Assembly (NCBI GenBank): GCA_012840075.1
Contig: DUMC01000112.1
Span: 1-64,000, forward strand
Reading direction: 5' to 3'
Origin: Clostridiaceae bacterium
Lineage (GTDB): Bacteria; Bacillota; Clostridia; Acetivibrionales; DUMC01
DNA length: 64,000 bases
Shown: one piece after another, positions 1-64,000 of the stretch
How positions within the stretch are numbered: position 1 is the first letter of the stretch
Layout: each line of letters starts with the position of its first letter
Position numbers and translations under genes: made by a program
The notes under the pieces: generated by a model
The model's database searches: none
What the model was told of the DNA's origin: nothing
The model's input: only the letters and a program-made list of their open reading frames with translations

Positions 1-1
1 A

Positions 2-586
2 ATGATCAAACGTGCTTTAATCAGCGTATCTGACAAAACTGGAATTGTTGATTTTGCTAAAGAATTGGTCAAACTAGGTATTGAAATTATTTCTACAGGT
101 GGTACTGCGAAAGCTTTAAAAGAAGCAGGGTTAAAGATAACTAATGTATCGGATGTAACAGGATTTCCGGAATGTCTGGACGGCAGAGTAAAAACTTTGC
201 ACCCGAAAATTCACGGAGGGCTTCTTGCCGTCAGAGATAATGAAGAACATATGAAGCAGGTTAAAGATCTAGGCATAGAATTAATAGACCTTGTTGTAAT
301 AAACCTTTATCCTTTTAAAAAGACTATTGAAAAACCTAATGTTACATTCGATGAAGCAATTGAAAATATAGATATTGGCGGACCGGCAATGTTAAGAGCG
401 GCTGCTAAAAATTTTAAATATGTTGCTGTTATAATTGACCCATCAGATTATCCGGTAGTTCTTGATGAAATAAGAAAAACCGGTGAAGTAAGTTATGAGA
501 CTAAAATCAAGCTTGCGCGTAAGGTATTTGAGCATACAAGCAAGTATGATTCCCTCATTGCAGATTTTTTGGGAAAGCAAATATAA
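2..586 (+). CDS. purH: Stand-alone IMP cyclohydrolase (PurH N-terminal domain only)
   Basis: The 194-residue protein matches the MGS-like IMP cyclohydrolase half of bifunctional PurH: it opens [19 protein letters not shown] and carries [23 protein letters not shown] and [17 protein letters not shown]. It closes the purine ring, converting FAICAR to IMP. Full PurH is about 510 residues; here the frame stops right after the cyclohydrolase domain, and no AICAR transformylase domain follows before purD begins 86 bases later. The start codon is at the second base of the window, so the gene is complete but its upstream context is unseen. From general knowledge some Clostridia encode the two PurH activities separately; I infer the transformylase lies upstream or elsewhere. 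Loss of the C-terminal domain by mutation is the alternative, but the tail shows no leftover homologous sequence. Confidence 0.88.
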
Positions 587-672
587 GAAACAACACAAAA
601 AGCAAAGTATATTATTCAGGCTTAGTCTCATAACAGCACTTAACAACAAAAAGAAAGGAGTTACTGAATATA

Positions 673-1989
673 ATGAAAGTCCTGGTTGTTGGCGGTGGAG
701 GACGGGAACATGCTATTATATGGAAGATAAAACAAAATCCGACAGTAGAAAAAGTATATTGCGCTCCAGGAAATGGCGGAATATCGGAGTTAGCCGAATG
801 TGTGCCGATTAAAGCAACTGATATAGATGGTATGGTAGAATTTGCAAAGTCAAATCAAATGGATCTTGTAGTTGTATCACCCGATGATCCACTGGGAGCA
901 GGTATGGTAGATGCGCTCCAAGAAATCGGTATCAGAGCGTTTGGACCTGTTAAAGCTGCAGCAGAAATTGAGAGCAGTAAAGCTTTTGCCAAGTGGCTTA
1001 TGAAGAAGTATAATATTCCGACTGCCGAGTATGAAGTTTTTGATGATTGCGAGAAAGCCATCGAATATCTGAAAAAATGTAGATACCCCATAGTTATAAA
1101 AGCTGATGGGCTTGCAGCAGGAAAAGGAGTTGTCATTGCAGAGGATTTTGACCGCGCTTCCGAAGTGGTAAGAGATATGATTGAAAACAGGATGTTTGGT
1201 GAAGCCGGGAGGAAAGTAGTTATTGAAGAGTTTTTGAAGGGTACTGAAGTTTCTGCCCTTGTATTTACTGACGGAAAAACTATTGAACCTATGGTAAGTG
1301 CTCAGGACCACAAGAAAGTTTTTGATAATGATTTAGGACCAAATACGGGAGGAATGGGAGCATTTTCGCCAAGCAGAGTTTATACACCGGAATTAGCTGA
1401 ATTATGTATGGAAAGAATCATAACACCTACTGTAGAGGCAATGAATAAAGAAGGAAGAACTTTTAAAGGAGTATTGTATTGCGGTTTAATAATCACTGAA
1501 GAAGGGCCGAAGGTCTTAGAGTTTAATGCGAGATTCGGAGATCCGGAAACACAGGTTATCCTACCCAGGCTTAAGACCGACTTAGTAGATATTTTTAACG
1601 CTATAATTGATGAAAGGCTTGATCAAATAAATATTGAGTGGGATGAAAGAGCCGCTGCCTGTGTCATACTTGCATCAGGAGGATATCCTGGAAAATATGA
1701 AATTGGTTATGAAATAAAAGGAATTGATGTTATTACTAATAAAAAGGATAAAGGCAATACTGATATGAATGAGGATGTGTTGATATTTCATGCAGGAACC
1801 AGGTTGGAAAACGGGAAATATTATACATCAGGAGGCCGTGTACTAGGTGTTACGGCTTTAGGCGGTAATCTTGAATCAGCAGTAGAAAAGGCGTATAAGG
1901 AAGTTGAAAAGATACATTTTCATAACATGCATTATAGAAAAGATATAGGGCGTAAAAAGGAAAGTGGTATTTTTGAAAGGACAATATAA
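673..1989 (+). CDS. purD: Phosphoribosylamine-glycine ligase (GAR synthetase)
   Basis: PurD joins glycine to phosphoribosylamine with ATP, step two of de novo purine synthesis. The 438-residue sequence has the N-terminal VLVVGGGGREHA motif, the ATP-grasp core with KADGLAAGKGVV, the GPNTGGMGAFSP signature and the metal/ATP site EFNARFGDPETQ, then the C-terminal domain. Length is slightly above the usual 420-430 residues. A ribosome site (AAAGGAG) lies ahead of ATG 673. It follows the cyclohydrolase gene by 86 bases and its last 26 bases overlap the start of nadD, implying one transcript in which purine and NAD synthesis are coupled. Confidence 0.97.
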   Translation: MKVLVVGGGGREHAIIWKIKQNPTVEKVYCAPGNGGISELAECVPIKATDIDGMVEFAKSNQMDLVVVSPDDPLGAGMVDALQEIGIRAFGPVKAAAEIESSKAFAKWLMKKYNIPTAEYEVFDDCEKAIEYLKKCRYPIVIKADGLAAGKGVVIAEDFDRASEVVRDMIENRMFGEAGRKVVIEEFLKGTEVSALVFTDGKTIEPMVSAQDHKKVFDNDLGPNTGGMGAFSPSRVYTPELAELCMERIITPTVEAMNKEGRTFKGVLYCGLIITEEGPKVLEFNARFGDPETQVILPRLKTDLVDIFNAIIDERLDQINIEWDERAAACVILASGGYPGKYEIGYEIKGIDVITNKKDKGNTDMNEDVLIFHAGTRLENGKYYTSGGRVLGVTALGGNLESAVEKAYKEVEKIHFHNMHYRKDIGRKKESGIFERTI

Positions 1990-2626
1990 AAGAATAGGTA
2001 TTTCAGGCGGAACCTTTGATCCTATTCATTACGGTCACTTGATAATAGCTGAGGAAATCAGGGAAACCATGGGACTTGAAAAAGTTATATTTATACCTTC
2101 AGGTAATCCGCCGCATAAAAAAAACATCAAAGTGACTGAAGCAATACATCGTTATAACATGGTAAAATTAGCTACAGCTTCAAATCCATATTTTGAAGTG
2201 GCATCAATAGAAATTGAAAGAGAAGGGTATTCATATACGATTGATACTTTAAAACAACTGAAGCAAATTTATGGAAGGGATACAACTTTTTTCTTTATAA
2301 CAGGAGCGGATGTTATACCTGAACTGGTTACCTGGAGAAGTTTTGAGAATTTATTTACTTTATGCGAGTTTGTTGCGGTATTAAGACCGGGTTTTGAAAA
2401 GGAGTTCCTGTTGGAGAAAATTGAGTATTATAAGAGGAATTACAACGCAATAATACATGTAGTTGATGCTCCGTTAATAGGAATATCTTCAACTATTATA
2501 AGGAAAAGAATAAAACAAGGTAAATCAATAAAATATCTTGTACCTGAAAGTGTAGAAGATTACATAAGAAAGAACGCTTTATATTTATACGGTTTTGCCC
2601 GGAACACCCATTTAACCTTAAAATGA
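1964..2626 (+). CDS. nadD: Nicotinate-nucleotide adenylyltransferase
   Basis: NadD adenylylates nicotinate mononucleotide to deamido-NAD. The protein shows the nucleotidyltransferase motif GGTFDPIHYGHL near the N terminus, the NPPHK loop and the C-terminal ISSTIIRKRIKQGKSIKYLVP, which corresponds to the family's ISST(x)IR signature. GTG 1964 lies inside the end of purD with AAAGG just upstream (short spacing); an alternative TTG at 1973 would give a protein opening MKGQYKRIGI, closer to usual family starts. It heads the nadD-yqeK-rsfS-leuS order common in Clostridia, although the gene for an LCP/LytR-type protein often found between yqeK and rsfS is missing here. Confidence 0.95.
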   Translation: MVFLKGQYKRIGISGGTFDPIHYGHLIIAEEIRETMGLEKVIFIPSGNPPHKKNIKVTEAIHRYNMVKLATASNPYFEVASIEIEREGYSYTIDTLKQLKQIYGRDTTFFFITGADVIPELVTWRSFENLFTLCEFVAVLRPGFEKEFLLEKIEYYKRNYNAIIHVVDAPLIGISSTIIRKRIKQGKSIKYLVPESVEDYIRKNALYLYGFARNTHLTLK

Positions 2627-2648
2627 AGAGAATAATGGGGGTATTAAA

Positions 2649-3248
2649 TTGACATATGAACAATTATCATTAACGATAACCGTAGAAGATATTAAAAGTA
2701 AATTAAGATTGAGTATATCTCCACGCAGGTATAAGCATTCTGAAAATGTAACGGAGGTTGCAGTAAAGCTTGCAAAAAAATATGGAGCCGATACGAACAA
2801 GGCTACTATTGCAGGGTTTCTTCATGATTGTGCAAAAGGGAAATCAACCAAGGAATTGTTGGAACTTTCTGAAAAATTTAACATACATGTGGATGAATAT
2901 AAAAAATTACATCCCGAACTTTTGCATGATGAAATAGGTGCTTGTATAGCAAAAACAGATTATGGAATAGAGGATGAAGAAATACTAAGTGCTATCAGGT
3001 ACCATACTATGGGCAGAGAAAATATGAGTTTGCTTGAAAAAATAATTTTTATAGCTGATTATATTGAGCCGGGGAGAAATTTCCCGGGCGTTGAAGAAAT
3101 AAGAAAATTAGCTTTTGATGATTTAGATAAATCTATTTTACAAGCTTTAGATACAACTTTGATATATTTAATTAAAATAGGGGCTATAATACATCCTGAT
3201 ACAATAAAAACAAGAAATTATTTTATATCGGTGGCTATGCAGTCATGA
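2649..3248 (+). CDS. yqeK: YqeK-type HD phosphohydrolase (symmetrical Ap4A hydrolase)
   Basis: This is a 199-residue HD-domain protein with RYKHSENV, the metal-binding FLHDCAKG, an LLHDEIGA stretch, and AIRYHTMGRENM followed by KIIFIADYIEPGR, the pattern of the YqeK family. Members cleave diadenosine tetraphosphate symmetrically to ADP. The frame opens with TTG at 2649 preceded by a G-rich ribosome site. It begins 22 bases after nadD, as in most Firmicutes, and is probably co-transcribed with it. About 25 extra N-terminal residues precede the usual family start; an internal start cannot be excluded. Confidence 0.92.
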   Translation: MTYEQLSLTITVEDIKSKLRLSISPRRYKHSENVTEVAVKLAKKYGADTNKATIAGFLHDCAKGKSTKELLELSEKFNIHVDEYKKLHPELLHDEIGACIAKTDYGIEDEEILSAIRYHTMGRENMSLLEKIIFIADYIEPGRNFPGVEEIRKLAFDDLDKSILQALDTTLIYLIKIGAIIHPDTIKTRNYFISVAMQS

Positions 3249-3345
3249 TTTTTTTAGTTATAATGAGATTATTATTACTTTTAAGATGATGATTACTTTG
3301 AAAGGATTAATGGGGATATAATGGAGATATATTGATAAAATCAAT

Positions 3346-3376
3346 CTCATTTATTTCTTCATGAGAAATAAATGAA
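3346..3376. other. Imperfect hairpin between yqeK and rsfS
   Basis: In the 199-base gap, CATTTATTTCT at 3348-3358 pairs with AGAAATAAATG at 3364-3374 around a 5-base loop. It is AU-rich with no T-run behind it, so it is a weak terminator candidate at best; it could equally be an RNA processing site. Confidence 0.35.
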
Positions 3377-3447
3377 CCATTTAATCACCTTTTAATAGGA
3401 GAAAATAAGATTAAAATAAGATTAAAAAAGCGGAGGTTGGTAACATT

Positions 3448-3807
3448 TTGAATAGTGCGGAATTATCGGAAAAAATATCGCATATCTTGTTAGATAAGAA
3501 AGCAAGAGATGTAGATATTATTAAAATCGAAAACTTAACAATTTTAACAGATTATTTCATAATATGTACAGGTACTTCAACTACACATATAAGAACCCTA
3601 GCTGATGAAGTAATTATTAAATTAAGAGAAGAAGGAATTGAGTGCCACCATGTAGAGGGATATGAAAGCAGCAGATGGATACTTTTAGACTATGGTAATG
3701 TAGTTGTCCATATTTTCCATGAGGAGGAAAGAAAATATTATAACCTGGAAAGACTATGGTCAGAAGGCATAATTACAAGAAAAGAAATAAAAGTGCCGCA
3801 ACAATAG
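3448..3807 (+). CDS. rsfS: Ribosomal silencing factor RsfS
   Basis: RsfS binds ribosomal protein uL14 and blocks subunit joining when nutrients are scarce. The 119-residue protein has the family landmarks DIIKIENLTILTDYFIICTG, EGYESSRWILLDYGNVVVHIF and the ending EERKYYNLERLW. It starts with TTG 3448, with GGAGG at 3433-3437. It is separated from yqeK by an AU-rich gap and from leuS by 199 bases holding a possible terminator, so it may form its own short transcript. Confidence 0.95.
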   Translation: MNSAELSEKISHILLDKKARDVDIIKIENLTILTDYFIICTGTSTTHIRTLADEVIIKLREEGIECHHVEGYESSRWILLDYGNVVVHIFHEEERKYYNLERLWSEGIITRKEIKVPQQ

Positions 3808-3920
3808 AAATAGATACGATAAAATAGATACGATAATAAGTTAGAGTAAAAAATAAAAACTATGACGATTAAATAAGTTAAAAATTTAAAATAGATACAT
3901 CAGCATTAAATTTTTAGGGG

Positions 3921-3955
3921 AGTATTTTCAGGTTCAAAAATACTACCTTAATATT
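3921..3955 (+). terminator. Possible terminator after rsfS
   Basis: AGTATTTT at 3921-3928 pairs with AAAATACT at 3937-3944 around an 8-base loop, followed by a T-rich stretch. The stem is AU-rich and therefore weak. Confidence 0.4.
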
Positions 3956-4006
3956 TTTAATTGTATTTAATTGCATTAATTTGAAGGTTTCGGAGGTATG
4001 CATATT

Positions 4007-6502
4007 ATGAGAAGTTATAATCCAAGAGTAATAGAAAGAAACTGGAGAGAGAAATGGGAGAAGGAAGATCTTTTCTCAACTACCGAAAAAGGCGATGCAC
4101 CAAAATACTATGTACTGGAGATGTTTCCTTACCCATCCGGTAAACTTCATATGGGACATGTGAGAAATTATTCCATAGGTGACGTTGTAGCCAGATTTAA
4201 GAAAATGAACGGATATAACATACTTCATCCTATGGGTTGGGATGCATTTGGGCTTCCTGCCGAGAATGCAGCCATAAAGCATGGTATCCATCCTCATAAG
4301 TGGACCGTGTCAAATATTGAAAATATGAGGGAGCAGTTAAAACAGTTAGGGATAAGCTATGACTGGAAGAGGGAAGTTTCTACCTGCAGTCCTGATTACT
4401 ATAAGTGGACTCAATGGATGTTTTTACAATTGTATAAACATGGATTGGCTTATAAGAAAAAGGCAAATGTTAACTGGTGTCCTTCATGTGAAACGGTGCT
4501 TGCAAATGAACAAGTTGTAAACGGCCGCTGTGAGCGTTGTAAGTCTCCCGTAGGAAAGAAAGACCTGGAACAGTGGTTTTTCAGGATTACGAAATATGCC
4601 CAAAGATTGCTGGATGATATAGATAAACTGGAAGGTTGGCCTGAAAAAGTAAAAATAATGCAGCAAAATTGGATAGGCAGAAGTGAGGGTGTGGAAGTAG
4701 ATTTTAAAATCGACGGGATGGATAAGAGCATAAGAATTTATACTACCAGGCCGGACACCATATTCGGTGTGACGTATATGGTAATCGCACCGGAGCATAG
4801 CATTGTAAAAGAGATTATCAAGGGTACGCCGCAAGAGCAGGAATGCCTTAAATTTATAGAACGCATCCAGTATATGAATGAAATAGAGAGAACTTCAGAG
4901 GAGACAGAAAAAGAAGGAGTATTTACGGGAAGATATGTTATCAACCCGTTAAACGGAGATAAAGTTCCTTTATACCTGGCTAATTATGTTCTTGCTGACT
5001 ACGGGACCGGTGCTGTTATGGCAGTACCCGCACACGATGAAAGGGACTTTAGGTTTGCTAAGAAATACAATTTACCGATAAAAGTAGTTATACAACCTGA
5101 GGGTGTGGAGCTAAATCCTGAAACTATGAAAGAAGCTTATGTGGATATCGGGTATCTGGTAAATTCGGGAAAGTTTAACGGAATCAGAAGTGATGAAGCA
5201 GCCGTTAAGATCATGGATTATATCGAAGAAATGAAATACGGGGAAAGAAAAGTCAATTATAAATTGAGAGACTGGCTTATTTCCAGACAAAGATATTGGG
5301 GAGCTCCAATTCCCATAATATATTGTAATGATTGCGGTATAGTGCCTGTACCGGAGGAGGATCTTCCTGTTATACTTCCGACTGATATTCAATTTAAAGG
5401 GAAAGGAGAATTACCTTTAGCAACTTCGGAAACGTTTATAAAAGCGAAATGCCCTAAATGCGGAAAGACAGGAAGAAGAGAACTGGATACCATGGATACT
5501 TTTGTATGCTCATCTTGGTATTACTTAAGGTATTGTGATCCATGCAATAAAGAAAAGCCGTTCAACAAAGAAAATGTGGATTACTGGATGCCGGTAGATC
5601 AATATATCGGCGGAGTTGAACACGCAATATTGCACTTGCTTTATTCCAGGTTTTTAATGAAAGCTTTGTATGACATGGGCTATGTTTCTTATGATGAACC
5701 ATTTACAAATCTCCTTACTCAAGGAATGGTTCTAAAAGATGGGGCAAAAATGTCAAAGTCGCTTGGTAATGTTGTAAGCCCTGAAGAAATTATAGAAAAA
5801 TATGGTGCAGATACAGCAAGGTTATTTATCCTCTTCGCTTCACCACCTGAAAAGGATTTGGAATGGAGCGATCAAGGAGTAGAAGGTTGCTATCGCTTTA
5901 TAAACAGGGTATGGAGAATTGTAAATGAATTTGCCCAGGATATTAACGCTTGCAAAGATGCTGATTTACACCAAGACGGTCATATGAACCTTTCTGATGC
6001 GGATAAGGAACTCAGATATGCTTTGCATTATGCGATTAAGAAAGTTACAGAGGATATCAGGGACAGATTCAATTTTAATACTGCCATAAGTGCTATTATG
6101 GAACTTGTTAATGCATTATATTCATACAAGGAAAAGGTATCTGATGATAAGAAAAACCTTACCTTGATCAAGGAAACCATAGAGAAGCTGATAATTTTGC
6201 TGGCACCTTTTGTTCCTTATGTTACCGAGGAATTATGGCGTATTATAGGTAAAGAAGACAGTGTTCACAAGCAGAAATGGCCTGAATATAAAGAAGAAGC
6301 TCTTATAAAGGATGAAATTGAAATTGTTGTTCAAATAAACGGAAAAGTAAGAGATAAAATCATGATTCCAACCGGGCTTGATAAAGAACAAACCGAGAAG
6401 GAAGCAATGAATACCGAAAAAGTGAAAAGGCTTCTTGAAGGTAAGAATGTTGTTAAAGTAATAGTCGTACCGGAAAAGCTGGTTAATATAGTGGTGAAAT
6501 GA
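4007..6502 (+). CDS. leuS: Leucyl-tRNA synthetase
   Basis: A class I synthetase of about 831 residues that charges tRNA-Leu. Visible are the HIGH-type motif [19 protein letters not shown], the CP1 editing region with [14 protein letters not shown] and the acidic AVPAHDERD, zinc-type cysteine pairs (WCPSCE...CERC and CPKCGK), the KMSKS loop [10 protein letters not shown], and the anticodon-binding and C-terminal domains. An ATG at 3998 is in frame, but GGAGG at 3992-3996 touches it; ATG 4007 has 10 bases of spacing and opens [10 protein letters not shown], so I prefer it. No T-box is visible in the leader, unlike thrS in the same window. Confidence 0.97.
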
Positions 6503-6554
6503 GCAAAGTTTGCTTGATTAATGCTCTAATGACTTGACTAATGCTCCAATGAGA

Positions 6555-6589
6555 GGTTCAGTGGGGGGCTTGCCCCCCCACTTAGAACC
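6555..6589 (+). terminator. GC-rich hairpin downstream of leuS
   Basis: GTGGGGGGC pairs with GCCCCCCCAC around a TT loop (6561-6581), and flanking GGTTC (6555-6559) pairs with GAACC (6585-6589). No T-run follows. It may stop transcription of leuS or be part of the repeat that follows. Confidence 0.55.
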
Positions 6590-6680
6590 GAATTTTCACT
6601 TAGAACCGAAATTCAGCTTAGAACTCCTTTAGAACCGTTGAACTTCTAGTTGTAAACAAACTTTCAGTTAGAACTGCAAC
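6582..6680. repeat. Degenerate short direct repeats around TTAGAACCG
   Basis: Downstream of the G/C hairpin, CTTAGAACCGAA occurs twice in tandem-like spacing and variants (CTTAGAACT, TTTAGAACCG, GTTAGAACTG) recur to about 6680, lying between the convergent ends of leuS and the carboxypeptidase gene. The left arm of the hairpin also contains the complementary GGTTC. Confidence 0.5.
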
Positions 6681-6699
6681 TCCATCTAAATTTGATTTC

Positions 6700-8253
6700 C
6701 TAATATAAACGTTTATTGTATCTATATACGGTTTTACGCTTTCGAGCGTTTACCTTCCTTGATATTTTCCTAAGTATTATTCTTAAAAACATGAAAGAAG
6801 CAAGTACAATTACCGTAGTTCTTATAATATTGAATATCAAGCTGTTTTTCAGCCTCTCGTATAGAGAAACTTTCTTTTCAATTGAATTTGCTGCAATTAA
6901 ATTAGCCGTTCCTATAACTGTGTCACCTAGAAAAAATTCTATGTAACCCAGAATTTCACCCTCGCTGATAGGAGCTGAAATTAGAGGCTTCAGATGTACT
7001 TTTCTTACAACATTCCAATTGCTGCTATTAAAAACCTCCAGTTCATCTTTAGAATTTGTTCCATTCATATTAATCATATTTATATTCTCTGTAATATTTA
7101 TATTTTCAGAAAGGTCAGCAGTAGTTTTAGGTAATATCCCAATTACACTTTGGTCTGTCACTAAGTCAAGGGTTAAACTATCTTTGGCGTTTTCAACGGA
7201 CACTGTTGTAACATGCTCGCTTTCATCGATTAGTTTTTTGAGGGAGAAATTGTCAAATCCGTATTTAAGCAGCTTTTCGGTGTATTTATATACATCTTCC
7301 CATGCTCTTGGGGTCTTGACACCAAGAATTACAGAAATAAGTTCCATACCGTTTTCATCTACTGCAGCCGTCACAAGGTTATGCCCTGCTGCAGAGGTAT
7401 AACCGGTTTTTATGCCTATTATCTCAAAATTGCAGTCCGGAGAAGTTCCGTAACGCAAGAATCTGTTAGTGGTATACAACGGGTCCCAGGCTTTATGTTT
7501 GTTAGTAGGAGGTATGTCAAAACTGTCTTTCCTTACAATTTCTCTAAAAGCCGGGATGGTCATCGCATGCCGTGCTATTATAGCCATATCTTTGGCAGTT
7601 GTATAGTGGTTTTCATGATGCAAGCCATTTGCATTCACAAAATTAGTATCAGTTGCCCCCAGCTCTTTTGCTCTTTCATTCATCATGTTTATGAACTCTT
7701 CTCTTGAAGAAGCCACGTTTTCAGCAATTATGTTGGCAGCTTCATTTGCAGAGCATATAAGCATTGCATGCAGCAGATCCCTCAGAGTCAATTCTTCACC
7801 GGCCATTATTCCGATGTTCATGCCGCCCTCGCCAATATCATAGACTGCAGCTTGGCTGGCAGTCATGACAGTATCAAGGCTTTCATTCTCTAAAGCTACT
7901 ATGGCAGCCATGATCTTTGTCGTGCTTGCAGGATATATATGCTTTTTATCCATACCATCACTTAAAAGCACAATACCGGTACGAGAATCTATCAAAATGA
8001 AGCTTTCTGCTTCAATACCCAACAACTCGGATATGTCATAACCGGCAGTTCCAGTATTACTAACAGTTCCTGTACTAACAGTTACGACATTGACATTCAT
8101 GCCGGAGCTTTCAACATTAACGCTAGTAGGTTGCGAAACAGTGGCATATACTTGCCACGGATTAATAATAGAATAAAAAAGCGTGAATATCACTACAATA
8201 AAAACAGTCAACAGTTTAATAGTAAAAAATCCTACTGATTTTTTAACACCCAT
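6700..8253 (-). CDS. Serine-type D-Ala-D-Ala carboxypeptidase, membrane-anchored (DacF-like)
   Basis: A peptidoglycan D,D-carboxypeptidase (S11 family) that trims pentapeptide side chains outside the membrane. Motifs are the SxxK nucleophile in PASTTKIMAA, the SxN-type CSANEAANIIAE, and the KTG-type GIKTGYTSAAGHN. The frame is open up to 8433, but the first 60 residues look unlike a protein N terminus; ATG 8251-8253 opens directly into a signal/anchor helix (residues about 10-30), so I place the start there, with only a weak AAGTGGA upstream. A second hydrophobic helix near the C terminus followed by a Lys/Arg-rich tail suggests double anchoring. It ends convergently with leuS. Confidence 0.9.
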   Translation of the reverse strand: MGVKKSVGFFTIKLLTVFIVVIFTLFYSIINPWQVYATVSQPTSVNVESSGMNVNVVTVSTGTVSNTGTAGYDISELLGIEAESFILIDSRTGIVLLSDGMDKKHIYPASTTKIMAAIVALENESLDTVMTASQAAVYDIGEGGMNIGIMAGEELTLRDLLHAMLICSANEAANIIAENVASSREEFINMMNERAKELGATDTNFVNANGLHHENHYTTAKDMAIIARHAMTIPAFREIVRKDSFDIPPTNKHKAWDPLYTTNRFLRYGTSPDCNFEIIGIKTGYTSAAGHNLVTAAVDENGMELISVILGVKTPRAWEDVYKYTEKLLKYGFDNFSLKKLIDESEHVTTVSVENAKDSLTLDLVTDQSVIGILPKTTADLSENINITENINMINMNGTNSKDELEVFNSSNWNVVRKVHLKPLISAPISEGEILGYIEFFLGDTVIGTANLIAANSIEKKVSLYERLKNSLIFNIIRTTVIVLASFMFLRIILRKISRKVNARKRKTVYRYNKRLY

Positions 8254-8649
8254 TCCACTTTCTGAAAATACATAGCAGCTAGATTTCATAGTTAAATTAC
8301 TGAGGCACCCCCAACCAAGATTTAGTTTTCCATACCACCTCATGCTGCCTGTAAGAAAACCCATTCCAAAGACAAAAAATAATTTTACCGTCTTATTTTG
8401 GGCATACCTTTCCATTGCATTCAGGTGTATCATTTTAAGTTAATGCTTCTTACTTTAGCGCAACAGTATTAGTATACCAGAAAATTAAATATAAATGAAT
8501 AAAAAATATATTAAATTTGTACTAGCATTATTTTCCATAAATTTTAGTAATATTTTCCTAAAGTAAAAAATTACTTAACTATGTGTTGGACATGGCAATA
8601 AAGAAAAACAAATTCATGCCGATTAATATATCAGGGAGTGTGGTAAATT

Positions 8650-9579
8650 GTGACAATAAATATATTTAATGCTAAGATTAACATAAAAAAGGAGCATATT
8701 CTTATAATTACCATATTTTTTACTATATTTATTTTACTAATCACATATAAGGCTATAAAAAATGATGAGGTTCTTATTGACAGCGATCAGACACAAGTTT
8801 CAGGGCAACATGATAGTTCTGTAAGTTATGAAAACGGTTCAGAAAACGATAAAGAAGAGCAAAAAGGCAACAATAAAATAGAGGATAATAACGAACAAGA
8901 GAACAGCAACGATCAAAAGGGTGACAATGAACAAATGAAAGATAATGAACAGAGTGATGATCAAAGATACGCTGAAGATAGCCATAACCAAGCGCAAGAA
9001 GCCGGACGTGAAATTAAAGTATACGTGACAGGATGTGTAAATAATCCCGGCATGTTCACATTAAAGGAAGGACAGCTATTGTATGAAGCGATAGAAGCAG
9101 CAGGTGGGCTTACGGGAGAAGCTGATATTGATAATATTAATATGGTTTATCAGCTGACACAAAATATAATGATAAATATACTTCCAAAGAATATTTCAAA
9201 AACGGCAATCTCGGGTGGGAATAACACCGGTGATGTAAATGAAGCAGGATCCGGGGTTCAAATTGTTAAAGATGCAGGTGACGGGGTGATGAAGTATACA
9301 AGCGGAAGTGCCGGGAGCATGAGAAACGATGATGATAATGAAGATAATACATTAACTGATACTGGAAGTGCCTCAAGTAAGAAAGAAAAAATTAACATTA
9401 ATGTAGCTACCGCAGATGAGCTTGCAACACTGCCGGGCATTGGTAATGCAATTGCTGAGAGTATAGTAGAGTACAGGAAAAATAAAGGAAGATTTAATAA
9501 AATCGAGGATATAATGAATGTCCCGGGAATAAAAGAAAAACGTTTTGAGCAAATCAGAGATTTTATAACGGTTGATTAA
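8650..9579 (+). CDS. comEA: ComEA-like DNA-binding protein (SLBB + helix-hairpin-helix)
   Basis: The 309-residue protein has one N-terminal membrane helix (about residues 17-37), a long Asp/Glu/Asn/Gln-rich low-complexity linker (about 45-115), an SLBB domain (KVYVTGCVNNPGMFTLKEG) and a C-terminal pair of helix-hairpin-helix motifs (INVATADELATLPGIGNAIAES; IMNVPGIKEKRF). ComEA captures double-stranded DNA outside the membrane during uptake. The GTG start follows GGGAG. A second acidic, Asn-rich spacer lies between SLBB and HhH. ComEA beside leuS is a common Clostridia arrangement. Function in transformation here is inferred; no comEC is visible. Confidence 0.9.
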   Translation: MTINIFNAKINIKKEHILIITIFFTIFILLITYKAIKNDEVLIDSDQTQVSGQHDSSVSYENGSENDKEEQKGNNKIEDNNEQENSNDQKGDNEQMKDNEQSDDQRYAEDSHNQAQEAGREIKVYVTGCVNNPGMFTLKEGQLLYEAIEAAGGLTGEADIDNINMVYQLTQNIMINILPKNISKTAISGGNNTGDVNEAGSGVQIVKDAGDGVMKYTSGSAGSMRNDDDNEDNTLTDTGSASSKKEKININVATADELATLPGIGNAIAESIVEYRKNKGRFNKIEDIMNVPGIKEKRFEQIRDFITVD

Positions 9580-9589
9580 AATTTGATAA

Positions 9590-9655
9590 ACGGTTAATCG
9601 ATTAATTGACTAATAAATTGACTGATTAATTGACTAATGAATTGATTGATGAATC
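9590..9655. repeat. Degenerate AATTGACTAAT tandem repeat
   Basis: Four to five imperfect copies of an AATTGAYTRAT-like unit run from just after comEA to its terminator. AT-rich slippage product; no function evident. Confidence 0.5.
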
Positions 9656-9690
9656 AAAAAAAGAACCGGTAAAAAAGCCGGTTCTTTTTA
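9656..9690 (+). terminator. Rho-independent terminator of comEA
   Basis: AAAAAGAACCGG pairs with CCGGTTCTTTTT around an 8-base A-rich loop, with T-rich sequence after it. Symmetry means it could also act on the opposite strand. Confidence 0.85.
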
Positions 9691-9897
9691 AAATTTATAT
9701 AAAAAAGGAGGAAACTTTCACTTAATAAAATCAAACTTTCACATAATACAATCATATTTCATTGTTATTATGATTGTCACCAGTATTATTATACGATTAT
9801 AAAATAAAAAAAGTAATGATATTAATTAACGACTTTGTTACATGAAAGAAAAGTTTTTTTATGCAACATTAACAATGTAACTTTAATCGCCTGGAAC

Positions 9898-10047
9898 TTA
9901 TTGCCATATCAATGGCAAAATAACCATGGCAGTTAATATATAGCCTAATAAAACGGATGTTGCTGGTATGATTATTGTAAACAATATAAATTTTCTTATT
10001 TTTTTATGGCGAAACTTTCGGAATTTATAAAGCCTTTTGGTTCTCAT
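9898..10047 (-). CDS. 49-residue basic membrane peptide
   Basis: Reading the minus strand from ATG 10047 gives 49 residues ending in TAA 9898. AAGGGGGA lies about nine bases ahead of the start. The first 19 residues are strongly basic (opening MRTKRLYKFRKFRHKK) and the rest is a hydrophobic helix ending LPLIWQ, so a single-pass protein with a cytoplasmic basic end is predicted. I do not recognise the family. The good ribosome site and non-random composition support a real gene; tiny basic/hydrophobic proteins of this kind are common in spore formers. It lies between comEA and the purine permease. Confidence 0.6.
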   Translation of the reverse strand: MRTKRLYKFRKFRHKKIRKFILFTIIIPATSVLLGYILTAMVILPLIWQ

Positions 10048-10328
10048 AAGTATAAATCCCCCTTATAGCTATTCTTAAAAAACTAATAATAATAAATCAT
10101 ATAACATGAAATTCTAAACTTGCCATTATGATATTAGGACAACTTTGTCTATATTGTACAATATCTCCATTATTTGCGTATAAGGAGGAAATATTTCCTA
10201 ATAAATTAATAGCCCTACCCATGACTGAAATCATGAGTAAGGCAATATATTCAATATATTTTTAAGTAATAAACTTAATAACTTCTTTAATTTAATCTAA
10301 TTAAACCTAATTCAGGATTCAGGTAACC

Positions 10329-11741
10329 TTATAGATTTAAAACTCCTGACAATATGAAACTGATCAGGAACAGGATTGTTACAATATACATTAAAGGATG
10401 AACTTCTTTAGCTTTCTTTGTCACTATTTTTGTTATTACGTAAATTATAAATCCTACAGCAATACCATTTGAGATACTGTAACTGAAAGGCATGAAAATT
10501 ACGGTAAAGAATGCAGGCATAGCTTCTTCTAGATCATCCCATTGAATTTTAGCAAAAGCTTCCATCATTAATACACCAACGATTATTAACGCAGGAGCTG
10601 TTGCAGCAGCAGGAACAATTCCGGCAATAGGTGTGAGGAATAAACATAAGATAAAGAGAATTGCAACTACTACCGAGGTAAGACCGGTTTTTCCGCCTGC
10701 AGCTATACCGGCGGCACTTTCCACATATGTGGTAGTATTGCTTGTCCCTAAAAGTGCTCCTATTGATGTAGCTGTGGCATCAGCAAATAAAGCTTTATCA
10801 AGTTTGGACTTAAAACCTTTGCCACTGAAAAGAGCTGCTTCATCCTTGTCATCAAATATACCGCTTTTTCTTCCGGTTCCAATGAAAGTACCAATTGTAT
10901 CAAATGTATCTGACATGCTAAAAGCAAGGATTGTTGTCAATACGATGAATATTCTGGAAGGATCAGTGAACAGTCCGCTGAAATCCAGTTTAAAAAAGGT
11001 TTCTGATATTGCAGCTACTGAGTGAGTATCTCCGCCAAAAGTGGTGATTCCCATAGGTATTCCTATTATAGTTGTTAATATTATACCTATTATTATAGAA
11101 CCTTTTACCTTAAGAAGCATAAGAATAATAGTAATTATTAATCCGATCAGTGCAAGCTGGGCATGCTTATCGGTAAAGTTAACTAAAGCAGGAACAATTC
11201 CTCCGTTGATAACAATTGTTGACAGATTTCCGGCTTCATCCGTGATTTGTGCCAGGAAATTAGGGGCATCTGCTGTAAATTTAATGAAATTTGCCTGTTT
11301 AATTCCTATGTAAGTTATAAAAAGACCTATACCTCCGCCGATAGCATATTGAAGGGACTTAGGTATAGCTTTGATAATTGCTTTTCTGATTTGTGTAACG
11401 GTTATTATAATGTTAATAATACCGCAAATAAATACGAGAGCCAAAGCTTGTTGCCATGTAAAGCCCAAAGCGAAACATACCGTAAAGGTAAAGAATGCAT
11501 TCAATCCCATGCCTGGCGCTTGGGCATAAGGAACATTAGCAACCAATCCCATAACAAGTGTACCTATAACGGCAGCCAGGATAGTTGCGACAAATACTCC
11601 ATCCCATGGCATTCCGGTCAGGGAAAGAATATTTGGGTTTACAAATATAATGTATGCCATGGTAAAAAATGTAGTTATACCTGCTACTATTTCAGTACGC
11701 ACGTTTGTCCCGTGCTCATCCAATTTAAAAAAATTTTTCAT
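10329..11741 (-). CDS. NCS2-family purine permease (AzgA/PbuG-like)
   Basis: A 470-residue multi-spanning transporter of the AzgA branch of NCS2: it opens MKNFFKLDEHGTNVRTEI and has the family motifs GMGLNAFFTF, the long QYAIGGGIGLFITYIG helix and AMPAFFTVIFMPFSYSISNG. Relatives import hypoxanthine, guanine or adenine with protons. A guanine-type riboswitch lies about 375 bases upstream on the same strand, which fits guanine/hypoxanthine uptake under purine repression. GGGGAG precedes the ATG. Exact base preference is inferred from the riboswitch only. Confidence 0.95.
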   Translation of the reverse strand: MKNFFKLDEHGTNVRTEIVAGITTFFTMAYIIFVNPNILSLTGMPWDGVFVATILAAVIGTLVMGLVANVPYAQAPGMGLNAFFTFTVCFALGFTWQQALALVFICGIINIIITVTQIRKAIIKAIPKSLQYAIGGGIGLFITYIGIKQANFIKFTADAPNFLAQITDEAGNLSTIVINGGIVPALVNFTDKHAQLALIGLIITIILMLLKVKGSIIIGIILTTIIGIPMGITTFGGDTHSVAAISETFFKLDFSGLFTDPSRIFIVLTTILAFSMSDTFDTIGTFIGTGRKSGIFDDKDEAALFSGKGFKSKLDKALFADATATSIGALLGTSNTTTYVESAAGIAAGGKTGLTSVVVAILFILCLFLTPIAGIVPAAATAPALIIVGVLMMEAFAKIQWDDLEEAMPAFFTVIFMPFSYSISNGIAVGFIIYVITKIVTKKAKEVHPLMYIVTILFLISFILSGVLNL

Positions 11742-11977
11742 ATTAAAATCTCCCCTTTAGTAATAAAATAGATTTAAATAAAAATTAGTTTAATTATTTA
11801 TTATAAAGAAACAACGCTTATTATTAACACTTATACTAAGACTTAATAAAGCTTATATTAAGGCTATATTCTTATTTTTCCTTGAAAAGGCATTTTTATA
11901 TATGTATTGTAAAAAAAATTACACAACCCTGCAAATTTTTTGTCTACTTCATTCACTCCTTTCAATACGTTCCTAAA

Positions 11978-12023
11978 AATAAAAAAGACAGACAGATTTG
12001 AAAATTCAACCTGTTTGCCTATG
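11978..12023 (-). terminator. Probable riboswitch-controlled terminator
   Basis: On the minus strand a stem formed by CAGGTTGAA and TTCAAATCTG is followed by a T-rich run (minus-strand TCTTTTTTATTTTT). It lies between the guanine aptamer and the permease start and is the best candidate for the expression platform, though about 95 bases separate it from the aptamer. Confidence 0.5.
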
Positions 12024-12117
12024 AATTAATTAAAGCTACCTTTGCATTAAGCATCATTCCGTTTTTTATAATATGGAGTCTACGGAGGCTGCTTATGCAA
12101 AAAGCTTTATATTTTCA

Positions 12118-12184
12118 CTCATAGTCAAACAATTTACGGTTGTTTGGTAGAAACTCCCGAGCCATATTCCCGGAATTATATGAG
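12118..12184 (-). promoter_or_regulatory. Guanine-type purine riboswitch aptamer
   Basis: Minus-strand sequence has all conserved purine-aptamer segments in order: CTCATATAAT, ATATGG, GTTTCTACC, CCGTAAA and GACTATGAG, with P1 formed by CTCATA/TATGAG, P2 by CCGGGA/CTCGGG-type pairing and P3 by AAACAA/TTGTTT. The specificity position in J3/1 (the C of GACTATG) is C as in guanine/hypoxanthine sensors, not U as in adenine sensors. It faces the purine permease and should lower its expression when guanine is plentiful. Confidence 0.93.
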
Positions 12185-12300
12185 CTTTATTTCTTTATTA
12201 AATTTTTGTTAAATTAAATTTACTTATTTATAGTAACAAATAGAAATGGGGATGTCAATCATAAAGATTTACAATTTGCATTTCGCAGGCTTATTAAGTA

Positions 12301-12329
12301 TTGACACACCATTGTAACCTTTATATAAT
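12301..12329 (+). promoter_or_regulatory. Sigma-A-type promoter for the thrS leader
   Basis: TTGACA at 12301-12306 and TATAAT at 12324-12329 with a 17-base spacer, both perfect consensus boxes, just ahead of the T-box RNA. Confidence 0.9.
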
Positions 12330-12335
12330 GAGATA

Positions 12336-12580
12336 TAAAAGAATAATCGGTATTGAAAATCAAATTTAGCGACTCGGCGATGAGAAGAAGAGTAGATTAT
12401 CCATTCTCCTCCAGAGAGAAGGTGTAGTATGCTGGAAGCACCTTTAGGAGAAAATAATCGAAGACCACCTTTGAGCCGGGACGGTGACTACGTTATAGTC
12501 TAATGAGTCCAAATTAGGGTGGAACCACGGGAGAAAGCTCTCGTCCCTTGTGTATGCAAGAGGCGGGAGCTTTTTTGATA
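12336..12580 (+). promoter_or_regulatory. Threonine T-box leader of thrS
   Basis: The leader carries the T-box core AGGGTGGAACCACGG (12516-12530) followed by a strong terminator hairpin with T6 (about 12535-12578). In the Stem I region, GAAGACCACC at 12462-12470 offers ACC (12464-12466, followed by A) as a Thr specifier codon. The TGGA of the T-box would pair with an acceptor end UCCA; the tRNA-Thr in this window does end TCCA. Uncharged tRNA-Thr should therefore stabilise the antiterminator and raise thrS expression. The specifier assignment is by eye. Confidence 0.92.
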
Positions 12581-12697
12581 TATGAATAAAGCTTAAAAGA
12601 TTGAAATTATTGTTATAATTAATTATTAAAGCAAATTATTCGTTATGGTATATTATGTATAATTATGGATAATATAGGAAGGTGGAAGGTGATATTT

Positions 12698-14602
12698 ATG
12701 ATTAAGGTAACGCTAAAGGACGGAAGTATTAATGAGTATAAAAAAGGTATCACAATTAAAGAAGTAGCGGAAAGCATTAGTGCAGGGTTAGCCAGAGTTG
12801 CCCTTGCAGGTGAGGTTGACGGTGTTGTAAGGGATTTAGGGTATAAGCTTGAAAATGATTGTAAATTAAATCTGCTTACCTTTGATGATGAAGGCGGGAG
12901 GGAAGCATTCAGGCATACCAGTTCTCACATAATGGCACAAGCCGTAAAAAGATTATACCCTGAAGCTAAACTGGCTATCGGTCCTGCAATAGATACCGGA
13001 TTTTACTATGATTTTGATGTAGAGAAACCTTTTTCTCCTGAAGACCTTGAAAAGATTGAGAATGAGATGAATAAAATAATAAAAGAAAATTATGCGATTG
13101 AAAGGTTTGTACTTCCAAGAGATGAAGCCATTAAATTTATGGAAGAAAAAGGTGAAACTTATAAAGTTGAATTGATTAAGGAACTGCCGGAAGACGAAGA
13201 AATATCTTTTTACAGGCAAGGTGAGTTTGTTGATCTTTGTGCAGGTCCGCATTTATCTTCAACAGGAAAAGTGAAAGCCTTTAAGCTTTTATCCGTGGCA
13301 GGCGCATATTGGAGAGGAAGCGAAAAGAATAAAATGCTTCAAAGAATATACGGAACTTCCTTTCCGAAGAAAAGTCAATTGGATGAATATCTAGCAAGAC
13401 TTGAAGAAGCAAAGAAAAGAGATCACAGAAAACTGGGCAGAGAGCTGGACCTTTTTGATATTTTTGAAGAGGGACCGGGTTTTCCGTTCTTTTTGCCTAA
13501 AGGGATGGTTCTCAGAAATATTTTGATAGATTATTGGCGCCAGGAGCATAAAAAGAGAGGTTATCAGGAGATAAGCACTCCTATAATATTAAACGAGGAT
13601 TTGTGGCACCGTTCAGGGCACTGGGATCATTACAAAGAAAACATGTATTTCACCACAATCGACGATGCCAATTACGCCATAAAGCCAATGAATTGCCCGG
13701 GGGGAATGCTCGTATACAAGAGGAAACTTCATTCATACAGGGAACTACCTCAAAGAATAGCAGAATTGGGACTTGTCCATAGGCATGAATTATCAGGTGT
13801 TTTGCATGGATTAATGAGAGTTAGATGTTTTACTCAGGATGATGCTCATATATTTATGACAACTGATCAAATTAAGGATGAGATTAAAGGTGTAATTGAA
13901 CTTATAGATGACTTTTATAAGATCTTTGGATTTAAATACCATGTTGAGTTATCTACAAGGCCGGAAAATTCCATGGGCACGGATGAACAGTGGGAAGTAG
14001 CTACCAACGCATTAAGGGAAGCCATGGAATCTATGGGAATGAAATATAAAATCAATGAAGGGGACGGAGCTTTCTACGGACCTAAAATAGATTTTCATCT
14101 TGAGGATTCCATAGGGCGTACCTGGCAGTGCGGAACTATACAGCTTGATTTTCAGATGCCGGAACGTTTCGATTTAACATATATTGGACCTGACGGTGAA
14201 AGGCATAGACCTGTAATGATACACAGAGTTGTATTCGGTAGTATTGAGAGGTTTATTGCCATATTAACGGAGCATTATGCAGGTGCATTTCCGGTTTGGC
14301 TGTCTCCCGTACAAGTTAAGGTTTTACCCATCTTAGATAAGCATCATGAATATGCAAAAAGGGTAGAGCAGAAGCTTATTGAAAATGGCTTAAGGGTCGA
14401 AACGGATTATAGAAATGAAAAAATCGGATACAAAATTAGAGAAGCACAGCTCCAAAAAGTGCCTTATATGTTGGTTATAGGTGACAAAGAAACGGAAAAC
14501 GGTACCGTTGCCGTAAGGTCCAGGAAGGACGGGGATATTGGATCTATGCTTCTGGATGATTTTGTTAACAAAATTGTTGAGGAGGATCGTCAAAAAAAGT
14601 AA
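12698..14602 (+). CDS. thrS: Threonyl-tRNA synthetase
   Basis: A 634-residue class II synthetase: N-terminal TGS domain (MIKVTLKDGS), the editing domain with HTSSHIMAQAVKRLYP and CAGPHLSSTGKV, catalytic motifs 1-3 (NCPGGMLVYKR; VHRHELSGVLHGLMRVRCF; VIGHR-type MIHRVVFGSIERF) and the anticodon-binding domain near VQVKVLPI. The editing domain removes mis-acylated serine. The frame is open from 12665, but AAGGTG at 12686-12691 fits ATG 12698, which also gives the family's usual first residues. Controlled by the T-box directly upstream. Confidence 0.97.
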   Translation: MIKVTLKDGSINEYKKGITIKEVAESISAGLARVALAGEVDGVVRDLGYKLENDCKLNLLTFDDEGGREAFRHTSSHIMAQAVKRLYPEAKLAIGPAIDTGFYYDFDVEKPFSPEDLEKIENEMNKIIKENYAIERFVLPRDEAIKFMEEKGETYKVELIKELPEDEEISFYRQGEFVDLCAGPHLSSTGKVKAFKLLSVAGAYWRGSEKNKMLQRIYGTSFPKKSQLDEYLARLEEAKKRDHRKLGRELDLFDIFEEGPGFPFFLPKGMVLRNILIDYWRQEHKKRGYQEISTPIILNEDLWHRSGHWDHYKENMYFTTIDDANYAIKPMNCPGGMLVYKRKLHSYRELPQRIAELGLVHRHELSGVLHGLMRVRCFTQDDAHIFMTTDQIKDEIKGVIELIDDFYKIFGFKYHVELSTRPENSMGTDEQWEVATNALREAMESMGMKYKINEGDGAFYGPKIDFHLEDSIGRTWQCGTIQLDFQMPERFDLTYIGPDGERHRPVMIHRVVFGSIERFIAILTEHYAGAFPVWLSPVQVKVLPILDKHHEYAKRVEQKLIENGLRVETDYRNEKIGYKIREAQLQKVPYMLVIGDKETENGTVAVRSRKDGDIGSMLLDDFVNKIVEEDRQKK

Positions 14603-14620
14603 AAAAGGAAAAACTTCTAG

Positions 14621-14653
14621 TTGACAAACGACATAAGTTTGTGCTAGTATAAA
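14621..14653 (+). promoter_or_regulatory. Promoter of the infC-rpmI-rplT operon
   Basis: TTGACA at 14621-14626 followed by TAGTATAAA at 14645-14653. The spacer is 18 bases to TAGTAT. It begins only 18 bases after thrS ends. Confidence 0.75.
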
Positions 14654-14654
14654 A

Positions 14655-14890
14655 TAGCAAAACAAAGAAGAAGTCAACCACTTCTCACCTTACAAAGTAA
14701 TTTTGTTAAGGTTAATAATGTGAAACTGCTGTGTTAATGAAGTTAGCTGCTAAAATTGCGTTGTATTTGGGGCTAAAGAAGTAAAGAAATGTATGAAGTG
14801 AGGTTATGCAGCTAATGGAAATGGTTGGGAAGCAGGGATTTATTTAGGAAGGTAATAAGTGGGTTGATTTTTTCAATCCACTTTATTTGC
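14655..14890 (+). promoter_or_regulatory. L20-type leader with attenuator ahead of infC
   Basis: The long 5' leader has AGAAG...CTTCT, then CACCTTACAAA pairing with TTTTGTTAAGGT, and ends in a hairpin AAGTGGGTTGA/TCAATCCACTT (14857-14883) followed by T-rich bases. Position and the CTTCTCACCTT core match the Firmicutes L20 leader, in which excess ribosomal protein L20 binds the leader and promotes termination before infC. The assignment rests on context and the core motif; a covariance-model search would settle it. Confidence 0.75.
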
Positions 14891-15083
14891 GTTATAATGA
14901 TTAGTATTTAATAATAATTTAACAGTATATGAGCTTTATAATGAAAATGAATTAGTTTAGATGAGAATGAATTAGTAAAGCTTTTATAATGATTCATGAG
15001 ACAATGACTAATAATGAATGGCAAATGCAAGGTTTCAAAGGATTCCTGCAGTATTTATTAAAAAATTTCGGAGGTGTTTTGTT

Positions 15084-15596
15084 ATTTTAAAGGATCAATT
15101 AATGGTAAATGAAGAAATAAGAGACAAGGAAGTGCGATTGATTGACGTTGACGGAAAAATGCTTGGTATTATGTCAGCTAAGGAAGCTCAAAAACTGGCA
15201 AATGCAAGAAATCTGGATCTTGTGAAAATAGCTCCAAAAGCTAATCCACCTGTTTGCAGAATAATGGATTACGGGAAGTATATTTTCGAGCTCAGCAAAA
15301 AGGAGAAGGAAGCTAAAAAGAACCAGAAAGTTATTAACGTCAAAGAAGTTCGTCTTAGCCCCAACATTGAAGAAAATGATTTGAACTTCAAAGTACGAAA
15401 TACCATTAGGTTCCTAAAAGATGGGAATAAGGTTAAAGTTGTGGTTAGGTTTAGAGGTAGGGAGATACATCACACCTCTATAGGGCAGGAGTTACTTGAA
15501 AGGTTTGCAGAAGCCGTTAAAGATTATGGAACTGTTGAGAAAAAGCCTAAGCTTGAAGGAAAAAGTATGACTTTGGTTTTGAATCCGAAGTCTTAA
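15084..15596 (+). CDS. infC: Translation initiation factor IF-3 (ATT start)
   Basis: IF-3 binds the 30S subunit and proofreads start-codon pairing. The 170-residue protein reads LMVNEEIRDKEVRLID, APKANPPVCRIMDYGKY (family signature), KEVRLSPNIEENDLNFK and the C-terminal RFRGREIHHTSIG. The frame is open from an ATG at 15018, but the only strong ribosome site, GGAGGTG (15070-15076), sits seven bases before ATT 15084. ATT/AUU-type starts are the known hallmark of infC, letting IF-3 limit its own synthesis. First gene of the IF3-L35-L20 operon. Confidence 0.95.
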   Translation: MLKDQLMVNEEIRDKEVRLIDVDGKMLGIMSAKEAQKLANARNLDLVKIAPKANPPVCRIMDYGKYIFELSKKEKEAKKNQKVINVKEVRLSPNIEENDLNFKVRNTIRFLKDGNKVKVVVRFRGREIHHTSIGQELLERFAEAVKDYGTVEKKPKLEGKSMTLVLNPKS

Positions 15597-15792
15597 ATTC
15601 AAGCAGGATATGATCAATATACTTTATATATAAATTTATTATATAAATAAAGTGCAAATAAAATGACATGATATAAAGTATAGGAAGTTAATAAAGTACA
15701 AGCTAATAAAGTACAACAAGCTAATAAAATGTAAGAAGCTATGTGTGTTTATAGTAGTTAAGATTAGTTAAAGCAGGAAGGAGAATACAATT

Positions 15793-15990
15793 ATGCCAAA
15801 AATTAAAACTCATAGTTCATCAAAAAAGAGATTCAATATTACTGGTAAAGGAAAGATTAAAAGGTTTAAAGCATATAAAAGCCATATTTTGACAAAGAAA
15901 ACTTCAAAAAGAAAGAGGAATTTAAGAAAAGGAACATTGGTTTCCAGTGCTGATTATGCAAAGATAAAGAAACTGATACCATATAAGTAA
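15793..15990 (+). CDS. rpmI: 50S ribosomal protein L35
   Basis: A 65-residue, very basic protein opening [18 protein letters not shown] and ending KKLIPYK, the standard bL35 form. AGGAAGGAG precedes the ATG. It is separated from infC by 196 AT-rich bases with degenerate AAGCTAATAAA repeats and lies 19 bases ahead of rplT, in the invariant infC-rpmI-rplT order. Confidence 0.97.
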
Positions 15991-16009
15991 GCAGGGAGGA
16001 AGATAAACA

Positions 16010-16369
16010 ATGTCTAGGGTAAAAGGCGGAGTAACTACAAGAAGAAGACATAAAAAGATATTGAAACTTGCAAAAGGTTATTTTGGTGCAAAGAGCAAGT
16101 GGTTTAGAATTGCCAATCAAGCTGTAATGAAATCCGGAGTTTATGCCTATAGAGACAGAAAAGCAAGAAAGAGAGATTTCAGAAAACTTTGGATTACAAG
16201 AATTAATGCAGCCGCAAGATTAAACGGAATGAACTACAGCAGATTTATGAACGGCTTGAAGAAAGCAGGCATTACATTGAACAGGAAAATGCTTGCCGAA
16301 ATGGCTGTTAATGATGCTGAAGCCTTTGCTAAACTTGTAGAACAAGTTAAAGCTGTTGTTAATAACTAA
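16010..16369 (+). CDS. rplT: 50S ribosomal protein L20
   Basis: A 119-residue bL20 protein ([29 protein letters not shown]..., C-terminal globular part [21 protein letters not shown]). It is an early-assembly 23S rRNA binder and, in Firmicutes, the autoregulator of its operon through the leader upstream of infC. GGGAGGA ribosome site; 19 bases after rpmI. Confidence 0.98.
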
Positions 16370-16409
16370 TTTTATTTCGGTATGATTAACATAATATTGG
16401 AGATATTCA

Positions 16410-16451
16410 AACTACCCCTTGTTAATTCTTAATAAATAATAAGGGGTAGTT
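16410..16451 (+). terminator. Hairpin after rplT
   Basis: AACTACCCCTT (16410-16420) pairs perfectly with AAGGGGTAGTT (16441-16451) around a 20-base AT-rich loop. The following bases are only moderately T-rich. Likely end of the infC operon. Confidence 0.65.
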
Positions 16452-16562
16452 GTGTATTTACCAATATATATTATTTCAATAATATTCATTTTTCAATATG
16501 ATGAGATACGTATAAATACGATGGATAGCTTTTAAATACTGAAAGGTTGGTTTGTAATAATA

Positions 16563-17381
16563 ATGCAAGTGATTACTAGCGAAAACAATCCGCTAATAAA
16601 AGAAGTAAAATCTCTAAAGTTAAAAAAATACAGGGAACAGAAAGAGCTCTTTTTTATTGAGGGTGTTAGATTTGTAGAAGAAGCCCTATTGTCGGAGGAA
16701 GAAATAAAAGCACTGATTATTTCAAAGTCAATGGCAAATGACCAAAATGTTATAGAACTTGTAAGGAAGGCAGAACAAAGAAATTCCAGTATAAAGCTAT
16801 GTTCGGTTCCTGATAATATGTTTAAAAACTTATCCGATACACAAACCCCACAAGGTGTAATTGCAGTCGTAAAAATGAAGGCATATAATCTCAACGACGC
16901 AGTGGGAAGAAACAACGGCAAAAACAATCTGTTTATAATCCTTGATGCAGTGCAGGATCCGGGAAATATGGGAACTATTATAAGAACTGCCGATGCAGCT
17001 GGTTTTAATGCTGTAATTGCCGGCAAAGGATGTGTGGACATATATAATCCTAAAGTGCTAAGATCTACCATGGGTTCGATTTTTCACATACCTGTCATTG
17101 AAACTGATGACTTATCTCATGCAATCAATTATTTGAAATCCAAAGGTATCAAAATCTATGCTTCTCATTTAAACGGTATGAAAAACTATTACGAATTGAA
17201 CTTATCACATGACATTGCCTTTATTGTTGGAAATGAAGCAAACGGCATTAGTGATCAAATAGCCGCATTGGCTGATTGCTTAATAAAAATCCCTATGTAC
17301 GGAAGAGCGGAATCTCTTAATGCTGCAATTGCTGCAGGAATATTAATGTATGAAGTTGTCCGGCAAATATCAAACAATTGA
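16563..17381 (+). CDS. TrmH/SpoU-family RNA 2'-O-methyltransferase
   Basis: A 272-residue SPOUT methyltransferase. The N-terminal substrate-binding domain opens with ITSENNPLIKEVKSLKLKKYR and FFIEGVRFVEEAL; the catalytic knot shows LDAVQDPGNMGTIIRTADAAGF (motif 1), IVGNEANGIS (motif 2) and IPMYGRAESLNAAIAAGILMYE (motif 3). It uses S-adenosylmethionine to methylate ribose in 23S rRNA; the exact target is not deducible. It follows rplT by 193 bases, a common place for this gene in Firmicutes. Confidence 0.93.
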   Translation: MQVITSENNPLIKEVKSLKLKKYREQKELFFIEGVRFVEEALLSEEEIKALIISKSMANDQNVIELVRKAEQRNSSIKLCSVPDNMFKNLSDTQTPQGVIAVVKMKAYNLNDAVGRNNGKNNLFIILDAVQDPGNMGTIIRTADAAGFNAVIAGKGCVDIYNPKVLRSTMGSIFHIPVIETDDLSHAINYLKSKGIKIYASHLNGMKNYYELNLSHDIAFIVGNEANGISDQIAALADCLIKIPMYGRAESLNAAIAAGILMYEVVRQISNN

Positions 17382-17461
17382 TGTCATGGTTTATGTCTGG
17401 AATATTCACAATTTTAAATTTATAATATAATTTGTAATTCATTTATAATTTGAAATTTATT

Positions 17462-17854
17462 TTAGAAAATATTGCCTAAGGTTATAGCTACGTTTTTTGG
17501 AATATGTTGAATATATTGCATTAAGACGGATGATTCGGAAAGAGCCAGAGAAAGAGATTTTGTATAAATGTAGTCAGTTAGCCTTGTTAAAGACGTGTTA
17601 ATATTATCAATCTCGAAATGATTTTGAAGGATAGCCCAAATATGTTGTTTTTTGGACCAATAATCTTTAAATTTTATCAATTCGTTCATTGCATCCTCCC
17701 AATTACCGTTTTTGATATTATCTTGTATAGCTACAATACGTTTTTCAAGCTCGTTTGCATCTTTAGCCAGTGCATAATTGGTATACATACCTGCACCTAT
17801 TAAACACAAAGTAAGGATTACTATTGCCAACAGGACTTTTGATAATTGGTCCAT
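17462..17854 (-). CDS. DUF4363 family membrane-anchored protein
   Basis: A 130-residue protein with one N-terminal helix (about residues 6-28) then a soluble helical region containing WEDAMNELIKFKDYWSKKQHIWAILQNHFEIDNI, typical of DUF4363. It begins 38 bases after the DUF421 gene, and the two families are found paired in spore-forming Clostridia. Function is unknown; I infer a membrane or sporulation role from the partner only. Confidence 0.8.
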   Translation of the reverse strand: MDQLSKVLLAIVILTLCLIGAGMYTNYALAKDANELEKRIVAIQDNIKNGNWEDAMNELIKFKDYWSKKQHIWAILQNHFEIDNINTSLTRLTDYIYTKSLSLALSESSVLMQYIQHIPKNVAITLGNIF

Positions 17855-17892
17855 ACTAATAAACCACCCTCATTATGGAACTTACAATTTTT

Positions 17893-18588
17893 CTAAGTTC
17901 CTCTCTTTTTTAATGTAGATAATTTTTCTTGTATATATAATTCACCTGTAGTATCCAGGCTGGCAAATAAAACTTCTTTGAAGCTTTGAATACCTTTTAA
18001 TTTCAATTGTTCGATTAACCATTTTCTGTCCAGATTTGCCTTTTTTAAATTTTTATCCAACACCCTGCCGTCTATAATCAAATCAAGAGGTAACCCTTCA
18101 TATTTTGTTGAAATATTTAAGTCCTCCGGAGTTACGGGTCTTCTATTAGATTTCTGTATAACACTTAGCTGGCCGTTGGTTTCAAGAATTGCGAATTCTA
18201 CATCGGCTATATTCGATATATTAGCTGTTCTTAACTGTTCGAGTAAATCGTTGATAGTATACATTTCTTTTCTTAAGTTTTCTTCATTTATCTTTCCGTT
18301 ACCAATCAATATCCTAGGAGTTCCGCATATTATGCCTCTTGCCCTGATACTTTTCATGGAAATATATGACAAAGTCATTTGAGTAACTAAAAGCGTCAGT
18401 ATAGGAATTATACCGTTTAACAGGGGAATGGCAGTATCCTGCATCGGTACTGAAGCCAACTCTGATATCATAATAGCAACTACAAGTTCAAAAGGTTGCA
18501 GTTGGCCTATCTGCCTTTTTCCCATGATTCTCATTACAACAACTACTACAAAATATAAAATAATTGTTCTTAAAAAAACTATCATCAT
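17893..18588 (-). CDS. DUF421 (YetF-like) membrane protein
   Basis: A 231-residue protein with three N-terminal membrane segments containing MRIMGKRQIGQLQPFELVVAIMISELAS, the hallmark of DUF421/YetF proteins, followed by a soluble domain with GTPRILIGNGKINEENLRKEMYTINDLLEQLR and a second C-terminal half (RKWLIEQLKLKGIQSFKEVLFASLD). AAAGGA precedes the start. YetF relatives in Bacillus affect spore germination; the biochemical role is unproven. It is the first gene of a two-gene unit with DUF4363. Confidence 0.88.
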   Translation of the reverse strand: MMIVFLRTIILYFVVVVVMRIMGKRQIGQLQPFELVVAIMISELASVPMQDTAIPLLNGIIPILTLLVTQMTLSYISMKSIRARGIICGTPRILIGNGKINEENLRKEMYTINDLLEQLRTANISNIADVEFAILETNGQLSVIQKSNRRPVTPEDLNISTKYEGLPLDLIIDGRVLDKNLKKANLDRKWLIEQLKLKGIQSFKEVLFASLDTTGELYIQEKLSTLKKRGT

Positions 18589-19007
18589 TTCAAATACATC
18601 CTTTTTTGTTTTAATGTAGTTATTGATTGATTTAATCTATTTAACTTATTTAATTTATTTAATTCAATTTAATACACGTTTAACTTTAATGTAATTTAAT
18701 GTATGTTTCAAAATACTGTGTGGTGTATTATATTTTGCCTTTTAATCATTTTACTTATACGAATATTTTTGCGAATAATTTATAAAATTACGCAAACCAT
18801 AATTATTGTACAAATGACCATTCTAAGCAGCTAATCCAAAAATGATTAGGGCGGATTTTCAGCTTAGCAGGTTGTTTGGCCGGTTATCCGGTAAAAGACA
18901 ATTGAAAAAGAATAAAGATAATTGAAAAAGAATTACAAAAAATTTATTAAGAAGAAAATTATTAGAAGAAAATTATTAAAAATAAATTATTAAAAAGGAG
19001 GATTGTC
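18589..19007. other. AT-rich intergenic region with nested hairpins
   Basis: No gene seen. CTAATC (18831-18836) and GATTAG (18844-18849) pair inside an outer CTAAGC/GCTTAG pair (18823-18828 and 18862-18867), and AATTGAAAAAGAAT and AAGAAAATTATTA direct repeats lead to the GGAGG of the coat gene. Confidence 0.45.
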
Positions 19008-19217
19008 ATGGCATTAACAACTAAAGAATTAATGTTGCTTCAGGACAATATTAAAATGACGGAAAACGGAATTAAATTTATGCAAGGTTGTGCAGAAATG
19101 GTTAAGGATCCGCAAATTAAGGGTTTATGTCAGCAAATGGTTAGAGAACACCAGAATGATCTTCAAGTTTTAATGAAGCACATAGAAACTCACTTGGAAG
19201 AATCAAATATGCATTGA
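19008..19217 (+). CDS. Small CotF-like/ferritin-like coat protein
   Basis: A 69-residue all-helical protein (MALTTKELMLLQDNIKMTENG...CQQMVREHQNDLQVLMKHIE) resembling the short ferritin-like helix pairs of CotF-type spore coat proteins. AAAAAGGAGG precedes the ATG. It is followed 112 bases later by a longer CotF-type gene, so both likely belong to a coat locus. No metal-binding set is obvious beyond one Glu/His helix; a structural role is inferred. Confidence 0.7.
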   Translation: MALTTKELMLLQDNIKMTENGIKFMQGCAEMVKDPQIKGLCQQMVREHQNDLQVLMKHIETHLEESNMH

Positions 19218-19329
19218 AGCGAATATTAAATCTTGAGTATACGGATAATAGCTATTTGGCTTTTAGCTGTTAGTTACTGAAATTTAACCTTGTTGAAATT
19301 TAAGAAAAATTAAACGGGAGGAGTTTATT

Positions 19330-19602
19330 GTGAAAAATATAACAGACAAGGAAATTATGAATGTATTGCTTGATCAGCATAAATTATGCGCAACCTCTTT
19401 GACAAACCTTATATTGGAGAGTTCTAATCAAAACTTAAGAAATGATGTTACTAATATACTGAATAAAACATTCCAACATCAAAAACAGATATTCGATATA
19501 ATGTCACAAAAAGGTTGGTATAAGACACAACAAGCCAGCCAGCAATTACTTTCCCAAGCACAACAGGAGTTAAGTCAAATACAGGTCGGTATGACAATGT
19601 AA
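19330..19602 (+). CDS. CotF-family spore coat protein
   Basis: A 90-residue protein with the CotF pattern ITDKEIMNVLLDQHKLCATSLTNLILESSNQNLRNDV...NKTFQHQKQIFDIMSQKGWY and a Gln-rich tail. CotF proteins are structural coat components made in the mother cell. GGGAGG precedes the GTG start. The neighbouring 69-residue relative and the Cys-rich mini-gene downstream suggest one small transcript ending at the terminator near 20000. Confidence 0.85.
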   Translation: MKNITDKEIMNVLLDQHKLCATSLTNLILESSNQNLRNDVTNILNKTFQHQKQIFDIMSQKGWYKTQQASQQLLSQAQQELSQIQVGMTM

Positions 19603-19725
19603 TATTGTACCGCCTGATTGCATGCATAATGCATGCATAAATTAACTTAATAATGCAAACTACTAATCTAAAATATAATAATAAATTTAGTTGGAAATAA
19701 ATTTAGTCGGAGGCTCACATGGCAT

Positions 19726-19887
19726 ATGAAATGTAAAGATTGCATTAATTTTAAAACATCCGGTAGGATGGAAATTGGTAATGAATTATCACCGTCAATA
19801 AATCAAATGAAGGGTGTATGTAGCGTTAATAATTCAAATTGCAAAGCACAAGATGAATGCAGATGCGGTGCATTTTCCCCGAAATAA
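19726..19887 (+). CDS. Cys-rich 53-residue protein (possible Fe-S binder)
   Basis: ATG 19726 to TAA 19885-19887 gives 53 residues with seven cysteines: CKDC near the start, then GVCSV, NCKAQDEC and CRCGAF before the end. The CxxC-x(n)-C spacing and the terminal GAFSPK resemble small high-potential Fe-S-like subunits such as the benzylsuccinate synthase small-subunit type, but I am not sure of that link. GGAGG at 19709-19713 is 12 bases from this ATG; a nearer ATG at 19719 encodes only five residues (MAYEM), a possible mini-leader. A strong terminator follows. Confidence 0.65.
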   Translation: MKCKDCINFKTSGRMEIGNELSPSINQMKGVCSVNNSNCKAQDECRCGAFSPK

Positions 19888-19976
19888 AAGCAAGGCTTTG
19901 TCCTGAATAAATTCAAATTTCTGTTTATAATTCAAAGTTCAATTTAGGTTGAAATGAATTCCGGTATTGCAATTTG

Positions 19977-20010
19977 GCAAGACTACGCAAAACGTAGTCT
20001 TGCTTTTTTA
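19977..20010 (+). terminator. Rho-independent terminator
   Basis: GCAAGACTACG pairs with CGTAGTCTTGC around CAAAA/AA-type loop, followed directly by T6. Ends the coat/Cys-rich gene unit. Confidence 0.93.
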
Positions 20011-20296
20011 TCGTATTTATTATGTTTTTTATTTTTATCGGTCATATTCACATGCAAGTTATTATATAAATAATAATATTGAGTTATATTGAATTTCATT
20101 GAATTATATCAGCACAGTAAAGCAAGTAAAGTATATTACAGATCTTTGAGATTGAGCACAAGAATAAAGGATAAAGAACATATTGGACTTCAAAATAAAG
20201 CATTAGACTGAAATAATAACGATAAAAAATATATAAGTAAAATATAGAGATATAGATAATAGATAATAAATAAAAGCAAATAAAACGGTGGTTTTT
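20011..20296. other. Intergenic region before dac gene
   Basis: AT-rich sequence with no gene, repeat array or clear RNA element seen. The promoter of the carboxypeptidase gene should lie here but no convincing boxes were found. Confidence 0.4.
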
Positions 20297-21622
20297 ATGA
20301 CAATTAAAAAGTACTTATGCTGTCTTGTTAGTTTATTATTATCGCTTGAAATTATTATGCTTTTAGCTTTAACAGCATATGTAGAAGTATATGCAGATGA
20401 AGAAGAATATGAACCCATACCTTTCGAAATTTTTGAAGTCGATGCTTTTAAGATTGAAGATTTTGAAGTTTTTGAAGCTGATGTTTTTGAAAGTGAAGAT
20501 GTTTTACCGTCATCATCACCATCAACAGAGCCATCAGCTGAGAAAGAGGCAACATCTCCAACATCACAGGTGGAAGTACCTGTTATAAACGCAGCAGCAG
20601 CAATTGTAATGGATATGGAATCGGGAAGAATACTTTATGAAAAGAATGCTTATAGAAGGATGCCTATAGCCAGTACTACTAAGATTATGACGGCAATTCT
20701 GGCAATTGAACTGGGTAATCTTGAAGACATAGTTACGGTGAGTAAAAGAGCCAGCAGCATAGGAGGATCTGTTATAAATTTAAGAACAGGGGAAGAAATT
20801 AAACTGAAAGATCTGCTTTATGGACTTATGTTGAGATCGGGCAATGATGCAGCTATAGCCATAGCGGAACATATAGGCGGATCGGTGGAAAATTTCGTAG
20901 AGATGATGAACTATAAAGCAAAATTGCTTGGGGCAAGGAATACAAATTTTGTAACTCCTCATGGATTGGATAGGGAAGGACATTATTCTACGGCATATGA
21001 TCTTGCAGTAATAACAAGATATGCCCTTCAAAATCCGGTGTTTTCCCAAATAGTCGGAACTAAAAATATTATTGCCGGTTCAAGAAATCTATATAACACC
21101 AATGAAATGCTGGATTTATATCCAGGGGCTGACGGAGTAAAGACTGGTTATACTGGTCAGGCAGGAAGGTGCCTTGTTACATCTGCCACAAGAAACGGGC
21201 AGAGATATATATCTGTGGTGCTTAACTGTCCTACCAGGGCTTTAAGAGCACAGAGCAGCAAAAAAATCCTCGATTATGCATTTAGTAATTATAAACCGTA
21301 TACATTGTTGAATGCCGGGGAGAAAATTGCTCGAGTATCTATAATCAAAGGTATTGAGGATATGGTTAGCGTTGAGGCGGTCAATGATATATTTATACCC
21401 TTATCAAAAGATGAATATGAAAGGATACAAAAAAAGGTGATCATACCGGAATATTTAGAAGCGCCTGTATATGCAGGTATTACAGTTGGCGAGGTTCAAT
21501 TCTTCCTTGATGGAAAATTGTTAGCCCACAGCGAGCTAAAAACCAGCGCTGATGTATATGTCAAAGATTATAAATACTATATAAAAATAATTATTGAAGA
21601 ATGGATGAATATGGTAAGATAA
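20297..21622 (+). CDS. Secreted serine-type D-Ala-D-Ala carboxypeptidase
   Basis: A 441-residue S11-family enzyme. After a signal peptide (to about residue 33) comes an unusual acidic stretch in which FE/FEV/FEA units recur, then a Ser/Pro linker, then the catalytic domain: SxxK in IASTTKIMTA, SGN in LRSGNDAAIAIAE, KTG in GVKTGYTGQAGRC, and the C-terminal PBP5-type beta domain. GTG 20288 is in frame, but GGTGG at 20287-20291 fits ATG 20297 better. It is a paralogue of the minus-strand gene at 6700-8253; DacF/DacB-type enzymes act on vegetative wall or spore cortex. Confidence 0.93.
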   Translation: MTIKKYLCCLVSLLLSLEIIMLLALTAYVEVYADEEEYEPIPFEIFEVDAFKIEDFEVFEADVFESEDVLPSSSPSTEPSAEKEATSPTSQVEVPVINAAAAIVMDMESGRILYEKNAYRRMPIASTTKIMTAILAIELGNLEDIVTVSKRASSIGGSVINLRTGEEIKLKDLLYGLMLRSGNDAAIAIAEHIGGSVENFVEMMNYKAKLLGARNTNFVTPHGLDREGHYSTAYDLAVITRYALQNPVFSQIVGTKNIIAGSRNLYNTNEMLDLYPGADGVKTGYTGQAGRCLVTSATRNGQRYISVVLNCPTRALRAQSSKKILDYAFSNYKPYTLLNAGEKIARVSIIKGIEDMVSVEAVNDIFIPLSKDEYERIQKKVIIPEYLEAPVYAGITVGEVQFFLDGKLLAHSELKTSADVYVKDYKYYIKIIIEEWMNMVR

Positions 21623-21649
21623 GACAATTCCTGAGTCTTGCAGCATAAT

Positions 21650-21691
21650 AGTGGATTTAATCATTTCAAATGGTTAAATCCACTGTTTTTT
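21650..21691 (+). terminator. Rho-independent terminator of the carboxypeptidase gene
   Basis: AGTGGATTTAA pairs with TTAAATCCACT, and the inner bases continue the stem with one G-U step, followed by GTTTTTT. Confidence 0.9.
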
Positions 21692-21744
21692 GTGATATAA
21701 TTCTCAATAATAAAAAATGTGATATAATTGTCAATAATAAAAAT
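21691..21744. repeat. Two-copy 27/28-bp tandem repeat
   Basis: TGTGATATAATT followed by N-TCAATAATAAAAA occurs twice in direct succession (from 21691 and from 21719), differing at one position plus one base of length. Each copy contains a TGATATAAT string that resembles an extended -10 box. Confidence 0.7.
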
Positions 21745-21922
21745 ATTTATTAAAGCTCAAATATTAAAATATTAAAACTAAATATGTAAACTGAGTATTT
21801 TTAGTCTAAATAGAAAGAAAATATTTAGACTAAATATTTGAACTAATAAATTTAAACTGGATATTAAAATTCAATGCTTAAGCTTAATTTAAACTTAATT
21901 TGAACTTAAATGGAGGTAGGGT

Positions 21923-24103
21923 TTGAAAACAGTAATAGTTGCGCTTAATTCAAAATATATTCATGGCTCGCTTGCTCCATGGTATTTGAAATATGCCTGC
22001 GGTGATGACTGTGGCCAGGTGAAAGTTCTTGAATACAACATAAACGATAATATTGAATGGATTTTAACTAAAATAGTTGCGGAAAAACCGGATGTGGCAG
22101 CTTTTTCTTGTTATATCTGGAATATAGAGATTATTTTCAAAATCATTAGTAACATAAAAAAGGTTTTGCCGAATGTGAAAATAGTACTTGGAGGGCCTGA
22201 GGTATCCTATACACCGGAAGAAATAATGAAAAGCAATTCTTATATCGATTTTATTATATGCGGTGAAGGCGAAGATAGTTTTAAAAAACTATTATCGGTG
22301 TTGAATGTTAAGTTGAGAGGGGATCTCAAATATCAAGAGTATCCTAAGCATTTGAGGAATATTGACTATAGAGTAAATTCTGATTATGAAGAAAATATTG
22401 AAGAGGCAAATATTAGAGATATTGACGGTCTATGTTATAGGGAAGGCGGAAAAATACATTATAACGGAAAATATTGCATAATTAAGGACCTTGGAGCATT
22501 ACCTTCTCCTTATACTAATGAAATGCTTTCATTAATGGGAAGCAATAAAATTATATATTATGAAGCTTCAAGGGGATGTCCTTTTTCATGCTCATATTGC
22601 ATATCTTCTACCTTTGAAGGTGTTCGTTATTTTCCAATGGAAAGAGTTAAAAGTGATTTGTTAAAGCTAATCAATGCCGGTGTAAAACAGGTAAAATTTG
22701 TTGATAGGACTTTCAATTGCAATAATAGAAGAGCCAAGGAAATAATAAGGTATGTAATTGAAAATAGTAAGAAAACAAATTTTCACTTTGAAGCAGCCGG
22801 TGATCTTTTTGATGATGAATTAATCCGGCTTTTGCTACGGGCTCCTGAAGGCATTATACAACTTGAGATCGGAGTACAATCTATAAATACGCAAACTCAT
22901 TCTGAAATAAGACGCAAAACGGATATAAACAAGTTGTTTGATAATGTAAGGAAACTAAGGTCAAAGGATAATATTCATATACATCTTGACTTGATTGCAG
23001 GACTTCCTTTTGAAGATTATTCTTCTTTCAAACAATCATTTGATGCCGTTTATAGTCTTGAGCCTCATTATTTCCAACTGGGATTTCTTAAACTGCTTAA
23101 AGGTTCTTATATAAGAACAGAGGAACAGGTTAAAAAACATCAGTACGAATTCAGAGAATATCCTCCTTACGAGGTTTTGTGCAATAAATACATTAGTTTT
23201 TCCGAAATAGCTGAATTGAAAGGAATTGAAGAAGTTTTAGAAAGGTATTATAACTCAGGAAGGTTCGAGAACACACTAAGATTTATTATTAACTGTTTTT
23301 ACAGCTCTCCATTCGAGTTTTATAAAGAACTATATCTATATAATTTGGAACACGGCTATTTGGACAAGTCCATATCAGCCCGGGATCAATATACGGTATT
23401 TGTGGAGTTTGTTGAATATTTAGCGGATAAGTTGAGTTTAAAGGAATCTGTAGGAGAATCATTGAAGAATGTTATTAATGATCTGCTGAAATTTGATTTT
23501 ATGTTAACGAATAATACGGGCAAGTTGCCTGAAAGAATTAACAGGGTAACAGTACCGGGCTTTAAGGATTGGTGCAGGGATTTTCTTAAAGATGAAAGCC
23601 ATGTAAGACAGTATTTGCCGGACTTTGTCGAGATGTCTCCCGGTCAAATATTGAACAAGGTCAAATTTGAAATTTTTGATTATGATGTTGCTGCTTTAAG
23701 TGATAAAATGCGTTTAAGTGACAAATTGCAAAGTTCGGGCAGTGTGTCAATTATTGATGATGACAAACTGGATGATAATGGAAAATTGGATAATTATAAC
23801 AAATCAGATAATATTGGCAAATCATATGATAGTGACAAGTCATATGATAACAGTAAATCATATGATAGTTGCAGATCAGCTGACAGTGACAAATTAGATA
23901 CCAGTAATAAACCAGGTGCTGATTGCAATTCAGATTACAGCTTGAATTCAGATTACAATTTGAATATTGAATCAGGAACAACTGCTGATAACTTAATGTT
24001 GCCTGAACAAAGGAGAGTTATTATTTTATTTGATTATTCAAATCAGCATAAAGTGACAGGCAGGTACAGGTACGAAGTCCTGAAATTGAAAAATTTTCTA
24101 TAA
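21923..24103 (+). CDS. B12-binding-domain radical SAM protein (DUF4080 type) with low-complexity insert
   Basis: A 726-residue protein: N-terminal cobalamin-binding-like Rossmann domain (residues about 1-130; VALNSKYIHGSLAPWYLKYA, VLGGPEVSY, ICGEGEDSF), radical SAM core with the cluster motif CPFSCSYC (Cys219, 223, 226), and a C-terminal DUF4080-like region. Such proteins cleave SAM to a radical; substrate is unknown. Residues about 608-690 form an Asp/Ser/Lys/Asn repeat (SYDSDK, SYDNSK, SYDSCR units) inserted before the last 35 residues (RRVIILFDYSNQHKVTGRYRYEV). The TTG start has GGAGGTAGGG upstream. It appears monocistronic. Confidence 0.9.
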   Translation: MKTVIVALNSKYIHGSLAPWYLKYACGDDCGQVKVLEYNINDNIEWILTKIVAEKPDVAAFSCYIWNIEIIFKIISNIKKVLPNVKIVLGGPEVSYTPEEIMKSNSYIDFIICGEGEDSFKKLLSVLNVKLRGDLKYQEYPKHLRNIDYRVNSDYEENIEEANIRDIDGLCYREGGKIHYNGKYCIIKDLGALPSPYTNEMLSLMGSNKIIYYEASRGCPFSCSYCISSTFEGVRYFPMERVKSDLLKLINAGVKQVKFVDRTFNCNNRRAKEIIRYVIENSKKTNFHFEAAGDLFDDELIRLLLRAPEGIIQLEIGVQSINTQTHSEIRRKTDINKLFDNVRKLRSKDNIHIHLDLIAGLPFEDYSSFKQSFDAVYSLEPHYFQLGFLKLLKGSYIRTEEQVKKHQYEFREYPPYEVLCNKYISFSEIAELKGIEEVLERYYNSGRFENTLRFIINCFYSSPFEFYKELYLYNLEHGYLDKSISARDQYTVFVEFVEYLADKLSLKESVGESLKNVINDLLKFDFMLTNNTGKLPERINRVTVPGFKDWCRDFLKDESHVRQYLPDFVEMSPGQILNKVKFEIFDYDVAALSDKMRLSDKLQSSGSVSIIDDDKLDDNGKLDNYNKSDNIGKSYDSDKSYDNSKSYDSCRSADSDKLDTSNKPGADCNSDYSLNSDYNLNIESGTTADNLMLPEQRRVIILFDYSNQHKVTGRYRYEVLKLKNFL

Positions 24104-24750
24104 ATTTATAGAAAACTCTTGAAATATTTTCCTAATAGGTGTATTATATCTATATAATCCACAAATTAACATATAATAAAAATAAAACCATATATGGATA
24201 TTAATGCTTTTAAATACGTGATTAACTACACAATAGTGAAAACATAACTGAGTAAGTGATGAATATATTGCTAGGCAGGTGACTAATGTATTGCTGAGCA
24301 AGTGACGAATGTATTACTGGACAAGCGACAAATATATTGCTGAGCGAGCAACAAATATTTTGCTGTGTGAAGAAAAAATATTGTGCAAAGGAAAAATATT
24401 TTGTTAAGTAAAAGATCAATATTATGCCATATTATGCTGTGCTATAAATTAAGTGGTCGTCTAAGAAACATTCAAGATCCAAGAAATGAAGCGGTTTGAA
24501 TGGGAGTAAATTTATTCGGACGAAGGATGCGATGACTTAGATAGGGGATGTGATAACTTGAATGGAGAAATTAACGGCTTGAATGGAGAAATCAGGAGAA
24601 ATCAAGAGCTTGGACGAAGCATATTAAGACTGGGATATGAGGGTGAGATTATTTGAAATAGGAAGGTGTTTACCTGAAATTGGAAATGATATAGCTTGAA
24701 CATTGGATGAATTTACTTAGACAAGTGATGGAATGTTGAAAAAGGGGTGA
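24104..24750. other. 647-base gene-free region with tandem repeats
   Basis: No credible gene on either strand; the minus-strand frames here are low-complexity. It holds the 23-bp repeat described separately and, near 24550-24610, repeated TTGAATGGAGAAAT strings. A -10-like TATATAAT lies near 24155 but has no convincing partner. Confidence 0.55.
24250..24364. repeat. 23-bp tandem repeat, five copies
   Basis: Five consecutive 23-bp units (24250, 24273, 24296, 24319, 24342) share the form GAGCAAGTGACGAATRTATTGCT with a few substitutions each; two more decayed units may follow to about 24405. Unit length is not a multiple of three, so it is not a coding repeat. Confidence 0.85.
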
Positions 24751-25446
24751 ATGTTGAAAATGGAGAAAGAAACGGAGAAAAACGATATAGAAGCTACAAT
24801 GAAAGATAACATGAAAGCTGTAAGGAAAAACAGCGTAAAAGGGAGTTTTACATTGGAAGCAGCTATTATTTTCCCATTAGTATTAATTATAATTGCTGGT
24901 ATATTTTATGTTACATACTTGCTTTATATTAAAACCGTTATCCAGTCTGTGGTTGATCTGTCAGTTAGAAGAGGAATAAAAGTATGGGACAATTTGTACA
25001 AAGAAGTAAGTACAGGCAAAATTCAAAAAATCAATAGCGATTTATATTGGGATATTTTTGATATAAATAGAGAAAAGAAAGAAGATAGGCTCAAGACTTG
25101 GCTTAAATCCGTTTTTGACAAGCAAAAGTTGCTGCATGATATAGACATGGATATTAACGTTTGGTTGAGAAATTGCTTGTTATACAAGCAGCTTAATTCG
25201 GAGGTTATAGCTTATTACAAGACTCCGATAAGTAGCAGCGTAAAGGAATATCTTGAGATCAGTGGTAATTCAAAGGCTATACTGAATCATCCTCCTGATT
25301 TTATTAGAAATATTGATTTCATTGTAGAATTGGAAATAGCACTGGAGCAGAAGTACAAAAGCTTTGGAGAGTTCATGGACAGGATAAGAAGGGTTATGGA
25401 AGAGATTACACAACAAATTGAAAGATTTGGTGTGCATGATGAGTAG
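24751..25446 (+). CDS. TadE-like pseudopilin
   Basis: A 231-residue protein with a basic leader ending in KGSFTLEAAIIFPLVLIIIAG: a prepilin-peptidase-type cleavage context with Glu five residues into the hydrophobic helix, as in TadE/TadF minor pseudopilins. The rest is a soluble helical domain. AAAGGGGTGA precedes the ATG. It overlaps the next gene by about 11 bases and forms a three-gene set with two further proteins of the same layout. A role in a Tad-like surface filament is inferred; no Tad ATPase or membrane platform is in the window. Confidence 0.75.
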   Translation: MLKMEKETEKNDIEATMKDNMKAVRKNSVKGSFTLEAAIIFPLVLIIIAGIFYVTYLLYIKTVIQSVVDLSVRRGIKVWDNLYKEVSTGKIQKINSDLYWDIFDINREKKEDRLKTWLKSVFDKQKLLHDIDMDINVWLRNCLLYKQLNSEVIAYYKTPISSSVKEYLEISGNSKAILNHPPDFIRNIDFIVELEIALEQKYKSFGEFMDRIRRVMEEITQQIERFGVHDE

Positions 25447-28099
25447 ATATTTAAATAAACCCATGAGAATCGGATGCCTAAAAGAATGCCTAAATGGGGC
25501 ATATAAAAGAAAAAGTAATGGTTTTAACAATGAAATAAATTACTTTAACAATGAAAAAGGTCAGACTGTAATATTTCTAACAATTGTTTTTATTGGAATT
25601 CTTTTCTTTTGCGGTATATTAATTGACGGAGTGAGAATGATTTCGGGTAAAGTAAATGCAGTTAGGGCTCTTGAAGATGCTTGTATATCGGCATTGGCAC
25701 TATATGACAGTCAGCTGAAAAATGAATACGGAATTTTTGCATTATCCGAAAGTAATGAAGAGGAATTGAAAAAAACTATAGAAACATATCTCAGTGAAAA
25801 TTTAAACATCAATAATGATTTTATAGATTCGGGCAAATCAAATGACGATTTTGAATGCTTTTTAGACCTTTATGACTTTAGGATCGAAGAACTGAGTGTA
25901 ACTCCTTTTTTTAACTTAACAAATAATTCGGCAGTAAGAAAACAAATATTGGAACAAATGAAATATAGGGCACCAAAGGAAATTGGAGAGAATATACTCA
26001 AGAAATTTAATGTGATTAAAGATATCGGAAAAATGGCATCATTATATGAAAAAAAGACAGGATTGGAGAAGGAACTCAGTGATTTGGATAATCTTCAGAG
26101 GGAAGTGAAGAAAAATATCAGCGGGACTCTAGGAGATGGCGTCTTTGAGGAAGAATATGTTGAAAAATTTAATTTGAACGGTGTTAGAGACAGACTGGTT
26201 GATAATTACATAAATTTATTAGAAGAGCAAAATCGCATATTTTCTTACTTAAATGAAAAAAGGAAACTTTTAGAGCATCTTTATGGCTTAAAGGGGAAAG
26301 GTGGCATAAAAGGAGATGGCCGGCAAGACAATGAACAAGAGGGCGATGAACAAGAAAATAATGAAAGTAATATAAGGAATGAAAACTATTCTGAAGATGC
26401 TGAGTTAACGAATTTGGATGATGCTGATTTAACTAAGAGAATACGGAAGGCAGAAGATGAATATCTGGATGCCGTAAGTCAGTTGGAAGACATTAAAGTG
26501 CGCATTTCAAATACATTTGACCAATTATACAATGAACATACGGAAAAATTTATAGGAATTAATGAAAAAACAATAGCAAATATTAGAAAATTGATGGAGG
26601 CTAGGGAAAAACTAAATATAAATATTGATGAATTTATTGGAACAGTCACTTCAAATTTTGGCAAGGATAAGGAAGAAGATGAAACCGATGAGAGTGAAAA
26701 TGACGATGAAAACAATGTTTGTAAAGAATTCAAGGATGTAATTCTTGAAGATTTGAGCAACTTTAAGACATTGATTCCTGATTATGAAAAAGGTATAAGT
26801 ATGATAAACATTTTAGAAAATAACATCCAAGCATTAAGGTCTTCAATGGATACTCTTGAAGATATACAACGTAGGATCATGAATGAAGAAATGTCAAGTA
26901 GCAGCCTCAGCCTGGTTATAGATGAGATAAGGAAAGCAGCGGAAGAAATAAATGCCCGTTACAAAACAATAGAATTTAATTATCAAATGGTGGGAAGAAA
27001 CGAGAATAATGAGAATAAGGAGAATAATGATAATAAGGAGGATAATGAGAATAAAGAAAATAAGAAAGATCCACGAAAAGGTGTAAAAGATAATGTAAAA
27101 AATGCATTAAAAGAATTAATACTAAAAGGATTAAACATTCAGAAAAAAGAAATTGATTTTGATGAGCTGCCATCAAGAAAAAAGGTTAATGAGCCTGTAT
27201 TCAGCGACAACATAGAGCAAATAGGACAAGAAGAAACAAACGGAGAATCTACGGATACTGCTTGGCAATTGTACACCGGTGAATTCCATGAAATAGCTGA
27301 AGATATAGATTTGACCGATATTAATGGAGTGTTTACAAATAGAGTTTTTGATTTTATAGCTAATGCAGCTAAAGCAATTGGTAGTAGTTTATTGGACATC
27401 AGGGATGAATTATATATAAATCAGTATGTTATAAGTGTTTTTAAAAATAAAGTTAATAATGAGAGTAATATTAATGAGGACAATATTAACGAGAACAATG
27501 ATAACGAGTATAACGATTATAACATCTGCTTTCAGGCTGAGGTTGAATATATTTTACATGGGGATGAGTTGGAACAAATTAATGTGGCTAAAACAGCGGG
27601 ACAAATTGCTTTGTTAAGATTTGGAATAAATACCTTACAAATTTATATGGATCCGGTAAAACGCAAAGAAGCATATTCACTGGCAACAGCTATAGCAAGT
27701 TGGTGGACGGGTGGTGCAGGAATACCTATTATTGCAAATTTAATTATTTGCACTTGGGGGATAGCGGACGGAATAAATGATTTAAAACTTCTTATGGACG
27801 GAAAAGCAGTACCTTTATTGAAAAAATCTCAAATAGAGTTTACGTATGAGGATTACCTATTATTCTTACTGATGTTAGAAGACAGGGAGAAAAAGCTTGA
27901 TAGAATAGAAGATTTAATTGAGCTTAATATGAGAAAAAACAAAAAGGATTTTAAAATGGGTAATACACACTCCGCTATAAGAGTAGAAGCTGAGATTTCC
28001 ATGAAATATTTTTTTGTCACAAAGAATTTCATGCCGGCAATACTAAAAACTCCTGACGGAAGGCATAGGATAAAAGTAGTTTTATATGAAGAATATTGA
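25436..28099 (+). CDS. Large TadG-like (DUF5702-type) protein
   Basis: About 887 residues. Near the N terminus, NEKGQTVIFLTIVFIGILFFCG is a pilin-like hydrophobic segment, followed by ALEDACISALALYDSQLKNEYGIFALS, the pattern of TadG/DUF5702 proteins. The middle is mostly helical/coiled coil with several Asn/Glu/Asp-rich low-complexity stretches (for example ENNDNKEDNENK-type), and the C-terminal third has a hydrophobic segment near residues 750-790 and ends GRHRIKVVLYEEY. The frame opens at TTG 25418; ATG 25436 overlaps the upstream stop and suggests translational coupling. No enzyme motif seen. Confidence 0.72.
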   Translation: MMSRYLNKPMRIGCLKECLNGAYKRKSNGFNNEINYFNNEKGQTVIFLTIVFIGILFFCGILIDGVRMISGKVNAVRALEDACISALALYDSQLKNEYGIFALSESNEEELKKTIETYLSENLNINNDFIDSGKSNDDFECFLDLYDFRIEELSVTPFFNLTNNSAVRKQILEQMKYRAPKEIGENILKKFNVIKDIGKMASLYEKKTGLEKELSDLDNLQREVKKNISGTLGDGVFEEEYVEKFNLNGVRDRLVDNYINLLEEQNRIFSYLNEKRKLLEHLYGLKGKGGIKGDGRQDNEQEGDEQENNESNIRNENYSEDAELTNLDDADLTKRIRKAEDEYLDAVSQLEDIKVRISNTFDQLYNEHTEKFIGINEKTIANIRKLMEAREKLNINIDEFIGTVTSNFGKDKEEDETDESENDDENNVCKEFKDVILEDLSNFKTLIPDYEKGISMINILENNIQALRSSMDTLEDIQRRIMNEEMSSSSLSLVIDEIRKAAEEINARYKTIEFNYQMVGRNENNENKENNDNKEDNENKENKKDPRKGVKDNVKNALKELILKGLNIQKKEIDFDELPSRKKVNEPVFSDNIEQIGQEETNGESTDTAWQLYTGEFHEIAEDIDLTDINGVFTNRVFDFIANAAKAIGSSLLDIRDELYINQYVISVFKNKVNNESNINEDNINENNDNEYNDYNICFQAEVEYILHGDELEQINVAKTAGQIALLRFGINTLQIYMDPVKRKEAYSLATAIASWWTGGAGIPIIANLIICTWGIADGINDLKLLMDGKAVPLLKKSQIEFTYEDYLLFLLMLEDREKKLDRIEDLIELNMRKNKKDFKMGNTHSAIRVEAEISMKYFFVTKNFMPAILKTPDGRHRIKVVLYEEY

Positions 28100-28221
28100 C
28101 AAAGAATATCGACAAGAAATATTAACAAAAGTATTGACAAAAAATGTAAATATTAACGAAGATATTAACAAAAAATGTAAAATAAATTGCTATGCTAATG
28201 ATTTTAACAGGAGAGAATAAT

Positions 28222-29427
28222 ATGTTTAGAAAAGTAACTAAAGGCTCGGTTACTTTAGAAGCCGCTATAGCCTTATCTCTATTTATTAGTGTGATTTTAT
28301 CAGTCTCCCTGATGATGAAAATAATTTATACTCACGAAATCATACAAAATGCGCTCAGCCTTACGGCAAATGAGCTTTCCTCATATAGCTATTTACTGCA
28401 TTTAAGTGGGATTGAAAGAATTCATGATAAACTTCATGAGAAAATGGAAGAAATCGTTGAAAACGTCTCTGAGGAAAAGGAGATCCTTAATGAATTCTAT
28501 GAAGAATTTACAAATGAATTCTCTATTATTGATATTATTGATATTGCTGAAAATCCGGGCAGTGAAAATAATGTTAACAAAGCTTATGAAGATGTGAATG
28601 ATACACAAGATGCAGATATCCAAACAAAGAAAGGTAATAATGATGCAGAATTCCAAGATGAAATGAAGAACCTTTTATATAGCATCTTAAAAGAAGCCTA
28701 TGGAGATTCTATAGACCGGTTATTCATACCTATAGCAAAAATGTGCATAAAAAAATACTTAGTTACAAACGAGATTAGGGATCCAGATGAAAGGTTGAAA
28801 GCGCTTGATGTCAACGGAGGTTTTAACGGACTGGATTTTAGTATGTCGGAGCTTTTTAAAGATGAGAATAATACTATAAGTATTGTGGTGAAATATAAAA
28901 TAAACATGCCGGTTCCTATAAAAATCTTGCCCTCGCTTACAGTGATTCAAAAAGCATCTGTCAGAGGATGGCTTGGCGGTGATGAGGTACTTGAGCAAAC
29001 TAAAGATGTAAAAGATGATATATGGTCTTTAGATAATTTTACCAGAGGCAGAAAAATAAGGGAAATATTCGGGGCAAACTTACCTTTCACTTTTCCAGTA
29101 ATAGCCAGATATGATGAAGATTCGGGTACAGTGACAATGATAAAAAGCATGGATTTAACACTGGAATATTACCAGGACCCTGTTAAAGTATCAAAGAAGA
29201 TGAAACTTTACATAAATGAATTGAAAGCATACAGAGGGCAGGAAGTTCCCTGGGGAAAAGATAAAATTGTTATTAAAAATAGTGATATTGTTAAGCGACA
29301 GTTGATTCTGGTAGTACCCAACAACCCAATAAATTTAGAAGTAGAGCAGGAAATTGAACAATGTAGGCTGTACGCAGCAGATAATGGCATAGATTTGAAA
29401 GTTATAAAATATGGAACTAAGAGATAG
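28222..29427 (+). CDS. TadE-like pseudopilin, long form
   Basis: About 401 residues beginning MFRKVTKGSVTLEAAIALSL, i.e. a short basic leader, glycine before the cleavage point and a conserved Glu at position 5 of the helix, as in pseudopilins. A long extracellular domain follows, rich in charged helices early and ending in a compact region (GIDLKVIKYGTKR). ATG 28192 is in frame but ACAGGAGAG at 28208-28216 supports ATG 28222. It is third in the pseudopilin set, separated from the second gene by 122 bases of AT-rich direct repeats. Confidence 0.75.
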   Translation: MFRKVTKGSVTLEAAIALSLFISVILSVSLMMKIIYTHEIIQNALSLTANELSSYSYLLHLSGIERIHDKLHEKMEEIVENVSEEKEILNEFYEEFTNEFSIIDIIDIAENPGSENNVNKAYEDVNDTQDADIQTKKGNNDAEFQDEMKNLLYSILKEAYGDSIDRLFIPIAKMCIKKYLVTNEIRDPDERLKALDVNGGFNGLDFSMSELFKDENNTISIVVKYKINMPVPIKILPSLTVIQKASVRGWLGGDEVLEQTKDVKDDIWSLDNFTRGRKIREIFGANLPFTFPVIARYDEDSGTVTMIKSMDLTLEYYQDPVKVSKKMKLYINELKAYRGQEVPWGKDKIVIKNSDIVKRQLILVVPNNPINLEVEQEIEQCRLYAADNGIDLKVIKYGTKR

Positions 29428-29436
29428 ACACGGGTA

Positions 29437-29530
29437 GATAGACACGGGGACGGTTCTTTTGTCTCAGAGTGACAAAGACAAAAGAACCGTCCCCATGTCT
29501 ATCATCGAACCGTCCTCATGTCTATCGTGG
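29437..29530. repeat. REP-like palindromic repeat, family A, copy 1
   Basis: A 27-base arm containing GGGGACGGTTCTTTTGTC (29437-29463) is followed after 13 bases by its inverted copy (29477-29503), with one mismatch, and then by a partial copy (GAACCGTCCTCATGTCTATC). It lies between the convergent pseudopilin and coat-like genes, a typical place for REP/BIME elements. The same core recurs at 30575, 37641 and 48051. Confidence 0.9.
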
Positions 29531-29548
29531 TCTCGAACTTTCACGTAT

Positions 29549-30418
29549 CTACTGACGGAACCTCATTTCCATCCAATCGAATCCTATCCAATCATTTTCA
29601 CCTGCATTAGAAGTATTAACTATTACTATGCGGTTATTTCTTCTTACATTTGTGATATTAAAAGTTAATAGCCTCCAGTTGTTAAATTGTCTTCCGGCAG
29701 GTGTACCATGTTCAAGGGCTACGCGCCCGTTATGAACTGTAACACCGTTTACGGCAATTCTCAGGGAATACCTGTCAACCGGCACATTTGCATGGTCGTC
29801 AAGGGCTGCACGTATAACAAGCTGTGCTCTTAAATTTCCTAATGCTGAAATAATGGTAGGAATTTGGAAAGTCCAAACACCTCTGTTACCTGTATATAAG
29901 ATATCTGCGTTTCCGCTTGGATTACCGTAATTGGGATAAGCTGTTAATTCCTTAAAAAGACTTATTGTAGGAACTGGGGCATTATCACTTATTATTGCAG
30001 CAGGTCTGTTACTGGTAGTACCTTTGGCATCTATTCCCCCAAGTTCTTCAATATTTTCCATATTCTCAATATCTTCAATATTATCGAGAAGTTCCATTTC
30101 ATCAATATCCGGTATATTATTTATGAAACCTGAGTGCCCTACTCCAAATGGCTGTATTACATTAGGAACATTTATGTTGTTCATATACGGATATATGGTA
30201 TTTGCGTTAGGTTGCATCATTTGCGGAAATGGTTGCATAATACCAGGGTAAAACTGGTTCGGCTTCATCATACTAGGAAACACTTGATTTTGCTTTATTG
30301 TATAAGGTGAAACCTGGCTTTGATTGGGTTGCATCATATTGGGCATTGGTTGAAAGCCTTGATATGGGTACGCAGGTGTAGCACCATTATTCATATTTGG
30401 ATAAAAATTACTCTCCAT
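29549..30418 (-). CDS. Coat/exosporium-like protein with Met-Pro-Gln-Asn-rich N terminus
   Basis: A 289-residue protein. Residues 1-100 are low complexity, with repeated MMQPNQ/MMKPNQ-like units and Tyr-Pro pairs; an acidic DNIEDIENMENIEELG segment follows; residues about 145-289 form a beta-rich domain (VWTFQIPTII, LVIRAALDDHANVP, YSLRIAVNGVTVHNG, NNWRLLTFNITNVRRNNRIVIV) resembling a jelly-roll/carbohydrate-binding fold. I do not recognise a named family. GGAGG precedes the ATG. The N terminus resembles that of the ferritin-like protein at 52693-53562, so both may share a targeting or matrix role on the spore surface; that is inference. Confidence 0.6.
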   Translation of the reverse strand: MESNFYPNMNNGATPAYPYQGFQPMPNMMQPNQSQVSPYTIKQNQVFPSMMKPNQFYPGIMQPFPQMMQPNANTIYPYMNNINVPNVIQPFGVGHSGFINNIPDIDEMELLDNIEDIENMENIEELGGIDAKGTTSNRPAAIISDNAPVPTISLFKELTAYPNYGNPSGNADILYTGNRGVWTFQIPTIISALGNLRAQLVIRAALDDHANVPVDRYSLRIAVNGVTVHNGRVALEHGTPAGRQFNNWRLLTFNITNVRRNNRIVIVNTSNAGENDWIGFDWMEMRFRQ

Positions 30419-30574
30419 AAATACTAATCCTCCTTATTCACAATGACACACTTATTCTAATACATATACATAATATTCCTTATTACAATTTTATGTTACT
30501 TTTCTTTTGACGAGAGGCTTAGAAAAATTGTATTTTCCCGGCAAGTTTGTTATCAACTGTAACAGGATCGGAAA

Positions 30575-30677
30575 GAATATAACCGTCCCCATGCCTATCC
30601 TTAGGCAAGTGAACCATCTCCGTGTCTCTAACTGTTCCAGTGTCTATCCTTAGACAAGAGAACCGTCCCCATGTCTA
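30575..30677. repeat. REP-like repeat, family A, copies 2-4 (direct array)
   Basis: Three head-to-tail, partly decayed copies of GAACCGTCCCCATGTCTATCCTTAGACAA-type units, written here as core GAACCGTCCCCATGTCTA. The third copy stops exactly where homology to an ABC permease gene begins, and its CCCCATGTCTAC supplies the ATG of that truncated frame. Confidence 0.85.
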
Positions 30678-31093
30678 CATATGTAGTTTCGGGAATATGG
30701 CAACATACCGGTTGGGAAGCAATTATTTATATAGCTGCACTTACTTCTGTTAGTCCAGATCTATATGAAGCTGCAGAAATTGATGGTGCAGGGAAGTTTA
30801 AAAAAATAATACACATAGATTTTCCATCCATTGTACCAACAGCAATAACTCTTTTAATATTAAATGCAGGGAAAGTAATGAGCATAGGATTTGAAAAAGT
30901 TTTTTTGCTTCAGAATAGTATGAATCTGGTTGTTTCAGAGATAATCTCAACATATGTTTACAAAATAGGGATTATTGGAAGCGAATTTAGTTATTCAAGT
31001 GCTATTGGGTTGTTCAATTCGATAATAAATTTGATATTAGTAATAACTATTAACTATATATCTAAAAAATATAAGGATACCAGTTTATGGTAA
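30671..31093 (+). pseudogene. 5'-truncated LplB-type sugar ABC permease
   Basis: The 140-residue frame matches only the second half of LplB/YtePlike CUT1 permeases (normally about 300 residues): SGIWQHTGWEAIIYIAALTS, the EAA loop DLYEAAEIDGAGKFKKIIHIDFP, and the C-terminal NLVVSEIISTYVYKIG. The N-terminal membrane helices are missing; upstream is a REP-like repeat whose sequence supplies the start codon, and no ribosome site is seen. It ends overlapping the frame of the next permease. I read it as a remnant of a normal gene cut by the repeat; a functional half-permease is unlikely. Confidence 0.85.
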
Positions 31094-31104
31094 GAGGTGT
31101 AATT

Positions 31105-31983
31105 ATGAAAAAAAGCGTAACAAAAAAAGACAAGATATTTGACTTGTTCTTAAATTTAACTATGATCATAATCCTGGTAATTACACTGTATCCTCTATAC
31201 TTTGTTGTTATTGCATCAATAAGTAATCCTGATCTTACTTACGCAGGAAAGGTTATTCTTTTTCCCAAGGATATTACCTTTGCAGGGTTTGTGATATTAT
31301 TTGAAGATGGAAGGATATGGAGAAGGTATATAAATACCATTATTTATACGATTGTAGGTACTGCAGTTAATTTGTCTGTTACATTACCTGCTTCCTATGC
31401 ATTATCGAGGAAGTGTTTTAAAGCTAGAAAATATATCAACGTTTTTATTCTTTTTACAATGTTTTTCTCCGGAGGTCTTATACCGACGTACCTTTTAGTA
31501 AAAGGATTAGGACTTATTGATACAATGTGGGCTGTAATTCTTGTTTCTGCAGTATCTGTATGGAATCTGATTATTGCACGTACATATTTTGCCGGGAATA
31601 TACCTGATGAACTAGAGGAATCTGCCTTTCTGGATGGCTGCTCTCATATAAAATTTTTCTTTTATATAGCGTTGCCGCTGTCAAAAGTAATTGTAATAGT
31701 GCTTGCTCTATTTTATGGGATAAACCATTGGAATGGTTATTTTAATGCCCTTATATATCTCAATACCCCTGAAAAATTTCCGTTGCAGCTATTTCTAAGA
31801 GAAATATTAATACAACAGCAGAGCATGGCAATGGATCCCCAACTAACCCAGGATATGCGTTATACCGCAAATTTAGTTAGGTATACGATGATTATAGTGG
31901 CAACAGGACCGGTACTTGTAATATATCCGTTTTTGCAGAGGTTTTTCGTTAAAGGTGTTATGATAGGAGCCGTTAAAGGCTGA
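31105..31983 (+). CDS. CUT1 sugar ABC permease (YtcP type)
   Basis: A 292-residue inner-membrane permease with six predicted helices, opening into FDLFLNLTMIIILVITLYPLYFVVIASIS and carrying the EAA loop ELEESAFLDGCSHIKFFFYIALPLSK and the family ending FFVKGVMIGAVKG. It pairs with an LplB-type partner and a lipoprotein binding protein to import oligosaccharides; the ATPase is usually encoded elsewhere. ATG 31087 is in frame, but AAGAGGTG (31092-31099) fits ATG 31105. Intact itself, but its partner upstream is truncated. Confidence 0.9.
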   Translation: MKKSVTKKDKIFDLFLNLTMIIILVITLYPLYFVVIASISNPDLTYAGKVILFPKDITFAGFVILFEDGRIWRRYINTIIYTIVGTAVNLSVTLPASYALSRKCFKARKYINVFILFTMFFSGGLIPTYLLVKGLGLIDTMWAVILVSAVSVWNLIIARTYFAGNIPDELEESAFLDGCSHIKFFFYIALPLSKVIVIVLALFYGINHWNGYFNALIYLNTPEKFPLQLFLREILIQQQSMAMDPQLTQDMRYTANLVRYTMIIVATGPVLVIYPFLQRFFVKGVMIGAVKG

Positions 31984-32079
31984 AAGAGGAATCACAGGTA
32001 AATAAAGGAAATACTATTTTGCTTAATGCAAAATAGTATAAATAAAAATAAAAATAAAATAATAATGAGGAGGATGAGT

Positions 32080-33750
32080 ATGCCTAATAAAAAATATTCT
32101 AAAAAAACAGCTTTTTTAATACTATCACTGGTGTTTTGCATATTGTTATCTGCATGTACGATTAAAAGCAATACATCAGATGGTACATCAACGAAAAGTG
32201 ATAATTCGGCAAACATAAAGCAGGAAACTTCAAATTTTAATGCTCAAGGTTATCCTGTAGTGAATGAGCCTATAATTATCAAAATAGTTGCTAAGCACGA
32301 TATTGGTAAAGGTCAATACAAGTATGGAGATATGCAGCTTTTTAAAGAAATATCCCAGAAGACAAATGTGCAAATTGAATGGGAAGAAATTGCCTCTAGT
32401 GCTTTTGAAGAAAAGAAAAGCTTGATTTTTGCAAGTGGCGATCTTCCGGATGCATTTTGGGGAGAAGGTATGTCTGACTCAGATATTTTAATCAACAAGG
32501 ATTTTTTTATTCCGCTTAATGACCTTATTGATAAATATGCTGTCAATATAAAAAAGGTCTTTGAGAAAAGACCTGAAACAAAACGTTCAATTACTGCTTC
32601 TGACGGAAATATATACTCATTGTTCAGAGTAAGAGAACTATACTTTCCTGCAGGAAGAACCACATGGGGCATAAACAAGAAATGGCTTGATAAACTCGGG
32701 CTTGAAGTACCGGAGACTACGGAAGAATTTTATAATGTTTTAAAAGCATTTAAAACAGGAGATCCAAACGGGAACAATAAACAAGATGAAATTCCTTTTA
32801 TTTTCCACCATGCAATGGGCTCAGGTTCTGTAAGAAGTGAGGCAGATTTATATCCGGCTTTTGGGGTATATGATAACACTTCTAATAATGAACTTACATA
32901 TCATCTTATGATGAGGGATGGGAAGGTAATATTTACCCCAATGGATGAAGGTTATAAAGAAGCGTTAAAATTCCTAAACAGACTCTACGCTGAAGACTTG
33001 CTGGATAAAGAAGTATTTACTACTGATTCCAGCACATATTATGCAAAAACCAGGAGTGAAGAAGATATAGTAGGAGTTGTCATAGATTGGACAATCGATA
33101 GCGCAGTCGGTGTTGAAAGAGCAAAGAACGACTTTGTTCAACTTGGTGCTTTGAAAGGTCCTAAAGGTCATCAGGGATGGGGTATTGTATCAGGTTCACA
33201 AATTGGAAGGCATATGTTTGAAATTACAACTAAAAATAAATATCCTGAAGCCACAATAAGATGGGTTGATGAGTTCTATTCTCCTGAAAACTCCGTACAA
33301 GCCTTCTATGGACCTATCGGTGAAATGATAAAGAGAGAAGGCGATAAGCTAATTGCTCTCGAGCCTCCGGAAGGTATGAGCTACGGTTCATGGAAGTGGG
33401 GACGTACATGCGCTGACAGCGGTGCATATGCAGCCCTTAGCGAATATAGCTCTTTCTTTGTTCCGCCGGAACAGCAGGTAGCTCGTGCAAGAGCAGAAGA
33501 ATATGTCGCTAAATATTTACAAAAAGAACCGTATCCTAATATATTCTTCTCCATTGAAGATGTTGCAGCCCTTAAGAAAATAATGGTTGATATAAATGCA
33601 TTTGTTGAAACATCAAGAGCTCAATTTGTTACAGGAGGAAATATAGATCAAAAATGGGATGAATACGTAAAGCAGCTTGAAAAAATGAAAATTAATGATG
33701 CATTAGCTATACTGCAAAGGGCGTATGAACAATATATGAAAAATAACTAA
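32080..33750 (+). CDS. Lipoprotein extracellular sugar-binding protein
   Basis: About 556 residues. A signal peptide ends in the lipobox LLSAC (lipidated Cys26), then a Ser/Thr/Asn linker and a two-lobed type 1 solute-binding protein fold with TNVQIEWEEI, LIFASGDLPDAFWGEG, DGNIYSLFRVREL and NKKWLDKLGLEVPETTEEF, the pattern of LplA/YtcQ-type proteins. It delivers an oligosaccharide to the neighbouring permeases. ATG 32026 and 32074 are in frame, but GAGGAGG at 32067-32073 fits ATG 32080. Substrate unknown; the adjacent GH127-like remnant hints at an arabinose-containing sugar. Confidence 0.9.
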   Translation: MPNKKYSKKTAFLILSLVFCILLSACTIKSNTSDGTSTKSDNSANIKQETSNFNAQGYPVVNEPIIIKIVAKHDIGKGQYKYGDMQLFKEISQKTNVQIEWEEIASSAFEEKKSLIFASGDLPDAFWGEGMSDSDILINKDFFIPLNDLIDKYAVNIKKVFEKRPETKRSITASDGNIYSLFRVRELYFPAGRTTWGINKKWLDKLGLEVPETTEEFYNVLKAFKTGDPNGNNKQDEIPFIFHHAMGSGSVRSEADLYPAFGVYDNTSNNELTYHLMMRDGKVIFTPMDEGYKEALKFLNRLYAEDLLDKEVFTTDSSTYYAKTRSEEDIVGVVIDWTIDSAVGVERAKNDFVQLGALKGPKGHQGWGIVSGSQIGRHMFEITTKNKYPEATIRWVDEFYSPENSVQAFYGPIGEMIKREGDKLIALEPPEGMSYGSWKWGRTCADSGAYAALSEYSSFFVPPEQQVARARAEEYVAKYLQKEPYPNIFFSIEDVAALKKIMVDINAFVETSRAQFVTGGNIDQKWDEYVKQLEKMKINDALAILQRAYEQYMKNN

Positions 33751-33874
33751 AATCTTTATAATTGTTATACTTATCAGACAAAATGCTACAAATATAACGT
33801 GAGACTATACTATAAATTTGAAGTTAGACAATATTATATAAATATTATAAATATTGATTATAAACATAACATAA

Positions 33875-33905
33875 GCCGGGCGTAAACATAGTAGCCCGGT
33901 TTAGT
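33875..33905 (+). terminator. Likely terminator after the binding-protein gene
   Basis: GCCGGGC (33875-33881) pairs with GCCCGGT (33894-33900) around a 12-base loop; the tail is TTTAG only. The rest of the gap to 34170 shows no gene. Confidence 0.55.
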
Positions 33906-34170
33906 AAATAACGAAATTGTAAAGATGTATCTGGCTCATTTGATGAAAGTGTGAGTAAAGGGCATAAGTTGGATTCCAGATAAGATTCCATGCAATGCAA
34001 TAACAGCTCTTGGTAAAACGTGATAATAGCTCTTGAAAACATTTTCATCAAAATTTTATAAATACACCAAATAATACAGCTAGCTTGATTAAAAAAGATC
34101 CGGAGGATATAATTAATCTAAAAGCATTATAAAATGCCCTTGCTTTTATTATTAGGAGGGAGTGTATGAC

Positions 34171-36476
34171 TTGAAAGCAATACAAAAGAATGCCTTTTTA
34201 TACAGATATATTGTATCCTTCATACTCATTTTAATTATTCCTATGGTTTGCTTGCTGTTATATATATCGAATGCATTTAAATCCAATATGCAAAGAGAAT
34301 TAATGATTTCCGATTACAATAATTTAAGCCATATACATAATTCCGTAGATAAAAGTATCCGGAAATTTGAGAATCTTGCCCTGTTGACAGCAAATAACTT
34401 TAATTTAAAACCATATTATCTTGATCAATCGTTTTTTAATTATTATCAAGCCTTAAGTACCCTTAGGTATATAAAAAGTACAAATGAACTGTTAAGTGCC
34501 CTTATTTTATATGATAAGTCAAGGGATGTGGTAATTTCGAACTTTAGCACTATACCAAAACAGTATTTTGGTAATAAGGTGTTTTCTGCATCGCTGGATA
34601 ACAAAATTCCACTTAAAGATTTTATAGAAACTGCTATTCAACCGGTGTATACATATGGAAATGTGAACATATCAGGAGTCGGAGAGCGAAGATGCCTTCT
34701 GTACGTTTATCCGACATCATCAGATTTTGATCAAACAAGTTCTATTATTGTAATGATAGTTGATATTCAAAATATCATCGACCTGTTCGCCGAACAGTAT
34801 GATAGCCACAGTGGGTCTGTATTTATTCTGGATAGCAATGATAATATAGTTGCACATTATGGAAATGCAAATCATAAGGTTATGAACGATTACTTGCAGT
34901 ATAACGGGAAATCCTTAAATGGGTCTGAAGTTTTTGAATATCAAGGGAATAAATATTGTGTTTCAAAAATAACTTCTTTAAAAACGGGATGGAAATATAT
35001 CAGTATCGTTTCATTTTCCATTGCTAACAGGAACTTCACTAATAGTATGTATTTCTTCTATTCAATATTTATAATTCTATTATTAATTAGCGGACTCGGG
35101 ATATATATTTCTATAAGGTTAAACTACAATCCCTTATTGAAATTAAAGAAACAAATGGAGCCAATTGCTGAAAACGAATCACTAAATGAATTAGAAACGA
35201 TTCAGAAAGCAGTAAATACATTAATTAACAATGTAGATAAAATGTCATCCTGGTTAAAAAGTATCCAGCCTGCTGTACATAATTATCTGTTACATCAGAT
35301 TCTTTACGGAAAAAATTGGATGCCGGTAGTTACAAACAAATTGGAAAGGAATTTTGCTTTGAATTTTGTAAGAACAGCTTTTTAGCAGGAATCATAAAAT
35401 TAAAAAATGTGGACTACAGTATTGTTACATCTGCACTTGATAAAGTTGGGAATGAAAAAGTATCACTATACTATTCCAGTATTCCCATGGATGACAGAAT
35501 AGTTGTAATTCTCAATTTTGATGATTGTGACTATGAAGCAGTTAAAGCTTTATTGAGTGAAGTTATAGAGCACATAAATGTAGAAAATAAATGTAATTTA
35601 CATATATCGCTTGGAAGACCGGGTGATTTTGAAAAAATAAGAAAATCTTACTTTGAGGCTTATATATGTGAGCTTTTTGAAGAATTTGACAAGCAAGATA
35701 AAAATGTATACTGTTTTAGCGATATAATGAAACCTGCAGATAGTACATCAACCGGATCTTGTCTGGGACTAATAAAGGATTTTGAAATAAATGTATTACG
35801 TTCTAACATTGAATACCTCGCCAAATTTCCTTCACTAATTACTCATGAAATGAGCATCAACTCCCTACCTGAATATTGTATAAATTATATTGTTTATGAA
35901 ATGGTAAGGGTCGTTATTCGCAGTTTACCGGATGATTCAAATCAGGCATCCCTTGTAGAAAAAATTTGGGATTTTATTTTTACAAAAAGCCCCATATTTT
36001 CTTCAAGTGTGCTGGAAGAGGTTGTTACTTTCATTTGTAATACTGTAATTCAGTACATACGTAAGAATCCAACAACGGATGATTCTCTTTTGAATGAAAT
36101 TCTGGCGTATATTGATGAAAATTATAACAAACCGAATTTCTCCATTCAATTAATGGCAGATGAATTTAATATGTCGCCATCATGGTTAAGCCATTATTTT
36201 AAATCAAATATGCATATTACAATAATGGATTATGTCCAGAACAAAAAGATTAAGTATGCACAGCAGCTAATTATCAGTAATGAGCGTTCGACAAATGAAA
36301 TCTCGGAGCAATTAGGGTATTGTAATGTATCCAGTTTTATAAGAGCTTTCAAGAGAATAGTAGGGTTGACGCCAAAACAGTATAAAGATATGTATGATAA
36401 TAAAAAACTAATTGATCATGAATTATATCCTAAACAGCAAGAAGTCTCTTGCTTCTATAAACAGGAAATGAATTGA
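34171..36476 (+). pseudogene. AraC-family membrane sensor-regulator, split by a frameshift
   Basis: Two overlapping frames together make one protein of about 765 residues: a membrane helix (residues about 10-32), a cache-like extracellular domain, a second helix (near LLISGLGIYISIRL) and a HAMP-like linker in frame one, then a cytoplasmic region and a C-terminal AraC DNA-binding domain (FSIQLMADEFNMSPSWLSHYF; EISEQLGYCNVSSFIRAFKR) in frame two. The switch point is a run of five T at 35379-35383; one extra T would join ...FVRTAF to LAGIIKL. The start is probably TTG 34171, 10 bases after AGGAGGG. Such proteins control nearby CUT1 sugar operons. A sequencing error or slippage cannot be excluded. 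Confidence 0.85.
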
Positions 36477-36620
36477 TGGAAAATATATAGCATCTTATCA
36501 ACCTTATCATTTATGGAATAATCATGGACAAAATAATATGAAAAATTAAACACAGTAAACAACATAATCACTTTAGTATATCCGTAAAAAAACATAAAAT
36601 CTGAGTAAAGGAGAGCTTTT

Positions 36621-38187
36621 ATGTACGAAAAAGTAAATTGTAAGTTGCCACTGGGGCAGGTATTAGCTGATGGATGGTTAAAAGTACAACTTGAAACACA
36701 GGCAAAAGGTCTTACTGGTAACATTGATGCAATTTGGGATGATCTTGGTCCAAATAGCGGATGGTTAGGTGGAACGGGAGAAAACTGGGAAAGAGGTCCT
36801 TATTATTGCGATGGTCTTGTTCCTCTTGCTTTTCTGTTGAAAGATGAAGAACTACTGGAAAAAGTAGAAAAGTGGATCGGATGGACACTTAAAAGTAAAA
36901 CCCCGGATGGTTTTTTCGGCCCTCAAAATAACCGGGACTGGTGGCCAAGGATGGTTATGTTAAAAGCGTTAATACAGTATTATGAAGCAAAACCAAACCC
37001 AGAAATTCTTCTTTTAATGAAGGACTATTTTACATATCAGCTTCATCACATTGATGAAAAGCCTTTGACAGATTGGGGCAAGTACAGAGCATCAGAAAAT
37101 ATTGACGCTGTTTTATGGCTTTACGAGAAAACCGGAGAACCGAATCTTTTAAGTTTAGCAGATAAACTATTTAAGCAATCCTTTAACTGGTCTGATTTTT
37201 TTAGGAATTTTCCATATAAGAAACCAATAGGGTATTACATGGACTGGCAAAAAGTACAAAATGCGAATCTTCCTGTTAATGAAAGAAGTATAGCTTTTCC
37301 TGATTATATGAAAAGTCATGTTGTTAATGTAGCAATGGCAGTAAAATATCCTGCTCTGGTGATGCGATTTTATGGTGACCAGGGACAAAAAGATATTTTA
37401 AAAAAGGGTCTTGAAGATTTATATAAATATCACGGTGTAGCAAATGGAATGTTTATTGGAGATGAGCACCTTAATGGCAATAGTCCGTCAAATGGAACTG
37501 AACTTTGTGCTGTGGTAGAACTAATGTTTAGCCTCCAAAAAGTTCTGGAAGTCATAAATGATGTTTTCTTTGCGGACCTATTGGAGAAAGTTGCTTATAA
37601 TGCTCTTCCTGCAACAATAGATAGAAAAAGACAAGGGAAAGACAAGGGGACGGTTCTTTTGTCTAAAAAAGACACAGGAAAAGACACAGGGACGGTTCTC
37701 TTGTCGAAAAGACACAGGGACGGTTCTCTTGTCTAAAGATGAGGGGAAGATTCCTTTGGCTAAAGATACAGAGACGGTTCTCTTGTCTAAAGATGAGGGA
37801 AAGGTTCCTTTATCTAAAGATACAGAGACGATTCTTTTGTGTAAAGATGAGGGAAAAGCTCCCTTATCTAAAGACACAGAAACGGTTCTCTTGCCTAATG
37901 GAAGACAAGGAGAAATACTTGTTAGACAAGAGAACCGTCCCCCTGTCTCTGATGAAGAAGAGCAGAATGAAAAGTTCAAGTTGTTTACAACAGAAAATAA
38001 AGCTGTTGAAATAGAGGTGCTGGCTGTACCTTGTGAGGAATGGAAATTGGTTCAAAACAGTGCTGATATTCCGCCAGCTAGTCCTGTTTATATTGATACG
38101 AATGAATGTATAAAATTGAGTTTAGTACCATATGGAACTACTATGTTGAGAGTTTCACAATTTCCGTGGGGGGTATCTAAACGCTGA
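36621..38187 (+). pseudogene. GH127/DUF1680-like glycosidase gene disrupted by a repeat array
   Basis: Residues 1-335 match the alpha-barrel half of GH127-type beta-L-arabinofuranosidase-like proteins (WDDLGPNSGWLGGTGENWERG, YYCDGLVPLAFLL, GEHLNG-type GDEHLNGNSPSNGTELC). After KVAYNALPATID the expected central part, which would carry the catalytic Cys/Glu cluster, is absent and replaced by about 310 bp of REP-like 27-bp repeats that read as KDTETVLLS units. A 40-base repeat unit then shifts frame, stopping the first frame at 37736. The second frame (from 37729) reads through more repeats into the true C-terminal end (EEWKLVQNSADIPPASPV...). AAAGGAGAG precedes the ATG. Activity is very unlikely. 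Confidence 0.85.
37641..37950. repeat. REP-like family A array of 27-bp units inside the GH127-like gene
   Basis: Nine or more copies of a unit with core GACGGTTCTCTTGTCTAAA run head to tail; from 37711 units are exactly 27 bp and alternate between a GACACAGRGACGGTTCTCTTG form and a GATGAGGGAAAGGTTCCTTTA form, a 54-bp higher-order repeat. The array closes with one inverted copy (AGAGAACCGTCCCCCTGTCTC, 37930-37950). Confidence 0.92.
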
Positions 38188-38462
38188 TACATGGTTTTTA
38201 CCGAATTAAGGTTGATAAATAAAATCTGATGAATTTGATAGGTGTTTTGATAAATATTTCAATTAGAAGTATTTAAGATGGAAAGATATAGTATAAATAT
38301 GTTATAATTTTTATGAGATGTTTAAATCCAAGACAAAGTAAAGTAGTAAGCTGCACTTTATATAGAATGGTATTAAATATGTGTGTAAGTAACCGATGAA
38401 TGAGATATAAAATATATTTGCAGCTAATTTTAACTATGATTTTTATAATAAATACCATGAAA
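38188..38462. other. Intergenic region, nothing recognised
   Basis: AT-rich sequence after the GH127-like remnant. Both strands were read; the short minus-strand frame here has no ribosome site or family resemblance. Confidence 0.5.
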
Positions 38463-38490
38463 TTGTTAATGCTAAATAATGTGGTATAAT
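38463..38490 (+). promoter_or_regulatory. Promoter for the ahcY transcript
   Basis: TTGTTA at 38463-38468 and TATAAT at 38485-38490 with a 16-base spacer; TGGTATAAT also gives a TG-type extension. Confidence 0.6.
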
Positions 38491-38504
38491 GCGATGTCGA
38501 TTAC

Positions 38505-38561
38505 GATTTTAACCTGAAAAATGTTATTATGTTTTCTTTTTTCACATATTAGGTTAAAATC
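38505..38561 (+). promoter_or_regulatory. Stable hairpin in the ahcY 5' leader
   Basis: GATTTTAACCT (38505-38515) pairs perfectly with AGGTTAAAATC (38551-38561), and the inner GAAAAA/TTTTTC extends the stem. It starts about 15 bases after the -10 box, so it would be at the 5' end of the message. It does not match the SAH or SAM riboswitch cores that I know. Confidence 0.5.
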
Positions 38562-38615
38562 CTGTTTTGGGAATTAATAACTTAATTAGAATAAAAATGG
38601 AGGAGAAATACCACT

Positions 38616-39875
38616 ATGCAATACGATATTAAAGATAAAACATTGGCATCCAAAGGTAGGTTGCGTATAGAATGGGCAGATCAGCAAATGCCGGTTTTAA
38701 GGCAGATAAGAAACAGATTTGCTAAAGAAAAGCCCCTTGCAAAAATAAAAATGTCTTGTTGCCTTCATGTTACCACCGAGACTGCCAATTTGGTGAGAAC
38801 TTTAAAAGAAGGCGGTGCAGATGTAGTTTTGTGTGCATCTAATCCTCTTTCAACCCAAGATGATGTAGCGGCTTCCCTAGTTATGGACTATGATATACCT
38901 GTATTTGCAATTAAAGGAGAGGACAGAGATACTTATTACAAACATTTAATAGCAGCTATAGAGCATGGACCTGATATAACCATGGATGATGGTGCTGACC
39001 TTGTGAGTTTATTGCATCAGTTATATAAGGAAAGCTACTTGAAGAAAATAATAGGGAGCACTGAGGAAACCACAACAGGAGTAATACGCCTAAAAAGCAT
39101 GGAAAAAGAAGGCACGCTTAGGATTCCTGTAATAGCGGTCAATGAGTCTGAAACAAAGCATCTTTTTGACAATAGGTATGGTACGGGTCAAAGCACAATT
39201 GATGGTTTGCTAAGAGCTACAAATATTTTGCTCTGCGGCAAAAATTTTGTTGTATGCGGATATGGATGGTGCGGTAAAGGTGTTGCCATGAGGGCTAAAG
39301 GAATGGGGGCAAATGTCATTGTAACGGAAGTCGATCCGATTAGGGCTATAGAAGCTGTGATGGACGGCTTTAGAGTAATGAAGCTTGAACAGGCAATGCC
39401 CATAGCTGATATAGTGATTACTGTAACAGGGGATCTCAATGTAGTTGACGAGCATCATTTGGAAAAAGCTAAGGATGGAGTTATAATTGCAAATTCCGGA
39501 CATTTTAACGACGAGATTAATATAGAAGCGTTGGAAAAGCTTTCAGTTTCCAAAAGGCAGGTAAGAGATTATGTAGTTGAATATGTGCTGGAAGATGATA
39601 GAAAAATATATTTGCTATCAGAAGGCAGACTTTTGAACTTGTCCGCGGCAGAAGGACATCCTGCTGCCGTAATGGATATGAGCTTTGCAAATCAAGCTCT
39701 TGCTGCTGAATATGTAGTAAAAAACCAAAGTAAGCTTGAAAATAAAGTTTATGTTCTACCTCACCAGATTGATAAAGAAATTGCCGCACTCAAGTTAAAA
39801 TCAATGGGCATTGAAATAGATAAACTTACTCCTGAGCAGGAGAAGTACCTGTCTTCATGGCAATTTGGAACGTAA
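38616..39875 (+). CDS. ahcY: S-adenosylhomocysteinase
   Basis: A 419-residue NAD-dependent enzyme that splits S-adenosylhomocysteine to adenosine and homocysteine, recycling the product of methyl transfers. Landmarks are [17 protein letters not shown], the substrate region [15 protein letters not shown]-type [13 protein letters not shown], the Rossmann motif [13 protein letters not shown], and [22 protein letters not shown], with a truncated C-terminal tail ending SSWQFGT as in many bacterial short forms. GGAGG precedes the ATG. It has its own promoter and leader hairpin, and its role fits the methyl/corrinoid genes elsewhere in the window. Confidence 0.96.
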
Positions 39876-39915
39876 AATGTAAAATGTTAAAATAACAGGA
39901 AAAATTAATAAAATA

Positions 39916-39978
39916 GTGTCAGGCTTGAGTTATTTACGTACATAAGATAAATTATGGTAAATTATTCAAGCCTGACAC
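39916..39978. repeat. REP-like palindromic repeat, family B
   Basis: GTGTCAGGCTTGA (39916-39928) and its exact inverted copy TCAAGCCTGACAC (39966-39978) flank 37 AT-rich bases between convergent ahcY and the aminotransferase gene. A half copy (CAAGCCTGACCC) lies at 40082-40093, and the interval holds degenerate CCTCTATCYRA repeats. Confidence 0.85.
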
Positions 39979-40108
39979 CTCTAACTAACCTCTATCCAAC
40001 CTCTACTCTATCCAACCTCTATCTGACATCTTTATCTGACTCCTCTATCTGATACCTCTATTTTTGACTCCTTTATATTTACAAGCCTGACCCTTTTGCA
40101 ATGACCTT

Positions 40109-41275
40109 TTACAATGAAGCTTTTATTCTCTCAAGAGCTTCTTTAACTACTGATCTCGGAGTTGCGAAGTTGAATCTCAAAAAACCAAGACCGTTACTTC
40201 CAAATAACCTACCATCTTGCAGCTCGACTTTTGCTCTGAGAACGAAGTAATCACGCAGGTTTTCATGCTCTATTCCTAATTGTCTGCAATCAAGCCATCC
40301 AAGATAAGTGCCTTCAGGTTTGCTGAATTTGATCGCCGGGATATTTTCTCTTATATACATCTCCATCAAGTTCGCATTGCTTTCAAGGTATGGAAGGAGT
40401 TGATCTAACCATTCGGCACCATGGCGATATGCTATTTCGCTGGCTAGTATGCTGAATATATTATGTGTACCGTTTGCAGCCATTTTTATTAATGTCTTGT
40501 TATATTCATCGCGAAGTTTTTTGTTAGGAATAATTGCGGTGGAGATTCCGACTCCGGGAATGTTAAAAGTTTTCGTAGGAGAAATACAAGTAATTGAATT
40601 ATTAGCAATTTCTTCCGAGATTGAACTTAACGGAGTATGTTTTATTTTTGAATAAACAATATCAGAATGGATCTCATCAGAAACCATGAGTACATTATAT
40701 TTAATACATAGTTCACCTACTGTCTTAAGTTCTTCATAACTCCACACTCTTCCTACCGGATTGTGAGGACTACATAGAATAATCATTTTCACACCTGAAG
40801 AGAGCTGTTTTTCCAGTATGTCAAAATCAATGGTATATCGCCCGTCTTTATAAATTAACTGGTTTTCTATCAAATTTCTGTTGTTGTTTTTTATTATCGA
40901 AAAAAAGGGAGGATATACGGGCGTTTGAATAAGAATGCTGTCCTCAGGGTTTGTAAAAGTTACTATGGCTGTATTAAGTGCGAAAACAACTCCTGATGTA
41001 CAGATGAGCCACTCTCTTTTAATCTCCCAGTTATGACGGCTTTTAACCCAGTTTATTACCGCTTCATAATATGAATCAGGTATAAAAGCATACCCGAATA
41101 TGCCATGGTCAGCCCTGTCTTTAATAGCCTGTATAATTTCTATTGGAGATTTGAAATCCATATCAGCAGTTGACAAGGGCAACCCGTCTTTATCTTTCCA
41201 AAGTTTATTAACCAAATTCCACCTATGGGAATCAGTGTTTTTCCGATCAACTATTTCGTCAAAATTGTACCTCAA
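40109..41275 (-). CDS. MalY/PatB-type PLP C-S lyase / aminotransferase
   Basis: A 388-residue fold-type I PLP enzyme of the MalY/PatB branch: PLSTADMDFKSP, the GIFGYAFIPDSYYEAVINW stretch, TSGVVFALNTAIVTFTNPED, SPHNPVGRVWSYEEL, VSDEIHSDIVY, the PLP lysine in SPTKTFNIPG and the C-terminal FLRFNFATPR. Relatives cleave cystathionine or other C-S bonds to pyruvate, ammonia and thiol. The start is TTG at 41273-41275 with AGAGGTG upstream. Its place next to ahcY suggests work in sulfur amino-acid recycling, but that is inference; the two genes are convergent, not co-transcribed. Confidence 0.92.
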   Translation of the reverse strand: MRYNFDEIVDRKNTDSHRWNLVNKLWKDKDGLPLSTADMDFKSPIEIIQAIKDRADHGIFGYAFIPDSYYEAVINWVKSRHNWEIKREWLICTSGVVFALNTAIVTFTNPEDSILIQTPVYPPFFSIIKNNNRNLIENQLIYKDGRYTIDFDILEKQLSSGVKMIILCSPHNPVGRVWSYEELKTVGELCIKYNVLMVSDEIHSDIVYSKIKHTPLSSISEEIANNSITCISPTKTFNIPGVGISTAIIPNKKLRDEYNKTLIKMAANGTHNIFSILASEIAYRHGAEWLDQLLPYLESNANLMEMYIRENIPAIKFSKPEGTYLGWLDCRQLGIEHENLRDYFVLRAKVELQDGRLFGSNGLGFLRFNFATPRSVVKEALERIKASL

Positions 41276-41596
41276 ACTAAAATCACCTCTAATATGTTGT
41301 TTTTATTATCACATTTCGTATTTTTTTCAACCTTAATATTCATTGTTTAAATTCTTATTGGTATTTCCTGCTTTTTCATGCGGCATCTTAAATGTAGTAT
41401 TATTCTATCATATTTTCTACCAGATTTATGTTGAATTATTAATTTTTATAGTCTATAGTTATAATTAAGTAAAAGTTTATAAGTATTATTATAGGTATAA
41501 ATAAAGTTTAATCAAAGTTTTAAGCAAACATATAAACAAAGATATAAAAATAAGTATAATTATTTATAATTAAACACTTTTCCAGGAGGTATTGAT
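41276..41596. other. Divergent intergenic region
   Basis: AT-rich spacer between the TTG start of the minus-strand C-S lyase and the alcohol dehydrogenase. No gene, hairpin or clear promoter pair was identified. Confidence 0.4.
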
Positions 41597-42769
41597 ATGG
41601 TAAATTTTGATTTTATTAGTCCAACCAAAATTATTTTTGGAAAAGGAACCGAAGAACGTGTAGGTTCTGAAGTTGCAAGATATGCAAAAAAATGTCTCTT
41701 ACATTATGGCGGAGGAAGTATCAAAAAGACAGGACTTTATGATATAGTAGTTAATTCACTTAAAGAAGCCGGTGTTGAATTTATAGAATTGTCAGGTGTA
41801 GTTCCAAATCCTAGGTTGAGCCTAGTTAGAGAAGGAATAAAGATATGCAGGGAGAATGATATAAAGTTTGTGCTTGCCGTTGGAGGAGGAAGCGTAATAG
41901 ATTCTGCCAAGGCAATTTGTGTTGGAGTTCCTTATGATGGAGATGTATGGGATTTCTTCACAGGAAAAGCTGAACCTAAAGAGTGCCTCGACATTGGTAC
42001 TATTCTTACTCTTGCAGCCGCAGGAAGTGAAGCCAGCAACAGTTGTGTAATTACAAACGAGAATGGATGGTATAAACGAGGTCTAAATCATGATATTATC
42101 AGACCTAAATTTTCCATATTAAATCCTGAGTTAACTTTCACAGTATCACCTTATCAGACTGCATGTGGAATAGTTGATATAATGGCCCACATAATGGAGC
42201 GCTATTTTACCCACACAAGAAATGTGGAACTTACAGACAGGTTATGTGAAGCTACACTGAAAACAGTGATAAACAATGCGTATAAAGTATTAGCAAATCC
42301 TAAAGATTACGATGCGAGAGCAGAGATAATGTGGGCTGGTACATTAGCGCATAATGGATTACTAGGTACGGGAAGAATTGGAGATTGGGCGTCTCATCAG
42401 ATTGAACATGAATTAAGTGCTATATATGACATTGCACATGGAGCAGGTCTTGCCATAGTTTTTCCAGCATGGTGCAAATATGTATATAAAGCTAATATAA
42501 GTAGATTTGCCCAATTTGCTACAAGAGTCTGGAATGTAGATTATTCTTTTGAAAACCCTGAACAAACGGCATTAGAAGGTATAAACAGAATGGAAAAATT
42601 CTTCAAGGAAATAGGCATGCCTGTTACCTTGAAAGATGCAAATATTCCTGACGACAGACTTGAAGAAATGGCAAGTAAATGCAAGCTTCCCAACGGAGAT
42701 TCTGTAGGCCATATTGTAAAGCTCACTAGAGAAGATGTTTTGAATATTTATAAACTTGCCAGAGGTTAA
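41597..42769 (+). CDS. Iron-containing alcohol dehydrogenase (BdhA/YugJ-like)
   Basis: A 390-residue group III dehydrogenase that reduces aldehydes to alcohols with NAD(P)H. It has the family opening NFDFISPTKIIFGKGTEERVG, the dinucleotide loop AVGGGSVIDSAKAI, LTLAAAGSEASNSCVIT, and the metal ligands in GIVDIMAHIMERYF and SHQIEHELSAIYDIAHGAGLAIVFPAW. CAGGAGG precedes the ATG. Closest in pattern to NADPH-dependent butanol dehydrogenases, fitting a fermentative life. The last 20 bases of the gene are echoed once just after the stop (see findings). Confidence 0.94.
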   Translation: MVNFDFISPTKIIFGKGTEERVGSEVARYAKKCLLHYGGGSIKKTGLYDIVVNSLKEAGVEFIELSGVVPNPRLSLVREGIKICRENDIKFVLAVGGGSVIDSAKAICVGVPYDGDVWDFFTGKAEPKECLDIGTILTLAAAGSEASNSCVITNENGWYKRGLNHDIIRPKFSILNPELTFTVSPYQTACGIVDIMAHIMERYFTHTRNVELTDRLCEATLKTVINNAYKVLANPKDYDARAEIMWAGTLAHNGLLGTGRIGDWASHQIEHELSAIYDIAHGAGLAIVFPAWCKYVYKANISRFAQFATRVWNVDYSFENPEQTALEGINRMEKFFKEIGMPVTLKDANIPDDRLEEMASKCKLPNGDSVGHIVKLTREDVLNIYKLARG

Positions 42770-43026
42770 TGTTTATAAACTTGCCAGGGATTGACACATT
42801 TATACTTAAAATAATGATGGATCATGTATTTATAAAATATGCCGTAAAGAAGTAATAATTAAGTTTTATGGCAAATAGGTATATAGTGAGTTTGTGCATT
42901 TTAAAATTATAGAATCAAATGGAAACCAAGGTACAGTGATTAGAAAGTAAGTAAATAAAGTAAGTAAATAAAGTAAGTAAATTGAAAATAAAGAGCAGTG
43001 ATAAGAAGAGATAAGAGGATAAGAAT

Positions 43027-44799
43027 ATGAGCAAGGATATGAAAAAGCAGACATGCAAGGAACATGATAAATTACTGCGAAAATCGGTAGCTTTAACAAT
43101 TGAAAAATTGCTCGGAAAATCAGTGTATTTATTAATTTTGACGCTTGCCGCTTTGATTGCTTGGCAGGTTAGCGGTAGAATTTTTGCTTTTACAAGTTAT
43201 GCACAAGATATAAGTGAGTCGGGAAAGAAAAGCGCCGGTTTCAGATTTAACATGTCTTATATACATTTTAGTAATAAGAACGAATTTCTGGAATATGTAA
43301 ATAATACTAAGGATTCACTGAATGAAGTTGCTCCTAATTACTTCTACGTTGATAGACTCGGAAATCTGCAAATTTCTCATACAATAGATAAAAAGTTTAT
43401 TGAAGAGATGCATAGCAGAGGGATAAAAGTTGTACCATATCTCAGTAATGATTGGGATAGAAATGCAGGACGACTTGCCTTAAGAAAAAGGCACAAATTA
43501 GCTGAAGATATTGCAGAAGCAGTTGAAAAATATAATCTTGACGGCGTAAATGTGGATCTTGAAAACCTTACTGAGGAAGACAAAGATAGATACACTGATT
43601 TTGTAAGATTACTTAGAAGAAAATTACCTGCAGGAAAGACTGTTGCCGTTGCTGTTGCAAGCAATCCTAAAAGTGTTACAACAGGTTGGCATGGGTCTTA
43701 TGATTATGAAGGACTGGCCAGGTATTGTGATTATCTAATGCTTATGGCTTACGATGAACATTATGGCGGCGGTCCGGCAGGACCTGTAGCCAGCATAAAT
43801 TTTGTCGAGAAATCTATTGAATATGCACTAAAATATGTCCCAAAAGAAAAATTAGTCCTGGGAATACCCTTTTATGGAAGAATATGGAGGGTAGGCGGGG
43901 GGATCAGCGGCCGTGGAGTAAGCCTAAGACAAGTTCAAAGCCTTATATCAACTTATGGAGGAAAGGTGACATTCAACAAAGTATATCTTTCACCGAAAGC
44001 TACTATATCTATAAAGCCAAGTGATCCAAAACCTAGCATATATGGTGTTCAGCTGCAGGCAGGTACATATACTATCTGGTTTGAGAATGAAGAATCTATA
44101 AAATATAAATTAAGGCTTGTAGAAAAATATGATCTTAGAGGTACGGGAAGCTGGAGTTTGGGACAGGAAACCTCAAGTGTATGGAATTATTACAGCTTGT
44201 GGCTGAATGGACATTATTACGAAGATTTGGAAGGTCATTGGGCGACAAATCCAATAATATATTCACTAAACAAAGGGCTGATTACAACTAAAGAAGTAAA
44301 AGAAAAATCAATATTTGCACCGGATCAGCCTCTTACAAGAGCTGAAGCTGCCTACGCATTGGTGAGAGCACTAAATCTTGAAAAAGATAGGAGAAGCAAT
44401 AATAAAGTTACATTTACGGACATTGCTGACCACTGGGCAAAAGATGAGATAGAGATTGCTGCTCAGCATGGAATTATCACCGGACGCAAGGACGGAACTT
44501 TTGCTCCCAACGATCCGGTTTCGAGGGAAGAAATGTCAGTTATGTTGGACAGGTTATTTTCAATTAATCACAGAAACAATATTCTGGCCAGTAGAAGCAA
44601 CAGTATGGTGAGTGCATCCGGCATGGATATATCATATAAAGATGTAAACAGGGATTTATGCTCTTGGTCATATGATTCTATTATAAGGGTGTCACAGCAA
44701 GGGATTATTACCGGTACGCCTGATGGTTACTTTAAGCCGAAAGATAAAATAACCAGGGCTGAAGCAGCAGTTATGCTATATAGATTGCTCGAAGAATAG
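43027..44799 (+). CDS. GH18-like protein with three SLH domains (paralogue 1)
   Basis: A 590-residue exported protein. After a membrane/signal segment (residues about 31-55) comes a YaaH/SleL-type GH18 barrel with the catalytic strand DGVNVDLE (Asp172-Glu179; Asn175 replaces the usual middle Asp), MLMAYDEHYGGG, LVLGIPFYGRIWR and GTGSWSLGQETSSVWNYYSLW. Three SLH domains (about 395-590; DLEGHWA, DIADHWAKDEIEIAA, SYDSIIRVSQQG) anchor it to the cell wall. GH18s of this type cleave N-acetylglucosamine links in peptidoglycan or spore cortex. A near-identical layout follows at 45077-46771. Confidence 0.92.
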   Translation: MSKDMKKQTCKEHDKLLRKSVALTIEKLLGKSVYLLILTLAALIAWQVSGRIFAFTSYAQDISESGKKSAGFRFNMSYIHFSNKNEFLEYVNNTKDSLNEVAPNYFYVDRLGNLQISHTIDKKFIEEMHSRGIKVVPYLSNDWDRNAGRLALRKRHKLAEDIAEAVEKYNLDGVNVDLENLTEEDKDRYTDFVRLLRRKLPAGKTVAVAVASNPKSVTTGWHGSYDYEGLARYCDYLMLMAYDEHYGGGPAGPVASINFVEKSIEYALKYVPKEKLVLGIPFYGRIWRVGGGISGRGVSLRQVQSLISTYGGKVTFNKVYLSPKATISIKPSDPKPSIYGVQLQAGTYTIWFENEESIKYKLRLVEKYDLRGTGSWSLGQETSSVWNYYSLWLNGHYYEDLEGHWATNPIIYSLNKGLITTKEVKEKSIFAPDQPLTRAEAAYALVRALNLEKDRRSNNKVTFTDIADHWAKDEIEIAAQHGIITGRKDGTFAPNDPVSREEMSVMLDRLFSINHRNNILASRSNSMVSASGMDISYKDVNRDLCSWSYDSIIRVSQQGIITGTPDGYFKPKDKITRAEAAVMLYRLLEE

Positions 44800-44838
44800 T
44801 AATAAATTGCTCAAAGGAAAGTAATAGATTAGTCGATG

Positions 44839-45003
44839 AATAGTAATAGATTGAGTAATAGATTGAGTAATAGATTGCTTGAAAGATTGCTTGCAAAATA
44901 GTTTTATTAATATTGAAGGATAGTTTCATTAGAGAAGGGTAGTTTTATTAATATCGAAAGATAGTTTTATTAATACTGCAGAATAGTTTTGTTAATATTT
45001 TAG
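44839..45003. repeat. Two short tandem-repeat tracts between the GH18-SLH paralogues
   Basis: First, three to four copies of a 13-bp AGTAATAGATTGA-type unit (44839-44877). Then about five 19-22 bp units beginning ATAGTTTTATTAATAT (44898-45003). Both degenerate; the interval otherwise holds no gene. Confidence 0.75.
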
Positions 45004-45076
45004 CAGTTTACATAATTTGTGTGTTGTTTTTTTCTATTATATCCTGTAATCTCTTAAATAGGGGGTTACAGGTATT

Positions 45077-46771
45077 ATGATGTTTAGAAGCATGTTAACT
45101 AGAATAAGAATATTTGTTACCATAATAATTTTTGTTTTGTGTTTAGCAACAACATTACCTGCAAGCGTAACAGTATATGCGTCAAAAGCCGCTAATAATA
45201 AAAATAAATTTAGGTTTAATATGTCATATATTTATTTTGGAAATATTGGTGGATATATAAATTCTGTTAATAAAACAAAAGATACTTTAGATGAAATAGC
45301 TCCTAACTACTTTGAGCTTAATTCCGATGGTTCATTAAAACTTACTCATAAACTAGACATAAATTTTATTGAGGAGATGCATTCAAGAAACATAAGAGTA
45401 GTTCCCTTTTTAAGTAATCATTGGGATTATAACTTAGGCAGAGCAGCTCTGAGCAATAGAATAGAATTAGTAAAGCAGATTGTCAAAGCGGTGAAAGATT
45501 ATAATCTTGACGGGGTTAATGTTGACCTGGAAAATCTTAAAGAATATGATCGTGATGATTATACGGATTTTGTAAGGAGATTGAGGCAGAATCTTCCTTC
45601 AGACAAAATTGTGGCTGTATCAGTTGCTCCTAATCCATGGGGAATAAACAAAGGATGGCAAGGTTCTTATGATTATAAAGCATTGGGTGAATACAGCGAT
45701 TATTTGATGATTATGGCGTATGATGAACACTATGAAGGTGGATTGGCAGGTCCGGTTGCAAGCTATGATTTTGTGGAAGGCTCAATTAAATATGCACTAA
45801 AATACGTCCCAAAGGAAAAGATTGTTTTAGGTTTACCTTTTTACGGTAGAATGTGGAAACATGGAGATATAATTGGAGGGCAGGGTGTAAACCTCACTAC
45901 TGTTAAGACTCTAATTGAAAGGTATAACGGAAAAGTTTATTTTGACTATTATTACAAATCCCCCTGTGCAGTGATAACAATAAATCCATGGGACAGTAAA
46001 CCTATTGTAATGGGGAAAACATTGGGAGCGGGAATATACACGATATGGTTTGAAAACGAAGCATCTATAAAATATAAGCTTCAACTTGTTAACAAATATG
46101 ATCTTAAAGGTACCGGGAGTTGGAGCTTGGGTCAGGAAACACCTGATATTTGGGATTATTATGATTTATGGTTGAATGGCTATTATTATACAGATGTTCA
46201 GGGTCATTGGGCGAAAAAGCAGATAATGGAAGCAGCAAGCAATGGTTGGATGATAGGGGACGGAAAATCCAATTTCTTACCTAACAGAGCACTAACCAGA
46301 GCCGAAGTAGCTACTGCTTTTGTCAGAGCTTTAAGTTCAGAAGGATTTATGGAAAACCGTAATAACAAGTTGGAAGTTTCCGGTGCAGTTTCCGTATTTA
46401 ACGATATTTCCGGTCATTGGGCTGAGAAATATATAAAAGAGGCAGCTAAATATGGGCTTATTTTGGGACGTGGAAATAATACCTTTGGACCTGATGATAA
46501 GATTACCCGTGAAGAATTGGCTGTTATGGTAGATAGAATCTTAACTGACAGAGAAGTACTTGCCGGAAGAAGCGAAGCACATATTTCCGAAGACAGATAC
46601 TATTTAAGTTATATTGATATAAGTCCGGAAAGTAATATTTGGTCCTATGAATCCATAAAAAGATTGACTTATCTGGGAATCTTTAGAGGAACACCGGATA
46701 GCAAGTTTTTGCCTTATAATAGTGCTACAAGGGCAGAACTGGCAACATTGCTATGCAGGATTATAGGATGA
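45077..46771 (+). CDS. GH18-like protein with three SLH domains (paralogue 2)
   Basis: A 564-residue paralogue of the preceding gene with the same order: signal peptide (about 1-36), GH18 barrel with DGVNVDLE (Asp145, Asn148, Asp150, Glu152), LMIMAYDEHYEGG, IVLGLPFYGRMWK, GTGSWSLGQETPDIWDYYDLW, and three SLH domains (DVQGHWAKKQIMEAA; DISGHWAEKYIKEAAKYGLI; WSYESIKRLTYLGIFRG). A G-rich site lies ahead of ATG 45077; ATG 45080 is equally possible. Independent start and the repeat-filled 277-base gap suggest separate transcription after a tandem duplication. Confidence 0.92.
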   Translation: MMFRSMLTRIRIFVTIIIFVLCLATTLPASVTVYASKAANNKNKFRFNMSYIYFGNIGGYINSVNKTKDTLDEIAPNYFELNSDGSLKLTHKLDINFIEEMHSRNIRVVPFLSNHWDYNLGRAALSNRIELVKQIVKAVKDYNLDGVNVDLENLKEYDRDDYTDFVRRLRQNLPSDKIVAVSVAPNPWGINKGWQGSYDYKALGEYSDYLMIMAYDEHYEGGLAGPVASYDFVEGSIKYALKYVPKEKIVLGLPFYGRMWKHGDIIGGQGVNLTTVKTLIERYNGKVYFDYYYKSPCAVITINPWDSKPIVMGKTLGAGIYTIWFENEASIKYKLQLVNKYDLKGTGSWSLGQETPDIWDYYDLWLNGYYYTDVQGHWAKKQIMEAASNGWMIGDGKSNFLPNRALTRAEVATAFVRALSSEGFMENRNNKLEVSGAVSVFNDISGHWAEKYIKEAAKYGLILGRGNNTFGPDDKITREELAVMVDRILTDREVLAGRSEAHISEDRYYLSYIDISPESNIWSYESIKRLTYLGIFRGTPDSKFLPYNSATRAELATLLCRIIG

Positions 46772-47166
46772 AAAAAGATTATGGGATAAAGTATGATAAA
46801 GAGAGATTATGGGATAAAAAAAGAAATGTGCAGGATTAAAAGATAAATAAGAAAGAAAGAAGGCAAGTTGCATCTTGCCTTCTAAAAAAAATATAAAAAA
46901 ATTTAAAATAGTACTTTAAAAATGACTGATAATGTATTATTATATTAGTTGTAATGCAAACAACTTACAAGTTGTAATGATGCATAATTGTATTGTAATA
47001 TGTTGTAAAATGACGGTTAAGTAGTTAACTGGAAGTATATTACAATAATGCAGTACGATAAATAAGTTAGTAATTTATAAGTATTATACAATCAGTAATC
47101 CATAAGCTGCAATAATTAAAGTTGTAATAATTAAGCTGCACATTAAATGCAAACCGCATAATGAAT
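46772..47166. other. Intergenic region before tRNA-Thr
   Basis: No protein gene seen. It contains the hairpin at 46858-46883 and, from about 46948, recurring TTGTAATR strings. No consensus promoter for the tRNA was identified with confidence. Confidence 0.45.
46858..46883. terminator. Hairpin after the second GH18-SLH gene
   Basis: AGAAGGCAAG pairs perfectly with CTTGCCTTCT around a 6-base loop. On the plus strand it is followed by A8, on the minus strand by TTCTTTC, so polarity is unclear. Confidence 0.6.
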
Positions 47167-47241
47167 GCTGGTGTGGCTCAGGGGCAGAGCAGCGCACTCG
47201 TAATGCGCAGGTCGTGGGTTCGATTCCCACCACCAGCTCCA
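47167..47241 (+). tRNA. tRNA-Thr (CGT anticodon)
   Basis: A complete cloverleaf: acceptor GCTGGTG/CACCAGC, D stem GCTC/GAGC, anticodon stem GCGCA/TGCGC with loop CTCGTAA giving anticodon CGT (reads ACG, Thr), and T arm GTGGG-TTCGATT-CCCAC. Discriminator T and encoded CCA (47239-47241) follow. The TCCA end matches the TGGA of the thrS T-box. Confidence 0.97.
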
Positions 47242-47244
47242 AAG

Positions 47245-47275
47245 CTCTCTAAAGTTAATTAGAGAGTCTTTTTTT
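47245..47275 (+). terminator. Rho-independent terminator of tRNA-Thr
   Basis: CTCTCTAA pairs with TTAGAGAG around a 6-base loop, followed by TCTTTTTTT. Confidence 0.93.
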
Positions 47276-47329
47276 ATAGCCGGTATGAGCAATAACAAAG
47301 CGGTGCGTAGAAACAACCGAATCCTTTAT

Positions 47330-47836
47330 TTACTGTATCTTCGAGCCACAGTTTTGGCAAAATACGGATCCTTCTGTTACCTCGGCTCCACATTTTGAAC
47401 AAAACCTTATTACTCTTTCTTTACTTTGTGAAGTTTCATCATGTTGTTTCTCATGAGGCTGTTCTTCTTGAGATTGTTTTTCCTGTTTTGTTCCACACTT
47501 GGGACAAAATAGAGCACTTTTATCCAACTCTGCATTACACCTTATACATAATTTAACGTCTTTCAAATCCATGAGGCGTGATTTTAAATTGGCAAGATTT
47601 TCTTGATAGACTTTTATTTCTTCACAAATCGAAACCACATCAGGATCTACTTCAACTTTTGAATTGTATTTAGCAAATATTTGCTTTCCGATCTTTGCAT
47701 AAGCTTTTTCAATTTTATCCTCTTCTGCAGTAATGGCCATGTTGAGTTTTGCTATCTCCAAAAGATTACTTGACTTTTTGGCGGCTAGCTGTGCTGCTTC
47801 ACTAACCTTTTTTCCTAAATCATCAAAGAATGACAT
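47330..47836 (-). CDS. Zinc-ribbon protein with coiled-coil N terminus
   Basis: A 168-residue soluble protein: an N-terminal helical/coiled-coil part (MSFFDDLGKKVSEAAQLAAKKS..., residues 1-90), then one zinc ribbon with CIRCNAELDKSALFCPKCG, a Glu/Gln/His-rich linker and a second ribbon CSKCGAEVTEGSVFCQNCG at the C terminus. Each ribbon has two CxxC knuckles for one zinc ion. Function is not known; such proteins are common in Clostridia and may be scaffolds. GGGGGT-type site precedes the ATG. Likely monocistronic. Confidence 0.82.
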   Translation of the reverse strand: MSFFDDLGKKVSEAAQLAAKKSSNLLEIAKLNMAITAEEDKIEKAYAKIGKQIFAKYNSKVEVDPDVVSICEEIKVYQENLANLKSRLMDLKDVKLCIRCNAELDKSALFCPKCGTKQEKQSQEEQPHEKQHDETSQSKERVIRFCSKCGAEVTEGSVFCQNCGSKIQ

Positions 47837-48075
47837 AGTGACCCCCCTTTTATTAATTCAATTATATTTATTTTTTATTACAATTGTATAAAATTTCGTC
47901 AATAATTATTATATGTATATTATACCACATTTATAGAACTCACTTTTAAATAAAAAACGAACAAAGTTTAATTTTTGTTATTTCTATATATTTCGCACAA
48001 CAAAATTTTATTTGTTATATCTTTGAAGTTGGGGAGAAGAGCGCAAAAAAGACAAAAGAACCGTCCCCATGTCTC
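47837..48075. other. Intergenic region with one family A repeat
   Basis: AT-rich spacer with no gene. GACAAAAGAACCGTCCCC followed by ATGTCTC (48051-48075) is a single half-copy of the REP-like family A repeat, directly abutting the promoter of the ECF gene. Confidence 0.75.
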
Positions 48076-48105
48076 TTGTTAAATAATCATATATTGGTAT
48101 ATAAT
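48076..48105 (+). promoter_or_regulatory. Promoter for the ECF S-component gene
   Basis: TTGTTA (48076-48081) and TATAAT (48100-48105) with an 18-base spacer. The -35 box begins immediately after the repeat. A roughly 105-base leader with no recognised riboswitch follows. Confidence 0.6.
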
Positions 48106-48211
48106 TGAGAGAGGCAAAAAATAGTTAATATCAGAAGACACCGGCTATGCTTTGCGGCATTTGTTTTAACTTACAAAATTTTGTTTCAATATTTATTTTA
48201 GAGGTGAAATT

Positions 48212-48736
48212 ATGAGTAAATCGAAAGTAATAATTGTATCAAGAACTGCTATACTACTTGCCCTGACCATTGTTTTCCAGATGATGGGTAGATTCATGGG
48301 ACCAAATAACAATTATATTGTAGGGCCGTTAGTTAATGCCACTTTGATTGTGGCTACGGCGGCCACAGGTCTTTGGGGAGCAACAGCCATATCGGTAATT
48401 GCACCTTTTGTTTCAGCACTGACAAATAAAGCGGCAATAGCTCCGCTAATTCTTTCGTTTTCCCCGTTTATTGCTTTGGGTAATTTTGTATATGTTTTGT
48501 GTTTTTATCTTATAAGTAAAAAGAATAAAGTTATAGGCATTATTGTTGGTTCTATTGTAAAATTTGGACTTCTACTTGCGTCTATTAGTGCTTTTATTAG
48601 GGTAATGAAAGTAGAGGAGAAGCCTGCAGCTGTCCTTACAGGTCTTTTTAGCTGGCCCCAGCTTTTTACTGCATTAGTAGGGGGAAGTATTGCACTGTTT
48701 GTAATAAGGACTCTTAAGAGAAACATAGAATTGTAA
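48212..48736 (+). CDS. ECF transporter S component-like membrane protein
   Basis: A 174-residue protein with about five hydrophobic helices, opening KVIIVSRTAILLALTIVFQMM and containing the small-residue-rich NATLIVATAATGLWGATAISVIAPFVSAL typical of energy-coupling-factor substrate-binding subunits. GAGGTG precedes the ATG. Substrate is not evident from the sequence. It sits 66 bases ahead of a MetH-activation-domain gene and is probably co-transcribed with it, which would fit a cobalamin, methyl-donor or one-carbon vitamin; this is inference only. Confidence 0.75.
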   Translation: MSKSKVIIVSRTAILLALTIVFQMMGRFMGPNNNYIVGPLVNATLIVATAATGLWGATAISVIAPFVSALTNKAAIAPLILSFSPFIALGNFVYVLCFYLISKKNKVIGIIVGSIVKFGLLLASISAFIRVMKVEEKPAAVLTGLFSWPQLFTALVGGSIALFVIRTLKRNIEL

Positions 48737-48802
48737 ATATGAAAATATAACCGTCTTAACTATTTAAGGAAACAACGTAAAACGTAATAGGAGGATGGGA
48801 AT

Positions 48803-49483
48803 ATGGAGGTTTATATTTTAGATAACATTAAGGAAGAAGTCAGAGATGAGGAAATTTTTCAGAAATTAAAAATAGATGCGAATGATGAATATGCTTCAGA
48901 TATACTGGATCTAGCAAAAAAGGCAGAAGCAGTGGCAAAGCCTAAAGCTATATACGGTGCTGCATGCATTGATGAAAAGGATGAAAACCACGTAATCATT
49001 GAAGGAATATGCTTTACCAGTAGGTTGCTGAGCAATAACTTGAAAGAGGTTCAAAGAGTATTCCCATATGTTGCAACATGTGGAGAAGAAGTGTACAGTT
49101 GGGCAAAATCCATTTTGGATCCAATAGAACGATACTGGGCAGAAGCTTTATGCGAAATATATCTCAGTAAAGCGTATATTGCAATGAAACGCGACTTGGA
49201 GTTCAAGATGAAACCAGGAAAAACTGCGGTTATGAATCCGGGTTCTCTTGAAAGTTGGCCCATAAGCGAACAAAAACCTCTATTTGCACTGTTGGGGGAA
49301 GAAAATATAAGGAAAATAGGAGTCCAGTTAACAGAAAGTTTTTTAATGCTGCCTATAAAATCTGTTTCAGGAATTATTTTCCCAACAGAGATGAACTACG
49401 AAAACTGCATGTTATGCTCCAGAGAAAGATGTCCAAACAGAAGAGCTGAATATAATCCGGATGCATTAAAATTAAACCGTTAG
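48803..49483 (+). CDS. Stand-alone B12-dependent methionine synthase activation-domain protein
   Basis: A 226-residue protein resembling the C-terminal SAM-binding reactivation domain of MetH: RVFPYVATCGEEVYSWAKS, EALCEIYLSKAYIAMKRDLE, the MNPGSLESWPISEQKPLFALLG stretch and TESFLMLPIKSVSGIIFP. It ends with a Cys motif CMLCSRERCPNRRAEYN, found in the clostridial stand-alone forms. These proteins are thought to reactivate oxidised corrinoid on methyltransferases. GGAGGATGGG precedes the ATG. No MetH core is in the window, but a UroD-type methyltransferase lies 6 kb downstream. Confidence 0.87.
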   Translation: MEVYILDNIKEEVRDEEIFQKLKIDANDEYASDILDLAKKAEAVAKPKAIYGAACIDEKDENHVIIEGICFTSRLLSNNLKEVQRVFPYVATCGEEVYSWAKSILDPIERYWAEALCEIYLSKAYIAMKRDLEFKMKPGKTAVMNPGSLESWPISEQKPLFALLGEENIRKIGVQLTESFLMLPIKSVSGIIFPTEMNYENCMLCSRERCPNRRAEYNPDALKLNR

Positions 49484-49868
49484 ATTTGTTAAATTCTTGT
49501 ACTTGTTGTATTTTGCCGTCATTAATTTATGTACTTTTATTAAGACGATATTATATATAGCAATAATATGATATAATTCAATCAATAATATGATATAATT
49601 CAATATGGAATTACATAAAAGAAGTACATAATCGCATTGTTTGATATGGTTTAGGACATCTCGTTATTGTTATTTAGGGTGTTTGGAAGAAATCTAGACT
49701 TAAAAGAAAGCCGGACTTAATTGTAAATATGATGTGAATATGCTTGCAAACATAAACATAATGCAAAAGGTTTTGCAACTGTGTTAATTTGAAGAAGAAT
49801 TAGGCATTTTATGTTATTTTTGCAGAAGATTTAAATGAAAAATAATTAGGATGGGGGTTGCTGATTAA
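49484..49868. other. Intergenic region before rhaA
   Basis: No gene seen. It contains an exact tandem duplication of the 22-mer core CAATAATATGATATAATTCA (49561-49604), whose TGATATAAT could act as an extended -10 box in either copy. The rhaA leader is about 260 bases if transcription starts there. Confidence 0.6.
49561..49604. repeat. Perfect 22-bp tandem duplication
   Basis: Two identical 22-bp copies, 49561-49582 and 49583-49604, each holding ATGATATAATT. A similar doubled GATATAATT motif follows the carboxypeptidase gene near 21691. Confidence 0.9.
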
Positions 49869-51158
49869 ATGGATAAGTATGGTCTTATTGGTAATGTAAG
49901 TGAAAAAGTTAATAAGGCTTATGAATATGCAAAAGATGTATATAACTCTTATGGAGTTAATACGGATGAGATCCTGGAAAAAATGAAAAGCATACGAATA
50001 TCACTTCATTGCTGGCAAGGTGATGATGTTGCAGGATTTGAAAAATTATCGGAAGGTGTTTCGGGTGGCGGAATAATGGCTACCGGAAATTATCCTGGCA
50101 GAGCTCGTAACGGAGATGAACTTAGACAGGATATCGAAAAGGCAATGGAGTTAATTCCCGGAAAACATAAAATCAACTTACATGCTATGTACGCAGAAAC
50201 AGGTAATACTTATGTTGAAAGAGATAAATTAGAAGTATCTCATTTTTCAAAATGGGTAGATTGGGCAAAATCCAAAGGGATTGGCATAGACTTCAACCCA
50301 ACCTTTTTTGCACATAAGATGGCAGACAGTGGTTTTACATTGTCCAACAAAGATAAAGCTATAAGAGAATTCTGGATAGAACATGGCAAGAGATGCAGAA
50401 AGATAGCTGCTGAAATAGGTAAAGAGCTTGGGATTCCTTGTGTTAATAATGTATGGATTCCGGATGGATCAAAAGATTTTACTGTAAGCCGCCTGGAGCA
50501 TAGATTAATATTAAAGGATGCTCTTGATGAGGTATTCAGTGAAAAATATGATAGAAACTATTTATTGGACGCAGTCGAAAGTAAATTATTTGGAATAGGA
50601 TCCGAAACTTATGTAGTTGGTTCTCACGAATTCTATATGAGTTATGCTTTAACAAGGGATGTTATGATATGCCTTGATGCTGGGCATTTTCACCCAACGG
50701 AAAGTATAGCCGATAAAATATCCTCCATTTTAAGTTTTAATAAGTCCCTATTGTTACACGTAAGCAGAGGTGTAAGATGGGACAGTGATCATGTAGTGGT
50801 TCTAAACGATGAAACTTTGGCAATTGCCCAGGAAATAAAGAGAAGCAACGCTTTTGACAAAGTTTATATCGCACTGGATTTCTTCGATGCCAGCATAAAC
50901 AGAATTACAGCTTGGGTAGTAGGCACTCGAGCAGCTTTAAAATCTATACTCATATCACTGCTTGAACCTACGGAACTGCTATTAAAAGAAGAATTGGCAG
51001 GTAACTTGGGCAATAGGTTAGCCTTAATGGAAGAACTAAAGACTCTTCCTTTTGGGGCAGTTTGGGATAAATTTTGCCTGGATAACAACGTACCTGTAGG
51101 AGCAGCTTGGCTGAATGATATAAAAGAATACGAAGAAAAAGTGCTGTCAAAGAGATAA
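49869..51158 (+). CDS. rhaA: L-rhamnose isomerase
   Basis: A 429-residue TIM-barrel isomerase that converts L-rhamnose to L-rhamnulose. Landmarks: ISLHCWQGDDVAGFE, GGIMATGNYPGRARN, INLHAMYAE, IDFNPTFFAHKMADSGFTLS, VWIPDGSKD, the metal site SHEFYMSYAL and CLDAGHFHPTESIADKISS, and HVSRGVRWDSDHVV. A G-rich site precedes the ATG. It is followed by a class II aldolase gene, so a rhamnose (or related 6-deoxysugar) breakdown unit is likely, although no rhamnulokinase or transporter is seen here. Confidence 0.96.
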   Translation: MDKYGLIGNVSEKVNKAYEYAKDVYNSYGVNTDEILEKMKSIRISLHCWQGDDVAGFEKLSEGVSGGGIMATGNYPGRARNGDELRQDIEKAMELIPGKHKINLHAMYAETGNTYVERDKLEVSHFSKWVDWAKSKGIGIDFNPTFFAHKMADSGFTLSNKDKAIREFWIEHGKRCRKIAAEIGKELGIPCVNNVWIPDGSKDFTVSRLEHRLILKDALDEVFSEKYDRNYLLDAVESKLFGIGSETYVVGSHEFYMSYALTRDVMICLDAGHFHPTESIADKISSILSFNKSLLLHVSRGVRWDSDHVVVLNDETLAIAQEIKRSNAFDKVYIALDFFDASINRITAWVVGTRAALKSILISLLEPTELLLKEELAGNLGNRLALMEELKTLPFGAVWDKFCLDNNVPVGAAWLNDIKEYEEKVLSKR

Positions 51159-51167
51159 ACAATCAAA

Positions 51168-51295
51168 AGGGGACATTCCTCTTTTCAGATTAAAAAGGGA
51201 CATTTCCCAACATAAAAGGAATACCTCTTGCTAGAGAGGGATGTGTCCCTTTACCTTAATCCCTGTAACTCGAAGAGGTGTGTCCCCTAACCTTG
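51168..51295. repeat. Repeat family C, GGGGACA/TGTCCCC imperfect palindromes
   Basis: Four short cores: AAAGGGGACATT (51168), AAAGGGACATTT (51195), TGTGTCCCTTTACC (51242) and TGTGTCCCCTAACC (51282), the last two inverted to the first two, with CCTCTT/AGAGG pieces between. The element fills the gap between rhaA and the aldolase gene and could form a long hairpin in that transcript. Confidence 0.7.
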
Positions 51296-51308
51296 AAAGG
51301 AGGATACC

Positions 51309-52361
51309 ATGTTTACCGAAAGCTTTACCCTACTGGCCAAACTATCACAAAGTGTGGGTACCCTGCCCCAGTATGTACAAGGCGGGGGTGGGAATACTTC
51401 TGTTAAAATAAATGATGAATTGATGGCTGTAAAAGCGTCTGGTTATAAATTGAAACAAATTACTGAAAATGAGGGTTTTGTAGTTGTTAATTATAAAAAA
51501 ATAAAAGAATATTACAATAATGTTGACCTTTCTTCAGATCTTGATTATGAAAAAGACAGTACCAGGTTTACAAGAGAAAATATCGTAAAATTTGAGGGAC
51601 TAAAAGAACTTCGTCCTTCTGTGGAAGCAGGTTTTCATTCTATCCTTAAAAAGTACGTAATACATACGCATCCTGTGTATGCTAATATCGTATGCTGCTC
51701 AACGGAAGGAGAAAGTCTGATGCATAAAATATTTTCCGGAGAAGAGAGGAATGTATTATGGATTCCTTACATAAATCCGGGCTTTTTCCTGACAATTAAA
51801 ATAAAAGAAGAGCTGGATAAATACAATGAAAAAAGTGAATATCCCGAGATAATTTTTATGGAAAACCATGGACTTATAGTTCATTCAGATAACTTGGAAG
51901 ATTGCATAAAGCTTCATGAAGAAGTCAACATGCGAATTAAAGATTATTTTAACATAAGGGAAGAATATCCTAAAATTGAAATTCTGCAAATTTTTGATGG
52001 TGTTTTGAGGAGCAATACTGAATACCTGGTTAATTATTTTAAAAATAAAAAAATAGAAAATGACTTTTTTGAAAAATATTCACTTTACCCGGATCAATTA
52101 GTTTATCTTAATGACAGTATTTCAATGGACGAAAATGTAAAGAATAAGCTCGTGATTAATACTGAAAAAGGAGAGTTAACTTATTACACAAATTACAATG
52201 AAGCTTTAACTATAGAAGAAACATTGCTGGGATATATTTATGTCATAGATAACATTCAAAAGTTAGGATTAAAAGTTAGATCAATGTCAGAAGAGGGGAT
52301 TAATTTTATTCGCAACTGGGAGAGCGAAAAATATAGAAAGAATCTAGCTAAGCAAATTTGA
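51309..52361 (+). CDS. Class II aldolase/adducin-family protein, extended
   Basis: A 350-residue protein. The first about 220 residues are a class II aldolase domain with the phosphate-binding GGGGNTSVKIND, the zinc ligands in VIHTHPVYANIVCCS and the third His in IFMENHGLIVHSDN. The remaining 130 residues are an added domain I do not recognise. The N-terminal layout resembles the aldolase part of RhaE-type rhamnulose-phosphate aldolase/dehydrogenases, but the dehydrogenase part is absent. GAAAGGAGG precedes the ATG. Position after rhaA suggests cleavage of rhamnulose 1-phosphate to dihydroxyacetone phosphate and lactaldehyde; inferred. Confidence 0.85.
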   Translation: MFTESFTLLAKLSQSVGTLPQYVQGGGGNTSVKINDELMAVKASGYKLKQITENEGFVVVNYKKIKEYYNNVDLSSDLDYEKDSTRFTRENIVKFEGLKELRPSVEAGFHSILKKYVIHTHPVYANIVCCSTEGESLMHKIFSGEERNVLWIPYINPGFFLTIKIKEELDKYNEKSEYPEIIFMENHGLIVHSDNLEDCIKLHEEVNMRIKDYFNIREEYPKIEILQIFDGVLRSNTEYLVNYFKNKKIENDFFEKYSLYPDQLVYLNDSISMDENVKNKLVINTEKGELTYYTNYNEALTIEETLLGYIYVIDNIQKLGLKVRSMSEEGINFIRNWESEKYRKNLAKQI

Positions 52362-52605
52362 AATATTTAGCAATTTTAAATATTTACAAGTTTAAGATAT
52401 TTAACAAGTTTAAAGTATTTAGCAAATTAAAATATTAATATTTAGCAAATTTAGAGTATTTAGCAGATTAAAATATTTGACAAATTTAAACATTTAAATA
52501 ATAAAACATCAAATAAAAATATTAATCGGATTAAAATATTTGATTGAATTAAATATTTAAATATTTTAATAGTAAAAAATTGAAAAAGCAAAAAACAGGA
52601 AGTGA
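52362..52605. repeat. AT-rich degenerate tandem repeat after the aldolase gene
   Basis: From about 52365 to 52500, units of 17-25 bases built on TATTTAGCAAATTTAAA recur six or seven times with drift, then similar AT-rich sequence continues to the hairpin at 52606. No gene on either strand. Confidence 0.7.
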
Positions 52606-52648
52606 AAACCCTTGCCTTTGCGGTGAGACTTAAGAAAGGCAAGGGTTT
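52606..52648. terminator. Bidirectional terminator hairpin
   Basis: AAACCCTTGCCTTT (52606-52619) pairs perfectly with AAAGGCAAGGGTTT (52635-52648) around 15 bases. It serves the convergent ends of the aldolase and ferritin-like genes. Confidence 0.85.
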
Positions 52649-52692
52649 GCTATCAATATTCATTACTGCTGCCCATGTTACTGTCCACGCTA

Positions 52693-53562
52693 CTAGCATT
52701 TATTTTTGGAATAAAGGTAATTGTAAATAATTCCGTGCCTTATTTCATCAGTGATGATTTCTACCAGTTTATTGATTTGGGCTTTTTCATTTAAGACGGC
52801 AAGTATCTTCCTGTATTTTTGTACAGCCTTTTGTTCACCTAAAAGTGCATTTTTTAATCCATCGCAGTAGGATTTAGGCTTTTTAAACTCTTCGTTACTG
52901 GTTGCAGGAAGGTTTGAACCTATAAGCTCTTTATATAGATCTTTAAAGTAACCGAAATGTTTAACTTCATCTTCGCGTATACTTTTAATTAAATTTTTTT
53001 CTTCCTCATTAGGTGCAACGCTTATTAAGTATTCGTAGAATAGTCTGTCCTCAGATTCGCCTGATACGGCTTCTTTTATGAGGTTGACGGCTTCCTGAAG
53101 ATCTTTGGGGTTTATCATGGCTGTAGGTGAGCTTGTTGCATCGTTAATATTGAATACTGGCATATTATTTTGCAAATTATTCAACATATTTCCCATTAAA
53201 GGAATGTTACTCATAGGAATATTGCTAATTGGAACATTGTTCATTGGTCCGAAACTTGGAGATACGGGAAACATGTTATTGGAAACGGGAAAATTATAAA
53301 AATTCATAGGTAGATCATTAGGAATCATTCCACCTACCGTATCATCCTCCATACAATTGGCTTGCAGCAATGGATTTATATTAGCTTGTTGTATAGGGTT
53401 TGCTGCTACACCGGGCATAATGTTATATTGACCGGGCATCATCATACAAGGTGGCATATTAAAAGGGGACACATTAAAAGGTATGTTTGCGCCAGTATTA
53501 ACAGGTATGTTCATGTTTTGCTGTTGATTTTGGTATTTCTGATTTTGATCAAAAAAATTCAT
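52693..53562 (-). CDS. Ferritin-like coat-type protein with Met/Pro/Asn-rich N terminus
   Basis: About 289 residues. The first about 150 are low complexity, rich in Asn, Pro, Met and Gln (FDQNQKYQNQQQNMNIPVN; MPPCMMMPGQYNIMPG). The C-terminal half is a four-helix ferritin-like/rubrerythrin-type bundle with ESEDRLFYEYLI, REDEVKHFGYFKDLY, LLGEQKAVQKYRKIL and IITDEIRHGIIYNYLY: two E...DExxH-like pairs that could bind a di-iron site. GGAGGT stands 6 bases before ATG 53562; the frame runs further to a TTG at 53568. Likely a spore-surface or stress protein; the N-terminal style matches the protein at 29549-30418. Confidence 0.75.
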   Translation of the reverse strand: MNFFDQNQKYQNQQQNMNIPVNTGANIPFNVSPFNMPPCMMMPGQYNIMPGVAANPIQQANINPLLQANCMEDDTVGGMIPNDLPMNFYNFPVSNNMFPVSPSFGPMNNVPISNIPMSNIPLMGNMLNNLQNNMPVFNINDATSSPTAMINPKDLQEAVNLIKEAVSGESEDRLFYEYLISVAPNEEEKNLIKSIREDEVKHFGYFKDLYKELIGSNLPATSNEEFKKPKSYCDGLKNALLGEQKAVQKYRKILAVLNEKAQINKLVEIITDEIRHGIIYNYLYSKNKC

Positions 53563-53710
53563 ATGCAAACCTCCAATTTTTTTAACTTTATCTGCTACAT
53601 AAAGTATGCGGTTTTACTATATAGGTTTCCGGAATATATAATATTTTCTAAAATTATTCTACGAAGATTGCCATTTATATGTTACATTTAGACAGGAATT
53701 TACCCGGAAA

Positions 53711-53872
53711 GATTAATTACAAAAAGCGGTTTGCAGGAGGAACAACCATGAGCTTAACTATGCAACAAATATGCTATAAAATACGGAAAAGATATGATAC
53801 TGCATGCGGACAAAATATGATACTGCGAAAAAGATGTTTCCCCTACAAACCGCTTTTTTAAGAAAATTAATC
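53711..53872. mobile_element. Candidate MITE-like or structured RNA element bounded by inverted repeats
   Basis: GATTAATT (53711-53718) and AAAAAGCGGTTTG (53721-53733) are mirrored by CAAACCGCTTTTT (53846-53858) and AATTAATC (53865-53872), giving a 21-bp broken terminal stem around 112 bases. The interior has a strong AGGAGG-ATG pair and a doubled ATATGATACTGC. The right arm plus T6 can also act as a terminator-like end. No transposase and no duplicated target site is obvious. Confidence 0.5.
53748..53861 (+). CDS. 37-residue mini-ORF inside the inverted-repeat element
   Basis: AGGAGG eight bases upstream of ATG 53748 opens a frame of 37 residues (MSLTMQQICYKIRKRYDTAC..., three Cys, basic) that stops in the T-run of the right inverted repeat. 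The last codons are therefore dictated by the repeat arm. Unknown family; it could be a real small peptide or coincidence within a structured RNA. Confidence 0.35.
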   Translation: MSLTMQQICYKIRKRYDTACGQNMILRKRCFPYKPLF

Positions 53873-53953
53873 GTTATTTATAAGAGAATTATTTATTATT
53901 AATTTATTATTTAAGTACCAATATATCTCCTTTGATATAAAATATTACCTTCC

Positions 53954-54778
53954 CTATTCTTTGGCACAAATTATGGCAGCACCGGCTGCTGTGGCGTATT
54001 CAGCATGCTCAGGTATGTGAAATCTTACGTCAAAAATATTGCCCAGGTTATCAAATATATCTTTTGCTTGCGGTACATTAACAAGGTTTCCTGTCAACAC
54101 AACATCCTTGATGTTGTCTATACGTGTTGCGAAGACAGATAACATTCCTATAGTCTGAAATACAAGATTTATAATACCAAGTGCTATATCAGCTCTGGTA
54201 GCCAAGTCGCTTATTTTACCGAAATTCGAAGCAGTAGTATCGGGAGGAAGTACACCTACGGACGAGTCCATTGATATATCTTTTATTGTGAGATCGATAT
54301 TGGCAAGATTCCCACCGTGTGCAGTTTCAATAAGATCATCAAAACTTCTTACATTTAACATTCTATTTGACAACCCAAGGAGGGTTCCTCCTCCCACGCC
54401 TGTACCGCCCATGTGTTTAACTTCATTGTAACTTGCAGAAACAAAAGCGGTACCGGTTCCCATACTTACAATAATGGCTTTTTCAAGTCCGCTTAGAAAC
54501 AATCCCCCTATGCCGATGGCTCGAAACTCATCGACTTTTCCCGTAGGTATTCCGTACAGGTTATCAGTTATAAAAGATGAACCTACACCTGTTATTTTGA
54601 CCTTTTCAATATCATTGAGAGACAATTTATTGACACTTAAAAACTTGCCGAATGCACCATAAACCGATGAAACAGGATCTGCTGCTTTAACAAGCATTGG
54701 GCTGAATATTTTATTGTTGTCAAGACCGACAATTTTTGTTGTACTGCCACCAATATCTATACCTATAATTTTCCCCAT
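53954..54778 (-). CDS. coaW: Type II pantothenate kinase
   Basis: A 274-residue ASKHA-fold kinase of the bacterial CoaW/eukaryotic-like type II class: the phosphate-1 loop GIDIGGSTTKIVG, VKITGVGSSFITD, IVSMGTGTAFVSA, GGTGVGGGTLLGLS and the C-terminal VLTGNLVNVPQ and ATAAGAAIIC. It phosphorylates pantothenate, the committed step of coenzyme A synthesis, and this class is usually insensitive to CoA feedback. AGGAG is 8 bases before ATG 54778; a GTG three codons earlier abuts the ribosome site. It is transcribed away from the methyltransferase gene. Confidence 0.93.
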   Translation of the reverse strand: MGKIIGIDIGGSTTKIVGLDNNKIFSPMLVKAADPVSSVYGAFGKFLSVNKLSLNDIEKVKITGVGSSFITDNLYGIPTGKVDEFRAIGIGGLFLSGLEKAIIVSMGTGTAFVSASYNEVKHMGGTGVGGGTLLGLSNRMLNVRSFDDLIETAHGGNLANIDLTIKDISMDSSVGVLPPDTTASNFGKISDLATRADIALGIINLVFQTIGMLSVFATRIDNIKDVVLTGNLVNVPQAKDIFDNLGNIFDVRFHIPEHAEYATAAGAAIICAKE

Positions 54779-55549
54779 ATTAAACACTCCTAATAATTGG
54801 TATTCTGAAATTACAATTAGTATTTATTTAATTACTATATTTATGTAAATACTCTTTAAATTATTTAAAATCTTTAATTCATATAAAATCACTTAAGCGC
54901 TTTTATACTCACATTACTATGTGAGTTGTTGCTTTCCTTGTAAATATTAGGATACAACATTTTAGTGTGTATAGCAAAAATGTAATTATTTATAAATATA
55001 AAGTTTTATATAAAATATGTATTATCTGTATAAATATTCGTTGTACTGTATATTTATAATATAATAGCACCATTGCATATTATTGTAAATAGTACTAAAA
55101 AATTTTTAAATTTAAAAATCCGCATATGACATAATATTACAAAAAACTAAATGTTTTTTCAATAAAATTAAGTTTTAATATTGTATAATAAAAAAATGAT
55201 ACAACATAAAAGAAGCAATATACATGCTGAAAATGCATTATAACCCAAGCATGCATTATATTTTTATTCGTAAATTTGTGTAAATGTTTGTAAATGATAT
55301 AATTGCAAATATACATAATTTACGAGTAAATATGTTGCTTTGCCGGATAAAACTATATATAACTGTATATAACTGTAACTTAATAATATTTAAAATAATT
55401 TAAAATAATTCTAAAATTAAATAATTTAAAATAATTCTAAATAATCTTAAATAATTTTAAAGTGATTTGTAGTTTAGCATAAAACATATTTGCTTTATTA
55501 AAAAATTAAGTTATTTAATAAACTTTAATAAATAGGAGACGTAATCAAT
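54779..55549. other. 771-base AT-rich divergent intergenic region
   Basis: No gene found on either strand. Notable: a perfect palindrome ACTCACAT-tact-ATGTGAGT (54907-54926), a doubled ATGCATTATA near 55229-55260, a possible promoter TTGTGT (55276-55281)/TATAAT (55298-55303, 16-base spacer), and a TTTAAAATAATTCTAAA-type tandem tract (about 55388-55460). Confidence 0.55.
54907..54926. promoter_or_regulatory. Palindrome, possible operator
   Basis: ACTCACAT and ATGTGAGT form a perfect 8-bp inverted repeat around TACT, about 130 bases upstream of coaW and 624 upstream of the methyltransferase gene. It could be a regulator site or an RNA hairpin in the coaW leader. Confidence 0.4.
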
Positions 55550-56911
55550 ATGAAACCAAAAGAATTGCTTTTTAAAGTTTTAAAACACGAAGAAACAGAA
55601 AGAGCAGCATGGGTACCTTTTGCAGGGGTACATGCGGGAAAATTGGTAGGTTATAGCGCAGATGAAATTTTAAAAGACGGTGATAAATTATTTGAAGCCC
55701 TCAAAGCAGTTAATAAACTATATAAACCTGACGGACAACCCATAGTTTTTGATCTCCAGTTGGAGGCTGAATGCCTGGGGTGTGATTTGATTTGGGCGAA
55801 AGATGCTCCTCCTTCAGTAGCAACCCATCCCCTTGAGGAACAAGCAACAGTTCCATGTTTATGTACAATTCCTACGGAAGAAGACGGCCGTTTACCAATG
55901 GTTTTAGACGTAATGCGCAGAATGAAAAAAGAGGTAGGAGATACTACAGCTTTATATGGCTTAATCTGCGGACCTTTCACTTTGGCTTCTCATCTTCGCG
56001 GAAATAATATTTTTATGGATATGTATGATGATGATCAGTACGTAAAAGATCTGCTTGAGTATTGTTGCCAGGTAGGCAAGAGAATGGCTGAATATTATGT
56101 AAATGCCGGTATGGATGTTATTGCTGTAGTTGACCCCTTGATTTCACAAATATCTTCGGCACATTTTGAAGAGTTTATGCATGATCCTTTCACGGAGCTT
56201 TTTGATACAATAAGAGAATTAGGAGCATTTTCTTCCTTCTTTGTCTGTGGAAATGCTTCGAGAAATATAGAAGTAATGTGCAAGACAAATCCTGATTCCA
56301 TATCAGTAGATGAAAATGTGGATCTTGTAGCGGCAAAGAAAATTACAGACAAGTACAATATTGCAATTGGAGGAAATATACCTCTTACCTCAATAATGCT
56401 TCATGGTACCCAACAAGATAACATGAAATATGTTGTAGACCTCCTGGACAGCATAGACAATAAGAAGAATCTAATCATAGCGCCTGGATGCGATATGCCA
56501 TATAATGTGCCGATTGAGAATGCCATTGGTGTATCTCAAGCAGTGTTGCACCTTGACGAAACCCGTAAAATGGTTGAAAATTACACATCCCAGGAATTGG
56601 ACATTGATGTGGAACTTCCTGATTACGATAACTTAACTAAACCTCTTGTAGAGGTATTTACTTTGGATTCAGCAACATGTGCGGCTTGCACATATATGAT
56701 GAGGGCAGTCCTTGAGGCAAAGGAAAAATTTGGTGATGCAATTGATATTGTAGAATATAAATTTACCTTAAAGGAAAATATTGCAAGATGTAAAAAGATG
56801 GGTGTAAAGAACCTACCTTCAATTTATATTAACGGGCAGCTTAAATTTTCATCTATAATTCCAAGCAGGGAAGAGCTTGAAAAGGCAATAACTGAACAAA
56901 TGAAACACTAA
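55550..56911 (+). CDS. UroD/MtbA-type methyltransferase fused to a CxxC thioredoxin-like domain
   Basis: A 453-residue protein. Residues 1-345 form a uroporphyrinogen-decarboxylase-like barrel of the MtaA/MtbA corrinoid:CoM-methyltransferase kind (KPKELLFKVLKHEETERAAW, GPFTLASHLRG, ISVDENVDLVAAKK, GGNIPLTSIMLHGT). In that family zinc is held by His-x-Cys and a later Cys; here Cys233 (FVCGNASRN) and Cys314 (APGCDMP) are present but the His position is Phe231. Residues about 365-453 add a thioredoxin-like domain with CAAC (377-380) and NLPSIYINGQLKFSS (cis-Pro-type loop). GGAGA precedes the ATG. A CobW-type GTPase follows. Substrate unknown. Confidence 0.85.
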   Translation: MKPKELLFKVLKHEETERAAWVPFAGVHAGKLVGYSADEILKDGDKLFEALKAVNKLYKPDGQPIVFDLQLEAECLGCDLIWAKDAPPSVATHPLEEQATVPCLCTIPTEEDGRLPMVLDVMRRMKKEVGDTTALYGLICGPFTLASHLRGNNIFMDMYDDDQYVKDLLEYCCQVGKRMAEYYVNAGMDVIAVVDPLISQISSAHFEEFMHDPFTELFDTIRELGAFSSFFVCGNASRNIEVMCKTNPDSISVDENVDLVAAKKITDKYNIAIGGNIPLTSIMLHGTQQDNMKYVVDLLDSIDNKKNLIIAPGCDMPYNVPIENAIGVSQAVLHLDETRKMVENYTSQELDIDVELPDYDNLTKPLVEVFTLDSATCAACTYMMRAVLEAKEKFGDAIDIVEYKFTLKENIARCKKMGVKNLPSIYINGQLKFSSIIPSREELEKAITEQMKH

Positions 56912-57077
56912 AATAAAATGCTAAAAATAAACAATGGAATAAAGCAATGAAATAAAACGGAATTCTAAATTGAAACACTAAAAATGAAATTTTAGCGATT
57001 AAACATTTATAATAAAACAATTAGTGTAATTAAACAATTAATAAAATTATTAACGAGGAAAATGAAGGGATAAAATC

Positions 57078-58058
57078 ATGACAAAATTATTCTTGATTAC
57101 CGGATTCTTGGGATCAGGAAAAACCACTTTTTTGAAAAATTTTGTTAAACTTTTTCCAAAGGATGAAATTGCTATTATAATAAACGAATTCGGTAAGGAG
57201 GGGATAGATGCCAAGCTTCTATCCTCTCTTAAAATTTCTATTTCAGAAATAGTAAATGGCTCGATTTTCTGTGTTTGCAGGTTGGAACAATTTAAGCAAA
57301 CACTAAAAGAAGTTATTGAAAAACAGCCGGACATTGTCATTGTAGAAACTTCAGGATTATCAGACCCTACCGGTATCAGGGATATTCTGTCTTCCGAAGA
57401 ATTTAGGGACATTCAATATATGGGCAGCATCTGCCTTGTTGATGCTTTGAATTTAAAGAAAGTATATTCGACTGCGAGGGTATGCAAAGCACAAATAGCA
57501 ACCAGTGATATTGCGGTTATAAATAAAACCGATATTGCAAGTGCGGATGAAATTGAAAATTGCAAAGAGATTTTAAAAACACAAAAACCAAATATAAGGA
57601 TCTTTGAAACCTCCTTTGGATACATCAAGCCAGAATGGATAGATGATATGACCGAGCTGAAGCCTGATACTGATATGGATTTGTTACAAGCCGATACTGA
57701 CACAAATTCGCTTCAATATATGAAAAACGTTAAAACCCGGGACATAACTCTGCAAAAATACTTAATTTTGGTTAAGGATACTTTTACGTATCAAAGATTT
57801 ATTCAATTCATAAAGATGTTCGTGGAAGATACTTATAGAATCAAAGGGTTTGTCTCTATTGGCGGAGAAATATATTTGGTGGATTGTGTAAGCAATATGA
57901 TTAAGGTTGAAAAACATGATATAGCAGATTCAAATAACTCAAATATTGTTCCCGGTAGAATTGTTGTTTTGTCAGGTAAGGGCATGCCTACCCGAAAAAG
58001 CATCAAGGATGCAGTCAGCTTATATCACAATGATGTAATTAGTTTCATGCAAAATTAG
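57078..58058 (+). CDS. CobW/G3E-family GTPase (metal or cofactor chaperone)
   Basis: A 326-residue P-loop GTPase: Walker A GFLGSGKTTFLKN, the metal-binding loop IFCVCRLEQF (CxC in place of the classical CxCC), switch/Walker B IVIVETSGLSDP, and base-recognition NKTD. The C-terminal domain has RIKGFVSIGGEIYLVDCV. G3E proteins insert or hand over metals (Zn, Co, Ni) or cofactors to partners. It begins 166 bases after the methyltransferase gene on the same strand, suggesting that it serves that enzyme, for example zinc or corrinoid loading; inference. GAGGAAAATGAAGGG precedes the ATG. Confidence 0.88.
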   Translation: MTKLFLITGFLGSGKTTFLKNFVKLFPKDEIAIIINEFGKEGIDAKLLSSLKISISEIVNGSIFCVCRLEQFKQTLKEVIEKQPDIVIVETSGLSDPTGIRDILSSEEFRDIQYMGSICLVDALNLKKVYSTARVCKAQIATSDIAVINKTDIASADEIENCKEILKTQKPNIRIFETSFGYIKPEWIDDMTELKPDTDMDLLQADTDTNSLQYMKNVKTRDITLQKYLILVKDTFTYQRFIQFIKMFVEDTYRIKGFVSIGGEIYLVDCVSNMIKVEKHDIADSNNSNIVPGRIVVLSGKGMPTRKSIKDAVSLYHNDVISFMQN

Positions 58059-58599
58059 CTAATAATTTTAACTAGATATTGTAATTAATTAGTTAATTAG
58101 CCAATTAATTAATTAATCTCAAATCGATTCATATAGCAATTAATATAATTTAATTTTATATATATTCGCATAGGATTTGGTTCATTTAAATTCAGTTTTT
58201 CATGAAGAATAGATTTCTTGCCAACATGTAACACAAATCCCCCTTCATGAATAATATGGTATGGAGTAAGCAAAGTGCTTAAATTTAACTACTTGGAGAA
58301 GTCGGAATAGGCGTTATAATAGGGCGGTAACCGGTATGACGTACCGGTTACCGGAACATATTTGTCCGAGAGCGGAATTATCATTTAAAACTCTATACTG
58401 CAGATGCTAAATTTACAAATGTTACAAACGATACTAAATATTTTTAAATGTTACATTGTGTCAAGTGTAACAAATGCTGCATTTCCGAACTAGAGCTATA
58501 TTATCGAACACGGCACAACCGAAGGCGGCATTATTAAATGCAGGAATATCAAAATGCATTATTATCAAAAATCATATTAAGTGAGAGGGGGATTTTTAT
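58059..58599. other. 541-base gene-free region with a strong palindrome
   Basis: No gene seen. CGGTAACCGGTA (58325-58336) and TACCGGTTACCG (58342-58353) form a perfect 12-bp stem with a 5-base loop and no T-run. Further on, TGTTACA...TGTAACA (about 58447-58470) is a second inverted pair. Confidence 0.6.
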
Positions 58600-58728
58600 A
58601 TGACAGAAGAAAGAATGGGATACGGTTGTGGATACGGTAGAGAATGGATATGGTGGATCATTATTATTATCATAATTATCTGCTTGTTCTGCCCGGGCAT
58701 ATTCGGCGGCTATGGATACAGGGAATAA
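58600..58728 (+). CDS. 42-residue Gly/Tyr-rich membrane peptide (YjcZ-like)
   Basis: ATG 58600 with GAGAGGGGG upstream opens a 42-residue frame: MTEERMGYGCGYGREW, a run of eight isoleucines within a membrane helix, then CLFCPGIFGGYGYRE. Gly/Tyr-rich ends around one helix are typical of tiny YjcZ-type sporulation proteins. A strong terminator follows at 58822-58860. One of three comparable peptides within 720 bases. Function unknown. Confidence 0.72.
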   Translation: MTEERMGYGCGYGREWIWWIIIIIIIICLFCPGIFGGYGYRE

Positions 58729-58821
58729 TCGAAGAACAAGTGAATAAAGCAAAAGAATAAATAAAAAAGCAAGTAAATGATTGAAACAAGTGAATAATTG
58801 AAAGAAATTGCATATCAAATG

Positions 58822-58860
58822 AAAAAATCCAATGCAAAATTTGAGCATTGGATTTTTTTT
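58822..58860. terminator. Strong terminator hairpin
   Basis: AAAAAATCCAATGC pairs with GCATTGGATTTTTT around a 9-base loop with T8 behind; flanking A-run makes it bidirectional. Confidence 0.93.
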
Positions 58861-58933
58861 ATGAGAAATTTGTTGCTTCGCAATTTACATAAGTATCAGT
58901 TACAAATATCAGTTATTAAATATTAATAAAGTA

Positions 58934-58967
58934 AAATCCGAGGGGATGGAATAATCTCCTCGGATTT
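58934..58967 (-). terminator. Terminator for the minus-strand mini-genes
   Basis: AAATCCGAGG and CCTCGGATTT form the stem; on the minus strand TTTTACTTTATT follows. It lies just downstream of the minus-strand gene ending at 59027. Confidence 0.8.
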
Positions 58968-59026
58968 GTGATTTAGTAATTGAATATTGTTATATTTTAG
59001 AGTTTGAATTATATTAATCTCCAGCG

Positions 59027-59143
59027 TTAATCTCTGAATACACCGCCACATCTTCCACACCAGAAGAGGAGCAGGAAGAGGATTATAAACCAGAGGATGG
59101 TATCATTATCGAAAATATCCCCTAAAATTCCCTTATTTGACAT
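59027..59143 (-). CDS. 38-residue membrane peptide
   Basis: From ATG 59143 on the minus strand (AAAGGAGAG upstream) a 38-residue frame runs to TAA 59027. It starts MSNKGILGDIFDNDTILWF, continues in a hydrophobic helix rich in Leu, Ile and Phe, and ends CGRCGGVFRD. Layout mirrors the next peptide: short polar N end with Gly, one helix, short charged C end. Likely a spore-associated mini-protein; no named family recognised. Confidence 0.72.
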   Translation of the reverse strand: MSNKGILGDIFDNDTILWFIILFLLLFWCGRCGGVFRD

Positions 59144-59211
59144 ATGGTTTATACTCTCCTTTCTACATTTATTTTATTAACATTTTAATTAACTTTAACT
59201 TTCATTAACTT

Positions 59212-59316
59212 TTACTCTTCTCTGAAATCAAATCTTCCAAAACCGAAGAACAAAATTAGGAATACAATTATGAAGAATAATATTTCACTGTTGCCACCAA
59301 AGATGCCTTTACCCAT
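59212..59316 (-). CDS. 34-residue membrane peptide
   Basis: From ATG 59316 on the minus strand (AAAGGGGG upstream) a 34-residue frame runs to TAA 59212: MGKGIFGGNSEILFF, a hydrophobic helix, then FGRFDFREE. It shares with the 38-residue neighbour the K-G-I pattern at the start, an acidic residue at the helix border and an FRD/FRE end, so the two are probably paralogues. They are 68 bases apart and probably share a transcript ending at 58934. Confidence 0.72.
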   Translation of the reverse strand: MGKGIFGGNSEILFFIIVFLILFFGFGRFDFREE

Positions 59317-59651
59317 TTCAAAACCCCCTTTCCTTAGAGCCTTTGAAGGAAATAGTTGAACGCATTGATTAGTACCTTTCTTATATAGTTTTAATTAGGT
59401 TTTTTTATAAGATTTAGCTGATAGTTTATATTATTCAAAACAAGAGCGTATGGTTACAAAATTAATCAATATTCATTTATCATAAGTACAGCAGCATTTT
59501 ACTGTTTTGAAATATCTTCAGTACATATTATGTAAATGTGACTAATAGTGTGAATACAAATTACATAACAATGAAATAATATGAATTGACTTACGTATAT
59601 GAAGTATTATTTATTTGATGAAAATTTTTCCGTAAGCTGAGGAGTGTTGGT
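59317..59651. other. Intergenic region before the PFOR gene
   Basis: AT-rich divergent spacer. TTGACTT near 59585 could be a -35 box for the PFOR gene but the matching -10 is not clear. No repeats of note. Confidence 0.4.
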
Positions 59652-62600
59652 ATGAGTAAAAAACAAACAATGGACGGAAATCAAGCGGCAGCTTATGCTT
59701 CCTATGCTTTTACCGAAGTTGCTGCCATATATCCTATAACACCGTCATCACCGATGGCTGAAAGCGTGGATGAATGGGCTACTAAAGGTATGAAGAATAT
59801 ATTCGGCCAGAAAGTTAAAGTTGTAGAAATGCAGTCTGAAGCAGGAGCTGCAGGTGCAATGCATGGATCTCTTGCAGCAGGAGCATTAACTACAACTTAT
59901 ACGGCATCCCAGGGATTGCTTTTGATGATACCAAATATTTATAAAATGGCAGGAGAACTTTTACCCGGAGTTTTGCATGTCAGTGCAAGAGCAATAGCTA
60001 CTCATGCATTATCTATTTTTGGAGATCATCAGGATGTAATGGCGTGCAGACAGACCGGGGCAGCCATGATGGCTTCGGCAAACGTACAGGAAGTTATGGA
60101 TTTGGGCTTTATTTCCCATCTTTCTGCTATTAAATCCAGAATACCGTTTATACATTTTTTTGATGGTTTTAGAACATCCCATGAGTACCAAAAAATAGAT
60201 GTTCCGGATTATGATGAAATTGAAAGCCTAATTGACTATGAGGCAATAAATGCTTTCAGAAGAAGAGGACTAAATCCTCAACATCCTGTAGCAAGAGGTA
60301 CTGCTCAAAACCCGGATATATATTTTCAGGGAAGAGAAGCTTCAAATAAGTTCTATAACGAAGTTCCGAGCATAGTTGAGTATTACATGAAAGAATACGG
60401 AAAGATAACAGGCAGAAAATACAACTTATTTGATTACTATGGTGCTAATGATGCTGAATATGTAATTGTCGCCATGGGTTCAGTATGCGATACAATAGAA
60501 GAAGTTGTTGATTACCTGAATAAGCGGGGAGAGAAAACCGGTTTAATTAAAGTCCATCTGTACAGACCATTTTCGGAATCACACTTTTTATCTGTTTTGC
60601 CTAATACCGTTAAAAGAATAGCCGTATTGGACAGAACGAAAGAACCGGGAGCTCTGGGTGAGCCATTATACCTAGATGTAGTAAAGACACTTTCAAAGAA
60701 TCCTGCATTTTCAAAACTTGATACCGATTATGTTATAGGCGGAAGATACGGACTCGGTTCTAAAGATACCAGACCGTCTCAAATACTCGCAGTGTTTAAA
60801 AGTTTGAAACAGAACAAACCAAAGGACCGTTTTACTATTGGGATAGTAGACGATGTTACAAATACGTCTTTACCTGAAGAAGGAGTTATAGATACTACTC
60901 CTGAGGGAACTATAAGCTGTAAATTCTGGGGTCTGGGTTCTGATGGAACGGTAGGGGCAAATAAGAGCGCCATAAAAATTATAGGTGATAATACCGATTT
61001 ATATGTCCAAGGATATTTTTCCTATGACAGCAAGAAATCAGGAGGTACGACAATATCACACCTTAGGTTTGGAAAACAACCCATCAGGTCCTCGTATTTA
61101 ATATATAATGCAGATTATATTGCTTGCCATAACAAATCTTTTATTTACCATTATGACATTCTTAAAGGATTGAAGAAAAATGGAACTTTTGTGTTAAATT
61201 GTCCCTGGACGCCTGAAGAACTTGATGAAAAGCTTCCCGGTTATTTAAAAAAGTATATTGCCGAAAATGACATTAACTTTTATATAATCGACGCAGTATC
61301 CATAGCTTCTGAAGTGGGGCTTGGAAATAGAATTAACATGATAATGCAAACCGTATTCTTTAAGCTTGCTAATGTGATACCTTTGGAAGATGCAATTCGA
61401 TATCTCAAGGATTCCATTGAGAAAAGCTATGGTAAAAAAGGCAAAGATATAGTAAATATGAACACCGCAGCTGTGGATAGAGCACTTGAAGCTTTAATTA
61501 AGGTAGATGTTCCTGAATCATGGAAGAACATATCAAATGACGATCTTGAACCAATAGGAAGGATAGTCCTAGATGAAACCGGAGAACCTGACTTCGTTAA
61601 GAATATACAAAGACCTATGGCAAGGAATGAAGGGGACGAACTTCCCGTAAGTGCTTTTAACGGCATGGAAGACGGTTCATACCCGTTAGGAACAACTGCT
61701 TACGAAAAGAGGGGTATTGCAGTATTTCTCCCACAGTGGCAGGAAGAAAAGTGCATACAATGCAACCGCTGTTCTTTTGTATGTCCGCACGCTACGATAA
61801 GACCGTTTTTGTTGGATAAGGAAGAGCAAAAGAGGAAACCCGAAGGATTTGTAACATTAAAAGCCATGGGTAAAGGTTTCGAAGAATATGAATATCGCAT
61901 TCAAGTTTCTCCATACGACTGCACAGGTTGTGGCAATTGTGCCGATGTATGCCCGGCTAAAGGTAAGGCCTTGGTAATGGTACCTGCTGAAGAAGAAATG
62001 GAAAGACAATCTGAAAATTGGGAATTTGCAATGACTTTAACAGAAAAGAAAGGTTTACTGCCGCTGGATACCTTAAAAGGCAGCCAATTTGCAAGACCGC
62101 TCTTGGAGTTCAACGGTGCATGTCCGGGATGCGGCGAAACTCCGTATATCAGGCTGTTAACCCAGCTATTTGGAGAAAGAATGATTATAGCAAATGCAAC
62201 AGGATGCTCTTCCATATGGGCAGCCAGTGCGCCGTCTATTGCCTATACAACAAACGCTGAAGGGAAAGGTCCTGCGTGGGCAAATTCCTTATTTGAAGAT
62301 AATGCGGAATTTGGCTTCGGTATATACCTGGGAATTAAACAAATCAGGTCAAAACTTACAGAACTCATATATCTGGCTGTTAACGAAGGAATTATAGATA
62401 AATACGCGGCAGAGTTAGGATACAATGCAGAGGAGCTAAGACAAAACTTAAAAGAATGGTTACAAAACAAAGATGACGGTGAAAAATCAAAAGTATTATC
62501 GGATAAAATAATCAGTATTTTAAACAAAATAGATAAGAATAAGCTTATTAAGTCAATTAACTCAAATATGGGTGACAATCCGGCTAATAGTGATGACCTG

Positions 62601-63314
62601 AAACAAAGGCAAGTACTGCGTGAGATTATAGAAAGAAAAGATTTCTTCGTCAAACCGTCAATATGGATTATCGGCGGTGACGGATGGGCATATGATATTG
62701 GATACGGCGGTTTGGACCAGGTATTGGCTTTAGGTGAAGATGTCAATTTATTCGTCATGGACACGGAGGTATATTCAAATACAGGAGGACAAGCGTCAAA
62801 ATCCACACCGACTGCAGCAGTTGCTAAATTCGTAGCTGCAGGAAAAAGAACGTCTAAAAAGGATCTTGGCATGATGGCCATGACATACGGAAACGTTTAT
62901 GTAGCTCAAATTGCAATGGGAGCAGATATGAACCAGACAATTAAAGCGATAACCGAAGCTGAAAAATATAAAGGACCGTCCCTGATAATAGCTTATTCCC
63001 CATGTATAAACCACGGTATCAAAACGGGCATGGGAACAAGTATCATGCAAGAAAGAAAAGCCGTTGAATCAGGTTACTGGCATTTATACAGATTTAATCC
63101 GGATCTTAAAAAGGATGGCAAGAATCCATTCATCCTCGATTCAAAAGAACCAAAAGGTAATTTCATGGACTTTATCAAAGGTGAAATTAGATTTTCGCAG
63201 CTTGAAAACAGCTTCAAAGAAGATGCACAAGAACTTTACCAAGCAGCTGAAAGAAATGCAAAAGAAAGATATGAAATGTATAAGAAATTAGCAACTATGT
63301 GGAGTCTAGCTTGA
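59652..63314 (+). CDS. nifJ: Pyruvate:ferredoxin (flavodoxin) oxidoreductase
   Basis: A single-chain PFOR of 1220 residues that oxidises pyruvate and CoA to acetyl-CoA, CO2 and reduced ferredoxin, the central step of anaerobic sugar fermentation. Domains in order: pyrimidine-binding TPP domain I (MDGNQAAAYASYAFTEVAAIYPITPSSPMAE), domain II, CoA-binding and gamma-type region (GLGSDGTVGANKSAIKIIG), a two-cluster ferredoxin insert (CIQCNRCSFVCPHATIRP; CTGCGNCADVCPAKG) and the C-terminal TPP domain with ACPGCGETPY, GGDGWAYDIGYGGLDQVLA and the TPP-site DTEVYSNTGGQASKSTP. GAGGAGTG precedes the ATG. All cluster cysteines are present; length is slightly above the usual 1170-1200. Confidence 0.97.
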   Translation: MSKKQTMDGNQAAAYASYAFTEVAAIYPITPSSPMAESVDEWATKGMKNIFGQKVKVVEMQSEAGAAGAMHGSLAAGALTTTYTASQGLLLMIPNIYKMAGELLPGVLHVSARAIATHALSIFGDHQDVMACRQTGAAMMASANVQEVMDLGFISHLSAIKSRIPFIHFFDGFRTSHEYQKIDVPDYDEIESLIDYEAINAFRRRGLNPQHPVARGTAQNPDIYFQGREASNKFYNEVPSIVEYYMKEYGKITGRKYNLFDYYGANDAEYVIVAMGSVCDTIEEVVDYLNKRGEKTGLIKVHLYRPFSESHFLSVLPNTVKRIAVLDRTKEPGALGEPLYLDVVKTLSKNPAFSKLDTDYVIGGRYGLGSKDTRPSQILAVFKSLKQNKPKDRFTIGIVDDVTNTSLPEEGVIDTTPEGTISCKFWGLGSDGTVGANKSAIKIIGDNTDLYVQGYFSYDSKKSGGTTISHLRFGKQPIRSSYLIYNADYIACHNKSFIYHYDILKGLKKNGTFVLNCPWTPEELDEKLPGYLKKYIAENDINFYIIDAVSIASEVGLGNRINMIMQTVFFKLANVIPLEDAIRYLKDSIEKSYGKKGKDIVNMNTAAVDRALEALIKVDVPESWKNISNDDLEPIGRIVLDETGEPDFVKNIQRPMARNEGDELPVSAFNGMEDGSYPLGTTAYEKRGIAVFLPQWQEEKCIQCNRCSFVCPHATIRPFLLDKEEQKRKPEGFVTLKAMGKGFEEYEYRIQVSPYDCTGCGNCADVCPAKGKALVMVPAEEEMERQSENWEFAMTLTEKKGLLPLDTLKGSQFARPLLEFNGACPGCGETPYIRLLTQLFGERMIIANATGCSSIWAASAPSIAYTTNAEGKGPAWANSLFEDNAEFGFGIYLGIKQIRSKLTELIYLAVNEGIIDKYAAELGYNAEELRQNLKEWLQNKDDGEKSKVLSDKIISILNKIDKNKLIKSINSNMGDNPANSDDLKQRQVLREIIERKDFFVKPSIWIIGGDGWAYDIGYGGLDQVLALGEDVNLFVMDTEVYSNTGGQASKSTPTAAVAKFVAAGKRTSKKDLGMMAMTYGNVYVAQIAMGADMNQTIKAITEAEKYKGPSLIIAYSPCINHGIKTGMGTSIMQERKAVESGYWHLYRFNPDLKKDGKNPFILDSKEPKGNFMDFIKGEIRFSQLENSFKEDAQELYQAAERNAKERYEMYKKLATMWSLA

Positions 63315-63439
63315 ACAATTTACTAACGACAAATTTACTAACGACAGATTTACTAGTAACAAAGGAGAAGGAACAATAATACGCTTTATACTGTGAAGAT
63401 TTTATGAAGATTTACGCTACCGTAAGTTGCATCAAAAAA

Positions 63440-63480
63440 CACCGCAGATTCTAATAAAATCCGGATCTGCGGTGATTATT
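63440..63480. terminator. Terminator downstream of PFOR
   Basis: CACCGCAGAT pairs with ATCTGCGGTG around a 15-base loop, followed by ATTATTTT. The flanking T/A runs on both sides let it act for the convergent small gene too. Confidence 0.8.
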
Positions 63481-63522
63481 TTAATAATCTTAATAATCTT
63501 TAAAACAGATTAATTGCAGTTT

Positions 63523-63690
63523 TTATTTCTGATTTTCTTCCACATGTTCTCTTGCATGCTCAACATCAAATTCACTTGGGATAGGTACATTTGAAACAGG
63601 TTTAGTCCGTTTTATATTTGCCCATGCAGCGGTATCATGCTTTTCGATTGGGTTGATACTTAATCTTTTATTCTGTGATTTATTTGCCAT
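63523..63690 (-). CDS. Small DUF3787-type spore-associated protein
   Basis: About 55 residues from ATG 63690, with AAAGGAG eight bases upstream; the frame extends seven codons further without a ribosome site. The sequence MANKSQNKRL... then EKHDTAAWANIKRTKPVSNVPIPSE and ending EHVEENQK matches the small clostridial DUF3787 family (HDTAAWA...KPVSNVPIPS motif), reported mainly in spore formers. Soluble, no helix anchor. Function unknown. Confidence 0.82.
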   Translation of the reverse strand: MANKSQNKRLSINPIEKHDTAAWANIKRTKPVSNVPIPSEFDVEHAREHVEENQK

Positions 63691-64000
63691 AAAAATACTC
63701 CTTTCTCGCATTAATTAAATAATTTATATGCTAAGAAACGTAAACTTATGAAACTGAATGCACTTTAATCAGAGATTTCAGTAAATTTTTCAGGAAGTAT
63801 TAATAAATATTATATATTTAGAATTTCCTGTTGATAAAAAATTATGATTTAAAATAAGTATATAATCTAAACTACATTGAGATATAGAAGAATATTCGAG
63901 GACTATGTTTAGGCAAATAAACTGATATTTTTTGTTTTTCTAAATGAAATTTTTATAGGAAGACACCAAAATTCAATATATTTATGTTGCAGCAAATTAG
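63691..64000. other. Window end, nothing recognised
   Basis: AT-rich sequence. No gene, repeat or RNA element was identified; any downstream gene starts beyond the window. Confidence 0.4.

Follow-up and report, generated by a model that had tools for sequence, protein, structure and literature searches.

A UroD-thioredoxin fusion family with phenylalanine in place of the zinc-ligand histidine: a candidate corrinoid-linked methyltransferase mainly of Clostridia

The nearest published system to the gene described in this study is the type 1 mlp cluster of Kountz & Balskus, in which the Mlp1-3 proteins almost invariably carry His-Cys-Cys and 87% of the host species have selenocysteine (Sec) machinery; neither a thioredoxin (Trx) domain nor CobW is mentioned for these clusters (PMC10418091). 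The same work raised the open question of what accepts the methyl group in bacteria that possess components for corrinoid methyl transfer but no folate methyltransferase in the cluster (PMC10418091). UroD-fold MT-I enzymes that are independent of zinc are also known, namely CdmB and the Moorella O-demethylase, and since such zinc-free enzymes exist the loss of a zinc ligand is by itself not unprecedented (PMC13222342). A further protein that might be compared is a 461-aa 'Uroporphyrinogen decarboxylase' found among the differentially abundant proteins of an Acetobacterium wieringae culture, whose length would suit a member of the family (PMC10134865).

The window analysed here, which is the whole stretch of 64,000 nucleotides of Clostridiaceae DNA, encodes a protein in which a UroD/MtaA-like barrel is joined to a thioredoxin-fold domain, followed by the gene for a G3E/CobW-family GTPase (Table 1). 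The positions that a sequence-only reading of this stretch had given for F231, C233, C314, C377 and C380 agree with the translation of the open reading frame. The nearest NCBIfam models for the barrel are MtaA/CmuA and MtbA/MtaA, and the scores of the fusion against the CoM methyltransferase models (148.2, 123.6 and 126.7 bits) are all far below the respective cut-offs (235.4, 400 and 600 bits); its score against the HemE (uroporphyrinogen decarboxylase) model is below the cut-off too (62.9 bits, cut-off 302.95). When aligned with M. mazei MtaA using phmmer, F231 stands where MtaA itself has the His of HICG and C314 corresponds to the Cys of APGC. An AlphaFold2 model of the 453-aa protein (pLDDT 93.1, pTM 0.89) had its best PDB matches in 4ay7/4ay8 (M. 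mazei MtaA), with a TM score of 0.87-0.88 over the target and an rmsd of 2.5-2.6. The appended domain had been called thioredoxin-like from the sequence, and this was upheld: residues 374-447 match Pfam Thioredoxin_3 at 27.3 bits, barely above the cut-off of 24.8, the domain matches the solved archaeal thioredoxin 1nho (E 3e-9), and the C-terminal part of the model has the strands and helices in thioredoxin order with the CxxC opening the first helix. A proline also occupies the cis-Pro position, which has a well-known role in the thioredoxin fold.

Table 1. Coordinates of the fusion gene, its domains and key residues, and the downstream GTPase gene within the window
Feature	Position	Strand	Remark
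UroD-thioredoxin fusion gene (453 aa)	55550..56911	+	ATG start, ggag-type ribosome site upstream
UroD/MtaA-like TIM barrel, residues 3-328	55556..56533	+	PF01208 (URO-D), 175.8 bits
Thioredoxin-fold domain, residues 367-451	56648..56902	+	beta-alpha-beta-alpha-beta-beta-alpha
F231-V232-C233-G234, in place of H-x-C-G	56240..56251	+	
Cys314 (TGA, very probably Sec, in 8 other genomes)	56489..56491	+	
His148, clade-specific invariant, candidate replacement ligand	55991..55993	+	127/127 vs 0/14
His28, nearly invariant	55631..55633	+	125/127
Glu255, invariant, Glu in MtaA too	56312..56314	+	
C377-A-A-C380 redox motif	56678..56689	+	C377, A378 and C380 invariant in 93 orthologs
Pro423, thioredoxin cis-Pro position	56816..56818	+	92/92 filled positions
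G3E/CobW-family GTPase (326 aa), second gene of probable operon	57078..58058	+	PF02492, 125.8 bits
NGSIFCVCR motif of GTPase, in place of canonical NGCxCC	57255..57281	+	

A scan of 85,000 species genomes gave 165 confirmed candidates, and among the best 80 loci full-length fusions at 62-77% identity were found mainly in Clostridia, with an Eggerthellaceae, a Treponema and an Izemoplasma among the other hosts in the matches listed. When the window's class was sampled evenly, about 40 of 391 genomes had the fusion; the 45 matches in this sample included a handful of Trx-less relatives at 26-29% identity. Across 93 non-redundant orthologs F231, C233, C377, A378, C380, Y382 and M383 are invariant, whereas at position 314 there are 91 orthologs with Cys and 2 with TGA. 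The absence of the zinc His that was claimed for this one protein turns out to extend to its whole clade, with Phe at position 231 in 127 of 127 members, including those that are only 35-43% identical, and His in 14 of 14 His-type relatives. The two groups are separated in a maximum-likelihood tree with an SH-aLRT value of 99. Because F231 and C233 are invariant in all 127 sequences, the alignment indicates that the loss of the His defines the family and is under selection, and the invariance of F231 rules out loss of the His by chance or pseudogene drift. Same-clade paralogs with Leu at position 231 (L-x-C...C) were observed at L193:15563-16615, L180 and L181, with no Trx partner detected nearby.

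The lost ligand may have been replaced by H148: every member of the Phe clade has this residue, none of the His-type relatives does, and in tobacco UroD the aligned residue is the Tyr of 'APFTLASYV', a Tyr that we take to be the counterpart of the active-site Tyr164 of human UROD. It is thus possible that a His elsewhere in the barrel fills the metal site. Q200 and H28 are further clade-specific residues.

An in-frame TGA at codon 314 was found in 8 genomes. In the two orthologs that have no Cys314 the TGA falls exactly there, in the context APG(U)DMP, and the frame continues into the Trx domain, while a phylum-wide search found the same codon in divergent members at 35-41% identity (L170, L171, L173, L174, L175 and L179). 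This TGA very probably encodes Sec because a full-length tRNA-Sec (72-81 bits) is present in all 8 of these genomes, compared to 54 of 391 (14%) in the window's class; the chance of finding it in 8 out of 8 is about 1e-7. The maximum-likelihood tree places the Sec members in three distinct parts of the F231 clade, and between lineages the DNA that follows the TGA shows no more than 40-75% identity. A SECIS-like hairpin after the TGA is strong in L052 (z -3.8) and weaker or unclear in the others, which is suggestive only. Stops elsewhere in the gene (TAA at residue 208 in L083, TAG at residue 145 in L156) are at non-functional sites, and those copies are probably decayed or erroneous. Recurrent Sec at a position where relatives have a zinc ligand would add a new selenoprotein family; UroD-type proteins are unmentioned in a 2026 selenoproteome review. 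For the family, selenium is an option and not the purpose, because the window has Cys at position 314, no tRNA-Sec was found in its genome, and the Cys-type members are not enriched for tRNA-Sec. Within the class, 3 of the roughly 40 genomes with UroD-Trx and 51 of the other 351 carry a tRNA-Sec (Fisher p 0.33), and a link of the family at large to selenium metabolism was rejected on this basis.

The thioredoxin is not always fused. In the divergent members L185, L188, L190, L192 and L193 the UroD ORF ends and is followed by a separate small ORF with LDS-x-x-C-A-A/P-C-x-Y, and where the Trx is encoded apart its gene likewise has the CAAC motif; L189, known from a single genome, has numerous broken frames and was given no weight here. 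Fusion in one lineage and adjacent genes in another is a classical sign of cooperating parts. The best reading of this arrangement is that the thioredoxin would be an obligate partner of the UroD barrel. The Sec-type UroD of the L187 and L188 clusters has several small ORFs of the Trx kind around it, together with two GTPases of CobW type and three corrinoid proteins.

The GTPase is an almost constant companion. Among the 88 loci with room for it, 76, the window included, have a GTPase gene in the same orientation that begins within 400 nt downstream of the UroD-Trx gene. Ordinary G3E GTPases have the canonical metal motif NGCxCC (GCxCC). In the partners of this family it reads NGSIFCxC in nearly all of the 57 in which a motif search found NG, so that the CxC pair is kept, and they are perhaps a GTPase subfamily with another metal preference.

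The wider neighbourhood points to corrinoid chemistry. In 50 loci of more than 12 kb, the GTPase was found in 48, an MtaC/MtgC-like corrinoid protein in 30, a RACo-type activase in 25 and a BioB/PylB-like radical SAM protein in 16; this last protein adjoins UroD-Trx/CobW at L037:6929-7951 and in 15 other long loci. PocR-type regulators, DUF1638, DUF2284 and DUF5714 also recur. MtmB-type genes (PF05369) are neighbours in L185, L189, L198/L177, L199/L162, L201, L101 and L085, and MttB-type genes (PF06253) with a corrinoid protein lie near the gene in L209, L210 and L211. In L207:2506-9132, PylS (catalytic part), PylB, PylC and PylD, all over the NCBIfam cut-offs, are directly upstream of UroD-Trx, which is followed by CobW and then an ammonium transporter and a PII-like protein; this is the one locus with a complete pyl operon near the family gene. 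The MtmB/MttB-type, pyl and corrinoid-protein neighbours link the family with corrinoid-dependent transfer of methyl groups, in many cases from amines. It should be noted that MT-I genes are beside UroD-Trx in a minority of loci. The contexts vary, with ABC (SsuA-like), LacI and BCCT neighbours; a BCCT transporter is close to the gene in L208, and genes of matching position and size make one probable in L212 and L213 as well. Separately, the PF05369 MtmB-family genes L185:4767-6167, L198:6967-8388 and L201:4173-5612 have no in-frame stop and match no NCBIfam model, and the encoded enzymes may act on substrates other than monomethylamine.

The Sec/split clusters of L190 and L193 also hold MtrH, an ordinary MtaA-like UroD, a corrinoid protein and RACo, and because of this MtrH and ordinary UroD the enzyme cannot be the sole MT-II there. 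Lipoyl GcvH-related proteins, lipoyl synthase and dihydrolipoyl dehydrogenase are encoded in the same two clusters. The combination of a Sec-type UroD, a separate Trx, and lipoyl GcvH-related and DGC-domain proteins was seen in L190, L192 and L193, and these clusters might serve methyl transfer linked to lipoate.

Beyond the recurrent partners, the other operon neighbours are diverse and have no transporter or enzyme in common, and the deduction of a substrate from them was dropped for that diversity. In type 1 mlp clusters two or three Mlps (Mlp2 and Mlp3) are expected together; among these other neighbours URO-D was found in 4 of the 73 scanned. A role in phage defence was also set aside, with no PADLOC match.

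The genome of the window itself has the parts for corrinoid transfer, though none of them adjoins the fusion gene. This genome has 30 URO-D genes but one stand-alone corrinoid protein, which is MtaC-like, adjoins a PocR-type regulator and lies on a contig other than that of the fusion gene. It has one RACo and a single Pterin_bind protein, presumably FolP. A search of this genome found no MttB-type enzyme, and no MetH-type B12-binding or pterin-domain protein besides the MtaC-like protein and the presumed FolP. The window also encodes a stand-alone protein of 226 aa with the vitamin-B12-dependent methionine synthase activation domain (48803-49483, + strand).

We tentatively favour a model in which the enzyme is a methyltransferase linked to a corrinoid protein, takes the MT-II place, uses a rebuilt Cys/Sec site and has thioredoxin as its partner. 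In this model a corrinoid protein of the MtaC/MtgC type would be charged by an amine- or betaine-type MT-I (MtmB, MttB families) or by other donors, and the enzyme would exchange the methyl group with it. The active centre would be a rebuilt soft site made of Cys233, Cys/Sec314 and probably His148 and/or Glu255, into which the co-encoded CobW-type GTPase would load a metal, the metal being suggested solely by this GTPase neighbour. The fused or neighbouring thioredoxin would deliver, re-reduce or accept a sulfur partner through its CAAC dithiol, and this route would replace the free coenzyme M of MtaA/MtbA. Sec314 and the presence of a Trx partner speak for thiol chemistry at residue 314; the GTPase speaks for a metal.

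Chief among the alternatives is a thiol/selenol redox centre that needs no metal, which we judge somewhat unlikely. Here Cys233 and Cys/Sec314 would form a dithiol/disulfide (or selenenylsulfide) pair that performs a reductive step in methyl metabolism, for example on an oxidised or S/Se-bound methyl substrate or on a corrinoid intermediate, and that the fused thioredoxin returns to the reduced state. In enzymes of the MtaA type both Cys bind zinc and hence lie close together (PMC10418091), zinc-free UroD-fold methyltransferases have precedent (PMC13222342), and the invariant Phe in place of the zinc His, the retention of the Trx partner even when unfused and the lipoyl-related genes of L190/L193 all agree with this. 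The recurrence of Sec at one of the two Cys is typical of redox-active residues; however, Sec can be a metal ligand too, the conserved CobW/G3E neighbour suggests a metal, and the clade-specific H148 and invariant E255 resemble ligand or acid-base residues.

An ordinary zinc S-methyltransferase, in which His148 (or His28) replaces the His lost at position 231 as the third ligand and the Trx is a mere accessory reductant, is unlikely. The strict restriction of H148 to the Phe clade and its alignment with the UroD active-site Tyr, the near invariance of H28 and the sharing of E255 with MtaA would fit such an enzyme. However, the Trx partner, the CAAC and Sec314 are too conserved or recurrent for a mere accessory, and a shift of the His would put the ligand on another wall of the barrel.

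The sequence-only reading had proposed that the CxxC domain supplies a thiol ligand, accepts the methyl group or makes the site redox-controlled. Its general idea of a thiol/redox role holds in spirit, since the recurrent Sec at 314 and the occurrence of Trx as a separate adjacent gene argue that thiol/redox chemistry is essential. The more literal version, that the CAAC thiols enter the barrel to complete a metal site or are themselves methylated as the terminal acceptor, seems to us very improbable. The CAAC is invariant, and the two-domain model, which is confident overall (pTM 0.89), suggests a defined domain arrangement, but a permanent ligand is less likely when the Trx is a separate protein in split members, and S-methylation of a Cys of the CxxC would lead nowhere unless a persulfide or a comparable carrier took part. 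More improbable still is a selenium-specific system for selenide demethylation or methylation as proposed for type 1 mlp clusters, even though the related Mlp2 methylates selenide (PMC10418091) and some members appear to be selenoproteins themselves, because tRNA-Sec in the UroD-Trx genomes is not above the background of the class and the genome of the window has none.

Returning to the favoured corrinoid-linked methyltransferase, a stronger claim, that a Cys/Sec pair, a built-in thioredoxin and a metal-chaperone GTPase replace the zinc His-Cys-Cys/coenzyme M arrangement and so define an undescribed class of corrinoid methyltransferase, is possible but doubtful. If true, it would provide a folate-independent MT-II for methylamine- or betaine-type methyl groups in anaerobic bacteria, including those of the gut, and the UroD-Trx family is a concrete candidate for answering the question of the methyl acceptor. 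The enzyme is present in about a tenth of the sampled genomes of the class, many of them gut anaerobes. The architecture, suspected from the outset to be undescribed, is conserved, and no description of a UroD-Trx fusion was found in the open papers searched.

Compared with known systems, the family shares with MtaA/MtbA/MtsA (TIGR01463, NF040654, NF041608) the UroD fold (TM 0.88 to M. mazei MtaA), the C-G and APGC motifs, the two thiolate residues, E255, H93 and a corrinoid protein partner. Unlike these enzymes, the fusion has Phe for the zinc His, its own thioredoxin domain, a CobW partner and, in some members, what is very probably Sec. Mlp1-3 are likewise bacterial MtaA-like UroDs with a corrinoid protein and RACo and usually no folate MT-II in the cluster (PMC10418091), whereas this family has Phe-Cys-Cys/Sec, Trx and CobW and no association with Sec. 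CdmB and the Moorella O-demethylase combine the UroD fold and a corrinoid protein with the lack of a canonical zinc site, as here, but they act as MT-I, have no Trx and have no Cys/Sec pair described (PMC13222342). MecC/MecE/MecI of the dichloromethane mec cassette also belong to the UroD family and are accompanied by a corrinoid protein and a regulator containing a PocR domain, but they are 337-343 and 288 aa long, have no Trx domain and belong to another gene set (PMC9768040). The downstream GTPase has the same PF02492 and CobW_C as COG0523/G3E GTPases (CobW, ZigA), but it has NGSIFCxCR and not NGCxCC and scores far below both cut-offs. The C-terminal domain and the Trx genes of split members match the small thioredoxins MJ0307 and MTH895-ArsE (Thioredoxin_3), but here they occur together with a UroD barrel, either in one chain or as a paired gene, and have YM after the CAAC.
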